A DNA stretch of 64,000 bases from Bacteroidota bacterium (GTDB taxonomy: Bacteria; Bacteroidota; Bacteroidia; Palsa-965): NCBI GenBank assembly GCA_016194975.1, contig JACQAM010000007.1, positions 1 to 64,000 on the forward strand. Direction: 5' to 3'. The stretch's first letter is position 1; the number at the start of each line of letters is the position of its first letter. Of this stretch, positions 1 to 64,000 are shown piece by piece. Both the position numbers and the translations under genes were made by a program. The notes beneath the pieces were generated by a model. It searched no databases and was not told where the DNA came from. It was given only the letters and a program-made list of their open reading frames with translations.

Positions 1-2340
1 CGAACAAATAGTAGGACTCGCTGCAGTTGCAGTTACTGTCGGAGATGGATTTACTGTTACAGTTACCTGCGCTGTTGATGTACATCCTGCAGCACTCGTT
101 CCGGTAACGGTGTAAGTAGTAGTTGAAGCCGGTGTTACTGTTACTGTTGTTCCGCTAAGTGCACCCGGATTCCAGGTGTACGTTGATGCACCAGAACCTG
201 TGAGCGTTGTTGAACTTCCGGAACAAATAGTAGGACTTGCTGCAGTTGCTGTAACTGTTGGTGTTGGATTTACTGTTATAGTTATTGTTGCAGTATTGGT
301 ACAGCCGGCTCCTAAAGTTCCGGTGACTGTATAAGTTGTAGTTGAGCCGGGAGTAACAATTACACTTGTACCCGATAAACTTCCCGGCATCCATGTATAG
401 GTAGTTGCACCTGCTGCAGTAAGTGTTGTTGAAGTGCCGGAACAGATCGTAGAACTCGATGCGCTCACAGTTACGTTCGGAGCAGCAGCCACAGTTACAG
501 TCACCGGAACTCTGAACCAACCCGGACATGTTCCAACCCAATACGTTGTTGTTGATCCTAAAACAGGAGTGGTATAAGTAGATCCGGTTCCAAGCGGCGC
601 ACCTCCAACAGAATTTGCATACCAGTCGATAACATATCCTGCAGGTGGAGTACCGGTAATTGTTGCTGTAAGAGTTGTTGAAGTTCCTGTACAAATAGTA
701 ATGTTTGAAACTGAAATATTAAAATTAGTTATAGATGCATTGTTGGTACCTGGACAACCTTTAGTTGCACCATTCGGTGTGAATTCTGTAAGTGAAGCTG
801 AATTTGTAGTTCCGTTATTTCCTCCATTGGAATTTCTTGTTGGTGCACCGGATGAAACAGCAATGTATCCGCCGCCGCCGCCGCCGCCAGGGCCTTCCGC
901 CTGTGCTGTAGAGCCAGGAAAATTGATGATCTGGTTTCCACCATTTCCGCCATTGGTATTTATGGTAAGCGTATTTGCTACACCGCCAACCGCGTTAAGA
1001 ATTATTGTTCCTCCTGCTCCACCGCCACCCGCTCCATCAATTCCTGTAACAAATCCACTTCCGGTTGATGAATTGCCTCCTGCAAGTCCATTTGATTGTG
1101 CCGTTCCGCTTCCACTGATAGTTCCATAAACCATAAGATAACACAATCCACCGCCATCACTTCCATTTCCACCACCAGCATCATTCTGATCTCCTGCTCC
1201 ACCTCCACCTCCAAGAAAAATTCTTCCACCGGTATAATCAAGTGGCCTTCCTCCTAAACCTGTTGCCTGGTGATTTCTACTATCGCCACCCCATGCAATA
1301 TTTCCTGGCGGTGTGACCGTTGCATCCTGGTTTGAACTTGAAAAAGAATATCCTCCTCTTCCACCACCGGCAGAATTTACAGAAGTGCGAAGTGACATTG
1401 TATTAATTGGTGGTTCAAGATTCCATGCCGTGGTCCATCCTACTCCGCTGAGATCAGGAATTCCATTTCCGCTCCAGTAGGCAGTTCCACTTGTAGAATT
1501 CGGTGCATTGGCTCCTCCGCCTCCGCCCGCATTATGCGCACATGCTCCACCACCTCCATTCGCCGGCGCACCGCGACCATATCTTCCACCGAAAACTGTG
1601 TATTCAGATCCGTAACCTGCAACACCTTCTCCCTTTGCCGCCCCAAGCGTACTATCAGTAGTAGAACATGTATTTGATCCATTTGCAGCAGCATTATCAC
1701 TTCCAAGATTTCCACCGCGAAAACCTTTTCCATCGAGATTTATTGATCCTCCTGCATTGATTGTAACATTTCCCTGCACTTCCACAGCGAGCACACCACC
1801 TATTGTTCCATTCCAGTCATCTGCGGTAAGTGTTCCGCCGGCATTAATAGTAAGAGTAGTATATCTCGGAACACGGATCACCATTGGCTTTCTTGCTGTT
1901 CCTCCATTCGGAATATATTGATTGGAAGTTCCGCAATCAATAACAATAGTGGTTGCATTAGGAACGGAAACTACCTGCCGCAATTCGTACAATCCGGTGG
2001 CATAATAATCCACTGCCGGATTCACAATTTTTCCCCACGTCGTATCTGCCCCTCCGGATAATTGTGAATTGTCTTTGATGATCGTACCCTGCACCTGGTA
2101 AAGCATAATGAGGTCACCGGGTTGCAGTGGCAATGCGAAACGTCCATTTGCATTGAGGGCGCTGTTCGCAACTGTAATGGAAGTGCTGCCAGCAGGAATG
2201 AGCGCTGTAATGGCAGTATATTCATTCACCACGGTATTAGCCGCGGCTACTGTTTTGGGCCCGTGTATTCCCTGCTGCGAAAAAAGTGCAACAGAAAAGA
2301 ATGCCGATAATACAAGCAGGATTGATCGCGATCGCAACAT
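1..2340 (-). CDS. Secreted glycine-rich protein with tandem Ig-like repeats (partial, C-terminus outside window)
   Basis: The reading frame is open for 780 codons from the ATG at 2338-2340 to the window's first base, so the C-terminus lies outside. Residues 1 to about 24 look like a signal peptide (hydrophobic core LLVLSAFFSVALFS). A beta-rich stretch follows, then a strongly glycine-rich section from about residue 200 to 490 that includes a run of seven glycines encoded by a (GGC)n tract near 869-886. From about residue 545 there are Ig-like repeats of about 65 residues, each carrying a motif like TICSGSSTTLTA and a TYTW core; at least three are visible and the array runs off the edge. Such repeats are common in Bacteroidota surface proteins exported by the type IX system, and a C-terminal sorting domain would be expected beyond the edge (inference). 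The 5' leader carries a strong hairpin. Function is likely adhesion or surface structure; no enzymatic domain is visible. Confidence 0.85.
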   Translation of the reverse strand, partial: MLRSRSILLVLSAFFSVALFSQQGIHGPKTVAAANTVVNEYTAITALIPAGSTSITVANSALNANGRFALPLQPGDLIMLYQVQGTIIKDNSQLSGGADTTWGKIVNPAVDYYATGLYELRQVVSVPNATTIVIDCGTSNQYIPNGGTARKPMVIRVPRYTTLTINAGGTLTADDWNGTIGGVLAVEVQGNVTINAGGSINLDGKGFRGGNLGSDNAAANGSNTCSTTDSTLGAAKGEGVAGYGSEYTVFGGRYGRGAPANGGGGACAHNAGGGGGANAPNSTSGTAYWSGNGIPDLSGVGWTTAWNLEPPINTMSLRTSVNSAGGGRGGYSFSSSNQDATVTPPGNIAWGGDSRNHQATGLGGRPLDYTGGRIFLGGGGGAGDQNDAGGGNGSDGGGLCYLMVYGTISGSGTAQSNGLAGGNSSTGSGFVTGIDGAGGGGAGGTIILNAVGGVANTLTINTNGGNGGNQIINFPGSTAQAEGPGGGGGGGYIAVSSGAPTRNSNGGNNGTTNSASLTEFTPNGATKGCPGTNNASITNFNISVSNITICTGTSTTLTATITGTPPAGYVIDWYANSVGGAPLGTGSTYTTPVLGSTTTYWVGTCPGWFRVPVTVTVAAAPNVTVSASSSTICSGTSTTLTAAGATTYTWMPGSLSGTSVIVTPGSTTTYTVTGTLGAGCTNTATITITVNPTPTVTATAASPTICSGSSTTLTGSGASTYTWNPGALSGTTVTVTPASTTTYTVTGTSAAGCTSTAQVTVTVNPSPTVTATAASPTICS

Positions 2341-2359
2341 TGGTTATTTTGTTTGGTGT

Positions 2360-2389
2360 GCCAGCAACGGGGAGACTGGTGTTGCTGGC
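2360..2389 (-). promoter_or_regulatory. Leader hairpin upstream of the glycine-rich surface protein
   Basis: A perfect 9-bp inverted repeat, GCCAGCAAC (2360-2368) and GTTGCTGGC (2381-2389), encloses a 12-nt loop 20 bp upstream of the ATG at 2340. No T-run follows on either strand, so it does not look like an intrinsic terminator. It would fold in the 5' untranslated RNA of the minus-strand gene. It may act in mRNA stability or translation, or as a protein-binding site; this is inference. Confidence 0.4.
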
Positions 2390-2474
2390 TTGTGAGCGGA
2401 CACTAAAATACTGTAATTCGTTCAAAAATCATAATGAAAATAGGGGCAATAAAAAAATCTTCTGTCGAATGCGA

Positions 2475-3713
2475 TCAGTCTTTGAAGGGATTTCTCGGCG
2501 TCCATTCCGAGGGTTGGAGATAATCGATGAACGGACGGATGACCTGGTTGGAAAGTCCGTTGCGGTGGCGAATGTAACAGACAAGATCATGTGCTTTTGC
2601 GCCGACGGTGGTTTTCATTTCCGAGGCTGTTCTTCCTAAAAATAATTCGGGGGAATGTGAAGTGATGGATTCATTCACAAAATCATAAAGGATCCGTTGA
2701 TAAAGATGAAGTTCGTGATTGAGTGAATAATCGATACCAATAAAATGTGCTTCAATATGATCGGGCGTGTGAAAGGAAGAACGGAACGCGATCCATTTCC
2801 CTTTAAACCGGTAACCATAAAAACTGAACTGCAATGGAAAATCTTTTTTCATCTGTGGAAAATAATTTTCGGTGAGCGCAGCAAGGCGGAATTTAGCACG
2901 CTCATGCAGGTTGAAATACAAGCGATGGAATTCAGTTTTATTTTTTTCGATTTCCGTCGCACTCAGTTCCACCACTTCTATCGCTGAAGAATCTTTCATC
3001 ACATCTTTTGCACGCTTCCTGTATTTTTTCGAGAACGCATTCATGTAATCCCCGAACGAATTCCATTCCCGGTTTATATCGACGATCATTTCCGGCTCTA
3101 CCAGGAAACGGTGATAGCGTTTGCTTACAAGATGATCTGAAATGATTTTTTCATCGCGCGAAAAATAATCCTTTACAAGAATGGAAGAGATCTTCGCCGG
3201 GTAACGGTCGTTCTTCGTGATGATCTTCACCGTTTCTGCCAGCGCGAAGTAAACTTTTTCTGCATCGGCGCCGCTTTTCATTGCCACGCCATATTCTCCG
3301 CTGATGAAATTATTTCCATTGATAAGAATGCGGAAACCTTTTTCTTCCTTCGTTCTTCTCAGCCATTCTCCCCAATGTTTGGTTATACGCGGCGCTTTTA
3401 TTTCCCCGTTGAGCGGCTGCAGGATATGAGCGATCTCTTCCACATCAAGATGAATGACCTGGAAATAAAAAACAGCAATGGCCTTTTTATTTTCGCGGAT
3501 CATCACATAATAAAATGAAAGACTGGCCGGAGCGGTTCGTTCAAACGTGGAAAGAAATCCGTACGACATGAAAAAATTATTCCCGCCAACAATCGAATTC
3601 CATTCTTCGGGATCAAGATCTTCCACAGAAGAAAACAACTGCGCTTCATTGTCATCCTTCAGGACGAAAGATCCTGCTGCGTTCCGCTTTATCGTAGCGC
3701 CGGAAATTTTCAT
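2475..3713 (-). CDS. GNAT-like acyltransferase (BioF2-like / FemABX-like fold)
   Basis: The protein has 412 residues from the ATG at 3711-3713. The frame extends upstream to an ATG at 3776, which would add 21 unremarkable residues; I prefer the inner start. The N-terminal segment (EEWNSI...NNFFMSYGFLSTFE) and the C-terminal half (KKYRKRAKD, LHERAKFRL, YGYRFKGKWIAFRSSFH, then EAHFIGIDY) resemble the double-GNAT proteins annotated as GNAT family or peptidoglycan biosynthesis/recognition proteins. Members use acyl-CoA or aminoacyl donors, but the acceptor here cannot be told. No signal peptide or membrane segment is evident, so it is probably cytoplasmic. It lies between pfkA and the surface-protein gene on the same strand, with 134 bp before the latter. 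The assignment rests on recalled family resemblance, not a search. Confidence 0.6.
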   Translation of the reverse strand: MKISGATIKRNAAGSFVLKDDNEAQLFSSVEDLDPEEWNSIVGGNNFFMSYGFLSTFERTAPASLSFYYVMIRENKKAIAVFYFQVIHLDVEEIAHILQPLNGEIKAPRITKHWGEWLRRTKEEKGFRILINGNNFISGEYGVAMKSGADAEKVYFALAETVKIITKNDRYPAKISSILVKDYFSRDEKIISDHLVSKRYHRFLVEPEMIVDINREWNSFGDYMNAFSKKYRKRAKDVMKDSSAIEVVELSATEIEKNKTEFHRLYFNLHERAKFRLAALTENYFPQMKKDFPLQFSFYGYRFKGKWIAFRSSFHTPDHIEAHFIGIDYSLNHELHLYQRILYDFVNESITSHSPELFLGRTASEMKTTVGAKAHDLVCYIRHRNGLSNQVIRPFIDYLQPSEWTPRNPFKD

Positions 3714-3821
3714 AGGAATTTTCTGCAGAACGAGGTGCGACAAAACAGCGAGCCGGAATGCAGGACAGAGAAACATATACCGAGTAGTCGCCGCATCATT
3801 CCGATTATTTTAAAACAAATG

Positions 3822-4790
3822 TTATTTCGCGAGGATACCTATCATCTTCATCAGGTCGGCATCCGGTTCCTGCAGGTGTTTCACCGCTTCTGCGAATGGA
3901 GTGAAAACAATTTTCCGGTTCACGATCCCTGTCATTACATTATTTTTTCCGCGAAGCAGCGCTTCTACCGATGCATAGCCCATTCGGCTCGCGTTCACGC
4001 GGTCCATGCACGTGGGCGATCCCCCGCGCTGCACGTGCCCAAGTATGGTTACGCGCACATCCATCTGCGGGAATTCTTTTCTCACCACTTTTTCCATTTC
4101 GAAAGCGCCACCCGCTTCATCTCCTTCCGCAACAATGATGATCTTCGAACTTTTATCCTGCCTGCTTTTCCGCAAACGATCCATTACAAGTCCGGTATCA
4201 TTTTTCGTTTCAGGAATAAGAATTCCTTCTGCACCCGCGCCGATCCCACTGTACAGGGCAATGAGTCCCGCATCGCGGCCCATCACTTCCACAATGAAAA
4301 GACGATTGTGAGATTCAGCGGTGTCACGAATTTTATCGACTGCTTCAATGACGGTGTTGATCGCCGTGTCGAAACCAATCGTGTAATCCGTTCCCAAAAG
4401 ATCGTTATCAATTGTTCCCGGACAACCGACAAATGGAATTTTACAAATAGAAGATAATGCAAGTGCGCCCCGAAAAGTTCCATCGCCGCCAATGACCACC
4501 ACACCTTCTATTCCGTGTTTCTCCAATTGAATTTTTGCAAGTTGCCTTCCCTCCCCGGTCATGAATCTTTTGCTTCTCGCCGTTTTCAAAATGGTTCCTC
4601 CGCGCTGAATGATGTTCGCAACCGAACGTGTATTCATCTGAATAAAATCTCCGTCTATCATTCCTTCGAAACCAAAACGGATCCCGAAAACATTCAGACC
4701 TTCCGCAACCGCTGTGCGCACCACCGCACGCGTGCACGCATTCATTCCGGGCGCATCACCGCCTGATGTGAGAACTGCTATTGTTTTCAT
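3822..4790 (-). CDS. pfkA: ATP-dependent 6-phosphofructokinase
   Basis: This 322-residue protein matches the usual length of bacterial PfkA (about 320). It phosphorylates fructose 6-phosphate to fructose 1,6-bisphosphate in glycolysis. The nucleotide loop GGDAPGMN is at residues 10-17. GGDGT is at 101-105; Gly rather than Asp at the fourth position is the signature of the ATP-dependent rather than pyrophosphate-dependent type. The catalytic PGTIDND is at 124-130 with Asp128 as likely base, MGRDAG is at 170-175 and the substrate-binding GHVQRGGSPT is at 251-260. All key residues are intact. It is probably transcribed from its own promoter in the 107-bp gap upstream, which contains TACGAAT-type short repeats also seen near other genes in the window. 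No glycolytic neighbours are present. Confidence 0.97.
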   Translation of the reverse strand: MKTIAVLTSGGDAPGMNACTRAVVRTAVAEGLNVFGIRFGFEGMIDGDFIQMNTRSVANIIQRGGTILKTARSKRFMTGEGRQLAKIQLEKHGIEGVVVIGGDGTFRGALALSSICKIPFVGCPGTIDNDLLGTDYTIGFDTAINTVIEAVDKIRDTAESHNRLFIVEVMGRDAGLIALYSGIGAGAEGILIPETKNDTGLVMDRLRKSRQDKSSKIIIVAEGDEAGGAFEMEKVVRKEFPQMDVRVTILGHVQRGGSPTCMDRVNASRMGYASVEALLRGKNNVMTGIVNRKIVFTPFAEAVKHLQEPDADLMKMIGILAK

Positions 4791-4897
4791 TTAGGTACGA
4801 ATTATGAATCGATTCGAATATACGAATAGGAAAGCGATAAAAAAGTTGCTGAAAAAAAAATTGAAAACACGGAAGCTGTAATTGGAAGAGGAAATAT

Positions 4898-5143
4898 TTA
4901 TTCCACCTTTTTCTCTGTGAATTCAACGAGTTTGGAAAATGTAACTCCAAGCGTTTTGGCAATTTGATTCAAGCGCGCAACACCCACACTGATCTTTCCT
5001 TTCTCAATTCTGTTGATGTTTGTACGATGCATTTCGCATTCAAAAGCCAATTGATCCTGTGAAATACCCTGCTCTTCCCTAAACTTGCGGATTTGTTTAC
5101 CGAGATTTTTTAGAAATTTCTTGTCTGCTGGCTTCACAAACAT
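4898..5143 (-). CDS. XRE-family helix-turn-helix transcriptional regulator
   Basis: This 81-residue protein is a single HTH_XRE domain with short flanks. The core runs from LGKQIRKFREEQGISQDQLAFE through RTNINRIEKGKISVG to LNQIAKTLGVTFSKLVEF, with the classic QDQLA and INRIEKG features of helices 2 and 3. The length fits small repressors such as restriction-modification controllers or antitoxin-like regulators, but no restriction or toxin gene was recognised beside it. A GTAGCA/TGCTAC inverted repeat at 5171-5186, 28 bp upstream of the start, is a plausible autoregulatory operator. The next gene downstream is pfkA; the 107-bp gap argues against tight coupling. Confidence 0.9.
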   Translation of the reverse strand: MFVKPADKKFLKNLGKQIRKFREEQGISQDQLAFECEMHRTNINRIEKGKISVGVARLNQIAKTLGVTFSKLVEFTEKKVE

Positions 5144-5170
5144 GAAATTCAGTTTCTCTAATAAACAGAT

Positions 5171-5186
5171 GTAGCATATTTGCTAC
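5171..5186. promoter_or_regulatory. Candidate operator of the XRE regulator (GTAGCA-N4-TGCTAC)
   Basis: A 6-bp inverted repeat GTAGCA (5171-5176) and TGCTAC (5181-5186) is separated by TATT. It sits 28-43 bp upstream of the XRE regulator's ATG, in AT-rich sequence likely to hold the promoter. Small XRE repressors usually bind dyads of this size and autoregulate. Assignment is by position and symmetry only. Confidence 0.4.
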
Positions 5187-5204
5187 TATAAAAATTTTAA
5201 TATC

Positions 5205-5441
5205 TTAGCCGAAGAGTGAAATCATCAGAATGTCCCCCGTTCGGGTGATTTTGTCCATTTGAATAAAATGAAGACTCGGCAAAAGGGAAAAGACCCTTGA
5301 CCGATTGCCGGGTTCTCTAAATAATTTATTAAGAGCGCATTTCATGAATACCGGGTCGCTGCAAGATTTAACGAATAATATTTCTACTCCACCTAATGGT
5401 GTAACCTTTTTATTTACGCTACGCAAAAAAACCTCGTTCAT
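5205..5441 (-). CDS. Doubtful small hypothetical ORF
   Basis: A 78-codon ATG-started frame with a mixed amino-acid composition (start MNEVFLRSVNKK, end KITRTGDILMISLFG). It has no recognisable domain, signal peptide or membrane segment. It lies 61 bp upstream of the XRE regulator on the same strand, with the candidate operator between them. It could be a small companion gene or chance in a 355-bp gap (5144-5498). Apart from this ORF and the operator I see nothing defined in the gap. I give it low weight because no family is recognised. Confidence 0.22.
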   Translation of the reverse strand: MNEVFLRSVNKKVTPLGGVEILFVKSCSDPVFMKCALNKLFREPGNRSRVFSLLPSLHFIQMDKITRTGDILMISLFG

Positions 5442-5498
5442 AATATAAAACTCAATGAATTAATTTCTGAATGCTCTCCAACTCTAAAAAAAACTCAA

Positions 5499-8400
5499 AT
5501 GAAAAATAAATTTTTCCTTCTGTTAATTGCTGCTATTTTCCCGATAATCGGAAATGCGCAACCTGCCTCCTGTGTTTTAGGAATTTCAAATTCCGCATCC
5601 GCATGTCTCAACGCACCCGTGACATTCACGAATGGAACTGCACCAATCACGTGCTTTCCATGCTACATCTGGAATTTTCCCGGAGGCACTCCTTCCTCTT
5701 TCATTGGCACAAATCCTCCTCCGGTAACTTATAGCTCTCCCGGAACTTATACCGTTATTCTTTACGGCGCGAATGCCGGCTGCGTAATTACGGATTCTGC
5801 CAATGATGTTACTACATCAACTATAGTGATTGAAGATACGTTGCAACCGGTTTTATCGATAACACCAAATCCTGCCTGCCCCAATGTGACCCTCACATTT
5901 CTCAACAACACAGTTGGTGATAATAATGTGATTGGCGCGGGTATCACTTCCACAACCTGGGATTTTGGTGACAACACCACCATTAGTCACGCAGGATATC
6001 AACCGGCATTCTTTCATTCCTATTCTTCACCAGGAATTTATTTCGTCACCCTATGTGTTACAAATTCATGCGGTACTGAATGTGTAACTCAACAAGTGAA
6101 AATAGACAGCGCTTCAGCCCATTTTACGTGGGATGCGAATTGCCGCGTTCATTTTTATGCTGATACAACCTGCGCACAATCGATTACTTCTTATTCCTGG
6201 AATTTTGGCGACCCACAATCTGGCCCGAACAATACCTCTTCATCTGCAGATCCGTATCACACCTTCACGCTCAATAACCATACCTACATTGTTTCGCTTA
6301 CAATTACAACCAGTTACAATACCACGACTACTTATTCTGCAACAGTAATTCAACCCGGCCCGCCTGATGCTACAATTTCCGGATTTCAAACCAACAATTG
6401 CGGAAGCGGTTTTATCACTTACAATTCTCCCTGCCAGAATGGAATTGTTTATACGTGGACAGCAACAGGAGGAACGCCTGTCTTGAGTACTGGCTGCACA
6501 ACGAATATTGACTGGACAAATCCTGCAGGAGGAATGCTTGTGCTTTCCGCTTTTGATTCGCTCACTGATTGCACGGGACATGACACAATTATTATTCCTC
6601 CTTGTTGCGATACGGCATCTTCTTTCGCGTTGATTTCCATTACAAACCGTACCGCTTCTTCCGTTCTGGCCGATCCGGTATTTGCATCTTATTTAAATGG
6701 ATCTGCTCTTACCAGTTCGGGAGAGATCATTGTAAATGGCGTTTTTACTATTGATGTTCCCTTCTCTTTTTTACTTTGCCCGCTAATTGAAATGGGGCCA
6801 AATGCCGTAATAAATATTTTGCCGGGACAAACATTGACAATTGATAACAGCCAAACCAACATCAAGTGCGGGTATATGTGGGATGGAATTTATATTAATG
6901 GAACACTGGCAACGCTAAACGTGGTGAACAATTCTGTTCTTGCACAGGCGCGAAATGCAGTTGTTTCTATTGGCGGAGGAAAATATTTCATTGAGAAATC
7001 TTCGCTGAAAAATAACTACAAGGATATTATTGTTCAATCTTTCGGAGGTTATCATCCCGGTGTAGTGCGCAATACAACATTCACCATGCAGGGAACTTTT
7101 CTTCCGGCTATTCCTGCTTTGCCCTTCGGCCAGGACAAAACTGTGTGCGGCATTGAAATTAACGATAACGCAAATATTATTATTGGCGACGCCTCATCTT
7201 CTACTTATCAGAATAATTTTAATAATATTCTTGTTGGCGTGCGTTCCAGGAGTTCCGCTACCGTCGTTCAGAACTGTAAATTTTCTAATTTAACTGCAAC
7301 TACATTGGAGGTATTGAACGTTCCCAATGCGGGAACCGGTGTTGTTGCAACAGGAAGCAAAGCCACGTACTATCAACCCTCGATCCTTGTTGGAGGGGCA
7401 ACGAACATTCAGCGTTGTGTTTTTTCCAATATGAGAATTGGTGTTGACGCGGGCAACGATCTTAATGTAAGTGTGCTTAACAATACGATAAGCAACATTA
7501 GAATTTACGGCGTAACCGTTCATCAGAATCCTCAGAGGGGAATCGCAATTGAGCGCAACACGATTTCCAACGCATCGGTGACTTACGGTTTCAATACTGC
7601 GATTCTCGTTCTTGAAACGCAGGATGCGTTTGTAAACATAGACCGGAATCTTATTTTGCAAAGCAATCTACTTGCGCAACAAAACGGAACCGGAATCCGT
7701 GTGGCGCTGGTCTCACCCGGCAATGTGCAGTTAAATATTACAAACAATAATTCCATTAACCGTGTGAGAACAGGAATATGGCTGCAGAATCTTGTGGGCA
7801 AGGATATGGTTTTTGTAAAATCAAACACCATCAACTTCAGCAAACCAAACGCTTCTTATACCACGGTGCATTACGGAATTCGACTCGAAGGTTGTGCAAC
7901 TATTCGCTGCGACACAAACCTTGTTCAAAAGAGTGGCGCGAATCCGAATTTAGCTATGCTCCAGAATTTGCGTGGCATCAGTATTGAAAACAGTCCGGTA
8001 ACAATTGCCACTGATAATATTTTCCGAAGAATGGGAAGTGGAATTTTTGGATGGGAAATTTCTTCTGCGAGTACGCTCGCGTGCAATACTCTGGATCATT
8101 GCTACAATGGAGTTTTCTTTACAGGAAGCGCATCGACAAGTTTTGCATGTGATATTGGTGATCAGATTGTTGATCCACTTCATGTGCCTTCTGCGACAGG
8201 AAATACTTGGATGGGCACAGTTTCCACTGGTGACGATGTTGCAGGTGCTGTATCTCCGGGAATTTTTTGGAGATACAACACTTCCACATCTCCCGGAATT
8301 AGCGCAGGTGGAGTTACTCCTCAATTAGTTTCCTACAATGCCTGCAATACATTCTTTGCTCCTTTAGCACAGGTACAGCGCGATCAGCAAGTGGGTGCGG

Positions 8401-9137
8401 CATTGAGATCAGCGGCACAGACAAATACAAGTTCGGAAACGCATTACCAGTTGCATCGCTACGCATACAGGAAGCTTTCTCAAACTCCGTCTTGGTTGTA
8501 TTTAAATACAACTGACGATTCCATCTATCAGAATTTTTACAACAGCTATAACCCGACGAACATCGGTACGTTCCGGCAAATTGAAATTGCTGCTGATACC
8601 GGGAATTATCAATTCGTAAGTAGTGCAAGTAATTTTTTGATGAGTTCAAACCCGATTGAAGATAACTTGAAAACTGTTTATGGAATTTATTCTGCAACAT
8701 GGATGCATGGAATCTATTCATTTTCATCAGCAGATTCTGCTACACTTTTGAATATCGCTTTGCAAGATCCCGTTGCAGGAGGAACAGCCGTGTACAGTGC
8801 AAGAGTAATGCTTGATCTGCCTGTTGATTATTATGGACTAAGTACACAGCGGACTGCAAATGCAGATCAGCAAAATCCTGTTCTGAGCGATGATCTGAAA
8901 ATCTATCCGAACCCGACCAACGAAATCGTTAATCTGGAGTATGGAATAGATGACGGACAGAATGCACAGGTGGAGATTTTTGACCTTACAGGTAATCTAC
9001 TCCTCAGCAAGCAACTTGCGCCGCAGCAGGAAGTATATATGATCTCAACAGCGGAATTGGAATCGGGGGTTTATATGATCCGACTTGTTGTCAATGGGGA
9101 GTCAACAAAGTGTAAACGGCTTATCATTGTGAAATAA
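5499..9137 (+). CDS. Secreted PKD / right-handed beta-helix protein with T9SS type A sorting domain
   Basis: The 1212-residue protein starts with a clear signal peptide (MKNKFFLLLIAAIFPIIGNA). PKD-like domains follow at about 150-200 (TWDFGDNTT...SPGIYFVTLCV) and 210-290 (SYSWNFGDPQ). Residues about 480-880 form a long run of Asn-rich short repeats (NNTISNIRIYGVTV, IERNTISNA, CDTNLVQKS) typical of right-handed parallel beta-helix (pectate-lyase-like) folds, used for carbohydrate lyases or adhesins. The last 80 residues are a type A T9SS sorting domain (LKIYPNPTNEIVNLEYG ... ELESGVYMIRLVV ... CKRLIIVK). It is therefore predicted to cross the outer membrane by T9SS and be attached or released at the surface. 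No catalytic triad or substrate can be assigned. The adjacent downstream gene encodes another T9SS cargo. Confidence 0.9.
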   Translation: MKNKFFLLLIAAIFPIIGNAQPASCVLGISNSASACLNAPVTFTNGTAPITCFPCYIWNFPGGTPSSFIGTNPPPVTYSSPGTYTVILYGANAGCVITDSANDVTTSTIVIEDTLQPVLSITPNPACPNVTLTFLNNTVGDNNVIGAGITSTTWDFGDNTTISHAGYQPAFFHSYSSPGIYFVTLCVTNSCGTECVTQQVKIDSASAHFTWDANCRVHFYADTTCAQSITSYSWNFGDPQSGPNNTSSSADPYHTFTLNNHTYIVSLTITTSYNTTTTYSATVIQPGPPDATISGFQTNNCGSGFITYNSPCQNGIVYTWTATGGTPVLSTGCTTNIDWTNPAGGMLVLSAFDSLTDCTGHDTIIIPPCCDTASSFALISITNRTASSVLADPVFASYLNGSALTSSGEIIVNGVFTIDVPFSFLLCPLIEMGPNAVINILPGQTLTIDNSQTNIKCGYMWDGIYINGTLATLNVVNNSVLAQARNAVVSIGGGKYFIEKSSLKNNYKDIIVQSFGGYHPGVVRNTTFTMQGTFLPAIPALPFGQDKTVCGIEINDNANIIIGDASSSTYQNNFNNILVGVRSRSSATVVQNCKFSNLTATTLEVLNVPNAGTGVVATGSKATYYQPSILVGGATNIQRCVFSNMRIGVDAGNDLNVSVLNNTISNIRIYGVTVHQNPQRGIAIERNTISNASVTYGFNTAILVLETQDAFVNIDRNLILQSNLLAQQNGTGIRVALVSPGNVQLNITNNNSINRVRTGIWLQNLVGKDMVFVKSNTINFSKPNASYTTVHYGIRLEGCATIRCDTNLVQKSGANPNLAMLQNLRGISIENSPVTIATDNIFRRMGSGIFGWEISSASTLACNTLDHCYNGVFFTGSASTSFACDIGDQIVDPLHVPSATGNTWMGTVSTGDDVAGAVSPGIFWRYNTSTSPGISAGGVTPQLVSYNACNTFFAPLAQVQRDQQVGAALRSAAQTNTSSETHYQLHRYAYRKLSQTPSWLYLNTTDDSIYQNFYNSYNPTNIGTFRQIEIAADTGNYQFVSSASNFLMSSNPIEDNLKTVYGIYSATWMHGIYSFSSADSATLLNIALQDPVAGGTAVYSARVMLDLPVDYYGLSTQRTANADQQNPVLSDDLKIYPNPTNEIVNLEYGIDDGQNAQVEIFDLTGNLLLSKQLAPQQEVYMISTAELESGVYMIRLVVNGESTKCKRLIIVK

Positions 9138-9139
9138 CT

Positions 9140-9147
9140 TAACTTTG
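9140..9147 (+). promoter_or_regulatory. Candidate -7 box (TAACTTTG) for the poly-G T9SS protein gene
   Basis: TAACTTTG matches the Bacteroidota -7 consensus TAnnTTTG, 43 bp upstream of the ATG at 9191 and just after the previous stop codon. I see no matching TTTG at the usual -33 distance, so support comes from the -7 element alone. It would allow the second T9SS cargo gene to be transcribed separately from the first. Confidence 0.35.
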
Positions 9148-9190
9148 AGAAAGACGTATAAATAAACAAGTTTCGGCATTTTTCCAGAAC

Positions 9191-10171
9191 ATGCTTTTCA
9201 AAATGAGAAACGTATTTTTTTTGTCCTTGTTCTCTATGTTTCCGATGATAGCAGGGGGGCAGATTAATCTTGTACCCAATCCAAGCCTTGAGGACACTTT
9301 TCGCTGCCCTTCAGATAGCAATGTAATAAAAACAAAAAAATGGTTTAATCCGACCAATTATGGCACCCCTGATTTTTTTTATGTTGCAAATCAAGGAAAT
9401 TCTATTTGTCTTGACCAAGCTCCAGCTCATTGGGGGGGGGGGGGCTATAACAACGCTTGGGGAAATCAAACTCCTCATTCAGGTTTAGCTTATGCAGGTA
9501 TGGCTGTTTCCCAAGGGTCTGAACTTATGGAATCACCTTTAAGCGATAGCATGATAGCAGGTAAAAAATACGCTGTAAGTTTTTACGTGTCGGTTGGAGA
9601 TTTATGGGGAAGCGGACTTGATCTTATTGGTGTTTCATTTCTTCCCGATAGCACCGTTGATTATACTGGTGCGGGTACACTTCCGGCAACTTTAACAAAT
9701 GATGCAGGAAATCAGTCTGGAAATATTATTACCGATACTTTAGGATGGTCGTTGGTTGCGGACACATTTGTAGCAAATGGCGGAGAAAAGTATTTCATTT
9801 TGGGAAACATAGACGTTGCAAACACTCAATATTACAATTCACCCAATCCAACGGCAGTTTATTTTTATTTTGATGACTTTGATATTCACTGTGTCGATTG
9901 TAGTACATCGGTTCCAGTTATTCCAGACTATCCTGAAATTTCTCTCACTCCGAATCCGTCGAACGGAGAATTTATTCTGAAAGGAAATTTTCCATTAGGA
10001 AGTAAAATCGAATTTTATAATTTGTTAGGCCAGCGGCTTTCTGAAATTGAAATTGCAGAGGGAAATCAATCGTTACCAATTTCATTGCAACTTGCGCAGG
10101 GAGTTTATTTTTATGAAATAACTACAGGAGAGAAAAAGATGAAGAGTGGCAAAATAGTTATCGCTAAATAA
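9191..10171 (+). CDS. Secreted T9SS type A cargo with NPSLE-type N-terminal domain and in-frame poly-G tract
   Basis: The protein has 326 residues; an inner ATG at 9203 gives 322 and an equally good signal peptide (MRNVFFLSLFSMFPMIAGGQ). The mature protein begins INLVPNPSLEDTFRCP, a motif typical of Bacteroidota secreted proteins with a jelly-roll carbohydrate-binding-like domain. The domain runs to about residue 240, ends in a FYFDDFDIHC segment, and is followed by a linker and a type A sorting domain (ISLTPNPSNGEFILKG ... LAQGVYFYEITTG ... KMKSGKIVIAK). A run of 13 G at 9432-9444 encodes WGGGG at about residues 81-85. With 13 G the frame is intact; gain or loss of one base would truncate the protein near residue 80-100. 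Substrate unknown. Confidence 0.85.
   Translation: MLFKMRNVFFLSLFSMFPMIAGGQINLVPNPSLEDTFRCPSDSNVIKTKKWFNPTNYGTPDFFYVANQGNSICLDQAPAHWGGGGYNNAWGNQTPHSGLAYAGMAVSQGSELMESPLSDSMIAGKKYAVSFYVSVGDLWGSGLDLIGVSFLPDSTVDYTGAGTLPATLTNDAGNQSGNIITDTLGWSLVADTFVANGGEKYFILGNIDVANTQYYNSPNPTAVYFYFDDFDIHCVDCSTSVPVIPDYPEISLTPNPSNGEFILKGNFPLGSKIEFYNLLGQRLSEIEIAEGNQSLPISLQLAQGVYFYEITTGEKKMKSGKIVIAK
9432..9444 (+). repeat. 13-base poly-G tract inside a coding sequence
   Basis: Thirteen consecutive G residues lie within the second T9SS cargo gene, encoding Gly-Gly-Gly-Gly after a Trp. Long homopolymeric G tracts are prone to slipped-strand mispairing and can switch genes on and off, but they are also a common source of sequencing or assembly length error. 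Confidence 0.95.
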
Positions 10172-10261
10172 AAATTTTATTTTCCAGGTTACCATTGAAA
10201 AATAATTGCAGTTGTATTATAACATAACCTTACCATTGAAACTTTTTCATTTTTTCGTTTT

Positions 10262-11437
10262 TTATTCTTCCTTTCTCAACTTATGCACCTTCTTCGTTCC
10301 GGCATACATTTCATATTTCATAAGTTTACATTCGAGCGGGCCATTGAACAACGCGATCTTTCTCGACGGGCGGAGTCCGATCACTTTAAGCGCTTCCATA
10401 TTTGACGTGATGAGCCATGCTTCGTAACCGGAATATTTTTTCTTGAACGTATCGCCGATCTGTTTGTAAAAAACATCGGAATCGTCTTTGTCCATTCGTT
10501 CTCCATAAGGTGGATTCATAATAAGAACACCTCTTCCTTCCGGCGGATCCCATTCGAAAAAATCGGCATTGAATGTTTTCACAATATCCTCCACTTTTGC
10601 GAGATGAATATTCTCACGCGCCTTCCGTAATGTAGTTCTTGAAATTTCTATCCCGATGATATCCTGGATTTCACTCGATATCCTGTCGATCGCACTGTCC
10701 GTAATTTTTTCCCACAACACGCTATCAAAGTCATTCCATTTTTCAAAACCGAATTGTTTTCTGAAATATCCCGGCGGAATATTATTCGCAAACAGCGCCG
10801 CTTCAATAGGAATAGTTCCTGATCCGCACATGGGATCGATGAGACGCGAACGTTTATCCCAACCGGTGAGCTGAATGATGCCTGCAGCAAGAACTTCATT
10901 CATGGGCGCGCGTCCCGTGTCCCCGCGATACCCGCGCTTGTGCAGGGAATACCCCGAACTGTCGAGCGAAACATTCACTTCTTCTTTCGACACATGAATA
11001 TTTATTCTCAGCGTTGGAAATTCTGTATCGACAGAAGGGCGTTTCCCGAATTTATCGCGGAACTGATCGACGATCGCATCTTTTGTTTTCTGCGAAATGA
11101 AAAAAGAATGATTGAAAATTTCCGTGTTGAGTGTTGTGTCCACCGCAAGCGTATCATCGGCAGTAAGCCATTGCGTCCAGTCGATCGCTTTTATTCCGTC
11201 GTAAAAATCTTTTTCATTCAGCGCAGTGAAAGCGGCAACCGGCCGGAGAATGCGAAGCGCCGTACGCAGCAGGTAATTCGCTTTGTACATCGTTCCTTTA
11301 TCGCCCACAAAACTCACGGCGCGTTTATGCGCTTGAATTTCCCGCGCACCGATGTGCAATAATTCTTTGCTGAGAATTTCTTCAAGTCCCTGCATGGTCT
11401 TTGCTACCATTCTGAATTCGCCGGAAGTTTCACTCAT
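10262..11437 (-). CDS. rlmL: THUMP-domain class I SAM RNA methyltransferase (RlmL-type)
   Basis: This 391-residue protein has a THUMP-like N-terminal half (about 1-160) followed by an RNA-guanine N2-methyltransferase domain. The SAM-binding motif DPMCGSGT is at 201-208, and the N2-methyltransferase motif NPPYGER at 308-314 places the exocyclic amine. These are the features of the RlmL/YpsC family, which makes m2G in 23S rRNA (position 2445 in E. coli). The length corresponds to the RlmL half only; the RlmK (m7G2069) half present in E. coli is missing, as is usual outside gammaproteobacteria. It starts 6 bp after the ZIP transporter stop on the same strand, so the two are probably co-transcribed. 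The exact rRNA target is inferred. Confidence 0.85.
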   Translation of the reverse strand: MSETSGEFRMVAKTMQGLEEILSKELLHIGAREIQAHKRAVSFVGDKGTMYKANYLLRTALRILRPVAAFTALNEKDFYDGIKAIDWTQWLTADDTLAVDTTLNTEIFNHSFFISQKTKDAIVDQFRDKFGKRPSVDTEFPTLRINIHVSKEEVNVSLDSSGYSLHKRGYRGDTGRAPMNEVLAAGIIQLTGWDKRSRLIDPMCGSGTIPIEAALFANNIPPGYFRKQFGFEKWNDFDSVLWEKITDSAIDRISSEIQDIIGIEISRTTLRKARENIHLAKVEDIVKTFNADFFEWDPPEGRGVLIMNPPYGERMDKDDSDVFYKQIGDTFKKKYSGYEAWLITSNMEALKVIGLRPSRKIALFNGPLECKLMKYEMYAGTKKVHKLRKEE

Positions 11438-11443
11438 ATTATT

Positions 11444-12187
11444 TTATCTTATTACCAGCCACGCCACTGCAACTCCAATGAGAATGGTGAGAAATTTCAG
11501 GAAATTGAAACGATGATTTTCTGTCGACTCAAAAAGAATGGTCGTGGAAATGTGAAGAAAAATTCCAACGACAACAGCTGTGATGATCGTGAAATACGGC
11601 GTCATTTCTCCCTGCAGTTGTGTGCCTATAAAATGACTTACGGTCATTCCGAAAGGCGTCATCAGCGAAAATATTCCGAGAAAAAAGTACGAAGTGGTTT
11701 TCGAGTGCCCGAGATGCATCAGTAATCCCATGAATGCAATGGCGATCGGAATATTGTGCAGCACAATTCCCGTGAGAAATGGTGTGAATATTTTTGATCC
11801 CGGCGTTTCTGCACCGAGCGGCATTCCTTCGAGAAAAGCATGCAAACACAAACCAATAATAATTCCGAATGGTATGCGCGCCTGAGCATGTTCGTGCGTG
11901 TGCCCGTCATCCGCATGCACATGTCCGTGCTCGATGCCTTCGGAAAAATATTCGAGCAGCAACTGGATGAGAAAACCGGCGAGGATCCACATACCGATAC
12001 TTTTCATTTGCGAAGCGTACAATTCCGGGATCAAATGCAGCATACTTATCGCGAAAAGAAATGCGCCGCTGAATGCGAGCAGCAATCGCATGGCGTTGCG
12101 CGGGACTTTCATCACCAGCAAAACCGATCCGCTCAGCGTTACGGATAGAAAAGCAATAATTCCGCTTGTCAATAATGTGGTGTTCAT
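11444..12187 (-). CDS. ZIP-family divalent metal transporter
   Basis: This 247-residue membrane protein has about eight hydrophobic segments and the ZIP hallmarks. HAFLEGMPLG starts at His116 in the fourth helix, and HNIPIAIAF starts at His144 in the fifth; these His, Glu and Asn residues form the binuclear metal site. A cytosolic loop at about 87-102 is rich in His (HGHVHADDGHTHEH), as is typical of zinc-handling ZIP proteins. Zinc or iron uptake is the expected role. The start codon overlaps the stop of the upstream methyltransferase gene by 4 bp (ATGA at 12184-12187), indicating translational coupling. Confidence 0.92.
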   Translation of the reverse strand: MNTTLLTSGIIAFLSVTLSGSVLLVMKVPRNAMRLLLAFSGAFLFAISMLHLIPELYASQMKSIGMWILAGFLIQLLLEYFSEGIEHGHVHADDGHTHEHAQARIPFGIIIGLCLHAFLEGMPLGAETPGSKIFTPFLTGIVLHNIPIAIAFMGLLMHLGHSKTTSYFFLGIFSLMTPFGMTVSHFIGTQLQGEMTPYFTIITAVVVGIFLHISTTILFESTENHRFNFLKFLTILIGVAVAWLVIR

Positions 12188-12984
12188 TTTTTTACTGCAA
12201 CAATAATTAAACGATCAGATGAAACTTCGTCGAAAGGGCCGAGCGTATAATTTCCGAATAATCTGTCAATGGAAAAGCGGGGCTCCATCATTTTCCGGAG
12301 ATCATTCAGCGAAAATAACTTTACCATTTCATGAAAGTAATGCACTTTGCCATGCTCCGAGATCACTATTTCCTTGACCACCCTGTTTCCCTCTATCTTT
12401 TTTTTCCAGGTGATGTGGGCATCATTCTCCGTAAGCACGCCGGAACAATTCTGTTTGAGTTCAGCTTTCACTTTCAGCGCGTTGAAAAAATCAAGAACAA
12501 AAATTCCTTCTGCGGCGAGTGATCTGTACACCGCATCCACAACACGCCGGTTGTCGTTGTCATTCTCAAAATAGCCGAAACTTGTGAAAAGATTCATCAC
12601 GCAATTAAAATAATCTTTGCGGAAAGTTTCGCGCATATCGTGTTTAAAAAAATGCAATTCTTTATTTTCCAATTTTTTTGCTTCAGAAATATTTTCACCG
12701 GAAAGATCTACGCCGGTTACATCATAACCAAGCCGGTTGAGCACTGATGCGTGCCTTCCTTTTCCGCAGGCAAGATCAAGGATTTTTGCATGTGGAGCCG
12801 GCTGAATTGTCCTGCATAATTCACCGATGAATTTCTCCGCTTCCTCCGCATCGCGGTGCTTGTAAAGCAGGTGATACCAGTGGCTGTCGAACCAGTTTTC
12901 GTACCAGTTGTTTTTTTCAGGCGAATTCACAGCGCGAATGTACGTAAGAGTCGGGAGTACCTCGTGGCAGGGAAGGCCGGCCAT
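12184..12984 (-). CDS. Class I SAM-dependent methyltransferase
   Basis: The 266-residue frame carries motif I ILDLACGKGRH (Asp70 onward) and the acidic end of beta2 (GVDLS, Asp93), followed by MNLFTSFGYFEND and VLDFFNALKV, all characteristic of class I small-molecule methyltransferases. Substrate unknown. The sequence that usually begins such proteins (NWYENWFDSHWYHLLYKHRD) starts near residue 26, so the true start may be the GTG at 12928-12930 rather than the ATG at 12984. The gene is divergent from the propeller/SpoIIE gene, with only 34 bp between them, and overlaps the ZIP gene by 4 bp. The three minus-strand genes 12984 to 10262 look like one operon. Confidence 0.85.
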   Translation of the reverse strand: MAGLPCHEVLPTLTYIRAVNSPEKNNWYENWFDSHWYHLLYKHRDAEEAEKFIGELCRTIQPAPHAKILDLACGKGRHASVLNRLGYDVTGVDLSGENISEAKKLENKELHFFKHDMRETFRKDYFNCVMNLFTSFGYFENDNDNRRVVDAVYRSLAAEGIFVLDFFNALKVKAELKQNCSGVLTENDAHITWKKKIEGNRVVKEIVISEHGKVHYFHEMVKLFSLNDLRKMMEPRFSIDRLFGNYTLGPFDEVSSDRLIIVAVKK

Positions 12985-13018
12985 AGAAGCAGGAACTTTC
13001 TAACTTTATCTCCGCTTT

Positions 13019-16000
13019 ATGATTCGATTTTTTCCGAAAAAATTTTTCCGTTTACTGATCACGGCATTTATTTATATGCAGTGCGGGATTTTTCTTGGCG
13101 CCCAGGATTACAAATTTTCCCATCTTACGCTCGAGAACGGACTTTCTCAATCGGTAGTGAACTGCATTCTCCAGGACTCTCGCGGGTTCATGTGGTTCGG
13201 CACGCAGGAAGGATTGAACCGTTACGACGGTTATAATTTTCTTGTTTACAAACGCGATCCCGACAATAAAAATTCGCTTTCGAATAATTTCATCTATTCC
13301 ATTTGCGAATCTTCGAACGGGGTCATCTGGATCGGCACGAATGGCGGCGGGCTCGATGCATTCGATCCTTACACGGAAAAATTCACGCATTATGTGAATG
13401 ACCCGAAGAATCAGAATTCACTGAGCAATGATATTGTTCACGTAATTCACGAAACGAAAGACGGAAAAATATGGGCCGGAACCGAGAATGGACTGAATGC
13501 TTTTGATCCTTCCACAAAAAAATTCACACGCTACTTTTCCAATTTTTCCGGTGAAGGAACCATCAGCTCCGATAAAATTTATGACCTCGCCGAAGATGAA
13601 AAAGGAAATCTCTGGATCGGTACTTACGGGAAAAATATTTCCATGTTCGATGCTTCTTCGAATAGATTTTACAATTATGATCTTTCTGATGATGCACTCG
13701 GAAAACTTTATTCGGGACACATTCTTCTTGATGACAAAAGAAAACAGCAATGCCGCCAGGTGCGAAGCATGCTCATGTATGATAAAAAACACATGTGGAT
13801 AGGCACGAATGGCGGCGGCGTACAGATCTTCAATACAGAAACACATTCTTACGAAAAAGCACTGATCCCTGATGGAACGCCGTTTACCATCTCCACGCTC
13901 CGCGTTCTTTCGATGGCCGGTGATGGCAATGGAAATATCTGGCTTGGAGCTTATGATAGTGGTGTTGACGTGTTCAATAAAAGCGATGGAACTTTTCAGC
14001 ATTACACACCGAATGAAAATGATTTTTTTGCAGTAAAATCTTCCACCATCAAATGTGTTTTTGAAGATCGCGACGGAAATATGTGGCTCGGCACAAGCGG
14101 CGAAGGGTTGAATGTTTATTTCCGTTCCACTTCGCAGATAGGCCATATCCGGAAATCAGAACGGCCCGGTGTCGGGAACAACACGCTCATGAGCAATAAA
14201 ATTCAATGTGTGATGGAAGATTTCAGCGGATTGTTGTGGATCGGAACGAGCGAAGGCGGACTCACTACTCTCGACCGTGCGACGAATACTTACACGCAGC
14301 ATCCTGAACTTTCTACTGCAACGAACAACAGTATTCTTTCATTGCTGCAGGCAAGCGACAGTACGATCTGGGTGGGAACTTATGGAGAAGGGCTCAATCA
14401 TTATTTTCCGCGAACAAATAAGATCGTCTCTTATTCGCCGAAAAACCGGTTGCAGGAAGGATCCATTCTTTGCATCGCAGAAGAACCGGGAACCGGCGCG
14501 ATATGGTTCGGAACTTTCGGTGCGGGAATTTATCGTCTCGATCCGAAAACAGATTCATTGCAGGAATTCACAGCAGAACATGATTCGCTGAGTGTCGATT
14601 ATATTTTCGGTTTGTATTTCGATAAGCGCGGAGATCTATGGGTAGGCACGCGCGCAGGTGGTGTGATGGTGCGCCCGCGCGGAACAAATAAATTCATAAG
14701 CTACCAGCACGATGATAACGACCGGTCTTCCATTTCAAATAATATCGTTTACAATATTGCGGAAGATAATTCGGGCCACTTGTGGATGAGTACTGCGAAT
14801 GGAATTGACGAATTCGATCCGGCCACAAAAAAATTCCGGACCTGGTATGAACGCGATGGTTTGCCGAGTGATAATATTTATGCAGTGGTCATTGATCCGA
14901 ATGGAAATCTGTGGCTCAGCCACAATAAAGGCATCACTCGTTTTTCCCCTTCTAAAACCGGTGATGAAATGTTCCGCAATTTCGGCCCTGCTGCAGGAGT
15001 GCAGACCGCGGAATTCAATCAGGGCGCTTATTTTCAGAATAAGAAAGGAGAAATATTTTTTGGCGGACAGGGCGGATTGAATATCATTGATATCCGTACG
15101 GCTGATTCGAAATCTCCTCCGCCTCCCGTTTTTATTATTTCATACAAACGTTTCGGAAAAGAGATCCGTCTCGATACGGTGATCACCGATACTAAACTGA
15201 TCAGCGTAGGATGGCGCGATAATAATTTTCAATTCGAACTTTCAGCTCTCGATTATGTGGATCCCACAAAAAATCTTTACCGGTATCGTCTTGAAGGAGC
15301 CGATGAAGAATGGTCGCCTGCCACTACAAATCGTTATGTGAGCTACACGAATCTTCCCGGGGGTGATTATGCGTTGTATGTGCGTGCGGCCGATAGCAAT
15401 GGAAATTGGAGCAATGAAAAATTATTAGTGCGCATTCATGTAGAACCTCCTTTCTGGAAAACTAATTGGTTTTACACTTTATGCGTTTTAGTTATCATCA
15501 CTGGATTTTTCGGATTTGTACGTTACCGGACAGCCGCTATCAAAAAAGAGAACAGGATACTCGAAACAAAAGTGGCGGAGCGCACGCAGGAACTTGCACA
15601 GAAAAATGCAGACATCACTGCAAGTATTCAATACGCAAGAAGAATCCAGTCGGCCATGTTGCCCGATCTTAATCTTATCTACTCGCATTTCCCGGAAAGT
15701 TTTGTAGTGTATAAACCAAAAGATATTGTGAGCGGAGATTTTTACTGGTTCGGTGAGCGAAAAGGAAAATGTGTTATGGCTGTTGCCGATTGCACCGGTC
15801 ACGGAGTTCCGGGTGCGCTCATGAGTATGATAGGCCACGATCTGCTTAACCAGATCGTTCTTGAAAAAGGAATCGATGATCCGGGAACAATTCTCGACCG
15901 GCTGAATGAAGGCGTAAGGGCAGCATTGAAACAAGACCAGCATGACCAGGATACGGCAGACGGAATGGACATTGCTGTTTGCGTTATCGACAGATCGAAA

Positions 16001-16366
16001 CATGAAGTGAATTTTGCCGGTGCGCTTAGGCCGCTTATTGTTATACGCAACGGATTGCTCAGTAAAATTGACAGTGACCGTTTTCCTATTGGGGGAACGC
16101 ACGACACGCGTGATAAAAAATTCACCACGCATCGTTTTAAATTTGACAAAGGAGATACGATCTATATGTTCTCCGATGGATTCGCAGATCAGTTCGGGGG
16201 CGAACGCGGAAAAAAATTCATGATGAAACGGCTCCTTGAAAAACTGGTGGAAGTACATGTGTTGCCTATGACCGAACAAGCGTCGCTGATTGAAAATACT
16301 TTTGACAAATGGAAAGAAGGATTTCAGCAGGTGGATGATGTTCTCATTGCAGGAATCCGCATCTGA
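13019..16366 (+). CDS. Periplasmic propeller sensor fused to SpoIIE/PP2C phosphatase
   Basis: The 1115-residue protein begins with a signal-peptide/anchor segment (about 1-28). Residues about 35-690 are a long series of two-component-regulator propeller repeats (DSRGFMWFGTQEGLNRYDG, GVIWIGTNGGGLDAFDP, GKIWAGTENGLNAFDP), enough for two seven-bladed propellers. A Y_Y_Y domain follows at about 740-800 (YRYRLEGADEEW), then a membrane helix at about 813-835 and a coiled coil (VAERTQELAQKNADITASIQYARRIQ). The C-terminal PP2C-type Ser/Thr phosphatase (about 895-1115) has DFYWF, ADCTGHG (Asp924), DGMDIAVCVID and FSDGFADQFGG, so the metal-binding Asp residues are intact. It would sense periplasmic ligands and dephosphorylate a cytoplasmic phosphoprotein. 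The nearby SiaC-family protein is the obvious candidate substrate (inference). Confidence 0.92.
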   Translation: MIRFFPKKFFRLLITAFIYMQCGIFLGAQDYKFSHLTLENGLSQSVVNCILQDSRGFMWFGTQEGLNRYDGYNFLVYKRDPDNKNSLSNNFIYSICESSNGVIWIGTNGGGLDAFDPYTEKFTHYVNDPKNQNSLSNDIVHVIHETKDGKIWAGTENGLNAFDPSTKKFTRYFSNFSGEGTISSDKIYDLAEDEKGNLWIGTYGKNISMFDASSNRFYNYDLSDDALGKLYSGHILLDDKRKQQCRQVRSMLMYDKKHMWIGTNGGGVQIFNTETHSYEKALIPDGTPFTISTLRVLSMAGDGNGNIWLGAYDSGVDVFNKSDGTFQHYTPNENDFFAVKSSTIKCVFEDRDGNMWLGTSGEGLNVYFRSTSQIGHIRKSERPGVGNNTLMSNKIQCVMEDFSGLLWIGTSEGGLTTLDRATNTYTQHPELSTATNNSILSLLQASDSTIWVGTYGEGLNHYFPRTNKIVSYSPKNRLQEGSILCIAEEPGTGAIWFGTFGAGIYRLDPKTDSLQEFTAEHDSLSVDYIFGLYFDKRGDLWVGTRAGGVMVRPRGTNKFISYQHDDNDRSSISNNIVYNIAEDNSGHLWMSTANGIDEFDPATKKFRTWYERDGLPSDNIYAVVIDPNGNLWLSHNKGITRFSPSKTGDEMFRNFGPAAGVQTAEFNQGAYFQNKKGEIFFGGQGGLNIIDIRTADSKSPPPPVFIISYKRFGKEIRLDTVITDTKLISVGWRDNNFQFELSALDYVDPTKNLYRYRLEGADEEWSPATTNRYVSYTNLPGGDYALYVRAADSNGNWSNEKLLVRIHVEPPFWKTNWFYTLCVLVIITGFFGFVRYRTAAIKKENRILETKVAERTQELAQKNADITASIQYARRIQSAMLPDLNLIYSHFPESFVVYKPKDIVSGDFYWFGERKGKCVMAVADCTGHGVPGALMSMIGHDLLNQIVLEKGIDDPGTILDRLNEGVRAALKQDQHDQDTADGMDIAVCVIDRSKHEVNFAGALRPLIVIRNGLLSKIDSDRFPIGGTHDTRDKKFTTHRFKFDKGDTIYMFSDGFADQFGGERGKKFMMKRLLEKLVEVHVLPMTEQASLIENTFDKWKEGFQQVDDVLIAGIRI

Positions 16367-16413
16367 CGACCTCGTTTCGGCGCGTAAGATTGATCAAAAC
16401 CTTTTCATAAAAT

Positions 16414-16435
16414 AAGCGTAAAACGCTTAGCTTTG
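16414..16435 (+). promoter_or_regulatory. Promoter -7 box TAGCTTTG overlapped by an AAGCGT/ACGCTT dyad
   Basis: TAGCTTTG at 16428-16435 matches TAnnTTTG, the Bacteroidota -7 element, 58 bp upstream of the lipoprotein ATG. An inverted repeat, AAGCGT (16414-16419), AAA, ACGCTT (16423-16428), abuts it and shares the first T. A dyad in the -33/-7 spacer is a classic operator position for repression. Confidence 0.5.
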
Positions 16436-16492
16436 CATTAAACCTTCTGACAACCGGCATTGTCTTAAGTTCAACTCACAAAACCCGTTCAC

Positions 16493-17314
16493 ATGAAACG
16501 ATTTTTCACACCAGTACTTGTCGTATCAACTGTACTCGCAGTTGGAACAACGCTCTTCATCAACGGATGTAAAAAAACTCCGGTTGATACCGAAACCACT
16601 TCTGCAACTGACAATAACATTTGCGAAGGAGAATTCATGCGCATGCTCCCTGCTGTGAATAAAATAACTATAGATGAACCTGGCATGCACCGCGTGATAC
16701 AGGGCGCTTACGCTCAATCTTCCTGCCCTACTGTAACCGTGGATACCAACAATGGAGCATGGCCGCGCTACATGACCATTGATTACGGAACGGGTTGTAC
16801 AGATACGGTTGACGGAAAGATCCGCAAAGGAAAAATAAGAATGACCTTGTCTGATCCGTGGGATTACGTAGGAGCTATTGCTACTATGTCGCTCGATACT
16901 TTCTTTGTTGGTGCAATACAATATCAGGGAACTATCACGCTTACACGTACAGGTGTCAACTCCTGGCACAAAGTTGTTACCAATGGAAAATGCACGAAAG
17001 GAACCGACTGGACCATTCTTTTTGATTGCGATAGGAATATTACGTTCAGCTCGGGATCAACTGTTTCCACCGATCCGCAGATCATTACCATCACAGGATC
17101 TAATCACGGAACAGACCGCAATGGAAAAACATGGACTTCCACAATTACAAGTCCCATTGTGCGTGACCTGAGTTGTAGCTGGATCACCAAGGGAACTTTC
17201 GAATTGACTCCCGACGGAAAATCAACGCGAACAGTTGATTTCGGAAACGGCACCTGCGACAATAAAGGCACGATAAGCATAGACGGAAATACATTTGAAT
17301 TCACTATGAACTGA
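16493..17314 (+). CDS. Hypothetical lipoprotein in the Sia-like signalling cluster
   Basis: The 273-residue protein has a lipoprotein signal with lipobox Cys at residue 26 (LFINGC). The mature part is rich in Thr, Gly and paired short beta-strand patterns (TIDYGTGC, GKIRKGKIRMTLSDPW, TITLTRTGVNSWHKV, TFELTPDGKSTRTVDFGNGTC, GTISIDGNTFEFTMN), suggesting a beta-sandwich or barrel-like fold. Six or more Cys are present. I do not recognise a named family; similar proteins are annotated as hypothetical in Bacteroidota. It lies between the propeller phosphatase and the SiaB/SiaC pair, has its own promoter and is followed by a terminator. It is therefore an independent unit inside the cluster rather than a proven partner. 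Confidence 0.8.
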   Translation: MKRFFTPVLVVSTVLAVGTTLFINGCKKTPVDTETTSATDNNICEGEFMRMLPAVNKITIDEPGMHRVIQGAYAQSSCPTVTVDTNNGAWPRYMTIDYGTGCTDTVDGKIRKGKIRMTLSDPWDYVGAIATMSLDTFFVGAIQYQGTITLTRTGVNSWHKVVTNGKCTKGTDWTILFDCDRNITFSSGSTVSTDPQIITITGSNHGTDRNGKTWTSTITSPIVRDLSCSWITKGTFELTPDGKSTRTVDFGNGTCDNKGTISIDGNTFEFTMN

Positions 17315-17332
17315 TCAGAAAAATCAGGAAAG

Positions 17333-17359
17333 GCGGCTTCTTACCCATAGCCGCTTTTT
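17333..17359 (+). terminator. Rho-independent terminator after the lipoprotein gene
   Basis: Stem GCGGCT (17333-17338) and AGCCGC (17349-17354) with a 10-nt loop is followed directly by TTTTT, 19 bp after the stop codon. It separates the lipoprotein from siaB. Confidence 0.75.
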
Positions 17360-17419
17360 CTAACGATGATGAATACAAACACACACGCTCCCACTCTTAC
17401 TCTTGCTTCCCTTAGAGGA

Positions 17420-17450
17420 TTTGGTTTTTCCAAAACTCCCCCTATATTTG
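17420..17450 (+). promoter_or_regulatory. Promoter of the siaB-siaC operon
   Basis: TTTG at 17420-17423 and TATATTTG at 17443-17450 are separated by exactly 19 bp. This is a full match to the Bacteroidota -33 TTTG / -7 TAnnTTTG consensus. Transcription would start near 17455, giving a leader of about 60 nt before the ATG at 17515. Confidence 0.75.
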
Positions 17451-17514
17451 TCTTACCTGCCCCGCTGAAGCAAAGCGAAGGCAAAATTGTAACCCGAGAA
17501 ATCTCGTACCATTT

Positions 17515-18087
17515 ATGATGGTAGACATTTACGATTTTTACGATAAGATGGAGCGTAATAATATCATGCTCTCCTTCAAGGGCGATATTACCTCGGAGTT
17601 GCTTACTTCTATCCTGCAAATCATGGAATCCAAACTTGATACCATGCAGGAAGAACCCAAGATCAAGAAGAAAGTTTACAATGTGCTCGTTGAATGCCTG
17701 CAGAATCTTTATCACCACATGGATGAAATTCCGCGTTCACTCAACGGCACTTCAGTTACAACAGGCGACGGAGAAAATATCCGCTCTGCGATCTTCATGA
17801 TCGGTAAGATCGATAATCAATACAACATCATTACCGGAAATTATATTCTCGGCGATAACGTAGAAAAACTGAAATCAAGACTCGACGAGATCAACCGGCT
17901 TTCCAAAGAAGAACTCAAAGATTATTACAAAGCAGTACTGAATAACGGAGAAATGTCAGACAAAGGTGGCGGCGGATTGGGAATGATCGATATTGCACGC
18001 AAGACCGGTCAGAAACTTAATTATCATTTCATGCCGGTGGATGACACCTATTCTTTCTTCAGCCTGAATATTAAAATCGCACAATAA
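17515..18087 (+). CDS. siaB: SiaB-family protein kinase
   Basis: The 190-residue protein matches the SiaB family (DUF6272), GHKL-fold protein kinases that phosphorylate SiaC. The N-box region VYNVLVECLQNLYHH (about residues 57-71) and the glycine-rich GGGGLGMIDIARKTG (about 150-165) correspond to the ATP-binding boxes. In Pseudomonas, SiaB phosphorylates SiaC on a threonine and the SpoIIE phosphatase SiaA removes it (established for that system). Two adjacent in-frame ATGs (17515, 17518) begin the gene. It is followed after 24 bp by the SiaC gene and shares a promoter with it. There is no signal peptide, so it is cytoplasmic. Confidence 0.88.
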   Translation: MMVDIYDFYDKMERNNIMLSFKGDITSELLTSILQIMESKLDTMQEEPKIKKKVYNVLVECLQNLYHHMDEIPRSLNGTSVTTGDGENIRSAIFMIGKIDNQYNIITGNYILGDNVEKLKSRLDEINRLSKEELKDYYKAVLNNGEMSDKGGGGLGMIDIARKTGQKLNYHFMPVDDTYSFFSLNIKIAQ

Positions 18088-18111
18088 CACACATCATCAA
18101 TAATTACACTT

Positions 18112-18492
18112 ATGGAACGCATAGTCATCGAAGGCACCCCAAAAACACCGACCATCACTTTTGATATGTCGGCTGGAACTCTTGAAATCCGCGGACGCTC
18201 TATTCCGGAAAACTCCATCGAGTTTTACAAACCACTTGTAGAACAACTGGAACGCTATGCCGGCAAACCCCAGTCGAATACGAACGTGAATATTCAACTC
18301 GAATATTTCAATACAAGTTCTTCAAAATGTATTCTTGATGTTTTCAAGAAACTCGAAGCGATCCACAAAGGTGGAAGCGCTATCATCATCAACTGGTATT
18401 ATGAACAGGATGACGAGGATATGCTCGAAGCCGGCGAAGATTACCAGGCCATTATCAGCGTTCCTTTTAAAATGATAGAAGTGGCGGAATAA
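18112..18492 (+). CDS. siaC: SiaC-family regulatory phosphoprotein (DUF1987)
   Basis: The 126-residue protein matches the SiaC/DUF1987 family: IEGTPKTPTITFD and GTLEIRGRSIPENSIEFYKPL near the start, then LEYFNTSSSKCILDVFKKL. The threonine at residue 68, in YFNTSSSK, coincides in position with the Thr68 that I recall as the SiaB phosphorylation site of Pseudomonas SiaC. In that system unphosphorylated SiaC activates the diguanylate cyclase SiaD. No GGDEF protein was seen in this window, so the output here is unknown. The gene is in an operon with siaB and ends at a strong terminator. Confidence 0.9.
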   Translation: MERIVIEGTPKTPTITFDMSAGTLEIRGRSIPENSIEFYKPLVEQLERYAGKPQSNTNVNIQLEYFNTSSSKCILDVFKKLEAIHKGGSAIIINWYYEQDDEDMLEAGEDYQAIISVPFKMIEVAE

Positions 18493-18513
18493 ATTTTTCG
18501 CTCTCGTAAATAC

Positions 18514-18550
18514 AAACGGGCATTTCGGAAGAGATGCCCGTTTTTTTTAT
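18514..18550 (+). terminator. Rho-independent terminator after siaC
   Basis: A perfect 10-bp stem AAACGGGCAT (18514-18523) and ATGCCCGTTT (18534-18543) with a 10-nt loop is followed by a T-run to 18548. It closes the siaB-siaC operon. Confidence 0.9.
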
Positions 18551-18617
18551 CCATTCTGAAATGATGCTGATTTTTTTCAGAAAAAAACTGACCGTGATAA
18601 TTTTTTCCCCGGAAACT

Positions 18618-18648
18618 TTTGCATCGAAAACCTTTTTTCATAACTTTC
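18618..18648 (+). promoter_or_regulatory. Promoter of the kelch-like T9SS protein gene
   Basis: TTTG (18618-18621), a 19-bp spacer, then TAACTTTC (18641-18648), which is one mismatch from TAnnTTTG. It is 24 bp upstream of the ATG at 18672. This position also supports the inner start over the longer frame beginning at 18534, which would include the promoter and overlap the terminator. Confidence 0.55.
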
Positions 18649-18671
18649 ATTCACACCCAAACCCACTTCCC

Positions 18672-19880
18672 ATGAAAAAATTCTACGCACTTCTTTTTTT
18701 CTCGACCCTCATTTCTCTTGCGTATGCGCAGGGCACCTGGTTGCAGAAACTTGATTATGCAGGAGGCGGCCGCTATGGCGCTGCTGCTTTTTCCATTGGC
18801 AATATGGGATATGTAGGCACAGGATATGACGGCGTAACGTATCACCAGGATTTCTGGAAATACAACCAGGCGACAGATGCATGGACACAAATTGCAAGTT
18901 TGCCCGCAGCCGGGAGATTCGGTGGTGTTGCTTTTTCCATTGGTGCAAATGGCTATTTCGGCACAGGATACGACGGAACTTATTACAAAGATTTCTGGAA
19001 ATACGATACCACGGCAAACAACTGGTCGGCAAAAGCGAATTTCTCCGGAACTGCACGCTACATGTGCGTTGGATTTTCCATTGGTGCAAACGGATACATC
19101 GGAACTGGAAATGACGGCGTAGTGAAGCAGGATTTTTATAAATACGATACACTCGCGGATGCATGGACACCGAAAGCGAATTTTGGAGGAACAGCGCGAT
19201 ATGGTGCTGCAGGTTTTGCAATTGGTGGTAAAGGATATATCGGAACCGGTTTCGATGGCATCGTACCATTCACGCAGGATTTCTGGCGATATGATCCTGT
19301 TGCTGATTCCTGGTCGCCGCGTGCGACATTTGCCGGCGTCGCGAGATTTTATGCAACAGGTTTTTCTGTTGGTGCGCTCGGTTATATCGGAACAGGATTT
19401 GCGATGTCGGGTGACCGGCAGGATTTTTATGAATATCATCCTTCTACCGATTCATGGATGACGATGACAAATTTCCCCGGCTTACCTCGCCATTTGCCGG
19501 CCGGTTTTGGAACAACATCGAAAGGATACATCTGCACAGGATGGAACAGCACAGTTTATTTCCAGGATCACTATCAATTTACTCCCGACAGTTTGCCGCT
19601 GGCAATAAATTCAAATGAAAATAATTTCACAATGAATGTTTCGCCGGTTCCTGCGAACGAAAAAATTACGGTGAATATTTCCGGATCTTTTTTCAATGGC
19701 GCTTCTGCAAACAAAGGCGAAATTCTCATCTATGATCCGTGCGGAAAAGTGATCCTGCGTTCTGCTGTTCACGGAGAGAGAACGGAAATGGATATGACAC
19801 AACTTCAGAATGGAATTTATTTCGTGCGCGTGGAAACAAGCGCATACGCATGCGAAGAAAAAATAATGGTCTGTCATTAG
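18672..19880 (+). CDS. Secreted kelch-repeat beta-propeller protein with T9SS type A sorting domain
   Basis: The 402-residue protein from the ATG at 18672 has a typical signal peptide (MKKFYALLFFSTLISLAYAQ). Six near-identical kelch-like blades of about 50 residues follow, each reading like GRYGAAAFSIGNMGYVGTGYDG ... DFWKYNQATDAWTQ. Together they would form a six-bladed propeller spanning about residues 25-320. The C-terminus (NFTMNVSPVPANEKITVNIS ... LQNGIYFVRVETS) is a type A T9SS sorting domain, so the protein should reach the cell surface. Such propellers usually bind glycans or proteins; no galactose-oxidase catalytic residues can be pointed to. It follows the siaBC terminator and has its own promoter. 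Confidence 0.88.
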   Translation: MKKFYALLFFSTLISLAYAQGTWLQKLDYAGGGRYGAAAFSIGNMGYVGTGYDGVTYHQDFWKYNQATDAWTQIASLPAAGRFGGVAFSIGANGYFGTGYDGTYYKDFWKYDTTANNWSAKANFSGTARYMCVGFSIGANGYIGTGNDGVVKQDFYKYDTLADAWTPKANFGGTARYGAAGFAIGGKGYIGTGFDGIVPFTQDFWRYDPVADSWSPRATFAGVARFYATGFSVGALGYIGTGFAMSGDRQDFYEYHPSTDSWMTMTNFPGLPRHLPAGFGTTSKGYICTGWNSTVYFQDHYQFTPDSLPLAINSNENNFTMNVSPVPANEKITVNISGSFFNGASANKGEILIYDPCGKVILRSAVHGERTEMDMTQLQNGIYFVRVETSAYACEEKIMVCH

Positions 19881-19891
19881 GGATTATTTTC

Positions 19892-21262
19892 TTACAGAAT
19901 TATTTTTTTCAGTTTCTGATTCTGCGACAACCATCCTCTCGCTAATTCATCCACATCCGGAAAATAATTTGCGCGTTTGATCCGTGAACGCAATTCTTCG
20001 GAAGAAGAGATTGTATCACTCTTGTCAAAATATCCATAACCGGCATAACGCCCTTTCTCGAAAAGAATAATGGAATTTTCCTCTTCGGTGCGGCCTTTGT
20101 CAATGAGAACGTAGTCTGTTTTTTCTTTCCGGTACTCATCAAGTATCCTCTGCGCACGAAGGTTGTATTCCTGCACAACTTCATCATTGGTACAGATTCC
20201 GTAACATTTCTTAACGTGCCGCTGAAAACATTCGCCGCCGGTTTCGTTGAGCCCGCAATGGTTGAGACAGAGCGAATGTTCATCGATCCACTCATTCAGT
20301 TTTTCCCGTGCGGAAGTATAGGTGGTGTAACTCAGCAGCGGATCATTCGCTTCATCGCAGGGGACAATTTTAAAATTGATCACGTTTTTTTTATCAATGA
20401 AATGATCGATGGAATGTGTGAATACATCTCTCCGGCGCGCCCGGTTATGTTTCGGCTTGTGTTTTTTTATTTCTTCCGATTCAAGCAAAAGGGCGATCAA
20501 CTCGCTTCCTGTTTTCACAAAATCCACATCCATCAATTCGTTTTTCAATTGGTCCGATTTTGTTTGTTTGTTATTGAAATGGCCGATGGCGCGCGTGCGC
20601 ATGTTTGTGCTTTTGCCAATGTAAATGATTTCTTTTTCTTTATTGAGAAAATAATACACGCCGCATTCTTCAGGAAGTTTTTTCAGCACGTACAACCTGA
20701 TCTTATCGACCTTCGACGTATTGATCTCGTGAATATCCTGCCTCCTGTAGGTGGGGTGTTCCGATTTTTTCTGCAGGAGAATATCAAAAAGTTTTGCAGT
20801 GGCTTCGGCATCTCCCATTGCACGATGGCGGTCACCGGTGGCAATTTCAATTCCAAGTGATTCACATAATTTTCCGAGCGAATAAGAAATTCTTTTCGGC
20901 AAAAGTTTCCGGCTGAGTTTTACCGTGCACAGTTTTTCTCGTTTCCATTTGTAACCGAGCGAACTGAATTCCCGCTGAATGAAATTATAATCGAAATTCA
21001 CATTGTGCGCTATGAATATTTTTCCTTCCGTCATCTCCACGATCTTCTTCGCTACTTCGTAAAACTTCGGCGCACCCTCTACCATTTTATTCGTGATGCG
21101 TGTCATGCGCGTTATAAATTCGGGGATCCTGCATTCGGGATTGATGAGTGTGGAATATTTTTCAGTCACCGTTAATCCATCGTGAACAAGAATAGCGATC
21201 TCGGTGATGCGATCCCGGTCGTGACGGCCTCCTGTAGTTTCTATATCTACGATTGCGAACAT
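19892..21262 (-). CDS. DnaQ-type 3'-5' exonuclease fused to a UvrC-like GIY-YIG nuclease with Cys cluster
   Basis: The 456-residue protein joins two nucleases. Residues 1-170 are a DEDDh exonuclease: DIETTG (Asp6, Glu8), HNVNFDYNF (Asp91), HRAMGDAEA (His146, Asp151). Residues about 195-275 are a GIY-YIG endonuclease: GVYYFL (201), YIGKSTNMRTR (Tyr214, Arg222) and LLLESEEIKKHKPKHN with catalytic Glu251. A cysteine cluster, C322, C335, C343, C347 (plus C326), has spacing close to the four cysteines that bind an Fe-S cluster in UvrC. The UvrC C-terminal RNase-H-like nuclease is absent. The architecture resembles Cho-like repair nucleases coupled to a proofreading exonuclease, suggesting a role in excision repair (inference). 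A possible TATCTTTG -7 box lies at 21304-21311 on the minus strand. Confidence 0.88.
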   Translation of the reverse strand: MFAIVDIETTGGRHDRDRITEIAILVHDGLTVTEKYSTLINPECRIPEFITRMTRITNKMVEGAPKFYEVAKKIVEMTEGKIFIAHNVNFDYNFIQREFSSLGYKWKREKLCTVKLSRKLLPKRISYSLGKLCESLGIEIATGDRHRAMGDAEATAKLFDILLQKKSEHPTYRRQDIHEINTSKVDKIRLYVLKKLPEECGVYYFLNKEKEIIYIGKSTNMRTRAIGHFNNKQTKSDQLKNELMDVDFVKTGSELIALLLESEEIKKHKPKHNRARRRDVFTHSIDHFIDKKNVINFKIVPCDEANDPLLSYTTYTSAREKLNEWIDEHSLCLNHCGLNETGGECFQRHVKKCYGICTNDEVVQEYNLRAQRILDEYRKEKTDYVLIDKGRTEEENSIILFEKGRYAGYGYFDKSDTISSSEELRSRIKRANYFPDVDELARGWLSQNQKLKKIIL

Positions 21263-21391
21263 TTGAGATTGGAGGGTGGAGAGTGGAGTCCGGAGAACAT
21301 AAACAAAGATACGCTACCCTGAAATTCCCCCAGCTCTCCTCCTTCCGCTCTCCAATGAAATCCGTACTTTTATCATCTCAAAAAAAAGTTA

Positions 21392-22399
21392 GTGGCAAAA
21401 CATTCCTCTAAAGCGATCCGCAAGATCTTCGAAAGTTTTTCTCAACTCCGCGTACTCATCATTGGCGATGTGATGATCGACAATTATGTGTGGGGAAAAG
21501 TTTCCCGCATTTCCCCGGAAGCCCCGGTACCGGTCGTGTCTGTGATCCGTAAAGAGCAGCGGCTTGGTGGCGCTGCGAATGTGGCGCTGAATGTTCAGGC
21601 ATTGGGAGCCCTACCCATTCTTTGTTCGGTGATCGGTGTGGATCGTGAAGGAACTCTTTTTCTTGATCTGATGATGAAAGAAAAACTGGCGCCGAAAGGA
21701 ATTCTGAAAAGCCGTGAACGGATCACCACGGAAAAAACCAGGGTCATCGGGAATAATCATCATTTACTCCGCGTGGATGAAGAGATCGATTCTGATATTA
21801 CTCCGCATGAAACGAGTTTATTCCTGCAGCGCATTGCTTACCTGCTCGACACACAGAAGATAGACGTGATCATATTTGAAGATTATGACAAAGGATTGAT
21901 CACTGAACCCCTCATCCGCGATGTGGTGAATCGTGCAAGAAAGAAAAAAGTTCCCGTGGTGGTCGATCCGAAGAAAAAACATTTCATGAATTATCAGGGT
22001 GTAACTTTATTCAAACCAAACCTGAAAGAACTTAAAGAAGGATTGAAGATCGATTTCAACCAGAGGAGCGAGAAAGAACTGACGAAGGCGGTGGATCTTC
22101 TGAAGACAAAATTGAAAATAGAACTTGCGCTGATCACGCTTTCGGATCACGGAATTTATGTTCATGGCCGCCATGTGAAAAAATTATTACCTGCACACCT
22201 GCGTAACATCGCAGACGTATCGGGCGCGGGCGACACGGTGGTGAGCGTGGCAGCGATGTGTCTTGCTGCAGGATTGAAACCGGAAATGATCGCAGAGATC
22301 TCCAACATTGCAGGCGGGCTCGTGTGCGAGAGCGTGGGTGTGGTTCCTATAGACAAGGAGCAGTTGATCGAAGAGGTGATCACTTTACTCGCAAAATAA
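21392..22399 (+). CDS. rfaE1: D-glycero-beta-D-manno-heptose-7-phosphate kinase (RfaE1/HldE kinase domain)
   Basis: The 335-residue PfkB/ribokinase-family protein starts at a GTG (21392); no nearer upstream ATG fits the family start. The N-terminal LRVLIIGDVMIDNYVWGKVSRISPEAPVPVV and RLGGAANVALNVQALG are diagnostic of the HldE kinase domain. The C-terminal DVSGAGDTVVSVAAM contains the catalytic Asp of PfkB kinases. It phosphorylates heptose 7-phosphate at C1 on the way to the ADP-heptose used in lipopolysaccharide inner core. Only the kinase half is present; the adenylyltransferase half of E. coli HldE is not adjacent, as in organisms with separate genes. Next to it, 11 bp downstream, is ogt. 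Confidence 0.93.
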   Translation: MAKHSSKAIRKIFESFSQLRVLIIGDVMIDNYVWGKVSRISPEAPVPVVSVIRKEQRLGGAANVALNVQALGALPILCSVIGVDREGTLFLDLMMKEKLAPKGILKSRERITTEKTRVIGNNHHLLRVDEEIDSDITPHETSLFLQRIAYLLDTQKIDVIIFEDYDKGLITEPLIRDVVNRARKKKVPVVVDPKKKHFMNYQGVTLFKPNLKELKEGLKIDFNQRSEKELTKAVDLLKTKLKIELALITLSDHGIYVHGRHVKKLLPAHLRNIADVSGAGDTVVSVAAMCLAAGLKPEMIAEISNIAGGLVCESVGVVPIDKEQLIEEVITLLAK

Positions 22400-22410
22400 T
22401 TTTTTCAGAA

Positions 22411-22896
22411 ATGCCCGGACTAATATTTGATTCGCCGGTAGGAACAATAGAAATTGTGGGTGATGAACAATTCATTCACGAAGTAGAATTCCGCGATGAA
22501 GCAAAAAATCCGGAAAGTGAAATTCCCCCTTTACTTTTAAAAGCGAAGAAGCAACTGGAAGAATATTTCTCGGGAGAAAGAAAGATTTTTGATCTGCCGC
22601 TGAAGCAGGAAGGAACAGAATTTCAGCAGAAAGTATGGAATGAATTGTGCAGAATTCCATTCGGAAAAACAATTTCCTATCTCGATCTCGCTAAAAATCT
22701 CGGCGATGAAAAAGTAATTCGTGCGGCCGGAACTGCCAATGGAAAAAATAAAATTGCGATCATCGTTCCCTGTCATCGCGTGATAGGCAGCGACGCAAGT
22801 CTAACGGGTTATGCCGGGGGGCTGCATCGGAAAGAATGGCTGCTTCGTCATGAAAAAAGTTTGCCTGGAATGGAACAACTGGAACTTTTCCGTTAA
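22411..22896 (+). CDS. ogt: Methylated-DNA-[protein]-cysteine S-methyltransferase
   Basis: From the ATG at 22411 the protein has 161 residues, the usual size for single-domain Ogt; the longer upstream frame overlaps rfaE1 and is rejected. The C-terminal domain has FQQKVWNELCRIPFGKTISY, a helix-turn-helix region and the active-site motif PCHRV with acceptor Cys121, followed by GYAGGLHRKEWLL. It repairs O6-alkylguanine by transferring the alkyl group irreversibly to the cysteine. It lies 11 bp downstream of rfaE1 and is likely co-transcribed with it. Confidence 0.95.
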   Translation: MPGLIFDSPVGTIEIVGDEQFIHEVEFRDEAKNPESEIPPLLLKAKKQLEEYFSGERKIFDLPLKQEGTEFQQKVWNELCRIPFGKTISYLDLAKNLGDEKVIRAAGTANGKNKIAIIVPCHRVIGSDASLTGYAGGLHRKEWLLRHEKSLPGMEQLELFR

Positions 22897-22948
22897 CGAA
22901 CTTCGTTCGGTTGCCATTGGCTAATGACATTTTTTTTAACTTGACATA

Positions 22949-23521
22949 ATGAAATTTCCTGCCGCAATTTTTATTCTTACTATCACACTTTGTATTTCAT
23001 CGTGGACGTGCAGGCATACTGAAAAATTTCCACCGCCAAATAAAGGAACAGGTTCTATTTCAGTTTCAGGAATCCTTCTTGTAAAAAGCGATTATTGCGG
23101 GGGAGCAAGGCCATCGGACGACCTGCTGAATGCGCCGGCGCAACCAACTGCGGGAATAAAATTGTATGTGAAAACAGGAAGTTCTAATTCTGATAAATGT
23201 TCTATTGTTGATTCTGTAATTTCTGATACCGCCGGAAAATTCCAGATTGATCTTGCTCCTGGAAATTATTGTTTTGTTGAAGCGTGGAAAAAAGAAAAGT
23301 ACTCGACGCCGAAGAATGATCAGAATTCAACTTACGATACGGCCTGCTACCGGAAGCGATATGAAGAGTGCGATTATTCCATTGAACTGAATAAACCGGT
23401 AGGCGACGCACAAATTATTTTGCAGCATCATTGTCCGTGGACTACACCGTGTGTGAGTTATTTTGGGCCGCTTCCGCCGGCCGCAAATCCACGTGGAAGA
23501 AGAGCGCCGCATAATGAATAG
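22949..23521 (+). CDS. Hypothetical lipoprotein
   Basis: The 190-residue protein has a short hydrophobic leader and a Cys at residue 21 (SSWTC), consistent with a lipoprotein although the lipobox is imperfect. The mature part contains SISVSGILLVKSDYCGG and IKLYVKTGSS ... DTAGKFQIDLAPGNYCFVEAWK. The second of these reads like a carboxypeptidase-regulatory-like (transthyretin-type) beta-sandwich of about 90 residues. Seven further Cys suggest disulfides in the periplasm or on the surface. No specific family is recognised. It is convergent with obgE, with 11 bp between the stops. Confidence 0.75.
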   Translation: MKFPAAIFILTITLCISSWTCRHTEKFPPPNKGTGSISVSGILLVKSDYCGGARPSDDLLNAPAQPTAGIKLYVKTGSSNSDKCSIVDSVISDTAGKFQIDLAPGNYCFVEAWKKEKYSTPKNDQNSTYDTACYRKRYEECDYSIELNKPVGDAQIILQHHCPWTTPCVSYFGPLPPAANPRGRRAPHNE

Positions 23522-23532
23522 GAGAACGAATT

Positions 23533-24537
23533 TCAATTCATCAACTTCCACAATTCATCTTTCAACTGTTGAATATTTTTTCCGGTCGCCGAAGAAAAAA
23601 TAACATAAGGGATATTTAATTTCTTTATTTTTTTGTCCATTTCTTTTTTCACCGCAGCAAACAATTCTTCATCGAGCAGATCGGCTTTTGAAATTCCGAG
23701 AATTCTTTTTTTATGCATGAGCTCCGGGTTGTATTCATCCAGTTCATTCATAAGAATGTTGTACTCTTTCACAATATCATTCGCATCAGATGGAACCATA
23801 AACAGCAAAATAGAATTCCTTTCGATGTGTCGGAGAAAACGCAATCCCAATCCTTTTCCTTCGTGCGCACCTTCGATGATGCCGGGAATATCGGCCATGA
23901 TGAAAGAACGATCCTCACGATATTTTACAATTCCGAGATTCGGAACGAGTGTTGTGAATGGATAATCGGCGATCTCCGGTTTTGCTGCAGAGACAACAGA
24001 AAGCAAAGTGGATTTTCCTGCATTGGGAAAACCAACCAATCCCACATCAGCAAGCAATTTCAATTCGAGCACTTTCCATTCTTCTCTTCCCGCTTCACCC
24101 GGCTGCGCAAATCGCGGAGTTTGTCGCGTGGATGTTGCAAAAAAAGTATTTCCCTTCCCTCCTCTTCCGCCTGCAACAGAAATATATTCTTCTCCGTCTT
24201 CATTTATCTCGCGCAGCATTTCCCCGCTCTCCCCATCACGCACCACTGTTCCCAGCGGAACTTCTATCACTTCATCTTTTCCTTCCGCTCCAGTCATATT
24301 CGACCGCCCGCCTTTCTCACCATCTTCGGCGATCACATGCTTGCGATATTTCAAATGAAGCAACGTCCACAATTGTTTATTTCCGCGAATGATCACATGT
24401 CCGCCACGGCCTCCGTCTCCCCCATCGGGCCCTCCTTTCGCAGTCTGGGCTGTGCGCAATAAATGCACCGACCCACCGCCGCCTTTTCCGGAACGGCAAC
24501 AGATCTTTACATAATCGACAAAATTTGAATCAGCCAT
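23533..24537 (-). CDS. obgE: GTPase Obg/CgtA
   Basis: The 334-residue protein has the glycine-rich Obg fold ([26 protein letters not shown], 1-158). The GTPase domain starts with G1 GFPNAGKST (169-177), then G2 [10 protein letters not shown] and G3 [12 protein letters not shown], with G4 and G5 near SKADLLD and SSATGKN. The C-terminal OCT domain of Gram-positive members is missing, as expected for this phylum. Obg is an essential GTPase of 50S ribosome assembly and stress response. It follows adk and hpt on the same strand; the 91-bp gap before it contains TACGAA-type short repeats and may carry its own promoter. Confidence 0.97.
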
Positions 24538-24628
24538 GGTACGAAATACAAATATTTACGAATCTACGAATACGAATCATTGCAGAATAACCCAGAAATT
24601 CCAAGTAAAATAGTTTCTTCCTGCATTA

Positions 24629-25201
24629 TTATTTTAATCCATCGATCTCTTTACAAAGTGCGTTGAAGATATCTTCAATATTTCCTGCACCAACCACTTT
24701 TTTCAGCCGGCCCGTTTTTTCATAATACGGAAGTACGTGAATGGTCTTTGTGAAATATTCCGTGATCCTCTTGTTCAGTTTTTCATCTTCATCGTCGGCG
24801 CGATTGGAAATTAATTTTCTTTTTGCAATGCGATCGCGGATCTCTTTTTCAGAAACTTCGAGAGAAATAACAGCGTGAATTGCAGTTTTACTTTCTTTCA
24901 TAAAATCGTCGAGCGCCTGCGCCTGCGCTACTGTGCGCGGAAAACCATCGAAGAGAAACCCTTTTGCCTGGGGATTTTTATCAATTTCCTGTTTGAGCAT
25001 TTCAATGGTAATGGAATCGGGAACCAATTCTCCGTTGTTCATGATCTCTTTCACGCGTTTTCCGAGATCGGTATTATTGGCAGTGTGCCGGCGGAAAATA
25101 TCGCCGGTGGAAATGTGTGCGAATCCGTAACGTGCAATTAATTTTTCCGATTGAGTGCCCTTGCCTGCACCCGGCGGACCGAAGAGTACAATGTTGCGCA
25201 T
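24629..25201 (-). CDS. adk: Adenylate kinase
   Basis: The 190-residue protein carries the P-loop GPPGAGKGT (8-16), the AMP-binding FAHISTGDIFR and DGFPRTVAQA motifs, and a short LID without the four zinc-binding cysteines (RIAKRKLISNRADDEDE). It interconverts ATP plus AMP with two ADP. It begins 19 bp after the end of hpt on the same strand, so the two are likely an operon for nucleotide metabolism. Confidence 0.98.
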   Translation of the reverse strand: MRNIVLFGPPGAGKGTQSEKLIARYGFAHISTGDIFRRHTANNTDLGKRVKEIMNNGELVPDSITIEMLKQEIDKNPQAKGFLFDGFPRTVAQAQALDDFMKESKTAIHAVISLEVSEKEIRDRIAKRKLISNRADDEDEKLNKRITEYFTKTIHVLPYYEKTGRLKKVVGAGNIEDIFNALCKEIDGLK

Positions 25202-25220
25202 AATTTCTGTTTTATTTTTT

Positions 25221-25769
25221 TCAAAGCGGGTTATGCTGTTTTTTTATTACGTAAATATCGCGGAGATTTCTTCCGAGCCCGTTATAGTCGAGCCCATATC
25301 CCACAATGAAATCGTTCGGGATTTCCAGACCGATGTATTCGACGGGAATATTTTTTTTGTACACGCCGGGTTTGAAAAGAAGTGTGGCCACTTTCACTGA
25401 CGAAGGTTGTTGTGCAATTATTTTTTCGAAAATTTTCGTGATCGTATTTCCCGTATCAATGATGTCTTCCACAATAACCACATCCCTGCCGGAAATATTC
25501 TCATTCAACCCGATCAGTTCCGTAACGTTCCCGCTACTGGTTCCGGAATAAGAAGCCATTTTCACGAATGAAACTTCACAGTCGAAAGAAAAATTACGAA
25601 GAAGATCGGCAGCAAAAAGGAAAGAGCCATTGAGAACGACAATGAAGAGCGGTTTCTTTCCGGAATAACTGCGTTCCACTTTTGCTGCAACATCGCGCAC
25701 CGCCGACAGAATTTTCTCTTCTGAAAGATAGGGTACGAACTCTTTATCACCGAGCTGAATGGAAGACAT
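25221..25769 (-). CDS. hpt: Hypoxanthine phosphoribosyltransferase
   Basis: The 182-residue purine phosphoribosyltransferase has the PRPP-binding signature VVIVEDIIDTGNT (about 97-109), the upstream LNGSFLFAADLLR and FVKMASYSGT segments, and the C-terminal YIGLEIPNDFIVGYGLDYNGLGRNL typical of Hpt. It salvages hypoxanthine (and usually guanine) with PRPP. A TATTTTTG sequence on the minus strand (25780-25787) is a possible -7 box about 10 bp upstream of the ATG, implying a very short leader. Confidence 0.96.
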   Translation of the reverse strand: MSSIQLGDKEFVPYLSEEKILSAVRDVAAKVERSYSGKKPLFIVVLNGSFLFAADLLRNFSFDCEVSFVKMASYSGTSSGNVTELIGLNENISGRDVVIVEDIIDTGNTITKIFEKIIAQQPSSVKVATLLFKPGVYKKNIPVEYIGLEIPNDFIVGYGLDYNGLGRNLRDIYVIKKQHNPL

Positions 25770-25863
25770 AAACGAGGTGCAAAAATAGGCAAATTGGCCA
25801 TTGGTAAATAGTCATTAGTTGCCGGTTGCTGATCAAATATTATTTTCCAATGACAAATGACAA

Positions 25864-26007
25864 TTGGGCAATGAAATCTTACTCACATCAGAAGCCGGAA
25901 AATTTCATTCTTACAAAATTTCAGAATATGAACCGGAAAATTGTTCAAAACTAAAAGTGCAAATCATTAACAATCCCTGTTCAAAAGACGTTTACATTTA
26001 TAAATAG
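25864..26007 (+). CDS. Doubtful 47-codon ORF or gene remnant
   Basis: In the 314-bp hpt-dnaB gap, a frame with only a TTG start (25864) reads 47 codons with protein-like composition (ending CSKDVYIYK). No family is recognised and it may be chance. The rest of the gap holds ATTGG/CCAAT-type imperfect repeats near 25795-25870 and the dnaB promoter. Confidence 0.15.
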   Translation: MGNEILLTSEAGKFHSYKISEYEPENCSKLKVQIINNPCSKDVYIYK

Positions 26008-26016
26008 CTGGAAGCC

Positions 26017-26046
26017 GTTGAAGCGATCGGTATTTTTCTACTTTTG
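26017..26046 (+). promoter_or_regulatory. Promoter of dnaB
   Basis: GTTG at 26017-26020 and TACTTTTG at 26039-26046 are 18 bp apart. The -7 box fully matches TAnnTTTG; the -33 element is weaker. The ATG lies 37 bp downstream. Confidence 0.5.
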
Positions 26047-26083
26047 ATGCCCTCCCGAAAAAATAACTGTTGACCCTGAGAAG

Positions 26084-27637
26084 ATGAGTACCGAACAGAA
26101 AAAAAATTCCCCCAGCACACGTCCTGCGCACCTCTCACAGGTAACCCAGCAATTGTACGAGCTCGGAAAACTTCCCCCACAGGCAGTTGATCTCGAAGAA
26201 GCCGTGCTCGGCGCGCTCATGCTCGAAAAAGATGCGCTCACTGCAGTGGTCGATATCCTGCAGCCGAAAAGTTTTTACAAAGAAGCCAACGGAAGAATTT
26301 TCGCTGCCATTCAAAATCTTTTTCAGCGGTCGGAACCTATCGATATTCTTACGGTAACGCAGGAACTGAAACGTACCGGCGAACTCGAGATCGTGGGCGG
26401 CGCTTATTACATTTCTCAACTCACGAGCCGCGTTGCTTCTTCCTCCAATGTAGAATTCCATGCGCGGATAGTTTCCCAGAAGTTTATTCAGCGCGAACTC
26501 ATCAATATTTCCAGCGACACGATCAAAGCCGCTTACGAAGACACCACCGATGTATTCGATCTTCTCGATAAAGCAGAAGCGAATTTATTTTCTGTCGTGG
26601 AAGGAAACATCCGCAAGAATTATGACCCGATGAGTACGCTCATCAACCAGGCGATGAAACAGATCGAGACCGCGCGCGAGCAGAAGAGCGGTGTGAATGG
26701 TGTGCCGAGCGGATTCACTGAACTCGACCGGTTGACTTCCGGCTGGCAGAATTCGGATCTCGTGATCATCGCAGCTCGTCCTGCAATGGGAAAAACTGCA
26801 TTTGTACTTTCACTTTCGCGAAATGCAGCCGTTGATTTTAATCGCCCTGTCGCTGTGTTCTCTCTTGAAATGGCTTCGGTGCAATTGGTTCAGCGTTTGA
26901 TCTCCAGCGAATCGGAATTGCCTGCAGAAAAATTGCGGAAAGGAAATCTTGAAGAACACGAGTTTCAGCAAATGCATACGAAGATCGGAAAGCTCTCGGC
27001 CGCGCCGTTGTTCATTGACGATACTCCTGCACTTTCTATTTTCGAATTGCGTGCAAAATGCCGGCGACTGAAACAGAAACATGATATTCAAATGGTGGTG
27101 GTGGATTATCTCCAGCTCATGACCGCAGGTTCTGATAATTCGCGCAATGGAAACCGCGAGCAGGAGATCAGTATGATCTCACGTTCATTGAAAAGTATTG
27201 CGAAAGAACTGAACATTCCCATCATCGCGCTTTCTCAATTGAGCCGTGCAGTAGAAACACGTGGTGGCGATAAAAAACCGCAGCTCTCCGATCTTCGTGA
27301 ATCCGGTGCGATCGAGCAGGATGCCGACATGGTACTTTTCATTCACCGCCCGGAATATTACGGACTTGATGTTACTGCAGAAGGAAACAGCACGGCTGGA
27401 ATGGCGGAAATTATTATTGCAAAACACCGTAACGGTGCAGTGGGAAGTGTGACGCTGCGTTTCGTGGATCGCCTTGCAAAATTCATGGACGTTGCCAATG
27501 ATTTCGGCGGACAGAACAGCGCGGAAGGAAATGCAACTTATAATCCTGCAGCGGGAATAAATCCATCGGAAGATTTCGGTAATGGAAATATTATCCGCGG
27601 ATCGAAGCTGAATGACATTGAAGAAGATCCTTTCTGA
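26084..27637 (+). CDS. dnaB: Replicative DNA helicase DnaB
   Basis: The 517-residue protein has the DnaB N-terminal domain (PPQAVDLEEAVLGALMLEKDAL) and a RecA-type helicase domain with Walker A ARPAMGKTAF (about 230-239), Walker B MVVVDYLQLM, ALSQLSRAVE, and the final SDLRESGAIEQDAD and EIIIAKHRNGAVGSV motifs. It unwinds DNA 5'-3' at the replication fork as a hexamer. The length is slightly above E. coli DnaB (471) owing to N- and C-terminal extensions. No intein is present. The gene stands alone and is convergent with the MORN-repeat gene, with 9 bp between the stops. Confidence 0.98.
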   Translation: MSTEQKKNSPSTRPAHLSQVTQQLYELGKLPPQAVDLEEAVLGALMLEKDALTAVVDILQPKSFYKEANGRIFAAIQNLFQRSEPIDILTVTQELKRTGELEIVGGAYYISQLTSRVASSSNVEFHARIVSQKFIQRELINISSDTIKAAYEDTTDVFDLLDKAEANLFSVVEGNIRKNYDPMSTLINQAMKQIETAREQKSGVNGVPSGFTELDRLTSGWQNSDLVIIAARPAMGKTAFVLSLSRNAAVDFNRPVAVFSLEMASVQLVQRLISSESELPAEKLRKGNLEEHEFQQMHTKIGKLSAAPLFIDDTPALSIFELRAKCRRLKQKHDIQMVVVDYLQLMTAGSDNSRNGNREQEISMISRSLKSIAKELNIPIIALSQLSRAVETRGGDKKPQLSDLRESGAIEQDADMVLFIHRPEYYGLDVTAEGNSTAGMAEIIIAKHRNGAVGSVTLRFVDRLAKFMDVANDFGGQNSAEGNATYNPAAGINPSEDFGNGNIIRGSKLNDIEEDPF

Positions 27638-27646
27638 TCATTCACA

Positions 27647-29458
27647 TTAATTTCCCGCCGATTCATTCCTGAATTTTACCGGCATCGTCATTTGCAGTCT
27701 TACTGCTCTTCCATTCATTTTTGCCGGACTCCATTTTCCGCTCGTCAATGCAATGAGACGCATGGCTTCCTTATCAAAATCGGGTGCATTCGGAATGGGT
27801 TTTGCAATTTTAATATTGGAAACCGTTCCGTCTTTTTCGACTATGAACTGAACCCACACTGTTCCCTGCTTTTCTTCATAACCTTTCGGATATTTAAGAT
27901 TGTTATTCATGAATTTGTAAAATTCGCCTGTTCCTCCTGCAAACTCCGGCATCTGTTCAGCGAAAGTAAAAGCTTCCTCCGTATCGTTTCTTTGTTCAAC
28001 AATAACATTATTATTTTCCCCATCCCGGTTCATTAAATCTGTATTTACGGAATCCACTTCTATTGGCGGAGGCGGTTCATCCTGATTCGTAATTTCAGGA
28101 GTAATAAAAACAATATTGCCGGAGACTTTCGTGCGATCGGGGTGATAATAGGCAGGGTTGTCATAAACTTCGCCCGGTTTGTTTCCGTCCACGATCTCGT
28201 TGTAAGCTTTGCTTCCTTCTTTCAATGGCCTTCCTTTGTAGTCGAATGCTTTGGGTTGTGCTACAACACTACCACCATCCAGTTCGAGCACGAGCATCAC
28301 TTTCCCATTCATGTACCATTTCGTATAAATGCCGTCCATTTTTCCGCCGTTATAGGTGGTCTCTGATTTCACTTTCCCATTCGGATAAAAGGTCTGCCAT
28401 TTGGAATTCTTCGCTTCAAAATGATATTCACCGGTGAGCATTAAAATCCCATTCTCATCGTATTCCGAGTACTGAGAAAATTGTTCTTCGCGCACGAAGC
28501 CGGGATAGTACCGGTATACACGTTCATTCGAGATCTTCCCGTTCTTTTGATAATAGATTATTGTGTCGGGTCCGTATGCGCCGAAATATTCGTGCGTGAG
28601 AAGAGTTCCATAAATATCAAACTGATCATCGGCGCCGAAACGTTTTCCGTTCTTCCAGTGCATCTCGCGCAGAATTTTTCCATCGTCATAATAAACACAT
28701 TTTCCATTCAGGAGCCCGTTGGAATATTCTTCCACAGAAATAAGCTGCCCTTCACTATTCCAGGAAATAGCTTCTCCTTCCGGGTTTCCATTGTGATAAT
28801 GCGCCTGTTCACGCTTCACACAGTTTGAATATTTTGTCAATTCACTGAGCATTCCATTTGCATATTCATCAATTTCCGATGCACAGGTATCGCCGGCTGC
28901 CGGCTGTTGCGGGTAGATCCTCCACGTTCCATCGCGTTGTCCATTGGCATAATATTCAAAATGGTTTGGGCGGCCATCATTATTCCAAGTCCAGACATAG
29001 GAAGGTTTGCCGCTGAAATAAAAAGATCTCATGAAAATTTTTCCATTCTCATAATAATAGATCTGCGCGCCATCGAGTTGGTTATCCTGGTAAATATTAT
29101 TGGCCTTGATCTTTCCACTCTCGTAATAAGTGGTCCAGAGTCCTTCTAATTTTCCATCAACGTATCTTCCGGCAGAAAAAATATTTTGGTCCTGGTAATA
29201 TTCGGTGCACATTCCATTTTCCACTCCGCTTCTGAAAGTTTTTGTTGATTCGAGTTTCCCGTCTTTATCATAAAAATTCCATTCGCCTTCTTTTTTATGA
29301 TTCTTCACTTTCCCTTTTGCCTTCACCGTTTTATTGTTGTCGTAATACAATGTGACCTTTCCTCTTTTCTTTTTTATTTCCTGCGAAAAACAATTCGCAC
29401 AAATAAAAAAGCACAACATCACCACACCAAAAAATTTCAATGCCCTGGTTATTCTCAT
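27647..29458 (-). CDS. Secreted MORN-repeat (YwqK-like) protein with C-terminal TonB domain
   Basis: From the ATG at 29456-29458 the protein has 603 residues and begins with a signal peptide (RALKFFGVVMLCFFICANCFS); the upstream ATG at 29500 would spoil the signal and overlap the lipoprotein gene. Residues about 35-400 contain some fifteen MORN_2-type repeats (GEWNFYDKDGKLESTKTF, GLWTTYYESGKIKAN, DGIYTKWYMNGKV). A linker follows, then a TonB C-terminal domain (YPKGYEEKQGTVWVQFIVEKDGTVSNIKI ... SPAKMNGRAVRLQMTMPVKF). TonB domains contact outer-membrane TonB boxes or act as accessory energy-transducer ends. A TonB end on an exported repeat protein without an obvious inner-membrane helix beyond its signal is unusual. 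It starts 10 bp after the lipoprotein gene, in the same operon. Confidence 0.85.
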   Translation of the reverse strand: MRITRALKFFGVVMLCFFICANCFSQEIKKKRGKVTLYYDNNKTVKAKGKVKNHKKEGEWNFYDKDGKLESTKTFRSGVENGMCTEYYQDQNIFSAGRYVDGKLEGLWTTYYESGKIKANNIYQDNQLDGAQIYYYENGKIFMRSFYFSGKPSYVWTWNNDGRPNHFEYYANGQRDGTWRIYPQQPAAGDTCASEIDEYANGMLSELTKYSNCVKREQAHYHNGNPEGEAISWNSEGQLISVEEYSNGLLNGKCVYYDDGKILREMHWKNGKRFGADDQFDIYGTLLTHEYFGAYGPDTIIYYQKNGKISNERVYRYYPGFVREEQFSQYSEYDENGILMLTGEYHFEAKNSKWQTFYPNGKVKSETTYNGGKMDGIYTKWYMNGKVMLVLELDGGSVVAQPKAFDYKGRPLKEGSKAYNEIVDGNKPGEVYDNPAYYHPDRTKVSGNIVFITPEITNQDEPPPPIEVDSVNTDLMNRDGENNNVIVEQRNDTEEAFTFAEQMPEFAGGTGEFYKFMNNNLKYPKGYEEKQGTVWVQFIVEKDGTVSNIKIAKPIPNAPDFDKEAMRLIALTSGKWSPAKMNGRAVRLQMTMPVKFRNESAGN

Positions 29459-29468
29459 TGGGGAAATA

Positions 29469-30854
29469 TTATTTCGTGGTATGAACAGTCTCATCTTCAC
29501 AATCGGAGCGCGTGGAGGTAAACAGCGACGGATACTTTTTCTTCATTTTCAAATACAGTTCGCAATCGCCGTGATCGTTGATCATGCTTGCCGCTTCCTC
29601 TTTGTATTTTCCATCCATACTTTTTTCTGCTTTTGCCAGTACCGTTTCCTGATCGGCTGCGGTGAGATATTCGAAATAAGAACTAAGTAAATTCGGTTGC
29701 TGAGAATCATTCTCCATTTCCGGCCAGGTTTTTATCATCAGTGAGGCCGCGTAATTTTTCATAGTTGAATTATTGGCCTTCAAACCAAGATCAAAAATAT
29801 TTTGAGCAGTGAGTATCTCCGGTTCTTTACCCGAATGATTTCCCTGGAGGAATTGAATGGTGAACAACTGATCGAGATAATCCAGGATTTCAGGAGCAGG
29901 AGCTTTATACCAGGCCGTATCGAACCGCTCAATGAATTTGTAGAACATTTTTTCATTATGAAAACACAAGCGGCACATCACGCTGTCGAGCGGAGAATAA
30001 AGTTGCGTTGAATTTGCATTACGGGCAAGAGCAATCAATGTGTTGTAAGTATCCACCGCATAAGAGGTGGTATCGCCGGAATAAGCGTTCTCTTCCATAT
30101 CGCGTGCAAGAACGCGAACGCGGTCGGCCACTTTCGTTTTCCACGAAGCATCAAGATCTTTCCACACCGATTGTTCGGAAAGCGAATTGATATAAAAAGT
30201 GGAATTACGATAAGCACCGTAAGTTCCGAGTGCAAACTGGTCCATTTCATTGGTATGTTTAAGCGAAAGCAATGCATCAAAAACATATTCCTGATTTTCA
30301 ATGGAAACCGTGTCCATGAAAAAACGTGCAGCAATATCTTTCAGCGCAGGAATTTTTGTCCAATCAGGATCTTTTCCCGCATTCACATCTGCAGTGAAAA
30401 GATCATCGTAATAACCGGTATGAAACATTTTTCCGCCCTCCACCCGGTGAATAACGCGAATGATCTTTCCTTTTTCAGTGATGCGTGTGTAGAGTAAATT
30501 TTTTCCGTCAGGTGAACTTTCCAGATCGATATTATCAACGATCTTCTGCAATTCATTTTTAGAAAGCATATCGGGGAATTCTTCCATTCCATCTGCAAGA
30601 AAAATATTTCCGTTCGACTCGATGGTCACTGCATTGCTGATATTTTTATTGACATACGGAATGAAAATAGGTGCGTGTCCGCCTCCTGCTACGCCTGCGT
30701 CCCACTCGCGCGAACTGCTGGCACGGATCGTATATTCATTCCCCGCTACGGTAATTTTTTTCGATGACTCGATCTCTTTATTGCCGCAGGAATCGCAAAA
30801 AAAGAAAACGAGCAGAACGCCGGTTATGGCAACGGGGAAACGGAGGAATTTCAT
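29469..30854 (-). CDS. Hypothetical lipoprotein upstream of the MORN/TonB gene
   Basis: The 461-residue protein has a lipoprotein-like leader with Cys at residues 20 and 23 (VFFFCDSCGNK). The body is mostly helical and Glu/Asp/Lys-rich, with no repeats or motifs that I recognise. Sections such as ITEKGKIIRVIHRVEGGKMFHTGYYDDLF and LDQLFTIQFLQGNHSGKEPE suggest an alpha-solenoid-like periplasmic domain. It is 10 bp upstream of the MORN/TonB protein, so a joint envelope role is likely (inference). It diverges from the M23 peptidase gene. Confidence 0.8.
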   Translation of the reverse strand: MKFLRFPVAITGVLLVFFFCDSCGNKEIESSKKITVAGNEYTIRASSSREWDAGVAGGGHAPIFIPYVNKNISNAVTIESNGNIFLADGMEEFPDMLSKNELQKIVDNIDLESSPDGKNLLYTRITEKGKIIRVIHRVEGGKMFHTGYYDDLFTADVNAGKDPDWTKIPALKDIAARFFMDTVSIENQEYVFDALLSLKHTNEMDQFALGTYGAYRNSTFYINSLSEQSVWKDLDASWKTKVADRVRVLARDMEENAYSGDTTSYAVDTYNTLIALARNANSTQLYSPLDSVMCRLCFHNEKMFYKFIERFDTAWYKAPAPEILDYLDQLFTIQFLQGNHSGKEPEILTAQNIFDLGLKANNSTMKNYAASLMIKTWPEMENDSQQPNLLSSYFEYLTAADQETVLAKAEKSMDGKYKEEAASMINDHGDCELYLKMKKKYPSLFTSTRSDCEDETVHTTK

Positions 30855-31000
30855 ACTGTTAAATTTAGAGATAAACCGTCAATGTTGAAAGCGATTTGAA
30901 AAATTGGCACAAAATTCATGGCAAACAATTAACAGGAAAACGTTGACAGCTATTCAAAACGTTGCCCGGTTGTGAGTTGAGTTGCCTTAATTTTATTCCG

Positions 31001-32713
31001 GTGAAAAAAATCTTTCTTCTTTTCTTATTTCCTTTCCCGCTTACGGCGCAAAGCGATTATCCGCAGAATTATTTCCGTAATCCGCTCGACATTCCCATTA
31101 TGCTTGCCGGAAATTTCGGTGAGTTGCGCGAAAATCATTTTCATACAGGAATAGATATTACCACGCACGGTGTGGAAGGGCTTCCGGTACACGCTGCAGC
31201 CGACGGATATGTTTCAAGAATAAAAGTGGGTCCGTTCGGTTATGGAAAAGTAATTTACATCACGCACCCGAACGGCTACGTGAGCGTGTACGGGCACCTG
31301 AGCGAATTCAATGACGCCATAGGAACGTACGTTGGAAAAGAGCAATACAAAGACGAATCGTTTGAAGTGGAATTGCAATTGCAGCCGGATGAAATAAAAG
31401 TAAAAAAGGGAGATGTGATCGCGTACAGCGGCAATACAGGAAATTCCGGCGGGCCCCATCTGCACTTTGAGATCCGTGATGAAAAAACAGAAGATGCGCT
31501 GAATCCGTTGCTCTTCGGTTTGCCGGTGAAAGATGATGTGGCTCCTGTTCCTGTAACGTTATTGGTTTGTCCTGCTGAGCCGGGCGCGAGTGTGAATGGA
31601 AAAAATGAAGCTGTAAAATTTGCGTTGAAAATTTCAGGAGGAAAATATATTCTTGCAAATGCAACCGATAGTATAGTCGTTCACGGCAAAATTGGTTTTG
31701 CAATTGAGGGCTATGATAAAGAAACTGTTTCGAACGGAAAGAACGGCGTTTATTCGATAGAACTGGATGAAGAAAAAAAAATGATCTACAAGCATCATCT
31801 CGAGCGTTTGCCTTTCGATGATCTGCGTTACATCAATGCATTCATTGATTATGATGAATATGAAGAACACAGCCATTTTTACCAATGCAGTTTTGTTTTG
31901 CCGAATAATATTCTTCCGATCTACGACAGCGTGGTAAATAACGGTTATGTAAATTTCAATTCCGATTCGAAGATCAGTTTCCGTTATTTGCTCGGTGATG
32001 CTTTTGCCAATAAAGCAATTTTCGATTTCAAAGTGAAGTCGCTGGCGCGCTCTCCCGTTCCCGCGCGTATGGGCCTGACTCCGTACGTGCACGTGCTCCT
32101 GTGGGACACCACAAATCTCATTGACGAATCTTCATTTCAACTGAGTACTCCTTCGCGCGCATTTTATGAGAATGAAGAATTGATTTTCAATATTGCCCTG
32201 GAAAAAAAAGGATTTGCATCTTCTGTTTCATTCCCCGAAAATATTCCGGTACAGCAATCCTGTTCTTTCACGCTCTACGCCGATATACCGGAAAATATGC
32301 GTGCAAAATCTTTTATTGTTCAGAAAACAAAATCGGGGCATTACAGTTACATCGGCGGCAGTTGGAGCGGGAATGGAATAACAGCCGATATAAAATCGTT
32401 TGGCACTTTCATGATCATGAGTGATACAACGGCTCCTTCCATTCACACTTCGAACTTCGATATGAAAACAAAACAGGAAGATCTTTCATCATTGAGCTCA
32501 ATGAAATTCACGATCGGCGATAATCTTTCGGGAATAAAAAGTTACCGCGCAACGATAGACGGTAAATGGGTACTGATGCAATATGAACCGAAGAAAAAAA
32601 TGATCTGGTACACATTTGATGAACATTGTGGAAAAGGAGAACATGATCTTGTGCTGGTAGTAACGGATAAATGCGGGAACAGTTCTACTTACACAAAACA
32701 TTTCACACGTTAG
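31001..32713 (+). CDS. M23-family (LytM-type) metallopeptidase
   Basis: I choose the GTG at 31001, which gives a clean signal peptide (MKKIFLLFLFPFPLTAQ) and 570 residues; the frame also opens upstream from a TTG at 30962. The catalytic LytM domain is at about 35-165. HFHTGID supplies zinc ligands His48 and Asp52, and HLHFE (His153, His155) supplies the catalytic His and the third ligand. These all appear intact, so it should be an active endopeptidase of peptidoglycan cross-links rather than a degenerate activator. The long C-terminal part (about 170-570) has Ig-like beta-sandwich sections and ends with GKGEHDLVLVVTDKCGNSSTY. It is convergent with the PorE-like gene. Confidence 0.92.
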   Translation: MKKIFLLFLFPFPLTAQSDYPQNYFRNPLDIPIMLAGNFGELRENHFHTGIDITTHGVEGLPVHAAADGYVSRIKVGPFGYGKVIYITHPNGYVSVYGHLSEFNDAIGTYVGKEQYKDESFEVELQLQPDEIKVKKGDVIAYSGNTGNSGGPHLHFEIRDEKTEDALNPLLFGLPVKDDVAPVPVTLLVCPAEPGASVNGKNEAVKFALKISGGKYILANATDSIVVHGKIGFAIEGYDKETVSNGKNGVYSIELDEEKKMIYKHHLERLPFDDLRYINAFIDYDEYEEHSHFYQCSFVLPNNILPIYDSVVNNGYVNFNSDSKISFRYLLGDAFANKAIFDFKVKSLARSPVPARMGLTPYVHVLLWDTTNLIDESSFQLSTPSRAFYENEELIFNIALEKKGFASSVSFPENIPVQQSCSFTLYADIPENMRAKSFIVQKTKSGHYSYIGGSWSGNGITADIKSFGTFMIMSDTTAPSIHTSNFDMKTKQEDLSSLSSMKFTIGDNLSGIKSYRATIDGKWVLMQYEPKKKMIWYTFDEHCGKGEHDLVLVVTDKCGNSSTYTKHFTR

Positions 32714-32714
32714 C

Positions 32715-32828
32715 AGAGTACGAAATACGAAAGTGTACTAAAAGGGTAATGGTGAAAACAGATTTCGTATTCATCTGCATTTGGTAACTTTTTTCCGAAC
32801 GCGTTCGGGATTTCGTATTTCGTACTCT
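32715..32828. repeat. 18-bp inverted repeat flanking an intergenic palindrome cluster
   Basis: AGAGTACGAAATACGAAA (32715-32732) is perfectly inverted at 32811-32828, with 78 bp between. The centre contains CCGAACGCGTTCGG, a 14-bp perfect palindrome (32795-32808), and a further TTTCGTATT copy. It fills the gap between two convergent genes, and its right arm overlaps the stop codon of the PorE-like gene. It may be a bidirectional terminator or a dispersed repeat. Related TACGAA/TACGAAT strings occur upstream of pfkA and obgE. Confidence 0.8.
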
Positions 32829-34797
32829 ACTTAAGGAATTCTATCCACGCATCAGGATAAGCTTTGCGTGCGTCGAGTACCAGTTTTTCAGAAGCTGACT
32901 GATCGCCAGGATGTGCGATCACACAATAAGTAAATCCGTTATTCTTATTGAAAATGAGCATGATCTTCGGGTAAGCATGCGATGCTATCAATTTATTTTT
33001 CATTCTCCTCGCATAATCTGCATTCTTGAATGAACCGACTACCACGTAATAACCCGGTTCTACCGGATTGCCATCTTCCCCTAAATAATTTGCAATAGAA
33101 TCATTTCGCATTACAATGTCCTTTTTATCGCCCACCATTTCACTTCCTTTCTTTATTTTATGCATCAAAGCCGTGTCGGAGAAAAATTCCACATCCATTA
33201 CGTGCGTAGTGTAAGTCTGTATTTGCGTCGCGTCAAAAGTCTTGCTGTATTCTTCCTGCTCACTCACCTGGAAAAATAATTTGTAATTCTCTCCTGATGG
33301 AAGATTGATGGAATAACGCCCGTTGAGAGTACTCGCAGAATAATCACCTTGTATATCCTGCTTGTCCACGTAAGTTACTGTCACCATTGCGCCGACAGGT
33401 TTTCCATCGAGCGTAACGAGTCCTTGAATGGTCAATTGATCTTTTGCAGGAACGCCGGGATCTGCAAAATAAAGATCCATCATTCCCATTCCTCCTTTAC
33501 GATTGGAAGCAAACACTGCGTGATAGCCGTCCTTTGTTGGCTGATAAAAAATATCGTCTGCCGTACTGTTGACCGGCGCGCCCATATTCTGAGCGAGTTC
33601 CCATGATAACATATCCCCACCGAGTGTAGAAAAGAAAATATCATAACCACCCATGCTGTTATGTCCGCGTGAAGCATAATACAACATGGAACCATCCGGA
33701 AGAATGTACGGCGCGTCATCATCAAAAGCAGTATTCACATTTGCGCCGAGGTTCTGCACATTTGTCCACACACTATCGCCCATCAATTCTGCTTTGTAAA
33801 TATCTTTCCCGCCGAAACCACCGGGACGATCGCTTGCAAAATAAATTGTATGGCCATCAGCAGAAATAGAAACACTTCCTTCCCAATAACCGCCGCTGTT
33901 CACATCACCTTTCAGTTTTTGCGGATCGGACCACTCTCTTCCGTTTCTTTTAGACCAATAAATATCTCCGCCATCATCGCTGGAACTTCTGAAAATAAAA
34001 AGTGTAGTTCCATCCGGAGAAACTGCTGTAGCTGCATCGTGCGAAGCGGTATTGATATTTTCATTGAGTCCCTGCGGTGCGTACCATGATCCATGAGAAA
34101 CAGTGGACTGAACAATGTCTTCGAAATAATATCCTGCTGAATCGTTGCTTTCAAAGTAAAGATGTTTTCCGCCCGTGCATCCCGGCCCTTTGTAAGTATA
34201 AATGAGCGTGGAATCGTTATCAAGATAAACGGGAGCATATTCATCGTAGGAAGTATTCAGAGGAGCGCCGCAATTGGTAACATGATTATTGGTGGGCTTT
34301 CCATTCAATTCTTTTGCAGCAGAACAATTAACTATGTATTGCTGGAGACGCGCTTTAAGATCAGGATCTTTTTCTTTTGCGATCTGAAGGTTGAACTGGA
34401 GCGATGCATCATCATACTGATCGTTCAAAAGATAAGCGCGCCCGAGAAAAAAATTCACATTGGGGATCGTTGGATCTTTATCGTAAGCACTTTTAAGGAG
34501 TGTCAATGCAGTTTCGGCATCACCCGTGTAGATCGCGCATACGCCCGCACGATACTGGTAAACGATCACATCCTTATGTGCATCTTTCAGGATCGTGTAG
34601 TAGGAATAGGCCTGCTCGTATTCGCGCTGAGAAAAAAGCTGATCGGCATGACTGATCAGCATTTTGTCGGCTGGCGATTGCGCAAAACTTCCGAGTGTGT
34701 TCAACAAGACAATCGAAGCACACCAAATAAATTTTTTATTCGCTGAAAGAATATTCACAAATTTCTTTTTATTATTTCCACGGTGACTTTCAATCAT
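32827..34797 (-). CDS. PorE-like protein: TPR, PD40 propeller, CRD and C-terminal SPOR domain
   Basis: I choose the ATG at 34795-34797, giving 656 residues with an N-terminal signal/anchor (KKFIWCASIVLLNTLGSFAQ). TPR repeats occupy about 45-165. A PD40/WD40-like propeller follows at about 190-450, with blades such as AAVSPDGTTLFIFRSS and SISADGHTIYFASDRPGGFGGKDIY. A carboxypeptidase-regulatory-like domain (IQGLVTLDGKPVGAMVTVTY) is at about 455-540, and a SPOR domain (GYYVVVGSFKNADYARRMKNKL) at 580-656. PorE of the type IX system has TPR, propeller, CRD and an OmpA-type peptidoglycan-binding end; here SPOR, which binds denuded peptidoglycan, takes its place. It overlaps the SprF-like gene by 8 bp. 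Role: probably tethers the adhesin/SprF complex to the cell wall (inference). Confidence 0.9.
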   Translation of the reverse strand: MIESHRGNNKKKFVNILSANKKFIWCASIVLLNTLGSFAQSPADKMLISHADQLFSQREYEQAYSYYTILKDAHKDVIVYQYRAGVCAIYTGDAETALTLLKSAYDKDPTIPNVNFFLGRAYLLNDQYDDASLQFNLQIAKEKDPDLKARLQQYIVNCSAAKELNGKPTNNHVTNCGAPLNTSYDEYAPVYLDNDSTLIYTYKGPGCTGGKHLYFESNDSAGYYFEDIVQSTVSHGSWYAPQGLNENINTASHDAATAVSPDGTTLFIFRSSSDDGGDIYWSKRNGREWSDPQKLKGDVNSGGYWEGSVSISADGHTIYFASDRPGGFGGKDIYKAELMGDSVWTNVQNLGANVNTAFDDDAPYILPDGSMLYYASRGHNSMGGYDIFFSTLGGDMLSWELAQNMGAPVNSTADDIFYQPTKDGYHAVFASNRKGGMGMMDLYFADPGVPAKDQLTIQGLVTLDGKPVGAMVTVTYVDKQDIQGDYSASTLNGRYSINLPSGENYKLFFQVSEQEEYSKTFDATQIQTYTTHVMDVEFFSDTALMHKIKKGSEMVGDKKDIVMRNDSIANYLGEDGNPVEPGYYVVVGSFKNADYARRMKNKLIASHAYPKIMLIFNKNNGFTYCVIAHPGDQSASEKLVLDARKAYPDAWIEFLK

Positions 34798-35737
34798 ATT
34801 TTCCACGCTGATGCCCGCTGCTGGAATCTCCACCTGATTTGAATTCACCGAATTTATAACCGAGCATGAATTCATGGCTGATACCGGCTGAAGTTTTAAG
34901 CGGGGTGATGATAATATCGTATGCATATCCTGCACTGAGATTACCGAAGAGTTTTACTCTTGCCTCAACACCAACTGCATAATTGCTGCGATAAGAAACT
35001 CCAACCCATACCATACTTTTCCAACTGGCGAGCGCATTCACATCATACTGGAATGGCGTATGCGGCATGAATCGCACCATCACCATGGGTTCAAGAGCGA
35101 GTTGCATGTCTTCATTGAAAACCCATTTGTAATTCACGGTTCCCACGTAATGGCGATTCAACTGGTAATAGGAAGTGGTGGAATAATCAGTGTAAGAAAC
35201 ATGTTGTCCGAATAATTGCGGAACAGAAATCCCCACCCGCAATTCTTTCCAGTTGTAACTCACTCCCAAATTTGCATCGAGCGCACTTTTGCGCATCACC
35301 TGCGAGAACATCATCGGATCGCCCTGGTCTTTCACTATTGCTTTTGAAAAATCGATCCGGTTATCAAGGAATCCAAGTGTGAGCCCGAAACGGATCTGCT
35401 GATCATCATTTATTTTCAAACGATAAGCGTACGACGCATAAATTCCGAGACGCTCATTGATATCCTGCGCATCATTGAAAATATTCAGGCCGAGTCCTAC
35501 ATTCTTCGCATCCATAAATCCATCCACCGTGAATGCATTTGTTACCGGTCCGCCCGGCATTCCTGTCCACTGGCTACGGTGAACAAGAAACGCATTCGTT
35601 TCACCGGTTACGCCGGTGGTTGCAGGATTGTAGAGAAAAGTATTGTAATAATACTGGCTATACAATGGAAGCTGCTGTGCATTGCCGGTTTCAACCAGGG
35701 CAACTGCTGCGATCATAGAAAGAATTAACTTTTTCAT
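34790..35737 (-). CDS. PorP/SprF-family type IX secretion outer-membrane protein
   Basis: The 315-residue protein has a signal peptide (MKKLILSMIAAVALVETGNA) followed by QQLPLYSQYYYNTFLYNPATTG, the hallmark N-terminus of PorP/SprF proteins. The remainder alternates polar and aromatic strands consistent with a beta-barrel, with AWLS/GVSYR- and GYAYDI-type strand ends and a C-terminal HEFMLGYKFG strand. SprF-like proteins are needed for surface display of type B T9SS adhesins encoded next to them. That is the arrangement here: the adhesin gene ends 29 bp upstream. No copies of core T9SS genes (porK-N, sov) are in the window. Confidence 0.93.
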   Translation of the reverse strand: MKKLILSMIAAVALVETGNAQQLPLYSQYYYNTFLYNPATTGVTGETNAFLVHRSQWTGMPGGPVTNAFTVDGFMDAKNVGLGLNIFNDAQDINERLGIYASYAYRLKINDDQQIRFGLTLGFLDNRIDFSKAIVKDQGDPMMFSQVMRKSALDANLGVSYNWKELRVGISVPQLFGQHVSYTDYSTTSYYQLNRHYVGTVNYKWVFNEDMQLALEPMVMVRFMPHTPFQYDVNALASWKSMVWVGVSYRSNYAVGVEARVKLFGNLSAGYAYDIIITPLKTSAGISHEFMLGYKFGEFKSGGDSSSGHQRGKYD

Positions 35738-35766
35738 AGTCGTTATGTTTTTATCCTGTGTTGAAA

Positions 35767-38700
35767 TTATTTTCCGCTAACTAATGTGACTGCTCCTTTG
35801 AACGTTTCACCCGTGTCGGTGAATTCGAGCACGTAGTAATAAGTTCCGTCGGGTAACTGCGCACCGTTGTAAGTTCCGTTCCATCCGTTGTTGTATGCTT
35901 CCTGCTCATAAACTTTCATTCCGTTACGGTTGTAGATCGTTACTTTATTCTCCGGGTAATATTCTATGTTCTGAATATTCCATACATCATTGAATCCATC
36001 ACCATTGATCGTAACAAGATTTGAAATGATCACATTGTAATCTTTCAGGAATGTAACTTTCACTGCATCGGTATCAGAACATCCGTTGAGATCTGTTACT
36101 GTAAGTGTGTAAGTCACCGTGTATGGAGGAGTGCAATTCGGATTCATCACATTCGGATCACTCAAACCAACTGTTGGTTGCCAGGAATAAACCAACCCGC
36201 CTGTTCCATTCAACATAATAGAAGATCCTGCACTCACAGAAGTATCGGGCCCGGCAGAAGCAACAGGACTTGGAAGAACACTGATCATTGAAGAATCCAT
36301 TGCAGCGCAACCGGATGTTGTATCAGTAACAGTGACCACATAATTTCCTGCATTCATTGCGTAGATAGCATTCACAGAATCGCCCGTACTCCACATATAA
36401 TGATTCTGTGGCGCCGAAGGAACACTCAGTTGAACACTATCACCTGAACAAAGTACGAGACTCCCCCCGGCGGTGATCGTTGCATTCGGAAGCGGATTCA
36501 CGATAGCCATTCCCAACGCTGTATCAGAACAGTTGTGATCAGACATAACGATGAGCATTACGTTGAATGTATCGGCAGTTGCGTAAGTGTAATTCGGACT
36601 TGTTGCAATGGAAGCTCCATTCGAATCACCGAAATCCCAATTGTGGAATTGCAATCCACCGGTTGCAATAGTGGTTGTATCGGTAAATTGTGTAGGTGTT
36701 CCGAAGCAAACAGTTGGCGAAGTAAATCCGGCTACTGGTTTCGGATAAACCAAAATTGTTCCGATCGTTGAAGTATCGAGCGGACAAACGCCGCTTGCAA
36801 CGAGAACATGATAATAAGTTGTATCAAGCGGATCGCTCCAGTTTACAGAAGGAGTATTGAAAGGAATCGGTGACCACGTGATTCCGTCGGAAGAAGTTTC
36901 CCATCCCAAAATCGATCCGGTGTAACCGGTGAGTGTAAGAACTCCGTTACCAGTTCCTTCGCAGGTAGCAGTACTTCCGGTAATTGTTCCTGGAACAGTC
37001 ATTGGACTTACCGTGATCGTATCACTCATCGATGTATCAGAAGGGCAAACACCATTTGCAACACGTGCACGATATTCTGTTGTACTCATAAGATTAAGAT
37101 AACCCTGCATTGTTGTAGTATTGGAAATATTGATCCATGTAACACCGCCGTCTGTTGAATATTCCCATCCGACCACATTACCGGTCTCGCCACTCAATGT
37201 AAGTGTACCGCTATTGTTTCCACCGCAAACTGCTGCGTTGGCCGAAACAGAACCACCTACCGATGGTGCATCAACAGTAATAGTGACGCCGGTAGAAGTA
37301 TCAGTAGGGCAAACTCCGCTGTTCACGATGACACGATACAATGTTGTGTCAATTAAGTTGAGATAATTATTGGTATTGGATGTGTTTGCAATAGCCGACC
37401 AGGTAACGCCGTTGTCAATAGAAGATTCCCATTGCGTAATAGAGCCACTGTAGCCAACAAGAGTGAGTGTTCCGCTGTTACTGCCGCCGCATACGGTTGT
37501 GTTGGAATACAACGTCCCGCCAACGGCCTGTGCATTGATACTGATGACCGACTGGGTCGAATAAGCCTGCGAGCAAACACCACTCTTCACCAGTGCGCGA
37601 TAAATAGTTGGTGTGGTAAGATTCACGTAGTTCTGCGTGTTGGTAGTATTTGAAATGATGATCCACGTTACACCACCGTCAGTTGAATATTCCCATTGCA
37701 CAACACCGCCCGTATATCCACCAAGCGTCAACGTTCCTGCTCCGAGTCCGCTGCATACTGTATCCGCAGCCGGAGAAATGGTTCCTCCTACTGTAACAGG
37801 ATCTACAACTACTGTATCGGGAATTGCAGTATCAGCTGGACAAACACCGCTCTGAACAATGACATGATAATAGGTTGTATCGAGGAGATTGAGATAATTA
37901 TTTGTGGCAGTAGTATTCGCAATGACGGTCCATATAACATTATCAACAGAAGATTCCCATTGTACAATAGAACCTGATTGTCCTGAAAGTGTAAGTGTGC
38001 CGCTGTTGCCGGAAGCACAAACTGTAGTTCCTCCTGAGACACTTCCTCCAACGGAATTCGGATTAACGGTAACCGTTGCTGTGGCCGAATAAGCAGCAGC
38101 GCAACCTCCATTCTGCACGAGCGCACGATACATGGTGGTCGTGATAAGATTGAGGTAATTATTCGTGGTGGTGGTATTCGCAATGATCGTCCATGTTACA
38201 CCTCCATCTGTAGAGAATTCCCATTGAATAATCGCACCATTATTTCCGCTGAGCGTTAATGTTCCTCCATTGACACCGGTACAAACCTGGGAAGCTGCAG
38301 GAGCAATACTTCCCCCGGTGGAAACCGAAGTAACATTAATTGTATCATTCGCAGAATACACAACAGCACAAGGGCTGCTCTGCACGCGCACGCGATAAAG
38401 ACGAGTTGAAACAAGATTCAGATAATTCTGCGTGGTGGTAACGTTGGCAATATTCGTCCAGGTTATTCCCATATCAATGGAATATTCCCAGCGGATTACT
38501 GCTCCAACTTTTCCGGAAAGCGTAATTGTTCCTGCATTGCTTCCGCTGCAAACTGTGGTAGAAACCGGAGCGAGCGTTCCGCCAACAGTTGCCGGACTTA
38601 CAGTGATGGTAACTGTGGTCGAATACACCGCTGCGCAAGAACCATTCTGCACGAGCACCCGATATTTTGTAGTTATGACAAGATTCGTGTAAGTATAGGA

Positions 38701-39516
38701 AGTGGTAATATTCGCAATGTTGGTCCACGTAACTCCTCCATCAATTGATTGTTCCCAATGCTGAACGGCACCTGTTTTTCCGGAGAGTGTGAGTGTTCCG
38801 CTATTTATTCCTGTACAAACTGTGGCGTTGCTTGAAAGAGTTCCGCCAACAGATGCATTATCAATGGTCATGGAAGCTATTGTTGAATTTGCTGTTGCAC
38901 ATGCTCCATTCTGCACAACCGCACGATATAGAGTCGGTACCACCAGATTTAAATACGATTGAGAAGTTGTAGTATTTGAAATATTGATCCATGTAGCGCC
39001 TCCATCAGTAGAATATTCCCAGCGCAGAACACTTCCGGTATTGCCGGCAAGAGTAAGCGTACCTGCATTTCCTGAAATACAAACATTGGTTCCGCCGGAA
39101 ACTGTTCCTCCGACTGACGGTGCGGTATTGGTAACACTGTAACCATTGAAAGCATCATTCGATGCATTAATGTCTCCGGCCAGCGCAACGGAAGCATTAA
39201 AAACATAAACGCCCGGAACAGAAAGATTCGCCTGCGTAGCAAAGGTGTAAGTGTAAGTGGAATTCTGCAGGAGAATAGCTGCGAGCGTTATTGTTTCCGT
39301 TACCGGTGGGCCGGCATTGATGTTATAGGAAACATTGAAAATGGTTCCCGCCGGCAGATCGTTTCCAAAATTGAAGATCTTGATCGTTACATTTTCAGTT
39401 GCTGAAAGTGCACATCCGCTAACCGGTGCAGTGATATTGGTCACTGACAGATCATTCTGCGAATACGCAGAAGAGAATAATGCCAGGAAAGTGACGAGAG
39501 TCAGGATTCTTTTCAT
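35767..39516 (-). CDS. SprB-like surface adhesin with nine tandem repeats and T9SS type B sorting domain
   Basis: The 1249-residue protein from the ATG at 39514-39516 has a signal peptide (MKRILTLVTFLALFSSAYSQ) and a CARDB-like first domain (NDLSVTNITAPVSGCALS). Nine consecutive repeats of about 87 residues follow (about 130-905), each with VGGT...VC.G.N.GTLTL, a QWE.S.DGG.TW.NI core and YLNL...YR..VQ.G.C. Three PKD/Ig-like domains (FHNWDFGDSN, YMWSTGD, YSWQPTVGL) are next. The end is the CHU_C/gliding-motility-associated C-terminal domain (ITINGDGFNDVWNIQNIE-like; LPDGTYYYVLEFTDTGETFKG), the type B sorting signal. It is first in an operon with the SprF-like and PorE-like genes. Adhesion or gliding is the likely role. 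Confidence 0.93.
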   Translation of the reverse strand: MKRILTLVTFLALFSSAYSQNDLSVTNITAPVSGCALSATENVTIKIFNFGNDLPAGTIFNVSYNINAGPPVTETITLAAILLQNSTYTYTFATQANLSVPGVYVFNASVALAGDINASNDAFNGYSVTNTAPSVGGTVSGGTNVCISGNAGTLTLAGNTGSVLRWEYSTDGGATWINISNTTTSQSYLNLVVPTLYRAVVQNGACATANSTIASMTIDNASVGGTLSSNATVCTGINSGTLTLSGKTGAVQHWEQSIDGGVTWTNIANITTSYTYTNLVITTKYRVLVQNGSCAAVYSTTVTITVSPATVGGTLAPVSTTVCSGSNAGTITLSGKVGAVIRWEYSIDMGITWTNIANVTTTQNYLNLVSTRLYRVRVQSSPCAVVYSANDTINVTSVSTGGSIAPAASQVCTGVNGGTLTLSGNNGAIIQWEFSTDGGVTWTIIANTTTTNNYLNLITTTMYRALVQNGGCAAAYSATATVTVNPNSVGGSVSGGTTVCASGNSGTLTLSGQSGSIVQWESSVDNVIWTVIANTTATNNYLNLLDTTYYHVIVQSGVCPADTAIPDTVVVDPVTVGGTISPAADTVCSGLGAGTLTLGGYTGGVVQWEYSTDGGVTWIIISNTTNTQNYVNLTTPTIYRALVKSGVCSQAYSTQSVISINAQAVGGTLYSNTTVCGGSNSGTLTLVGYSGSITQWESSIDNGVTWSAIANTSNTNNYLNLIDTTLYRVIVNSGVCPTDTSTGVTITVDAPSVGGSVSANAAVCGGNNSGTLTLSGETGNVVGWEYSTDGGVTWINISNTTTMQGYLNLMSTTEYRARVANGVCPSDTSMSDTITVSPMTVPGTITGSTATCEGTGNGVLTLTGYTGSILGWETSSDGITWSPIPFNTPSVNWSDPLDTTYYHVLVASGVCPLDTSTIGTILVYPKPVAGFTSPTVCFGTPTQFTDTTTIATGGLQFHNWDFGDSNGASIATSPNYTYATADTFNVMLIVMSDHNCSDTALGMAIVNPLPNATITAGGSLVLCSGDSVQLSVPSAPQNHYMWSTGDSVNAIYAMNAGNYVVTVTDTTSGCAAMDSSMISVLPSPVASAGPDTSVSAGSSIMLNGTGGLVYSWQPTVGLSDPNVMNPNCTPPYTVTYTLTVTDLNGCSDTDAVKVTFLKDYNVIISNLVTINGDGFNDVWNIQNIEYYPENKVTIYNRNGMKVYEQEAYNNGWNGTYNGAQLPDGTYYYVLEFTDTGETFKGAVTLVSGK

Positions 39517-39609
39517 AAGATTTTTTTTTGTTCGGTTTTCAGAAATTTCTTTTTTGTCGGGGAGAAATTCTGTTTTGCCTTCTGATAATAGAGGGAGAAG
39601 GTTTGAGGT

Positions 39610-39617
39610 CAAATATA
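39610..39617 (-). promoter_or_regulatory. -7 box (TATATTTG) of the adhesin-SprF-PorE operon
   Basis: On the minus strand TATATTTG (39617 to 39610) matches TAnnTTTG exactly, 93 bp upstream of the adhesin ATG. TTTC about 16 bp further upstream is a weak -33 candidate. The leader would be about 90 nt. Confidence 0.55.
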
Positions 39618-39661
39618 GACCATACGAACCGCAGAAACTGAATAATCATATAAGGAGATTT

Positions 39662-39677
39662 AGGTGTTAGAACACCT
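39662..39677. promoter_or_regulatory. AGGTGTT-N2-AACACCT dyad upstream of the adhesin promoter
   Basis: A perfect 7-bp inverted repeat with a 2-bp centre lies about 45 bp upstream of the -7 box, where activators often bind. It also lies 64 bp downstream of the preceding minus-strand gene, but no T-run follows it, so a terminator is less likely. Confidence 0.35.
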
Positions 39678-39740
39678 GTGGCTTTATACCTCAAATGTGA
39701 CTAAAAAGTTTCAATTATAAGACGAGTAATGCAAAATAAA

Positions 39741-40835
39741 TTATCGGCTTATAACCAGTTTCCGGCAGGTGCAACTTTCCTTCGACGAAATGATAACCAG
39801 GTAAGTTCCTTGTTCCATTTCAGAAGCATTATAATCGAAGCGAAAAGTTCCATTCCCATCGGTAATTTTTGTGTTTCGTAAAATCGGCCTGCCTTCTATA
39901 TCATAGATGCAGATTTCGATCTTATCGTTGCTTGCGGATTGCCCGGTGATCATAAAATTTTCGTTGGCCGGAACAGGATAAATATTCCAGAAAGAATTAT
40001 TCATGGCAGCAACCGGTATCCCCACCTGAAAAACATTATTTCTCAAACTATCCTGGTAAACCACATTCGTTACTACCTCCGCGTTATTCACAAGATCAGC
40101 ATCCACTTCGAGTACAGGAATTTTCATTCCAGTCGCCAGCCATTTATATTCTGCGTGAATGGGACGTGCAATCATGTAACCCGTCACACTATCGGTAGCA
40201 ATGCTGTCGGTGGTGGTCACAACAGAAACTTCACGCACACACTGGAAAGTTCCGAATGGCGTGATCAACGTTCCCCATCCATCTGCATTATTCGTGCGGT
40301 GAATCGTTTCGTCAATGAAAAATAATCCAAAACTCTGCGCATTGAATGACCAGTGTGCATCTGAAGTGTCGGTATTGGAATAATTCAATGGGAAACGATA
40401 AATGTAATCGGGATTCGAATACACAATGGGAACAGAAAAATTTCCGAGCGGTGCATAGCTGAATGAAAATCCTACTTCGCGAAAAGAGGACGAACTTTTT
40501 TTATACTGATCGGTAAGATCCGAAGGAACATTACCAATGAAAGCAAGCGAATCGGGAGAAGGATTGACATGAGAAACCGTAGCAATGAAAGCAAACGGAA
40601 TAGCCGTTGGAGTAATGTACCGCAATTCCTGCTGGGCAATTGGCAGGAGTGAAGAAAAATCCCAGGTGTATGCCGGCCCGCTCGAATTGTAATCATTGCT
40701 CCCCACTCCGGCAGCATAACTCACGCGAATTGAATCGCCGGGCGATGGCATGTCGTTTTGTGTAATGGTGATCTGGGAAAAAAGTGAAGGTGAAAGTGAG
40801 AATGAAAGTGCCGCGAAGAGTAATGCTTTTCTCAT
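39741..40835 (-). CDS. Secreted protein with T9SS type A sorting domain
   Basis: The 364-residue protein has a signal peptide (MRKALLFAALSFSLSPSLFSQ) and a beta-rich body beginning ITITQNDMPSPGDSIRVSY. Conserved-looking WDFSSL, YIYRFPLNY, GWGTLITPFGTFQCVREV and GMKIPVLEVDAD segments are present; related sequences are common as hypothetical T9SS cargo in Bacteroidota. It ends with NIYPVPANENFMITGQS ... EQGTYLVIISSKE ... CRKLVISR, a type A sorting domain. Function unknown. It lies upstream of the adhesin operon on the same strand but is separated by 224 bp with a promoter. Confidence 0.85.
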   Translation of the reverse strand: MRKALLFAALSFSLSPSLFSQITITQNDMPSPGDSIRVSYAAGVGSNDYNSSGPAYTWDFSSLLPIAQQELRYITPTAIPFAFIATVSHVNPSPDSLAFIGNVPSDLTDQYKKSSSSFREVGFSFSYAPLGNFSVPIVYSNPDYIYRFPLNYSNTDTSDAHWSFNAQSFGLFFIDETIHRTNNADGWGTLITPFGTFQCVREVSVVTTTDSIATDSVTGYMIARPIHAEYKWLATGMKIPVLEVDADLVNNAEVVTNVVYQDSLRNNVFQVGIPVAAMNNSFWNIYPVPANENFMITGQSASNDKIEICIYDIEGRPILRNTKITDGNGTFRFDYNASEMEQGTYLVIISSKESCTCRKLVISR

Positions 40836-40879
40836 TGGGGTGGAAAATAGTGTAGCGAAGATAGCAAATTGGGAAGGAT

Positions 40880-40914
40880 TACAGATTTGTCGGAATACAG
40901 ATTACAAATCTGTA
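40880..40914. repeat. Triple TACAGATT element with 11-bp inverted repeat in a divergent promoter region
   Basis: TACAGATTTGT (40880-40890) is perfectly inverted as ACAAATCTGTA (40904-40914). A second direct copy begins at 40896 and forms, with the right arm, the compact dyad TACAGATTACAAATCTGTA. A weaker copy (TACGGATTGTAA) follows. It lies between the divergent genes starting at 40835 (minus) and 40998 (plus). Confidence 0.7.
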
Positions 40915-40958
40915 GGGAAATACGGATTGTAATGTAACAGGAAAACGATCGTCCTATA

Positions 40959-40966
40959 TAAATTTG
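40959..40966 (+). promoter_or_regulatory. Candidate -7 box (TAAATTTG) for the gene at 40998
   Basis: TAAATTTG matches TAnnTTTG 31 bp upstream of the ATG at 40998. No clear -33 TTTG is visible at the usual spacing. Confidence 0.4.
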
Positions 40967-40997
40967 TAACTTTAAGAAACGGATACATTATAGAGAC

Positions 40998-41690
40998 ATG
41001 AAAACATTTTTTCTGCTGTTTCTTTCTTTTTGCGTAGTGATAAAAATTCATGCGCAGGTGAACGGAATTGTTCCTGAAGATTCTATTTACACTCCGAAAC
41101 CATTTATTATAGTGAAACAATCCGTAACCGATTCATCCGGAAAATCCTGTGCGTTCCTATACACCAGGATGGATTATTTCCCGAGAACGCGGATCTATTC
41201 ATTTGTAATTATCGATAAGAAGAAGAAAATACTCATGTATAATTTTCGCCCGGTTTCCAAAAAGGACATGATCAAACAGAAACCGGATCGCGATTCAAGA
41301 AAACTGATCTCGAAATACGGATTGGCAGATTCTGTTTACAAAATAGATCAGCATGCTTATGATTCGCTTTACACTTACTACCCTCTTCCATCAGATACGA
41401 TCATGGTGAAAAATGTAAAAGTTCTCGACGGAACCGGAATAATAAATACTTCCGCTTCGGATGTTTATCAATACAGAGGCGATGTAAAGGATGGTTGCGA
41501 AATTGAGTATTACAACATGACGGAATTGAAAGGAGTTGTCGTCAGGAAAAATTTCCGGATGAGATCGTACGGGAATTGGAAGAACGGAGAGAAAAACGGA
41601 AAGTGGTTTTATTATGCGAAGGATGGGTCGGTCAATCAAATTGAGAAGTGGAAGAATGGAAAATTGAAACGGGTACGGAATACAAAATAG
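40998..41690 (+). CDS. Hypothetical secreted protein with C-terminal MORN-like repeat
   Basis: The 230-residue protein has a signal peptide (MKTFFLLFLSFCVVIKIHAQ). The middle (residues 40-150) has no recognised domain. The final 40 residues read MRSYGNWKNGEKNGKWFYYAKDGSVNQIEKWKNGKL, which are one to two MORN_2-type repeats like those in the 27647-29458 protein. Such repeats are short beta-hairpins of unknown binding role in bacteria. It precedes dnaE by 148 bp, with repeats of TTTATCATTCA in the gap. Confidence 0.75.
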   Translation: MKTFFLLFLSFCVVIKIHAQVNGIVPEDSIYTPKPFIIVKQSVTDSSGKSCAFLYTRMDYFPRTRIYSFVIIDKKKKILMYNFRPVSKKDMIKQKPDRDSRKLISKYGLADSVYKIDQHAYDSLYTYYPLPSDTIMVKNVKVLDGTGIINTSASDVYQYRGDVKDGCEIEYYNMTELKGVVVRKNFRMRSYGNWKNGEKNGKWFYYAKDGSVNQIEKWKNGKLKRVRNTK

Positions 41691-41838
41691 ATTTCAAATG
41701 AATTCACTAACAGAATACACCAGTTATCAACAGTTTTTCTTTTCACACACTTTCCCTTCGTAAATTTCACTCTGAAAAGAAGGGCCGATTTCTCCCATTC
41801 AAAATTTATCATTCATCATTTATCATTCACGAAGTGCA

Positions 41839-44800
41839 ATGAACTTCAATCATCTCCACGTACACACGCAATTCTCACTGCTCGACGGTGCAGCGAATAT
41901 TTCTGAACTCTACAAAAAAGCAGTGGGCGATAATATGCGCGGCATTGCCATCACCGATCATGGAAATATGTTCGGCGTTTTTAAATTCGTTGCAGAAGCA
42001 GGAAAATACAACACGCCGGAAAATCCAAATAAAATAAAACCTATTGTGGGTTGTGAATTTTATCTCGTGGAGAACCGCGAAAGAAAACAATTCACGCGCG
42101 AAGAAAGAGATATGCGCTATCACCAGCTTTTTCTTGCGAAAAATTCGGAAGGTTATAAAAATCTTGTCAAACTGTGTTCGCTCGGTTACGTGGAAGGTTT
42201 GTATGGAAAATATCCGCGCATCGACAAAGAACTTATTTTAAACTATCACAAAGGTTTAATTGCAACCACCTGCTGCCTCGCTGCAGAAGTTCCGCGCGCC
42301 ATTATCCGCAAGAGTGAAGCGGAAGCAGAAAAAGTTTTCAAATGGTGGCTCGATCTTTTTGGTGAAGATTATTACATCGAATTGCAGCGCCACGATATTC
42401 CGGAGCAGAACCAGGTGAATGAAGTGTTGCTGAAATGGGCGGTGAAATACAACGTAAAAGTGATCGCATCCAACGATTCTCATTATGTGAATGTGGATGA
42501 CGCCAATGCCCACGATATTCTGCTCTGCATCAACACCGGCGAAAAACAAAGTACGCCCACCGCAAAAGAATTCAATGATGATGATACTGCGGCCAAAGGA
42601 AAACGTTTTGCATTCTGGAACGATCAGTTCTATTTCAAAACAACGGAAGAAATGTCTTCACTCTTCAGTGATGTTCCGCAGGCGATCGACAACACGAACG
42701 AGATCGTTGATAAAATAGAACCGCTGAAATTAAAACGCGATATCCTTCTTCCCCATTACAAAATTCCGGAAGGATTCACCACCCAGGACGATTATTTAAA
42801 ACATCTCACCTTCGAAGGAGCAAAAAGAAAATACAAAGACGGCATCACCGCCAAGATCGAAGAACGCATCAACTTCGAATTATTTACCATACGCACCATG
42901 GGATTCGCCGGGTATTTTCTCGTCGTGCAGGATTTCATCAATGAAGGAAAAAATATCGGTGTGCTCATTGGCCCCGGCCGTGGATCGGCAGCAGGATCGG
43001 TGGTCGCGTATTGCACCGGCATCACCAACATCGATCCGATCAAATACAATTTGCTCTTCGAAAGATTTTTAAATCCCGATCGTAAATCAATGCCCGATAT
43101 CGATACGGATTTTGATGATGAAGGCCGGCAGAAAGTGATCGATTACGTGGTGGGAAAATATGGAAGGAACCAGGTTGCGCAAATTGTCACTTACGGAACT
43201 ATGGCAGCGAAAATGTCGATCAAGGATGTTGCGCGCGTACTCGATCTCCCGCTCGACCAGGCGAACGCGCTCGCGAAACTCGTGCCCGAGCGCCCGGGAA
43301 TAGAACTCGATCGCGTGGTGAATGCGCCGCTCGAAGGAGAAAATTCTCTTCGTGATAAAGAACAACTTGGCGGCGATGATCTTGAGAGTGTGAAAAAATT
43401 GCGCGCCATTGCAAAAGGAAAAGATAAACAGGCAGATGTGATCCGCGAAGCGCTCATTCTCGAAGGATCTGTTCGCGGAACAGGAATTCACGCTGCGGGA
43501 ATTATCATCGCGCCGAATGATCTTACTGAAATTATTCCGGTCGCCACTTCGAAGGATACGAATCTCCTCATCACGCAGTACGATGGAAAAGTGATCGAAG
43601 ATGCAGGAATGCTCAAAATGGATTTTCTCGGTTTGAAAACGCTTACCATTATCCGCGATGCGCTGCGCCTCATCAAACAGAATCACGATCTCGATATCAT
43701 CATTGACGAAATTCCGCTTAACGATAAAAAAACTTTCGAACTCTACCAGCGCTCAGAAACGAACGGAACTTTCCAGTTTGAGTCGCCGGGCATGCAGAAA
43801 TATCTTAAGGAACTGAAACCCGATAAACTGGAAGATCTCATTGCGATGAATGCACTTTATCGGCCCGGCCCAATCGAGTACATTCCTAAATTCATTACGC
43901 GCAAGCACGGGCGCGAACCCATCACGTACGATCTTCCCGAGATGAAAGAATTTCTCGAAGACACTTACGGAATTACTGTTTACCAGGAACAGGTGATGTT
44001 GCTTTCCCAGAAACTTGCAGGATTCACCAAGGGTGATGCCGATGTTCTGCGCAAAGCAATGGGGAAAAAAGACAAAGCCACGCTCGACAAGATGAAAAGT
44101 AAATTCATCAGCGGAACAACAGAAAAAGGTTTTGACCAGAAGATCTGCGAAAAGATCTGGGTGGACTGGGAAGCTTTCGCACAATACGCATTCAATAAAT
44201 CGCATTCCACTTGTTACGCATTCGTCGCTTACCAGACCGCATATTTAAAAGCGCATTACCCGGCAGAATACATGGCGAGCGTGCTCACGCACAATCTCGG
44301 CAACATCGACAAGATCACTTTCTTCATGGAAGAATCGAAGCGCATGGGAATTCCTGTTCTTGGCCCCGATGTAAATGAATCGGAAATAAAATTCGCGGTG
44401 AATAAAGCCGGGCAGATCCGTTTCGGAATGGGTGCGATAAAAGGAGTTGGAGAAGGCGCTGCGAATGCGATCATCGACGAAAGAAAAGCGAATGGCCCTT
44501 ACCAAACGGTGTTCGATCTCGTGCGCAGAATAAATTCACGCGCTGCAAATAAAAAAACTTTTGAGAATCTCGTGTACGCAGGCGCGCTCGACTCGTTCAC
44601 CGAAATGCATCGCGCTGTTTATTTTAAAACGGAAAATGAGAATGGTTCTACGTTCCTCGAAAAAATTCTCCGTTATGGACAAGCGCACCAGGAAGGAAAA
44701 AATTCTTCGCAGGTTTCTCTTTTCGATTCTGCCGATGAAGGAATTGAAATGCCCGAACCGAAAATTCCTATTGTTGAACCCTGGATCCCATTGGCAAAAC

Positions 44801-45438
44801 TGAAAGCGGAAAAAGAAATTATCGGAATTTATTTATCCGGCCACCCGCTCGATGATTACAAAGTGGAGATGAAACATTTCTGCAAACATCCGCTCTCGGT
44901 GCTCAAAGATATGCCGCGGCTGAAAGGGCATGAATTTGTTACCGGGGGAATGATCACATCAGTGCAGCACAAATTCACCAAGACCGGGAAACCATTCGGA
45001 ACTTTTATTCTCGAAGATTACAACGACTCGCACGAGTTCGCATTGTTCGGCGACGATTATTTAAAATTCAAATCCTTCATTCTCACCGACGGATTTTTCG
45101 TGCTCCTGCGCGGGCGCGTACAGGAACGATACAACAATGCCGATTTTCTCGAGACAAAAGTGTTGTCGATGGAACTGCTCAGTGAAATGCTGGAGAAAAG
45201 AGTCAAACAATTCACGATACAACTTCCGCTTCCGGTTGTGAATGAAGAACTCATTGGGCGCGTGAAAGAAATTGTCGCCAAATATCCCGGTAATTCTTTT
45301 TTGAGATTCACGGTGTATGACACGGCAGCAAATATGGAACTGGAAATGCCTTCGAAAAAAATAAGAGTGAAACCCGGCGCGGAACTTTTCAGCGAACTGG
45401 AGAGTAGCGTTCCGGAGGCGATGTGGAAGTTGAATTGA
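41839..45438 (+). CDS. dnaE: DNA polymerase III subunit alpha
   Basis: The 1199-residue protein is a DnaE1-type replicative polymerase. The N-terminal PHP domain (NHLHVHTQFSLLDG, AITDHGNMFGV) occupies about 1-280. The polymerase palm contains GPGRGSAAGS and the catalytic PDIDTDFDDEGR, with the third Asp in the downstream YDGKVIEDAGMLKMDFLGL region. Finger-domain motifs NALYRPGP and YQEQVM follow, then helix-hairpin-helix (GIKGVGEGAANAI-like), an OB-fold (VTGGMITSVQHKFTKTGKPFGTFILED) and a C-terminal tau-binding region. It synthesises both strands at the fork. It stands alone with no clear operon partner; a TAAATTTC at 41761-41768 is a possible -7 box. Confidence 0.98.
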   Translation: MNFNHLHVHTQFSLLDGAANISELYKKAVGDNMRGIAITDHGNMFGVFKFVAEAGKYNTPENPNKIKPIVGCEFYLVENRERKQFTREERDMRYHQLFLAKNSEGYKNLVKLCSLGYVEGLYGKYPRIDKELILNYHKGLIATTCCLAAEVPRAIIRKSEAEAEKVFKWWLDLFGEDYYIELQRHDIPEQNQVNEVLLKWAVKYNVKVIASNDSHYVNVDDANAHDILLCINTGEKQSTPTAKEFNDDDTAAKGKRFAFWNDQFYFKTTEEMSSLFSDVPQAIDNTNEIVDKIEPLKLKRDILLPHYKIPEGFTTQDDYLKHLTFEGAKRKYKDGITAKIEERINFELFTIRTMGFAGYFLVVQDFINEGKNIGVLIGPGRGSAAGSVVAYCTGITNIDPIKYNLLFERFLNPDRKSMPDIDTDFDDEGRQKVIDYVVGKYGRNQVAQIVTYGTMAAKMSIKDVARVLDLPLDQANALAKLVPERPGIELDRVVNAPLEGENSLRDKEQLGGDDLESVKKLRAIAKGKDKQADVIREALILEGSVRGTGIHAAGIIIAPNDLTEIIPVATSKDTNLLITQYDGKVIEDAGMLKMDFLGLKTLTIIRDALRLIKQNHDLDIIIDEIPLNDKKTFELYQRSETNGTFQFESPGMQKYLKELKPDKLEDLIAMNALYRPGPIEYIPKFITRKHGREPITYDLPEMKEFLEDTYGITVYQEQVMLLSQKLAGFTKGDADVLRKAMGKKDKATLDKMKSKFISGTTEKGFDQKICEKIWVDWEAFAQYAFNKSHSTCYAFVAYQTAYLKAHYPAEYMASVLTHNLGNIDKITFFMEESKRMGIPVLGPDVNESEIKFAVNKAGQIRFGMGAIKGVGEGAANAIIDERKANGPYQTVFDLVRRINSRAANKKTFENLVYAGALDSFTEMHRAVYFKTENENGSTFLEKILRYGQAHQEGKNSSQVSLFDSADEGIEMPEPKIPIVEPWIPLAKLKAEKEIIGIYLSGHPLDDYKVEMKHFCKHPLSVLKDMPRLKGHEFVTGGMITSVQHKFTKTGKPFGTFILEDYNDSHEFALFGDDYLKFKSFILTDGFFVLLRGRVQERYNNADFLETKVLSMELLSEMLEKRVKQFTIQLPLPVVNEELIGRVKEIVAKYPGNSFLRFTVYDTAANMELEMPSKKIRVKPGAELFSELESSVPEAMWKLN

Positions 45439-45530
45439 AATTTCCGTCCCGATAGTTATCCGGGCAAATCCCAATAATATTATTTCACTTCTTATTTTTT
45501 GAAATTTATTTTTTTCTTTTTTTAATTGAT

Positions 45531-45785
45531 ATGACCCGCCACTACGATCTCCAGCCGCTTGAAGATGATTACCGGAAACTCACTGCGCTCAATGAAAAAG
45601 AGTCGGCCGCACGCATGCATAACGTGCTGGAGAGTGTGCGCTACGAGTTACGCATGGGTGCGGAAATAATTTTCGAATACCGCGATGGAATGGAAACTCC
45701 GATGATCATGCGCATCATCAAAAACGAAAAAGATCTTGACCGCTGGATAGAAACGAGGTTTGCACGATTAGCGGAGTTTATCTGA
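45531..45785 (+). CDS. Small hypothetical protein downstream of dnaE
   Basis: This 84-residue protein is rich in Glu and Arg (PLEDDYRKLTALNEKESAARMHNVLE), with an alternating helix then strand pattern (AEIIFEYRDGMETPMIMRIIKNEKDLDRWIE). No signal peptide, membrane segment or known family is recognised. Its composition and codon use look like a real gene, and it is preceded by a T-rich stretch but no Shine-Dalgarno, as elsewhere in the window. It lies 92 bp after dnaE on the same strand and 152 bp before the terminator of the oppositely oriented tRNA-Arg. Confidence 0.6.
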   Translation: MTRHYDLQPLEDDYRKLTALNEKESAARMHNVLESVRYELRMGAEIIFEYRDGMETPMIMRIIKNEKDLDRWIETRFARLAEFI

Positions 45786-45937
45786 TTTTTTTTCAGGAGC
45801 GCAACACTGGTTCTTTTTATTTCCTTTCGTCCCGCTGCTTCGCACTGCATGGCAGTGGCGAGCATCGGGGCTGAAAATTTCCGTCCGGTGCATTTTATTG
45901 CCACATTTTTCATTTTCCAAAACAGATTCTATTAAAC

Positions 45938-45968
45938 AAAAAAAAGTCGCAATAGAATTGCGACTTTT
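45938..45968 (-). terminator. Rho-independent terminator of tRNA-Arg
   Basis: On the minus strand an 11-bp stem (45968-45958 with 45952-45942, core AAAGTCGCAA/TTGCGACTTT) and 5-nt loop is followed by a run of T to 45938. It begins 3 nt after the tRNA 3' end. Confidence 0.9.
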
Positions 45969-45970
45969 CG

Positions 45971-46044
45971 TGGTCCTGTAGGGATTCGAACCCCAAACCT
46001 TCTGATCCGTAATCAGATGCTCTATCCAGTTGAGCTACAGAACC
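45971..46044 (-). tRNA. tRNA-Arg (anticodon ACG)
   Basis: A 74-nt cloverleaf on the minus strand. The acceptor stem GGTTCTG pairs with CAGGACC (one G-U), the D-arm is GCTC..GAGC, the anticodon stem TCTGA/TCAGA frames the loop TTACGGA with anticodon ACG, and the T-loop is GGTTCGAATCC. The discriminator base is A and the 3' CCA is not encoded. A34 would be edited to inosine to read CGN codons. The 5' flank is part of a 101-bp tandem repeat containing two degenerate copies of this tRNA's 5' half. Confidence 0.95.
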
Positions 46045-46110
46045 AATTATTTTCAATTTTTCATTGGGAAAATTCCCAAAACGTTGATCTCCCGCCTTGC
46101 GGGACAGGCT

Positions 46111-46145
46111 CCGTCAGATGTTCTTTCCATTCGATCTGCAGAACC
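46111..46145 (-). pseudogene. Degenerate 5' half of tRNA-Arg, copy 1
   Basis: On the minus strand it begins GGTTCTGCAG and aligns with tRNA-Arg through CATCTGA in the anticodon stem, with six substitutions over 31 nt. A 3-nt deletion and then divergence follow. The T-arm and 3' acceptor are absent, so no functional tRNA can form. Confidence 0.75.
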
Positions 46146-46211
46146 AATTATTTTCAATTTTTCATTGGGAAAATTCCCAAAAATTTGATCTCCCTCTTTG
46201 CGGGACGGGCT

Positions 46212-46246
46212 CCGTCAGATGTTCTTTACATTCGATCTGCAGAACC
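46212..46246 (-). pseudogene. Degenerate 5' half of tRNA-Arg, copy 2
   Basis: It has the same structure as copy 1, exactly 101 bp away, and differs from it by one base in the 31-nt core. The close similarity of the two remnants, compared with their shared differences from the real tRNA, shows that the remnant was duplicated after it had diverged. Confidence 0.75.
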
Positions 46247-46317
46247 AATTATGAGGCGCAAAGGTAACTATTTTAATAAAATCAGGAATCGCGTCTAATC
46301 TCATTCTTATTGAAAGA

Positions 46318-46325
46318 TAACTTTG
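46318..46325 (+). promoter_or_regulatory. -7 box (TAACTTTG) 4 nt before the MFS start codon
   Basis: TAACTTTG, a full match to TAnnTTTG, ends 4 nt before the ATG at 46330. If transcription starts about 5 nt after the box, the mRNA would begin at the A of the ATG (leaderless). Confidence 0.55.
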
Positions 46326-46329
46326 GCGC

Positions 46330-47577
46330 ATGTTCTCTCATCTGAAAATTTACGGGAAGATAGAACGGCCGCTGAAGCTGCTGATCACCGCAGAATTTTT
46401 TATTCAGTTAGTGAACGCAACATTCATGAACCTGCAGACACTTTATATGACTGCAGAACATTACAACAAAACAGACATTGCAGATTTTATTTCCTGGCGA
46501 TTTGCCGGCGTACTCGCACTCACCATTCCACTCGGACTTTTCATTCGCGGAAAAAAAGTAAAACACTTTTTTTTCATTTCTTCCATCGGCGTTCCGCTTT
46601 TCGCTTCTATGATCGTGTACGCGGTACACACGCACAACAGTACCTTCCTCATCGTTTCTCAATTGCTGTGGGGCGCTTCGTTCACGTTCATGCAGATCCC
46701 GGTTCTTCCTTTCATTCTCCGTCATGCCTCGCTTGAAACGCAGACTCCGGCCATTTCGCTCAGTTATTCAACGTGGAGTTTTGCGGGAATACTCAGCGCG
46801 ATCCTGGTTTACATTTTCAGCGCGATCAACCCGGATTTTTTCAGTGAAGGTGTGATGTTGTTTGGAATCTCAATTTTTTCTTTCGCCGGTTGCATTTGCC
46901 TGCTCAAAATGGACATCGAAGAAAAACCGGCGGTGGTAAGTGAAGAAAAAACGGCGATGAATCCGCAAGACTGGAAACTGATCGGCTATGCAACTATTCC
47001 GGCGCTCATCATTGCCACCGGCGCCGGGCTCACGATTCCATTCATCAATCTTTTTTTCAAATCGGTTTACGGGATGGAAACAAAGATTATTTCCTTCTGG
47101 AATTTCATCGCCGCATTTTTTGTTGCATTCGTTGCGCTGCTTGTTCCGCGCATCAAAGAAACGATCGGTTACCGAATTGCAATTCCAACCACGCAATTTT
47201 TCGCAGTACTCGCATTGATCCTTCTTGCAACGACAGAACTTTACAGTCATATTCCGATTGCGGTGGCCATTGCCGTAGGCAGCTATGTACTTCGCCAGCC
47301 ACTGATGAATCTTGCGGGGCCAATGACCTCGGAGATCGCTTTGAAATTTGTAGGAAAAAAAAACCGGGAATTCACCAGCGCTATCATGGCTGCGATCTGG
47401 TCGGGAAGTTGGTTTCTCGGGATACGTTTTATTTTCGGAACACTTTCTAAAAGGGGCTGGCCGTTCGTGAATATTTTTCTGACTACCGCTGCTCTCTATC
47501 TTTTCGGAATTCTCCTTTACATTTTTCTCATCCGCGCTTATGGAAAACGAAAAGAAAAAGGATTGATCGAAGAATGA
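46330..47577 (+). CDS. Major facilitator superfamily transporter
   Basis: The 415-residue protein has about twelve hydrophobic helices in two halves separated by a charged cytoplasmic loop at about 195-220 (MDIEEKPAVVSEEKTAMNPQDW). The first half has an MFS-like loop between helices 2 and 3 (LGLFIRGKKVKHFF) and the second half a matching LVPRIKETIGYRI. The C-terminal end is Lys/Arg-rich. No motif identifies the substrate; distant resemblance to bacterial multidrug or sugar MFS proteins is only by topology. The start codon lies 4 nt after a -7 box, suggesting leaderless translation. Confidence 0.85.
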   Translation: MFSHLKIYGKIERPLKLLITAEFFIQLVNATFMNLQTLYMTAEHYNKTDIADFISWRFAGVLALTIPLGLFIRGKKVKHFFFISSIGVPLFASMIVYAVHTHNSTFLIVSQLLWGASFTFMQIPVLPFILRHASLETQTPAISLSYSTWSFAGILSAILVYIFSAINPDFFSEGVMLFGISIFSFAGCICLLKMDIEEKPAVVSEEKTAMNPQDWKLIGYATIPALIIATGAGLTIPFINLFFKSVYGMETKIISFWNFIAAFFVAFVALLVPRIKETIGYRIAIPTTQFFAVLALILLATTELYSHIPIAVAIAVGSYVLRQPLMNLAGPMTSEIALKFVGKKNREFTSAIMAAIWSGSWFLGIRFIFGTLSKRGWPFVNIFLTTAALYLFGILLYIFLIRAYGKRKEKGLIEE

Positions 47578-47664
47578 ATTTTCAGAAATTTTCCTTAACA
47601 ACGAAAAATTCAGGAATAATTTAATTCGTGTTTTGTGAATTCAACTCTTTGCTATTTTTGCGGC

Positions 47665-47749
47665 GGAGAGATGGCAGAGTGGTCGATCGCGGCGGTCTTG
47701 AAAACCGTTAGGTGTAATAGCCTCGGGGGTTCGAATCCCTCTCTCTCCG
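47665..47749 (+). tRNA. tRNA-Ser (anticodon TGA)
   Basis: An 85-nt class II tRNA. The acceptor stem GGAGAGA pairs with TCTCTCC, the anticodon loop is CTTGAAA with anticodon TGA, a long variable arm (TAGGTGTAATAGCCTC region) is typical of serine tRNAs, and the T-loop GGTTCGAATCC is standard. The discriminator is G and CCA is not encoded. It reads UCN codons. Confidence 0.96.
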
Positions 47750-47760
47750 CAATGAATCAA

Positions 47761-47799
47761 AAAACCTCGCCCCAATTACTCCGGGCGGGGTTTTGTTTT
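47761..47799 (+). terminator. Rho-independent terminator of tRNA-Ser
   Basis: A 12-bp stem, AAAACCTCGCCC (47761-47772) with GGGCGGGGTTTT (47783-47794, one G-U), and a 10-nt loop is followed by TTTTGTTTT, 11 bp after the tRNA. Confidence 0.85.
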
Positions 47800-47844
47800 A
47801 CCGGATCAGTTAATTCAAACCCACATCCCGATCACGCAAACATC

Positions 47845-47875
47845 ATCCACCCGTTCGACTGCGCTCAGGGTGGAT
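47845..47875. repeat. REP-like palindrome with TTCGACTGCGCTCAG core
   Basis: ATCCACCC (47845-47852) and GGGTGGAT (47868-47875) enclose the core GTTCGACTGCGCTCA. Cores of this type (CTGAGCGCAGTCGAA and relatives) recur in intergenic regions of many bacteria. A related element lies at 59868-59896. Confidence 0.5.
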
Positions 47876-47911
47876 ATTCCCTTATGAAATACTCTTAAGA
47901 ATAATATTGGT

Positions 47912-50164
47912 CTATACTTTCACACCGATCAGTAATACATCATCCACCTGCTCGTAGTGTCTTTTCCATTCTGTGAATTTCTTTTCGAGAACTTTCCGTT
48001 GTTCCTCCAGAGGAAGCTCACTGCATTCTACAAGTAATTGCTGAAGTTGTTTGTATTTGATCTTTTTTCCTTTGGGCCCGCCAAACTGGTCGGCATATCC
48101 ATCGGTAAAAGTATAAATGAGATCGCCCGGCTCCAGCGGAATTTCATGATTTGTAAATGCCTGCAATTCGCCGGTATGTTTTCCTGCCGGAAAATGATCA
48201 GGGTTATACTCGACCAGTTTATTATTCCTGACAATATAAATTGCATTATTCGCACCCGCATATTCCATCGACATCCGGATAAGGTCCATGGAGCAAATGG
48301 AAATATCGAGCCCGTCGTTCGATTCTTCTTCCGCGTCTTCGGGGTTCAGCGAACGAATGATCTCCTCGCGCAGCATATCGAGGATCTGTGAAGGTGATTT
48401 TATTTTTTTCTCCACCACAATTTCATTCAGCAATGAAATACCGATCATGCTCATGAGCGCTCCGGGAACACCATGCCCTGTGCAATCGGCCGTAGCGAGT
48501 GTGATCTTTCCACTGCGTGATGCGAACATCCAGTAAAAATCGCCGCTCACAATATCTTTTGGCAGGTAAAGAATAAAATAATCCGGCAGATGTTTTTTCA
48601 TGTACCCTTCGGAAGTGAGCATGGCACGCTGAATTCTCCGCGCATAATTTATACTATCGGTAATGCTTTTATTTTTTTCATCGACGATCGCTTTCTGAGT
48701 TTCCACTTCATGAATTTGTTCAGCGATAATATTTTTTTGTTTACGCGTTACAGAAAAACGATTATAAAGGAAAACAGAAAATAAAAGCACGATGGCGAGT
48801 CCGCCGAACAAACCGTAACGCAGCATTTTTTCATTGCGGATCTGCACATCCTTCACTCGTTTTTCTTCTGTATTCCTCACACTATCGGCTGCCGCTTTTT
48901 TTTCGAATTCAAATTTCACCTGCTTGCGCGCAATTTCTTTTTGCTTTTCTACATCGGCAGCACTATCAAGAACAACCACGTAACGTTTGTAGGCAACGAA
49001 CGCATCATTCGTCCTGTTTTCTTTTTCATACAATTGACTGAGTGAAAGCAAAGCGTCCGATTCAATATGCCCGGCTTTTATTTCACCCGACTTTACCAAG
49101 GCAGTTTGCAGATTTTTTTCCGCCTCATCAAGCTTCGCAGTCGACATTTCTATGTTGCCTATATTAAGAAGTGAATTTGCAATTCCGTATTTGTCGCCTA
49201 TTTCTTCCACCAGTTCTAAATTTTTCTGCTGGCATTCGAGTGCTTTGGAATATTTTTCTGCGACCGTCACACCGAGATAAGCGCTTTGCGAATCGGGAAT
49301 GTTGGTGTAAATGTTGCCGATGTTTCCCCACGCAGTTGCAATTCCCTGCTTGTCGTTTATTTTTTCCCTGATCGCAAGACTGCGCTGCTGGTAATCGAGC
49401 GCCTTGAGAATTTTATTTCGCTGATCGAGTTTCATTGCCGCACACAAAGAATCCGGGAGATACTGGTAAACAAGTCCGAGATTTCCATACTCCACTGCAA
49501 TTCCTCTTTGATTTTTTAGCGAATCATAAAGGTGAAGACTGCGTGAATAATAATCCATGGCCCGCGAACAATCATCAGTATTCAAATAAATATTTCCGAT
49601 CTTATTCAACGTTCCTGCTTCACCGGGCCGGTCACGCGTTTCCTCTCTTATTTTCAGACTTTGTAACTGGTAATCGATCGCGCGCGGATAATCTGACAGG
49701 CGGAAATAATTATTTCCCAAATTGGCGAGCGCATCCGCTTCACCGAGACTATCGCCAATGCTGCGTGAAATGACCAGCGCTTTATTATGCGCCTCAATTG
49801 CTTCCGTGTATTTACCCAGTGTTTCAAGATTTACACCGAGTGCATTCAATCCACGCGCTTCACATACAGGAATTTTTTTCTTCACCGCTTCATTCAGAAC
49901 ACGGTTCGAATAAATACAACCGCTGTCGGGATCGGTTTGCTGCAATTGCTGTGCGAAATTTCCGAGTGCAGCAAGCCGTAAAGTATCGTTGAGTGAAGAA
50001 TTATTGTAGATGGTGTAAAGTGAATCGCGGGAACGAGGAAGCTGATACCTGAGAGAACCGCTTTTTTTAATCGTATCGGAATTTAATTTTCCATGGTCGC
50101 CTGCACACGCGGATAAAAACCATATTCCTGTAAAAAAAAGAAAAGTCCGCACTGAATTCTTCAT
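47912..50164 (-). CDS. TPR lipoprotein with transmembrane helix and SpoIIE/PP2C phosphatase domain
   Basis: From the ATG at 50162-50164 the protein has 750 residues; the longer upstream frame lacks a good signal. The leader ends at a lipobox Cys20 (IWFLSAC). Residues about 60-430 contain some nine TPR units (GLNALGVNLETLGKYTEAIEAHNKAL, EADALANLGNNYFRLSDYPRAIDYQLQSL), several carrying insertions. A membrane helix (YGLFGGLAIVLLFSVFLYNRF, about 480-500) is followed by a coiled coil (KSITDSINYARRIQRAML) and the PP2C domain with DFYWM, ADCTGHG (Asp560), DGLDISICSMD and FTDGYADQFGG, all metal-binding residues intact. The coiled-coil/phosphatase half closely resembles that of the propeller protein at 13019-16366. 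A lone receiver protein is encoded just upstream on the same strand. Confidence 0.92.
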   Translation of the reverse strand: MKNSVRTFLFFTGIWFLSACAGDHGKLNSDTIKKSGSLRYQLPRSRDSLYTIYNNSSLNDTLRLAALGNFAQQLQQTDPDSGCIYSNRVLNEAVKKKIPVCEARGLNALGVNLETLGKYTEAIEAHNKALVISRSIGDSLGEADALANLGNNYFRLSDYPRAIDYQLQSLKIREETRDRPGEAGTLNKIGNIYLNTDDCSRAMDYYSRSLHLYDSLKNQRGIAVEYGNLGLVYQYLPDSLCAAMKLDQRNKILKALDYQQRSLAIREKINDKQGIATAWGNIGNIYTNIPDSQSAYLGVTVAEKYSKALECQQKNLELVEEIGDKYGIANSLLNIGNIEMSTAKLDEAEKNLQTALVKSGEIKAGHIESDALLSLSQLYEKENRTNDAFVAYKRYVVVLDSAADVEKQKEIARKQVKFEFEKKAAADSVRNTEEKRVKDVQIRNEKMLRYGLFGGLAIVLLFSVFLYNRFSVTRKQKNIIAEQIHEVETQKAIVDEKNKSITDSINYARRIQRAMLTSEGYMKKHLPDYFILYLPKDIVSGDFYWMFASRSGKITLATADCTGHGVPGALMSMIGISLLNEIVVEKKIKSPSQILDMLREEIIRSLNPEDAEEESNDGLDISICSMDLIRMSMEYAGANNAIYIVRNNKLVEYNPDHFPAGKHTGELQAFTNHEIPLEPGDLIYTFTDGYADQFGGPKGKKIKYKQLQQLLVECSELPLEEQRKVLEKKFTEWKRHYEQVDDVLLIGVKV

Positions 50165-50340
50165 AGGGAGAAAGTGACCTTCGGGAGTTTTTTGAAAAGT
50201 ACAAAAAAATCGAGCGTTCTCACCTTCGCGTTCATCCAAAAGACAGCGAATAAAAGACAAAGAAAAATCAGTATCCGTTTCATCAGGGATGCAAATGAAA
50301 TTTACAACGCAACGGAATTTGCTTTCAACAGAAAAATTTG

Positions 50341-50766
50341 TCAGGTAATGTGATGAGCGTAGTGCTGCTCGTAAATATCGAGCGCATCAAGGAAATGCTG
50401 TTTTGTCATTGGCTTTGTAAGATAGCCGATCACTCCGGGCACCGAAAAAGCGCGGCGTTCATCTTCTTCCCTGTGCGACACAGTAAGAATAATAATGGCG
50501 GGAGATTTTCCTTTTTCGAAATGCAATGCACTGAAGTGATCCAGTATTTCCCATCCGCTCATATCGGGCAAATTCAGATCAATGATCATGATCTCAGGAT
50601 AAGTGTTGTTTTTTTTACATCGCTCAAGGTAATCAAGAGCGTCATTGCCGTCTTCCGCAGTTATGATGTGATTGGCAATGCAAATATCTTCCAGTATCTT
50701 TTCATTATACGTATTGGTCATAAAATTATCTTCCACCAATAATATGGAATGTAGTTTTCTGTTCAT
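50341..50766 (-). CDS. Single-domain response regulator (receiver)
   Basis: From the ATG at 50764-50766 the protein has 141 residues and is a receiver domain only. Acidic pocket Glu12-Asp13 (VEDN), phosphoacceptor Asp63 (IIDLNLPDMSGWE), Thr95 (ILTVS) and Lys118 (LTKPM) are all present. It has no output domain, so it acts by protein contact, like CheY or Rcp1. The nearby TPR-SpoIIE gene (176 bp downstream, same strand) is a possible partner; no histidine kinase is encoded in the window. The 268-bp gap upstream holds no other recognisable gene. Confidence 0.93.
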   Translation of the reverse strand: MNRKLHSILLVEDNFMTNTYNEKILEDICIANHIITAEDGNDALDYLERCKKNNTYPEIMIIDLNLPDMSGWEILDHFSALHFEKGKSPAIIILTVSHREEDERRAFSVPGVIGYLTKPMTKQHFLDALDIYEQHYAHHIT

Positions 50767-51034
50767 GGCGCATGGTTTTTGAGGTTTGCGGGCAATAAAA
50801 AAAGGCGTCATCCCCAATTGTATCTAAGTTCCGATAATCAAAAAATAATTTTATTTCTTTTTCGATGGTTGGGAATATTTCAGGGATGGTTTGAAACTTT
50901 CATGTTCCCGGGCAATGAAAACCTGGTTGAAGCCAGGAGGCGGTTCATTGCGCCAATTTTCGTAACTTTATATATTGAAGTTCCAGAATGATATCCATCC
51001 CCTCGCTGGCAGAAGTTAACTCAAATCAATTTTC

Positions 51035-52534
51035 ATGAAGCGCCTCCTTCTTTTACTGGTTATCCTGGTCAACACTTCTCTTGTAAGGTCGAACGAACTC
51101 ACCGCCAATCTCGGTTGGTGCGCATTTTCCACTCCCGATAGTAAAAGTTACGTGGAAACTTATCTTTCCTTCATTGGCAATTCGCTGGTGTATGTGAAAA
51201 ATGCCAATGGAAAATTCCAGGCATCCATTGATGTGACGATGATCTTCACGATGGATGATTCCATTAAAGCTGCAAAAAGATATACGCTGAACAGCCCGGA
51301 AACGTCAGACACTTCTAAAGTCGCCAACTTTCTCGACCTGCAGCGCATTCCATTGCCAATGGGATTTTACACCATGCAACTTGTGCTTGCCGATCTGAAT
51401 CGTAAACCGCAACGGCCCATCACGAACTGGAAATCGGTGATCGTTGACATTGAAAAAGATTCTGTTTCACTTTCAGGTTTGGAATTCCTCGATTCCTACA
51501 GCGCAACTACATCGAACAACGCACTTTCTAAAAGCGGTTACGATCTTGTTCCCTACGTTTCCACTTTTCTTCCTTCGAATATGACCGATCTGAATTTCTA
51601 CGGGGAAATTTACAACACGTCGAAGGTGATGAAGCCCGATGAAAAATTCGTGGTCTTCTATTACATCGAATCGTCAATGAATACGCGCATGAATGATTAC
51701 AATGCGTTCGTAAAACTTGCACCGCAGAAAATAAATTCGCTGCTCTACTCTTTCAAGATCGGATCGCTTCCTTCGGGTTCTTATCATCTCGTTGTGGAAG
51801 TGCGCAATTCTTCCAATCGTTTACTGTGCCTTCGAAGTGTTCCATTCGAGCGTTTCAATCCCGGTGTCAGTTATCAATTGGCTGATGTGAAAGGATTGGA
51901 TGTGAGCACCACATTCGCCGGCAAGATCACGAATGCCGATACGCTGAGCGATTATATCCGTTCGCTTCGCCCGATAAGCAGCGATGCCGAAGCGGAATTT
52001 GCGGAGAACAGGATCAAGGCCGGTGATGTTACGCTGATGCAGCAATATCTTTATAATTTCTGGCTCGCGCGTAATGAAACCGATCCCGAAGCAGAATGGC
52101 ATAAGTACAATGCGGAAGTTCAGAAAGTGAATCATGAATTCGGAACGCAGATCATGAAAGGATACCAGACCGATCGCGGAAGAGTTTATCTGCAATATGG
52201 CCCTCCCGATCAGCGCGTGGTAGTAGTGAATGAACCGAGTTCTTATCCTTACGAAATCTGGCAGTATTATCACATCGATGGTTCACACAATTACACGAAT
52301 GTGAATCAACCCGGAAATACACAGCAGACCAATAAAAAATTTGTGTTCGCGGATTTCGATCTTGCTACCAACAATTATATGCTCATTCATTCCGATGCGC
52401 GCGGCGAAGTGCGTGATGACGGATGGAAAACACGTTTGCTGAAACGCGATAATGCGATTCACAACATTGACAACACTGATGTGAATCCGCAATACGGTGG
52501 AAATTCTTCCGACTGGTACACGGATCCCCATTAA
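51035..52534 (+). CDS. GWxTD domain-containing secreted protein
   Basis: The 499-residue protein has a signal peptide (MKRLLLLLVILVNTSLVRS). The N-terminal 330 residues are beta-rich (Ig-like halves ending SYQLADVKGLDV). The C-terminal part (about 370-460) contains EAEWHKYNAEVQKVNHEFGTQIM followed by KGYQTDRGRVYLQYGPPDQRVVV, the core of the GWxTD family. The diagnostic GWxTD pentapeptide is replaced here by KGYQTD. The family is widespread in Bacteroidota and related phyla and has no established biochemical function. TAACTTTA at 50963-50970 is a possible -7 box. It precedes a glycosyltransferase gene on the same strand by 67 bp. Confidence 0.85.
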   Translation: MKRLLLLLVILVNTSLVRSNELTANLGWCAFSTPDSKSYVETYLSFIGNSLVYVKNANGKFQASIDVTMIFTMDDSIKAAKRYTLNSPETSDTSKVANFLDLQRIPLPMGFYTMQLVLADLNRKPQRPITNWKSVIVDIEKDSVSLSGLEFLDSYSATTSNNALSKSGYDLVPYVSTFLPSNMTDLNFYGEIYNTSKVMKPDEKFVVFYYIESSMNTRMNDYNAFVKLAPQKINSLLYSFKIGSLPSGSYHLVVEVRNSSNRLLCLRSVPFERFNPGVSYQLADVKGLDVSTTFAGKITNADTLSDYIRSLRPISSDAEAEFAENRIKAGDVTLMQQYLYNFWLARNETDPEAEWHKYNAEVQKVNHEFGTQIMKGYQTDRGRVYLQYGPPDQRVVVVNEPSSYPYEIWQYYHIDGSHNYTNVNQPGNTQQTNKKFVFADFDLATNNYMLIHSDARGEVRDDGWKTRLLKRDNAIHNIDNTDVNPQYGGNSSDWYTDPH

Positions 52535-52601
52535 ATTTCAAAAATTCCATTATTCAGATTTATTCCGTTAATAATTGAATCTTTGAATCATTAGATCTCC
52601 T

Positions 52602-53636
52602 ATGGCGAAAGTTGCTGTTGTCATTCTCAACTGGAACGGAAAAGATCTTCTTGAAAAATTTCTTCCTGCTGTTCTGAAATTTTCTCCTTCCTGGGCAGAG
52701 ATCATTGTCGCGGATAATGCTTCTTCTGATGATTCGGTGAAGTGGCTTCGTGAAAATCATTCTTCGGTACGAATTATTCAGAATGAAATGAACGGCGGTT
52801 ACGCGAAAGGATACAACGATGCGCTGAAAAAAACCGATGCCGAATTTTATGTGTTGCTGAATTCAGATGTGGAAGTAACAGAAGGATGGATCGGGAATGT
52901 GATCGCGCTGATGGAAAAAGAGGAGAAGATAGGCGCATGTCAGCCCAGTATCCGGTCGTATCATGAAAAAGAAAAATTCGAATATGCAGGAGCGGCGGGC
53001 GGTTTCATTGACAAATGGGGCTATCCTTTCTGCCGCGGAAGAGTTTTTGATACGTACGAAAAAGATTCCGGGCAATACAATGACGACTGCGAAGTTTTCT
53101 GGGCAACCGGCGCTTGTCTTTTTGTTCGCTCGAAAGCTTATCACGAAATGGGCGGATTCGATGAGGATTTTTTTGCACACATGGAAGAGATCGATCTGTG
53201 CTGGCGAATGCGCAACCGCGGATGGAGCGTAATGTATTGCGGAAGCTCGGTCGTTTTTCATATTGGCGGAGGAACACTTGCCAAACAGAGTCCGAAAAAA
53301 ACTTTTCTGAATTTCAGGAATAATCTTGTTTTACTCTGCAAGAATCACGCGCCCGGGTATTTCTGGCTGAAAATTTTTCTGCGCATGTGTCTCGATGGAA
53401 TAGCGAGCGTTAAATTCTTTTTCTCCGGCGACTTCGCACACGCGTGGGCAGTTCAGCGCGCGCACATGAGTTTTTATGCGCATATAGGGAGAACATTGCG
53501 GAAAAGAAAAACCGAGAAAAAAAATATCCGCCATTATGCAACGGCCTGCATTTATGAAAAAACGCTCGTGATGGAATATTTTTTTCGTGGCAAGAAAAAA
53601 TTCAGCGACCTGGATAAAAATAAGTTCAGCAAGTAA
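52602..53636 (+). CDS. Glycosyltransferase family 2
   Basis: The 344-residue GT-A enzyme begins AKVAVVILNWNGKDLL, with ADNASSDDS and YVLLNSDVEV (metal-binding DXD-like Asp). WATGACLFVRSKAYHEMGGFDEDFFAHMEEIDLCWRMRNRGW follows, the classic acceptor-site and ED motif of rhamnosyl- or other GT2 enzymes. Its C-terminal 80 residues include a hydrophobic segment (GYFWLKIFLRMCLDGIASVKFFF) and an Arg/Lys-rich tail, suggesting membrane association. It would add a sugar to a surface polysaccharide or lipopolysaccharide. The next genes, convergent, are a GT4 glycosyltransferase and YfhO. Confidence 0.93.
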   Translation: MAKVAVVILNWNGKDLLEKFLPAVLKFSPSWAEIIVADNASSDDSVKWLRENHSSVRIIQNEMNGGYAKGYNDALKKTDAEFYVLLNSDVEVTEGWIGNVIALMEKEEKIGACQPSIRSYHEKEKFEYAGAAGGFIDKWGYPFCRGRVFDTYEKDSGQYNDDCEVFWATGACLFVRSKAYHEMGGFDEDFFAHMEEIDLCWRMRNRGWSVMYCGSSVVFHIGGGTLAKQSPKKTFLNFRNNLVLLCKNHAPGYFWLKIFLRMCLDGIASVKFFFSGDFAHAWAVQRAHMSFYAHIGRTLRKRKTEKKNIRHYATACIYEKTLVMEYFFRGKKKFSDLDKNKFSK

Positions 53637-53712
53637 AAAGGAAAAAAATAAAATTTCAAATCCCATAACCCTCAAACCGAAATCAACAATCTAAAATCAA
53701 CAATCAACAATT

Positions 53713-55011
53713 TTAAAGAGAACCCAATACCTTAAGTAATTCTCCCGCCTGCTCTTCCCTGCTGAATTTTTTTATCGCTTCATGATCTGCACCGCTTGTT
53801 TTTCCTTTCAGTTTCCACTCTGAATATTTTTCAAGGATGAATTTTTTCATTCCGTTCTCATTTTCATAATCAAAAGTCATTCCAGCGCCACAGGATGAAA
53901 TTATTCCTGCCGCGTCTCCGTCTTCCGGGCCAATACACAGAATTGTTTTTTGTGTGGCAAGATATTCGAATAATTTTCCCGTGAGAATTCCTTTGTTTCC
54001 TTTTGCATCCGGGATTACGAGCAATAAAAGATCGCCGCTGCACATCTGCTTCACGGCTTCATGATGCGGTACGTGCGGAAGGAATTTTACTTTTTCCTTC
54101 GCTGCATTTTGAATTGCAGTTTTAATTCCGCCCGGAAAACTTCCCGTGATGTGAAGCATCATTTCAGGGCATTCTCCTTCGAGCGATCTCACTGCCGAAA
54201 GAAATTTTTCAATCCGGTAATCATCAGTAAGTGTTCCCGTATAGGAAATTATAAAATGTGAATTCTGCTGTTGCTTTTGATTTTTAAAATCTTCGGCGTC
54301 GAAACCATTAGGGATCACAAAAAATTTATCCGGGTTCAATTCCTTTGATTTAGAAATTAATTTTTTTCGGATCTCTTCACTCACCGTTACCACGGCATCT
54401 GCCTGTTCCAGAACTTCACGTTCCATTTCCGCATCGCGTTTTCTCGAGTAATCCGTGAGATAAAGTTTATCGTAATAATAAATATCGGTCCACTGATCGC
54501 GCAGGTCGGCGAGCCATTTTATCCCGAATTTTTTTTTCAGTTTCAATCCTGTCAATTGCGTGGAATGCGGCGGACTTGTTGTGATAACGGCGTCTATCTT
54601 TTCTTCTTCAATGATCCTGCAACATTCTGCAAAAGCATATTTGTTCCAGCCCACACGCGCGTCCGGGAGAAACGCATTGCCGCGGATGAAACGTGTTACC
54701 TTCTGCGAGAATTTAAGTTGCCGTTTATCTTCATTGGCAAAACCACCGAAAGGAATTTGTTTTTTCCCTGTAATGGTCTTATAAATTCCGTAGGGCTCGA
54801 AAGTGGAAGTATGAAAAACTTTTACCGAAGGATCCACATCATGCTGCAGTGTTTCATCAAGCAAAGCATACGAAGCTTTCTTCGGATCCACGGTCACCAC
54901 AAAAACTTTCACTCCTTTTTTTGCGAAGTAGCGGCTGAGCTTCACCCAACGCTGAACGCCGGCACCTCCACTCGGCGGCCAGTAATAAGTGATAATTAAA
55001 ATCCGGTTCAT
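53713..55011 (-). CDS. Glycosyltransferase family 4
   Basis: The 432-residue GT-B enzyme begins RILIITYYWPPSGGAGVQRWVKL, the N-terminal motif of GT4 proteins. IITSSPPHST-type text (VITTSPPHS) and WLADLRDQWTDI mark the acceptor domain. The C-terminal nucleotide-sugar domain has FVIPNGFDAEDF, ISYTGTLTDDYRIEKFL and GILTGKLFEYLATQKTILC with the catalytic Glu (FEYLA). The start codon overlaps the end of the YfhO gene by 4 bp (ATGA at 55008-55011), so the two are translationally coupled and may modify the same glycan. Confidence 0.92.
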   Translation of the reverse strand: MNRILIITYYWPPSGGAGVQRWVKLSRYFAKKGVKVFVVTVDPKKASYALLDETLQHDVDPSVKVFHTSTFEPYGIYKTITGKKQIPFGGFANEDKRQLKFSQKVTRFIRGNAFLPDARVGWNKYAFAECCRIIEEEKIDAVITTSPPHSTQLTGLKLKKKFGIKWLADLRDQWTDIYYYDKLYLTDYSRKRDAEMEREVLEQADAVVTVSEEIRKKLISKSKELNPDKFFVIPNGFDAEDFKNQKQQQNSHFIISYTGTLTDDYRIEKFLSAVRSLEGECPEMMLHITGSFPGGIKTAIQNAAKEKVKFLPHVPHHEAVKQMCSGDLLLLVIPDAKGNKGILTGKLFEYLATQKTILCIGPEDGDAAGIISSCGAGMTFDYENENGMKKFILEKYSEWKLKGKTSGADHEAIKKFSREEQAGELLKVLGSL

Positions 55012-57515
55012 GCTGCGGCTGCGGCCTCGTTCTTCTTACGCACACCCATGTAGATGCATCCACCGGCGAAGATCAGCAACAGGAATGATCCTGCAAGCGC
55101 CAGTTTCTCACCTGTGAAATAAAATGAAGGTTCGAATTTGAATTCGATCTTGTGATCGCCGGCAGGAATTTTCATTGTGCGCAGAACAAAATCGGCGCGC
55201 TGATGAGACACCGGCTTTCCATCGATGAATGCATCCCATCCTTTATCGTAATAGATCTCAGAAAAAACAGCGAGTCCTTCCGAGGAAGAATGAGAATTAT
55301 ATTTCAGATCGTTCGGCGCATAATCGGTGAGCGTGATCTTCGCTGTAGAATCATTCGCAGGTGTAATACTTCCGATCTCCGGTTGAAACGATTTATCGAT
55401 CACGGCTGTTTTCTTCGGATCGATCTTGCTGATCGAAGTGAGTTCTTCATCGGCATCCTTCGCCCATTTTATTTCCTTAACGAACCACGCACTTCCGCAT
55501 GCATTGGAATTGGTAGTAACGCCACCACGCGGATCGTAAATGAAATATTTTGTGTTGAGCATATTCAGCGCATTTGTTTTTTTCAACGCCGCCTGCGTTG
55601 CCGAATCGCCCGCGCCATAACTTTCACGAACAGATTTTTCTTCGTTCTCCATTACATTCTCATACAATTCCTGGATACGTTTCAGTTTAGCGCCGTGATA
55701 ACCACCAACCGATTTATGATAAAAAGAAGTTGTCGCATCCTGCCAGGTAGAGACCGTGAGATTCATTACGCGATAATCTTTGTCGGGATCTTTGAGGATA
55801 AGAGAATCGGCCCTGGTTTTTTTCACAATGGCAGAAGAGTTTTTTACTTCCTGAAAATCAGATTCAGGCATATATCTTTTTCCAACAGCGAACATATCGA
55901 CGAGAACAAGAACGGAAAGCGCACCGGCAAGCATGGGAAGAGAAAAAGGTTTGCGCACGTAAAACCAGAGCAATCCTGCGGCAAGCAAAATAAAAAAGAA
56001 ACTTCTTGCTGCATCTGATTTTGCAATTTCCATTCGCACCGTCGTGAGCTGATCGATGTATGCATCCGCTGCACTCTGGTCGCCTCCTTCTTTAATGATC
56101 TCTTCTGAAATTCCTTTCGACTCATTTTCACCTACAAGTTGTGCGCCCGACGGGCCCGATGCATACGTGAGCAGGCTCAATCCCCCGGTGATCGCAAATG
56201 CGATATAGAGAAATTTTATTTTCAATTTGATGGCCGCCGGATCTTTCACGATCTCTTTTACCGCAAGCATTGCCAATAACGGAATGGTGAGTTGCGCGAT
56301 CACGAGGATCATGTACACCGAACGGAATTTATTGTAACCGGGAACATGATAGAAAAAGAAATCTGTGAGCCCCTGAAAATTATGTCCCCATGCAAGGAGA
56401 ATGCAGAGAATAGTGGCGCCAAACAGCGACCATTTTATTTTGTCTCTCACGATGAACATGGCGAGTACTGCAAGAAAACACATAATGCTTCCTACATAAA
56501 CCGGCCCGCTTGTGAAGGGTTGTTCACCGAAGTAGGCATAACTGTCGCCAAGACTTTTCCTGTAATTTTTATCGGCCGCATCCAGCGCATCCGGATCATA
56601 ATCTTTTATTTTTTCCGAAGCGCCTCCGTAATAATTCGGAATAAGCAGCGTCATCGTTTCTGCTTTTCCATAGCACCACTGCGTTGCATATTCTATCGGC
56701 AATCCGTTTGTTTTAGTTTGATCTTTATTGTCGATGGTAATGTCTGATTTTCCCCGCGTGGAATATTTTCCATATTCTTCAGTGAGATAAAGACTCGTGA
56801 GATTAGGAAGTACCGCAATGAAAGCAGCAGCAAGAAGAAGTCCGAGCGATTTAAAAAGATAATTCAGTTTTTTATCGCGATACAAACGGATCGCTTCACC
56901 TCCGGCAATGAAAACAAGTGCGATCAATAAATAATATGTGACCTGCAGGTGATTGGCATACAATTCAAGCGCGAGTGCGATCGCGGTGAGTCCCGCGCCC
57001 AGCCACATGCGCCCACGCAACGTGATGATCACACCCATGACCACCGAAGGCATATACGCGACCGCGAGCGCCTGCGTGTTGTGCCCGGCGGTGATGATCA
57101 CAATTTCGTACGCCGATAATCCGTACGCAAAAGATCCGGCGATACTCAGCCATGGATCCACTTTCATCACGAGCAATAAAAAATAAAAACAGATCATGCC
57201 GATGAAAATGATCGGCGCTGGAGATTTTAAAATTCCCATCAGGATCTTATTTCCGTATTGCACCCAATTGTTAGGATACAAAGTGGAGATCTGGTAAGCC
57301 GGCATTCCACCGAACATGCTATTAGTCCAGAGTGGTTCCTGCCCGTTGTGCGTTTTTCTGTATTGCGTAATTTCTTCGGATGCGCCTTTGAATCGGTCAA
57401 TATCACCCTGGCTCAATTGTTTTCCGCCGAATACAAGCGGAGAAAAAAAGAAAGCCGTGATAGCAAGAAAAATTATGATCGCGGATACGACCGGGATGTA
57501 GCGTTTGGAATCCAT
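55008..57515 (-). CDS. YfhO-family multispanning membrane protein
   Basis: From the ATG at 57513-57515 the protein has 835 residues; the upstream start at 57563 adds 16 residues with no support. It opens with YIPVVSAIIIFLAITAFFF and QLSQGDIDRFKGASEEITQYRKTHN. About twelve further helices run through residue 560, followed by an extracytoplasmic C-terminal part and a last helix (LALAGSFLLLIFAGGCIYMGVRKK). The architecture matches YfhO proteins, GT-C-like enzymes linked in Gram-positives to lipoteichoic acid glycosylation and in Bacteroidota found beside glycosyltransferases. It is the first gene of the operon with the GT4 gene. A CAAAGTTA on the plus strand (57552-57559) is the complement of a TAACTTTG -7 box 37 bp upstream. 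Confidence 0.92.
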   Translation of the reverse strand: MDSKRYIPVVSAIIIFLAITAFFFSPLVFGGKQLSQGDIDRFKGASEEITQYRKTHNGQEPLWTNSMFGGMPAYQISTLYPNNWVQYGNKILMGILKSPAPIIFIGMICFYFLLLVMKVDPWLSIAGSFAYGLSAYEIVIITAGHNTQALAVAYMPSVVMGVIITLRGRMWLGAGLTAIALALELYANHLQVTYYLLIALVFIAGGEAIRLYRDKKLNYLFKSLGLLLAAAFIAVLPNLTSLYLTEEYGKYSTRGKSDITIDNKDQTKTNGLPIEYATQWCYGKAETMTLLIPNYYGGASEKIKDYDPDALDAADKNYRKSLGDSYAYFGEQPFTSGPVYVGSIMCFLAVLAMFIVRDKIKWSLFGATILCILLAWGHNFQGLTDFFFYHVPGYNKFRSVYMILVIAQLTIPLLAMLAVKEIVKDPAAIKLKIKFLYIAFAITGGLSLLTYASGPSGAQLVGENESKGISEEIIKEGGDQSAADAYIDQLTTVRMEIAKSDAARSFFFILLAAGLLWFYVRKPFSLPMLAGALSVLVLVDMFAVGKRYMPESDFQEVKNSSAIVKKTRADSLILKDPDKDYRVMNLTVSTWQDATTSFYHKSVGGYHGAKLKRIQELYENVMENEEKSVRESYGAGDSATQAALKKTNALNMLNTKYFIYDPRGGVTTNSNACGSAWFVKEIKWAKDADEELTSISKIDPKKTAVIDKSFQPEIGSITPANDSTAKITLTDYAPNDLKYNSHSSSEGLAVFSEIYYDKGWDAFIDGKPVSHQRADFVLRTMKIPAGDHKIEFKFEPSFYFTGEKLALAGSFLLLIFAGGCIYMGVRKKNEAAAAA

Positions 57516-57637
57516 AAGAAGTCTGATTTTTATCCCGAAGTGACGGGATGGCAAAGTTATCAAATTACCAATAGGAATCGGGCAGTTGGAGTAGAATGGA
57601 ATTGCGTTCTCCGAATGCAGATTCCCAAAAATTCTAA

Positions 57638-57790
57638 GAGGCTGTCTAAATGATTAAAAAAAGTGAAACCCCCGCTTTGTTTTGGAAACAGCGGGGGCTT
57701 CTTAATTCTGAGACGTCCTTTCCGGCATTGGAGGCCTTACTTGAAGGGTTGCCGGCGGACAGCCAAACACCTTAACCAGAATTGTTACTC
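57638..57790 (-). ncRNA. Candidate structured RNA with terminator-like hairpin in a 408-bp gene-free gap
   Basis: The gap 57516-57923 holds no gene. Nested complementary pairs AATTCTG/CAGAATT (57704-57710 with 57777-57783), GTCC/GGAC (57715-57718, 57757-57760), CCGGC/GCCGG (57722-57726, 57751-57755) and CCTT/AAGG (57735-57738, 57744-57747) form a four-helix stacked hairpin. On the minus strand it is followed by a CCCCCGC/GCGGGGG stem (57697-57691 with 57675-57669) and a T-rich tail, as expected for an RNA with an intrinsic terminator. GAGGCTGTCT at 57638-57647 resembles an insertion-sequence end. The identity is unknown and no clear promoter was found. It could instead be the 3' region of the small gene at 57924-58163. 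Confidence 0.35.
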
Positions 57791-57923
57791 AATTGTACGA
57801 TGAATTACCAATACAGTTATTGCACTTTAAACAAGTGGCCGATTCTTTTTTTATCTGGAAATTTTTTAAGGATAACTGGGAAATTCAAAATTGAACTATT
57901 GAATCTTTGAATTATCGAATCTT

Positions 57924-58163
57924 TCAATCTTTAATCTCTTCGAACTCCACATATTCTCCCTCGGAAGCCGGGATCCTTGGAGCAGAATTTGTTTTTACTT
58001 CCACGCGTGCATTTTCCGTGTCCGGTGTTTTCTTCGAAGATTTCTCCTGATAATTAGTGCGGGTTGTGCTGGAATACATCCGTGCAGAAGAACTTCCTGA
58101 AAAAACGGAGAATAATTTCAGGATGACCCAGATGCTAAGAATGGTAAAGAAGAATTCCTCCAT
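57924..58163 (-). CDS. Small membrane protein, DUF4834-like
   Basis: The 79-residue protein has one N-terminal membrane helix (FFFTILSIWVILKLFSVFSG) and a polar, Ser/Lys/Glu-rich tail ending GEYVEFEEIKD. This layout and the acidic GEYVxFEE end recall the DUF4834 family of Bacteroidota, of unknown function. The start codon is preceded, after exactly 4 nt, by the -7 box TACCTTTG, so its mRNA is probably leaderless. It diverges from the unknown gene at 58277 across a 113-bp region containing inverted repeats. Confidence 0.7.
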   Translation of the reverse strand: MEEFFFTILSIWVILKLFSVFSGSSSARMYSSTTRTNYQEKSSKKTPDTENARVEVKTNSAPRIPASEGEYVEFEEIKD

Positions 58164-58167
58164 TCAG

Positions 58168-58175
58168 CAAAGGTA
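58168..58175 (-). promoter_or_regulatory. -7 box (TACCTTTG) 4 nt before the DUF4834-like start codon
   Basis: The minus-strand TACCTTTG matches TAnnTTTG, with the ATG beginning 4 nt further on (58163). A start point 5 nt after the box would be the first base of the coding sequence. Confidence 0.55.
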
Positions 58176-58181
58176 CTGAGT

Positions 58182-58247
58182 TATTGAGGTATTAGGGTAT
58201 TGAGAATAGATGATACAACAGCACATTCCCCAAATACCTCAATACCC
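58182..58247. repeat. Interleaved inverted repeats between two divergent leaderless-type genes
   Basis: TATTGAGGTATT (58182-58193) is perfectly inverted as AATACCTCAATA (58233-58244). GGGTATTGAG (58195-58204) is perfectly inverted as CTCAATACCC (58238-58247). The overlapping right arms mean only one pairing can form at a time. It sits between the divergent starts at 58163 and 58277. Confidence 0.7.
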
Positions 58248-58264
58248 CATTACGCATTAACGAA

Positions 58265-58272
58265 TAACTTTG
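58265..58272 (+). promoter_or_regulatory. -7 box (TAACTTTG) 4 nt before the start codon at 58277
   Basis: TAACTTTG matches TAnnTTTG and ends exactly 4 nt before the ATG, the same spacing as at 46318-46325 and 58168-58175. Confidence 0.55.
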
Positions 58273-58276
58273 TCTA

Positions 58277-58741
58277 ATGAAAGTAACAGTAACCATCAAA
58301 GCACTGAATCCTGATTTCAAACAGGAAATTGCAGACACCCATCACGACGGAAAAGAAAGCGAAGACAATTTCAAATACAGCTGGGAGGATGAGTTTGAAG
58401 TGAACGGCGAAGTGAATGAATTTCTCATACGCAACAACGATTCTTATTTTCTCGAAGGAATGAATGGCAATGAAAAATTCAGTTATGAAATTCCATCCAT
58501 GACGATCGTAGAATGTTTGGGAGAAGACGGATCGATCACAAGATTTGCTGCATCAAGAAAACTGATCAAAGACACCAAAAAGAATATTGACAAAAATGAG
58601 AATGTTCACTTTTATCTTTTTCTCAAAGGCGGGCAACGCATTGCAAATCCTTTGCAGGGAATTTACATCAGCATGAAAGATTTTCCTTCTGAATTGCCGC
58701 TACCGGAAGAAGAAGAGATAACCGGTGATGAGGAGGAATGA
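58277..58741 (+). CDS. Hypothetical protein
   Basis: The 154-residue protein is acidic and probably cytoplasmic, with no signal or membrane segment. It has alternating strands (MKVTVTIKAL, EFEVNGEVNEFLIRNNDSYFLEGM, KFSYEIPSMTIVECLGEDG), then a helical KLIKDTKKNIDKNENVHFYLFLKGGQRIANPLQG, and ends in a Glu-rich tail (PLPEEEEITGDEEE). I recognise no family. It is preceded by a -7 box at leaderless spacing and diverges from the DUF4834-like gene. Confidence 0.7.
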   Translation: MKVTVTIKALNPDFKQEIADTHHDGKESEDNFKYSWEDEFEVNGEVNEFLIRNNDSYFLEGMNGNEKFSYEIPSMTIVECLGEDGSITRFAASRKLIKDTKKNIDKNENVHFYLFLKGGQRIANPLQGIYISMKDFPSELPLPEEEEITGDEEE

Positions 58742-58849
58742 GGAATGTGCTAATGAAAAAATAAATAAAATATTTTGAAAGTGGAGGCATGTGCTGCAGA
58801 CTCTCGCTGAAACTTTATGGAATTTCTACAAGATCTCGTCATAAGTTAA

Positions 58850-59836
58850 ATGAGGTCACTGCTCCTTCTCTTGTTCTTACTTCCGCAAATTCTTGCCGCG
58901 CAATCAAGGCCTCTTAATGAGAAAGAAAAAATATGGCTTGATTCCGTTTACCAGGTACTCGGGAAGCCGGCAAATCTTTCCACTTACTTCGGCGACCGAA
59001 TGAAAAATGAAGGAACAGTGAATATTTATTTTTCTCAAACAGGTGACACTTCATTTAGTTTTTCAATTGATCTATATCCCAATGGCCTTGTTCCGGACGA
59101 TGGCGAGCACTACATTGCATTTTCTTATGACACGGAAAAAAAACTGCTCTCGACCGGCTACTGTTTGAATATTTATTTACTCCCGGAAGGGCCGGTCTTC
59201 TTCTACCTGAATTGTGGCGGTTTTACCAATTCGGGAATTCACGGCGCAACGATTTATTCACTTCATGATACTATTTTCAACTGCGGTTACAATAATGTGA
59301 TTTCAGATACCGCCGTTCCTTCCCCGTGGTCGCCCGGGAAATATTTATTATTCTGCAACGGTGGCAATGCATCAGAAATTTTGCAGGTAATTGTTGGCAA
59401 GAAAGAAAAAAAGTTCCATCGGAAATATTCTTACGGAGAAAACGGAATTCTCGTTAACTGTATCCTCGATTCATTTGTGAGCTATAAAAATTACATCTAC
59501 CCAAAATTTCAAAGGGGAAGTTCAATGCAATTACTCTTTACTAAAAATGATTTTGGAAAAATTCACACGGGTGATACGCTCCTGGTTTCAGTCATTCATT
59601 TTTTCAAAGGCGACAGCACACGCATTTATGATTACGCGATTGTTAACCGGGTCTTTCCTTTCAGCTATAAAAGGGTGGAAGAAATCGTGGAGTTCAGAGA
59701 ATCTTATATCACCGGAATTTATCGAAGGTTGTCGTTCCATGTCCGCCTGACCTTCAACAATGGGGAATCGCAAAAAGGAAATCATGTGTTCCGATATCTT
59801 CGCCGCAAAAAGATCTTTTCGATTCCGGTTTATTGA
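58850..59836 (+). CDS. Hypothetical secreted protein
   Basis: The 328-residue protein has a strong signal peptide (MRSLLLLLFLLPQILAAQS). The mature part is mixed alpha/beta with aromatic-rich strands (VNIYFSQTGDTSFSFSIDLYP, YCLNIYLLPEGPVFFYLNCGG, LLVSVIHFFKGDSTRIYDYAIVNRVFP) and no cysteine pattern or catalytic motif that I recognise. It lacks a T9SS sorting domain, so it is likely periplasmic or outer-membrane associated. No neighbours suggest a role. Confidence 0.75.
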   Translation: MRSLLLLLFLLPQILAAQSRPLNEKEKIWLDSVYQVLGKPANLSTYFGDRMKNEGTVNIYFSQTGDTSFSFSIDLYPNGLVPDDGEHYIAFSYDTEKKLLSTGYCLNIYLLPEGPVFFYLNCGGFTNSGIHGATIYSLHDTIFNCGYNNVISDTAVPSPWSPGKYLLFCNGGNASEILQVIVGKKEKKFHRKYSYGENGILVNCILDSFVSYKNYIYPKFQRGSSMQLLFTKNDFGKIHTGDTLLVSVIHFFKGDSTRIYDYAIVNRVFPFSYKRVEEIVEFRESYITGIYRRLSFHVRLTFNNGESQKGNHVFRYLRRKKIFSIPVY

Positions 59837-59867
59837 TATTGTCCAAATGCAATCTTCGTCTTCTTAT

Positions 59868-59896
59868 TGTCAGACTGAGCTTGTCGAAGGCTGACA
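59868..59896. repeat. REP-like palindrome with CTGAGCTTGTCGAAGG core
   Basis: TGTCAG (59868-59873) and CTGACA (59891-59896) enclose ACTGAGCTTGTCGAAGG. This CTGAGC...TCGAAG type of core recurs in intergenic sites of many bacteria. It fills the gap between two convergent genes and could serve as a transcription end. Confidence 0.55.
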
Positions 59897-61801
59897 TCAG
59901 AATCTCGGACGAAATCCTTTCTTCCCTTTGAAATTTTTCGGTTCCGGTTCGGGTTCTGGTTTTTCATCGCGGGGAATCATTTTCAACTGCGCTTTTAATT
60001 TTTCGATCTCCGCTTTTGCAGCGTCCACTTTATTCTGGTAATCGGCGACAAGTGATTGCGCCCCTTTTGATTTTCCGAAAAATCCGAGATTTGTTTCGAG
60101 CGTATTGATCTCGCCCTGCAAACGTTTTATTTTATCCTGGATATTCATGCGCTCGCGGTGCATCTGCTCTTTTCCTCTTTCAGTTTGTTTCAGCTGATCG
60201 TAATGAATTCGTTTCAGAATACTTTCATCGCCGCCTTTTTCTTTCAGTTGCGCGATCATTTTGTCGGTTGCCTTTTTCCATTCTTTTTCCAGGTGCTCGC
60301 GGTCGTTGCGCGCAGGAGGCGGAAGTTCATTCCATTTTTTCTGGAACGATACGATGACCTCACGTGCAGAAACAAGATCGGCTCCGAGATCCGCAGCATT
60401 CGCTTCGGCGATCAATGCCTCTCTTGCAACAGAATTCTCTTTGAACTTTGCATCGGCTTCTGCGAACTGTTTGTTCCTTCCTTCGAAAAATGCATCAGCC
60501 GCCGATTTGAAACGCTGCCATATTTTTTCTGAGACTTTGCGCGAAACAGGCCCTGTATTTTTCCATTCGTCCTGCAATTTTTTGAACTGCGTCGCTGTAT
60601 TTTTCCAGTCGGTACTTGTTTTCAGCGCCTCTGCTTTTTCGCACAATGCCGTTTTCTTCACAAGATTCACTTTGAATTCTTCACGCAACTTGCCATAATA
60701 ATTTTCGCGGTTGCGGAAAAATTTCAAACGCGCTTCTTTGAAACGTTTCCAGGTTTTTCCTTCATCTTCCTTCGGCACATGGCCGATTTTTCTCCATTCT
60801 TCAAATAAAGCATCCGTTTTGTCATTTGCATTCGACCATTCTTTATGCGAAGAATAATTCTTCTCTGCCTCTGCATCCATTTTTTCGCAAAGGGAGATCT
60901 TTGTTTTTAAATTTTCTTCGTGCTTTGCTTTTGATTCGAGCAGCAATGTATCGCGGCGTGCGTGTACTTTATCGGAAGCCGATTTGAATTTTTCCCAGAG
61001 CTGGTCATTCAGTTCTTTCGCTGCCGGCCCGATCTCTCTCCAGTTCTCATGCAATTCATGCAGTTGATTCAACGCACGTTTCACCGAAGCTTCTTTATCC
61101 AGCGCTTCCGCTTTTGAAATGATTTCTATTTTCAGTTCATGATTTTTCTTGTGATCGAGTTCGCGCAATTCGCGACTGATCTTTACCACATCATAAAACC
61201 GATCGAGATGGTGTTGCCAGTTTTTCCTGAGCTCCTCCACATTCGACTGCGGAACAGTGCCCGTTTCTCTCCATCGGTGTTGCAGCAATTGTAATTTATC
61301 AAATGCCTTGTGCATGCTCTCGCTCGTTTCTGCGAGTGCTTTTAATTCATCAACGAGTTCGAGTTTGGCAGCGAGATTTTTTCTTTGTACTGCTTCCTTC
61401 TGCTTCCGAATCTCAATTCTCCTGTTATTGAATTTACGAATGAGTTCATCGAATTTAGAAACAAGCGGATCTGTCGCAGGCTCGAATTTATCGTCCTCAT
61501 CCTCCTTCGTTTCTAACCATGCACGATGTTTCGCTTCTGTTTCTTCCTTCACCATTTCCTGGAATAATTCTTTCACTTTGTCGGCATTCAATTTCACCGC
61601 ATCATGATCGGTGGCCGCAAGAAGTTCTTCCATTTTTTTCAACAGATCTGCTTTTCCCAGTCCGGAGTAATCTTCCGCCTGCTGCAATTCGTCCTGTGGA
61701 TCGTGGTTCTCTTCGGTGTTAATAATTCCTGCATGATCTTCCTGCCCATTGAGAAGTTCCTTGTCGGAGACGGGCTTCTGCTCTTTCGCGTTCTGTTCCA
61801 T
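59897..61801 (-). CDS. DUF349-repeat coiled-coil protein
   Basis: From the ATG at 61799-61801 the protein has 634 residues; the frame extends upstream without support. It consists of some six DUF349 repeats of about 75 residues, each with a W-RxIGP/W-xTGP signature (ENWREIGPAAKELNDQLWEKFK, EEWRKIGHVPKEDEGKTWKRFK, DEWKNTGPVSRKVSEKIWQRFK). A final coiled coil (QDKIKRLQGEINTLETNLGFF) and a basic tail (KNFKGKKGFRPRF) follow. It is highly charged (Lys/Glu) and cytoplasmic. DUF349 proteins are common in Bacteroidota and have no firm function; a nucleic-acid or ribosome-associated role is sometimes suggested. It diverges from paaZ across a 204-bp region. Confidence 0.9.
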   Translation of the reverse strand: MEQNAKEQKPVSDKELLNGQEDHAGIINTEENHDPQDELQQAEDYSGLGKADLLKKMEELLAATDHDAVKLNADKVKELFQEMVKEETEAKHRAWLETKEDEDDKFEPATDPLVSKFDELIRKFNNRRIEIRKQKEAVQRKNLAAKLELVDELKALAETSESMHKAFDKLQLLQHRWRETGTVPQSNVEELRKNWQHHLDRFYDVVKISRELRELDHKKNHELKIEIISKAEALDKEASVKRALNQLHELHENWREIGPAAKELNDQLWEKFKSASDKVHARRDTLLLESKAKHEENLKTKISLCEKMDAEAEKNYSSHKEWSNANDKTDALFEEWRKIGHVPKEDEGKTWKRFKEARLKFFRNRENYYGKLREEFKVNLVKKTALCEKAEALKTSTDWKNTATQFKKLQDEWKNTGPVSRKVSEKIWQRFKSAADAFFEGRNKQFAEADAKFKENSVAREALIAEANAADLGADLVSAREVIVSFQKKWNELPPPARNDREHLEKEWKKATDKMIAQLKEKGGDESILKRIHYDQLKQTERGKEQMHRERMNIQDKIKRLQGEINTLETNLGFFGKSKGAQSLVADYQNKVDAAKAEIEKLKAQLKMIPRDEKPEPEPEPKNFKGKKGFRPRF

Positions 61802-62005
61802 TGTGTGAGAAATAAAAACCTTGTCGTTCGACAAGGCCGGCGTGCATGTTGTTTCCTCAAAAATAGTAAAAGTCATTCGTCCGGCAGCTATGCAAAAAAT
61901 ATTTTTTCACTGATAAAACACCGGATTTCTATTATAGCATGGCGCTTACTTGATTATCTTCATAGCTTATTACCGGAATAAAAATCATTTTAATTTCAAA
62001 AAATT

Positions 62006-64000
62006 ATGCCGACAACTGCCACTAAAACTTCATTGAGAAAACTCGACAACTATGCGCTCGGAAAATGGATCACGGGCGAGGGAGAAGGACAGATTCTTTA
62101 TAATGCGATCACCGGCGATCCGGTTGCCGCTGCTTCGAGCAAAGGGCTTGACTTCGGTGCAATGTGCGATTTCGGAAGGAAGACGGGCGGTTCTCATCTG
62201 AAAAAAATGACCTTTCATGAGCGCGGGCGTATGATGCGCGCACTTGCGCTTCATCTGCTCAACAAAAAAGATGAGTTCTATAAAATTTCCTGGGCCACCG
62301 GTGCAACGCGTAACGACAGTTGGGTGGATATTGAAGGCGGTATTGGAAATTTATTTGCTTATGCTTCGCTGCGCCGTCAATTTCCCGATGAAACTTTTTG
62401 CGTGGAAGGTGATGTGGCAAAACTTTCGAAGAACAATACCTTCATCGGCCATCATATTTGCGTTCCTAAAGATGGTGTGGCCATTCATATCAACGCATTC
62501 AACTTTCCCGTTTGGGGAATGCTTGAAAAAGTGGCGGTGAACTGGCTCGCGGGTGTTCCTGCCATTGTGAAACCGGCAACACTTACTTCTTTTCTGACTG
62601 AAGCAGTGGTGAAAGAAATTGTTGCGTCCGGAATTCTTCCTGAAGGAGCATTGCAATTGATCTGTGGTTCTGCCAATGGAATTCTTGATCACGTGATCAA
62701 CCAAGATGTGGTAACGTTCACCGGTTCTGCTTCCACCGGGAAAATGCTGAAATCACATCCGCGCCTGCTCGAAGAATCTGTTCATTTCAATATGGAAGCC
62801 GATTCACTGAATTGTTGTGTGCTCGGCGCAGATGTTTCGCCCGACAAACCCGAGTTCGATATTTTTATTAAAGAAGTGGTGCGCGAAATAACAACGAAGG
62901 CCGGGCAAAAATGTACAGCAGTGCGCAGGATAATTGTGCCTGAAAACCGCGTGGAAGAAGTTCGCGTTGCATTGGGAAAACGTCTTGCTCAGAATATCAT
63001 TGGCGATCCGAATGTGGAAGGTGTGCGCATGGGCGCGCTCGCGGGAATTTCACAGAAGAAGGAAGTGATGGAAAAAATAGAGCATCTTTCGAAAACACAA
63101 AAGATCATCATTGGCGATTTTGAGAATTTCGAAGTGAAGGGTGCCGATAAAAATAAAGGCGCATTCATGCCTCCTGTTATTTTCCTCAATGAAAATCCTT
63201 TTAAAAATACGGATTGCCACAACATAGAAGCGTTCGGCCCCGTGAGTACGATCATTCCTTATAAAACAACAGATGATGCGATCGCCCTTGCGCGAATGGG
63301 AAAAGGTTCGCTCGTGAGTTCCATTGTTACTGCTGACGATAAAATTGCAAAACAATATGTGCTCGGTGCGGCGAGTATGCACGGAAGAATTTTAATTCTG
63401 AATATTGATTGCGCAAAAGAAAGTACCGGTCATGGTTCGCCTATGCCCTTGCTCGTGCACGGAGGCCCGGGCCGTGCAGGAGGCGGAGAAGAAATGGGTG
63501 GCAAGCGCGGCGTGTTTCATTATTTGCAGCGCACAGCCATTCAAGGATCGCCAACTACCATTACAAATGTGACGAACCAATATCAGTACGGCGGAAAATA
63601 CATTGACAAAAAAATTCATCCGTTCCGCGAATATTTCGAAGAATTGGAAATTGGTGAAACCATTATTACAAAAACGCATACTGTTTCCGAAGACGATATT
63701 CTGAATTTCGCAGAATTGAGCGGCGATAAATTTTACGCGCACATGGATGCGGGCGCGCTCGATGGAACAATTTTCAAACGCACAGTTGCACACGGCTATT
63801 TCATACTCTCGAGAGCGGCCGGATTATTTGTGGATCCGCCGAAAGGACCCGTGTTGCTGAATTATGGAATTGACGAATGCCGTTTTACGAAACCCATTTA
63901 CCCGGGAATGACCATCGGTGTACGTTTCACCTGCAAAGAAAAAATTGAGAATGACAAACCGCTGAAGGCGGCGAACGGAACAGAAGTAAAATGCGGAATT
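62006..64000 (+). CDS. paaZ: Bifunctional PaaZ: aldehyde dehydrogenase and MaoC-type hydratase (partial, C-terminus outside window)
   Basis: The frame is open for 665 codons to the window's end; full-length PaaZ is about 680, so only the last few residues are missing. The N-terminal aldehyde dehydrogenase has NAFNFPVW (Asn166), MEADSLNCC (Glu264) and the nucleophile Cys303 in AGQKCTAVRR. The C-terminal MaoC-like hydratase has SGDKFYAHMD with Asp574 and His579, spaced as in the E. coli enzyme. PaaZ opens the oxepin-CoA ring and oxidises the semialdehyde during phenylacetate degradation. No other paa gene is present in the visible part, so the pathway context lies beyond the edge or elsewhere. 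Sequence similarity to E. coli PaaZ runs throughout. Confidence 0.96.
   Translation, partial: MPTTATKTSLRKLDNYALGKWITGEGEGQILYNAITGDPVAAASSKGLDFGAMCDFGRKTGGSHLKKMTFHERGRMMRALALHLLNKKDEFYKISWATGATRNDSWVDIEGGIGNLFAYASLRRQFPDETFCVEGDVAKLSKNNTFIGHHICVPKDGVAIHINAFNFPVWGMLEKVAVNWLAGVPAIVKPATLTSFLTEAVVKEIVASGILPEGALQLICGSANGILDHVINQDVVTFTGSASTGKMLKSHPRLLEESVHFNMEADSLNCCVLGADVSPDKPEFDIFIKEVVREITTKAGQKCTAVRRIIVPENRVEEVRVALGKRLAQNIIGDPNVEGVRMGALAGISQKKEVMEKIEHLSKTQKIIIGDFENFEVKGADKNKGAFMPPVIFLNENPFKNTDCHNIEAFGPVSTIIPYKTTDDAIALARMGKGSLVSSIVTADDKIAKQYVLGAASMHGRILILNIDCAKESTGHGSPMPLLVHGGPGRAGGGEEMGGKRGVFHYLQRTAIQGSPTTITNVTNQYQYGGKYIDKKIHPFREYFEELEIGETIITKTHTVSEDDILNFAELSGDKFYAHMDAGALDGTIFKRTVAHGYFILSRAAGLFVDPPKGPVLLNYGIDECRFTKPIYPGMTIGVRFTCKEKIENDKPLKAANGTEVKCGI

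Follow-up and report, generated by a model that had tools for sequence, protein, structure and literature searches.

A Sia-like phospho-switch with a propeller-type phosphatase in a Bacteroidota bacterium, and an ABC-2 exporter as its candidate output

The Sia-type locus of this Bacteroidota bacterium appears to encode a c-di-GMP-free phospho-switch, in which a propeller-type phosphatase and the kinase SiaB would set the state of SiaC Thr68, and SiaC would control an ABC-2 exporter (rough probability 0.55). The sequences of the window (the whole analysed stretch of 64,000 nucleotides), its genome and those of relatives contain the components with their motifs, a conserved gene neighbourhood, co-occurrence with the exporter, and a fusion of SiaC to the TerB-FHA module of the exporter. 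By analogy, the phosphorylation chemistry would be that of Pseudomonas. We infer that the window's SpoIIE protein is the SiaC phosphatase and, likewise, that SiaC binds the exporter, together with the sign of this control. The features of the locus are compiled in Table 1.

Table 1. Features of the Sia-type locus, in positions of the window.
Feature	Position	Strand	Basis or remark
SiaA-like sensor phosphatase gene	13019..16366	+	ORF and domain matches; signal peptide, two Reg_prop propellers (aa 28-about 740), Y_Y_Y (aa 745-808), TM helix (aa 816-834), coiled coil, cytosolic SpoIIE/PP2C (aa 916-1113)
SpoIIE/PP2C domain, full set of metal-binding Asp motifs	15764..16363	+	sequence comparison
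7-bp perfect dyad TAAGCGT-AAA-ACGCTTA	16413..16429	.	inverted repeat in window
Bacteroidota-type -7 element TAGCTTTG, predicted lipoprotein gene promoter	16428..16435	+	position kept in 5/6 loci
Predicted lipoprotein (Cys26), all-beta	16493..17314	+	conserved siaBC partner
Terminator-like hairpin GCGGCT...AGCCGC-TTTTT behind lipoprotein gene	17330..17358	+	by eye; loop longer than scan allows
-7 element TATATTTG, predicted siaBC promoter	17443..17450	+	TAnnTTTG upstream of siaB in 10/10 genus/family loci
SiaB-family kinase (PF19788, NF038262)	17515..18087	+	profile match, alignment; Glu60 and Asn64 invariant
SiaC (PF09345)	18112..18492	+	profile match
SiaC Thr68 codon, predicted phosphorylation site	18313..18315	+	alignment
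Intrinsic terminator behind siaC	18514..18543	+	13-bp stem, T run

All parts of the locus are intact open reading frames. The sensor phosphatase comprises 1115 amino acids and matches Reg_prop (5e-62), Y_Y_Y (2e-18) and SpoIIE (9e-22) in a profile search. Its residues 28-815 match the ectodomains of the Bacteroides two-component sensors 4a2l and 3v9f (E 1.7e-94 and 1e-89), and because these ectodomains are solved structures, the double propeller is supported by homology. A signal-like peak lies at residues 9-27 and a single transmembrane peak at residues 816-834; C-terminal of this helix the profile search detects only SpoIIE, and no histidine kinase or response regulator domain. The phosphatase domain matches the SiaA PP2C domain (6k4e, E 4.8e-40) and carries the Asp motifs SGDF905, ADCTGHG923, SDGF1052 and DDVL1106. 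The first-pass annotation, which had described a propeller/Y_Y_Y protein ending in an intact SpoIIE phosphatase, is thereby borne out, and the ectodomain match supports its proposal that a double propeller takes the place of the HAMP sensor in a Sia-type set. The protein reaches 210.7 bits against the SiaA equivalog NF038263 (cut-off 700), in its phosphatase half only.

The kinase gene product scores 165.1 bits against the SiaB-family kinase model NF038262 (cut-off 85), falls short of the SiaB equivalog NF038264 (87.8 against 225), and matches the SiaB structure 6kko_A with an E value of 7e-13. Its Glu60 is in line with Glu61 of Pseudomonas SiaB, the predicted catalytic residue (PMC7647112). 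SiaC scores 150.4 bits against PF09345 (cut-off 24.5) and 99.9 against the equivalog NF038265 (cut-off 150), and its Thr68, within the peptide YFNTSSSK, is in register with the threonine of the NTSS motif of Pseudomonas SiaC. Profile scores and alignment thus agree with the earlier reading of a SiaB-family kinase followed by a SiaC with Thr68 at the phospho-threonine position.

An own promoter had been proposed for the interposed lipoprotein gene, and a TAnnTTTG element at about -65 is indeed conserved in five of six loci. Together with the separate TAnnTTTG promoter of siaBC, this points to a probable division of the locus into three transcription units. A single operon from the phosphatase gene through the lipoprotein gene to siaBC is not supported in the window, given the separate promoters and the terminator-like hairpin. 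The perfect dyad before the lipoprotein gene, which had been read as operator-like, is missing from all five relatives compared and is probably not an operator of the Sia system. The downstream kelch protein (18534-19880) was rejected as a member: a strong terminator intervenes, and the gene is not among the recurrent neighbours. The lipoprotein itself belongs to no family in Pfam or NCBIfam, and its model is good (pLDDT 87), yet no PDB fold matches it with a probability above 0.21.

The proposal had been hinged on a neighbourhood conserved in relatives, and the order propeller-SpoIIE, lipoprotein, siaB, siaC is seen again in dozens of loci. In 112 of 118 loci, siaB lies next to siaC, and the median distance between the two is 13.5 bases. 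Cryomorpha ignava, a cultured relative, is among the carriers of siaBC. The lipoprotein gene, suggested to be part of the sensing arm, accompanies siaB in 53 of these 118 loci, every time just upstream. In six genomes, including one of the window's genus, a divergent, paralogous SiaB/SiaC set is clustered on one strand with SpoIIE and the exporter. Elsewhere in the window's genome, a second siaBC pair (C23:199517, locus L037) is convergent with genes for an ECF-like sigma factor and a zinc-finger anti-sigma factor. Two recurrent downstream genes of 351 and 281 aa were discarded as outputs, as they encode an aldolase (DeoC/LacD) and a carboxyl transferase subunit.

Which phosphatase serves SiaC is the point at which the strongest competing explanation enters. 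The genome encodes 31 SpoIIE proteins against four SiaC and two STAS proteins, and the window's one ranks third against the SiaA model, so that sequence by itself cannot single it out; the model score, with two other SpoIIE proteins above it, is uninformative for choosing the cognate enzyme. The propeller-SpoIIE could hence be a mere neighbour acting on another protein, with SiaC served by one or more of the other 30. Its placement in a transcription unit of its own, and the many siaBC loci lacking an adjacent SpoIIE, would fit such an arrangement. We nonetheless consider it unlikely, since the conserved neighbourhood does what sequence alone does not and singles out the window's protein: SpoIIE genes lie upstream of 56 siaB genes, 43 times of the propeller type, so that across families no other type of SpoIIE accompanies the main siaBC as often, and SpoIIE genes adjoin siaB-siaC in the divergent clusters as well.

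The diguanylate cyclase had been described as replaced, in this organism, by an unknown output. We find no GGDEF protein, and hence no SiaD, in the window's genome (99.8% complete), and none in 58 relatives, 42 of which bear SiaB. As this leaves 0 of the 59 genomes of the class sample (48 families, 43 genomes with SiaB, the window's included) with a GGDEF protein, the c-di-GMP-free form is normal in this sample, and replacement "in this organism" overstates the case. The lack of a diguanylate cyclase stands, and the output can be narrowed to a best candidate, a TerB-FHA-like-ABC-2 exporter.

This exporter has about 1030 amino acids, with a TerB domain and an FHA-like domain in its N-terminal half, and an ABC ATPase (PF00005, 6e-30) and an ABC-2 membrane domain (PF01061, 2e-15) in the same chain. 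The TerB-FHA module occupies the first 255 amino acids, and its model resembles TerB (2h5n, probability 0.97-0.98) and FHA domains (probability up to 1.00), with weak Foldseek E values (best 0.02). The module has no sequence match in the PDB, the Pfam FHA domain does not match the exporter, and in the alignment most of the canonical Arg and His residues of the phosphothreonine pocket could not be made out by eye.

Exporter orthologues occur in 37 of the 43 genomes with SiaB and in 1 of the 16 without it (Fisher p 2e-8, without a correction for kinship); 37 genomes have both, 15 have neither and 7 are discordant. Among these are six SiaB genomes without an exporter at the cut-off used, of which four reach a completeness of 90% or more. 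The exporter gene lies within 10 kb of siaB in 19 of 48 copies, against about 0.8 expected. At most linked loci it is convergent with siaBC and not in one operon; same-strand SpoIIE-SiaB-SiaC-exporter operons are those of the divergent SiaC set. The SiaC tree and the exporter tree each separate the divergent set from the main set, with two unlinked exporters inside the exporter group. The exporter of the window's genome is unlinked to the locus and also lies away from the second siaBC pair; it shares 71% identity with a linked exporter and nests among the linked ones of its genus. In two species, a TerB-FHA-SiaC fusion protein (exporter module E 4e-21, SiaC 1e-28) is encoded between siaC and the exporter gene, and a lipoprotein-family gene adjoins an exporter in one relative (G058). 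Because the switch travels with the exporter and, in two species, is fused to part of it, the exporter is its likely controlled target. When neighbours were clustered without bias, the exporter was the sole candidate effector with links to both SiaC sets.

A real phospho-switch could instead act on transcription, with SiaC controlling an ECF sigma/anti-sigma pair or another partner and the exporter as a frequent neighbour. The STAS-like, anti-sigma-antagonist fold of SiaC (PMC7647112), the sigma and anti-sigma genes beside the second siaBC pair, and an ECF-sigma family recurring near siaBC at 15 loci would all suit this output. We regard it as improbable, since those ECF genes mostly lie about 3 kb downstream of the main siaBC, beyond the aldolase and accD genes and in one locus group, and SiaC is fused to the exporter module and in no case seen to sigma or anti-sigma domains. 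Least probable is ordinary inherited synteny with no functional link past SiaB-SiaC. In its favour, a housekeeping methyltransferase and a ZIP transporter are conserved next to the locus at almost the same frequency (45 and 39 loci), and most linked exporters fall in one main clade. These two genes, local synteny only, are however never on the same strand and do not occur in the divergent SiaB/SiaC clusters, where SpoIIE and the exporter recur, and synteny would account neither for the fusion protein nor for the pattern of presence and absence.

For the exporter-directed switch, we postulate the following course. The periplasmic double propeller would sense an envelope or outside signal, which would pass through the one transmembrane helix and control the cytosolic SpoIIE phosphatase. 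This enzyme would remove the phosphate from SiaC Thr68 and SiaB would add it. SiaC would then act at the TerB-FHA-like module of the exporter, encoded at C23:298127-301339, in place of binding a diguanylate cyclase, with the lipoprotein as a putative accessory in the envelope, on the side of either sensing or export. More tentatively, and at slightly less than even odds, the Sia switch may directly gate TerB-FHA-ABC-2 exporters throughout Bacteroidota instead of being a c-di-GMP device, with interchangeable sensor phosphatases, among them propeller and PAS/GAF/HAMP types, feeding many signals to few SiaC proteins.

To our knowledge, the Sia pathway is known solely as a diguanylate cyclase regulator. 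What the widespread SiaC proteins (DUF1987) do beyond this setting has been posed as a question (PMC8457831). In the literature searched, we found nothing on Bacteroidota SiaC, DUF6272 or TerB-FHA exporters; in the Bacteroidetes papers it contains, "SiaC" mainly denotes a Capnocytophaga sialidase. Our analysis names a concrete candidate effector for a large c-di-GMP-free group, and through the natural fusion, binding between SiaC and its effector can be tested directly. The analysis further describes a classic carbohydrate-sensor ectodomain wired to a Ser/Thr dephosphorylation domain, and makes the targets of 31 SpoIIE phosphatases, set against few substrates, an approachable question.

The locus resembles SiaABCD of P. 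aeruginosa (PMC7647112, PMC8457831) in its SpoIIE/PP2C phosphatase, its SiaB kinase and a SiaC with the phospho-threonine in register, with catalytic residues conserved. It differs in its double-propeller sensor, its separate transcription units, the extra lipoprotein, scores under the SiaA, SiaB and SiaC equivalog cut-offs, and a candidate exporter output where SiaD and any GGDEF protein are lacking. With the Bacteroides hybrid two-component systems (ectodomains 4a2l, 3v9f and 3ott) it shares the periplasmic double propeller, Y_Y_Y domain and one transmembrane helix, whereas a SpoIIE serine/threonine phosphatase replaces the intracellular histidine kinase/response regulator. In partner switches of the RsbU/RsbV/RsbW type, a small kinase and a SpoIIE phosphatase act in opposition on a STAS-like protein. 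The present arrangement would follow the same logic with SiaB/SiaC in place of RsbW/RsbV and an exporter, not a sigma factor, as candidate output; HsbA and BgrV are further SpoIIE-STAS examples (cited in PMC8457831). The proposed output itself recalls Rv1747/PknF of Mycobacterium tuberculosis, an FHA-bearing ABC exporter under Ser/Thr phosphorylation whose control partner binds the FHA domain (PMC5549992, PMC3908365). In the present case, Ser/Thr phosphorylation would likewise control an ABC exporter, but one with TerB and a single FHA-like domain, and a SiaB/SiaC/SpoIIE switch would take the place of the eukaryote-like kinase.

The four genes that the first-pass annotation had placed at the locus are all present and intact (see table). 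The first encodes a protein of 1115 amino acids, in which profile searches identified Reg_prop repeats, a Y_Y_Y domain and a SpoIIE domain. Residues 28-815 align over their full length with 4a2l (E 1.7e-94), and the last 280 residues match 6k4e, a structure of the SiaA phosphatase domain (E 4.8e-40), with a single transmembrane helix between the two parts. All Asp-bearing motifs of PP2C phosphatases are found in the SpoIIE domain. SiaB and SiaC were identified by Pfam, NCBIfam and PDB matches. The Glu/Asn positions of SiaB are invariant in an alignment with 12 relatives, and Thr68 of SiaC does lie, as had been claimed, in register with the Pseudomonas phospho-threonine, the residue on which kinase and phosphatase act in relatives (PMC7647112).

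Coordinates of the genes and elements discussed (window positions unless a contig or locus is named)
Feature	Location	Strand	Remark
Propeller-SpoIIE protein	13019-16366	+	
Inverted repeat (dyad)	16413-16429		7 bp
Lipoprotein	16493-17314	+	
SiaB	17515-18087	+	
SiaC	18112-18492	+	
Kelch gene	18534-19880		longest-ORF start within siaC terminator
Further SpoIIE-ended protein	47912-50260	-	neither siaB nor siaC adjoins
Exporter of this genome	C23:298127-301339		intact, distant from siaBC
Second siaB-siaC pair	L037:7500-8437 (C23)		NTGS at threonine site of SiaC
Orphan SiaC, no SiaB	L038:7536-7910		threonine retained, NTAT
Orphan SiaC, no SiaB	L039:7538-7933		threonine retained, NTLS

The arrangement is conserved in relatives. 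Among 118 siaB loci remaining after duplicate removal, siaC follows siaB in at least 112 and a lipoprotein of the window family lies upstream in at least 53; at least 56 siaB genes are preceded by a SpoIIE gene, at least 43 of these being of the propeller type. These counts are lower bounds, because contig ends cut many loci. Within the window's genus and family, a TAnnTTTG promoter precedes siaBC in 10/10 loci and the lipoprotein gene in 5/6; the dyad, earlier read as operator-like, occurs in the window alone. Downstream of the lipoprotein gene lies a terminator-like hairpin, and siaC is followed by a strong terminator; the true start of the kelch gene is probably near 18672. The lipoprotein, modelled as all-beta with high confidence, has no known fold neighbour in a structure search. 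Its Cys26, Cys228 and Cys255 are invariant across 24 aligned sequences, and it may act with either the sensor or the exporter described below.

The earlier proposal that the diguanylate cyclase had been replaced holds insofar as a profile search found no GGDEF match in this 4.1-Mb, 99.8% complete genome. It does not hold as a loss peculiar to this organism: SiaB is present in 43 of 59 genomes of the class sample and GGDEF in none, with control genomes giving the expected matches, so that lacking SiaD is the normal state of the class. The genome encodes 31 SpoIIE domains against four SiaC, two SiaB, two STAS and one clear RsbW-like ATPase, leaving few known substrates. An apparent 24677-aa SpoIIE frame (C5 near 78072, L040) enters masked N and is not a real giant gene. 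The second siaB-siaC pair is convergent with genes for an ECF-like sigma factor and a zinc-finger anti-sigma factor. The L038 orphan follows the gene for an FG-GAP protein of 1052 aa that carries a type IX secretion sorting tail.

Clustering of all proteins near siaB revealed a 1030-aa protein recurring in 29 siaB loci, together with genes for a lipoprotein-like protein of 298 aa and a secreted-like one of 144 aa, found in 30 and 18 loci respectively. The 1030-aa protein carries TerB, ABC_tran and ABC2_membrane domains; its best NCBIfam match, TIGR00955 (pigment precursor permease), falls far under the family cut-off. In the 59 genomes, one per family except for the window's own family, SiaB and this exporter are both present in 37 and both absent in 15, with SiaB alone in 6 and the exporter alone in 1 (Fisher p 2e-8, calculated without regard to kinship). 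A siaB is located no more than 10 kb away from 19 of the 48 exporter genes, against about 0.8 expected at random. In genome G058 (L138), the exporter is adjoined by a lipoprotein of the window family, which also links the sensor/Sia half with the exporter half.

A divergent siaB/siaC set, apart from the main set in the SiaC tree with full support, forms same-strand clusters of, in this order, SpoIIE, one or two SiaB, SiaC, exporter and secreted proteins in L096, L124, L126, L127 and L128; L125 is partial, with its SpoIIE gene on the opposite strand. In the exporter tree, their exporters form one group, which also contains two unlinked exporters. Between siaC and the exporter, L125 and L226 encode the exporter's TerB-FHA-like module joined to a SiaC domain that has a threonine of its own, the fusions of the two species being 62% identical. 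The linked methyltransferase, ZIP transporter, aldolase and carboxyl transferase genes are not seen again in the divergent clusters and are probably no more than neighbours. CheR-like and CheB-like genes adjoin the SpoIIE gene, next to siaB-siaC-exporter, in L096, L124, L125 and L226, and L127 and L128 carry two or three tandem SpoIIE genes with differing sensor parts, then siaB in two or three copies, a single siaC and the exporter.

Residues 1-255 of the exporter (AlphaFold2, pLDDT 80) comprise seven helices followed by a beta domain. The top PDB neighbours are the FHA domains of EssC, Rad53 and DgcB (probabilities up to 1.00), and the helical part is closest to TerB-like PG1108 (0.97-0.98); E-values are weak because the whole model was compared at once. 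An invariant Ser and an Asn-Gly turn can be recognised in the FHA-like domain, but not the phosphothreonine-pocket Arg and His. The exporter of this genome is 71% identical over residues 1-826 to the linked exporter of L098 and groups in the tree among siaB-linked exporters from its own genus, an orthology suggesting that the window SiaC acts on it.

Presence/absence, linkage, divergent clusters and fusion are four lines of evidence that tie the exporter to SiaC. Around the components, motifs, neighbourhood, co-occurrence and fusion observed here, a pathway is inferred in which the propeller ectodomain would receive the signal, Thr68 of SiaC would undergo the same kinase and phosphatase chemistry as in relatives, and the exporter would be the output, its cargo and sign of control likewise inferred. 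In relatives, SiaC loses partner binding when phosphorylated; in Pseudomonas the form that actively binds is the unphosphorylated one (PMC8457831). Among the open-access papers searched, we found no published account of such a Bacteroidota system. Homologous to the solved ectodomains of Bacteroides two-component sensors, the propeller provides a new sensor on the Sia switch, together with a proposed new kind of effector.
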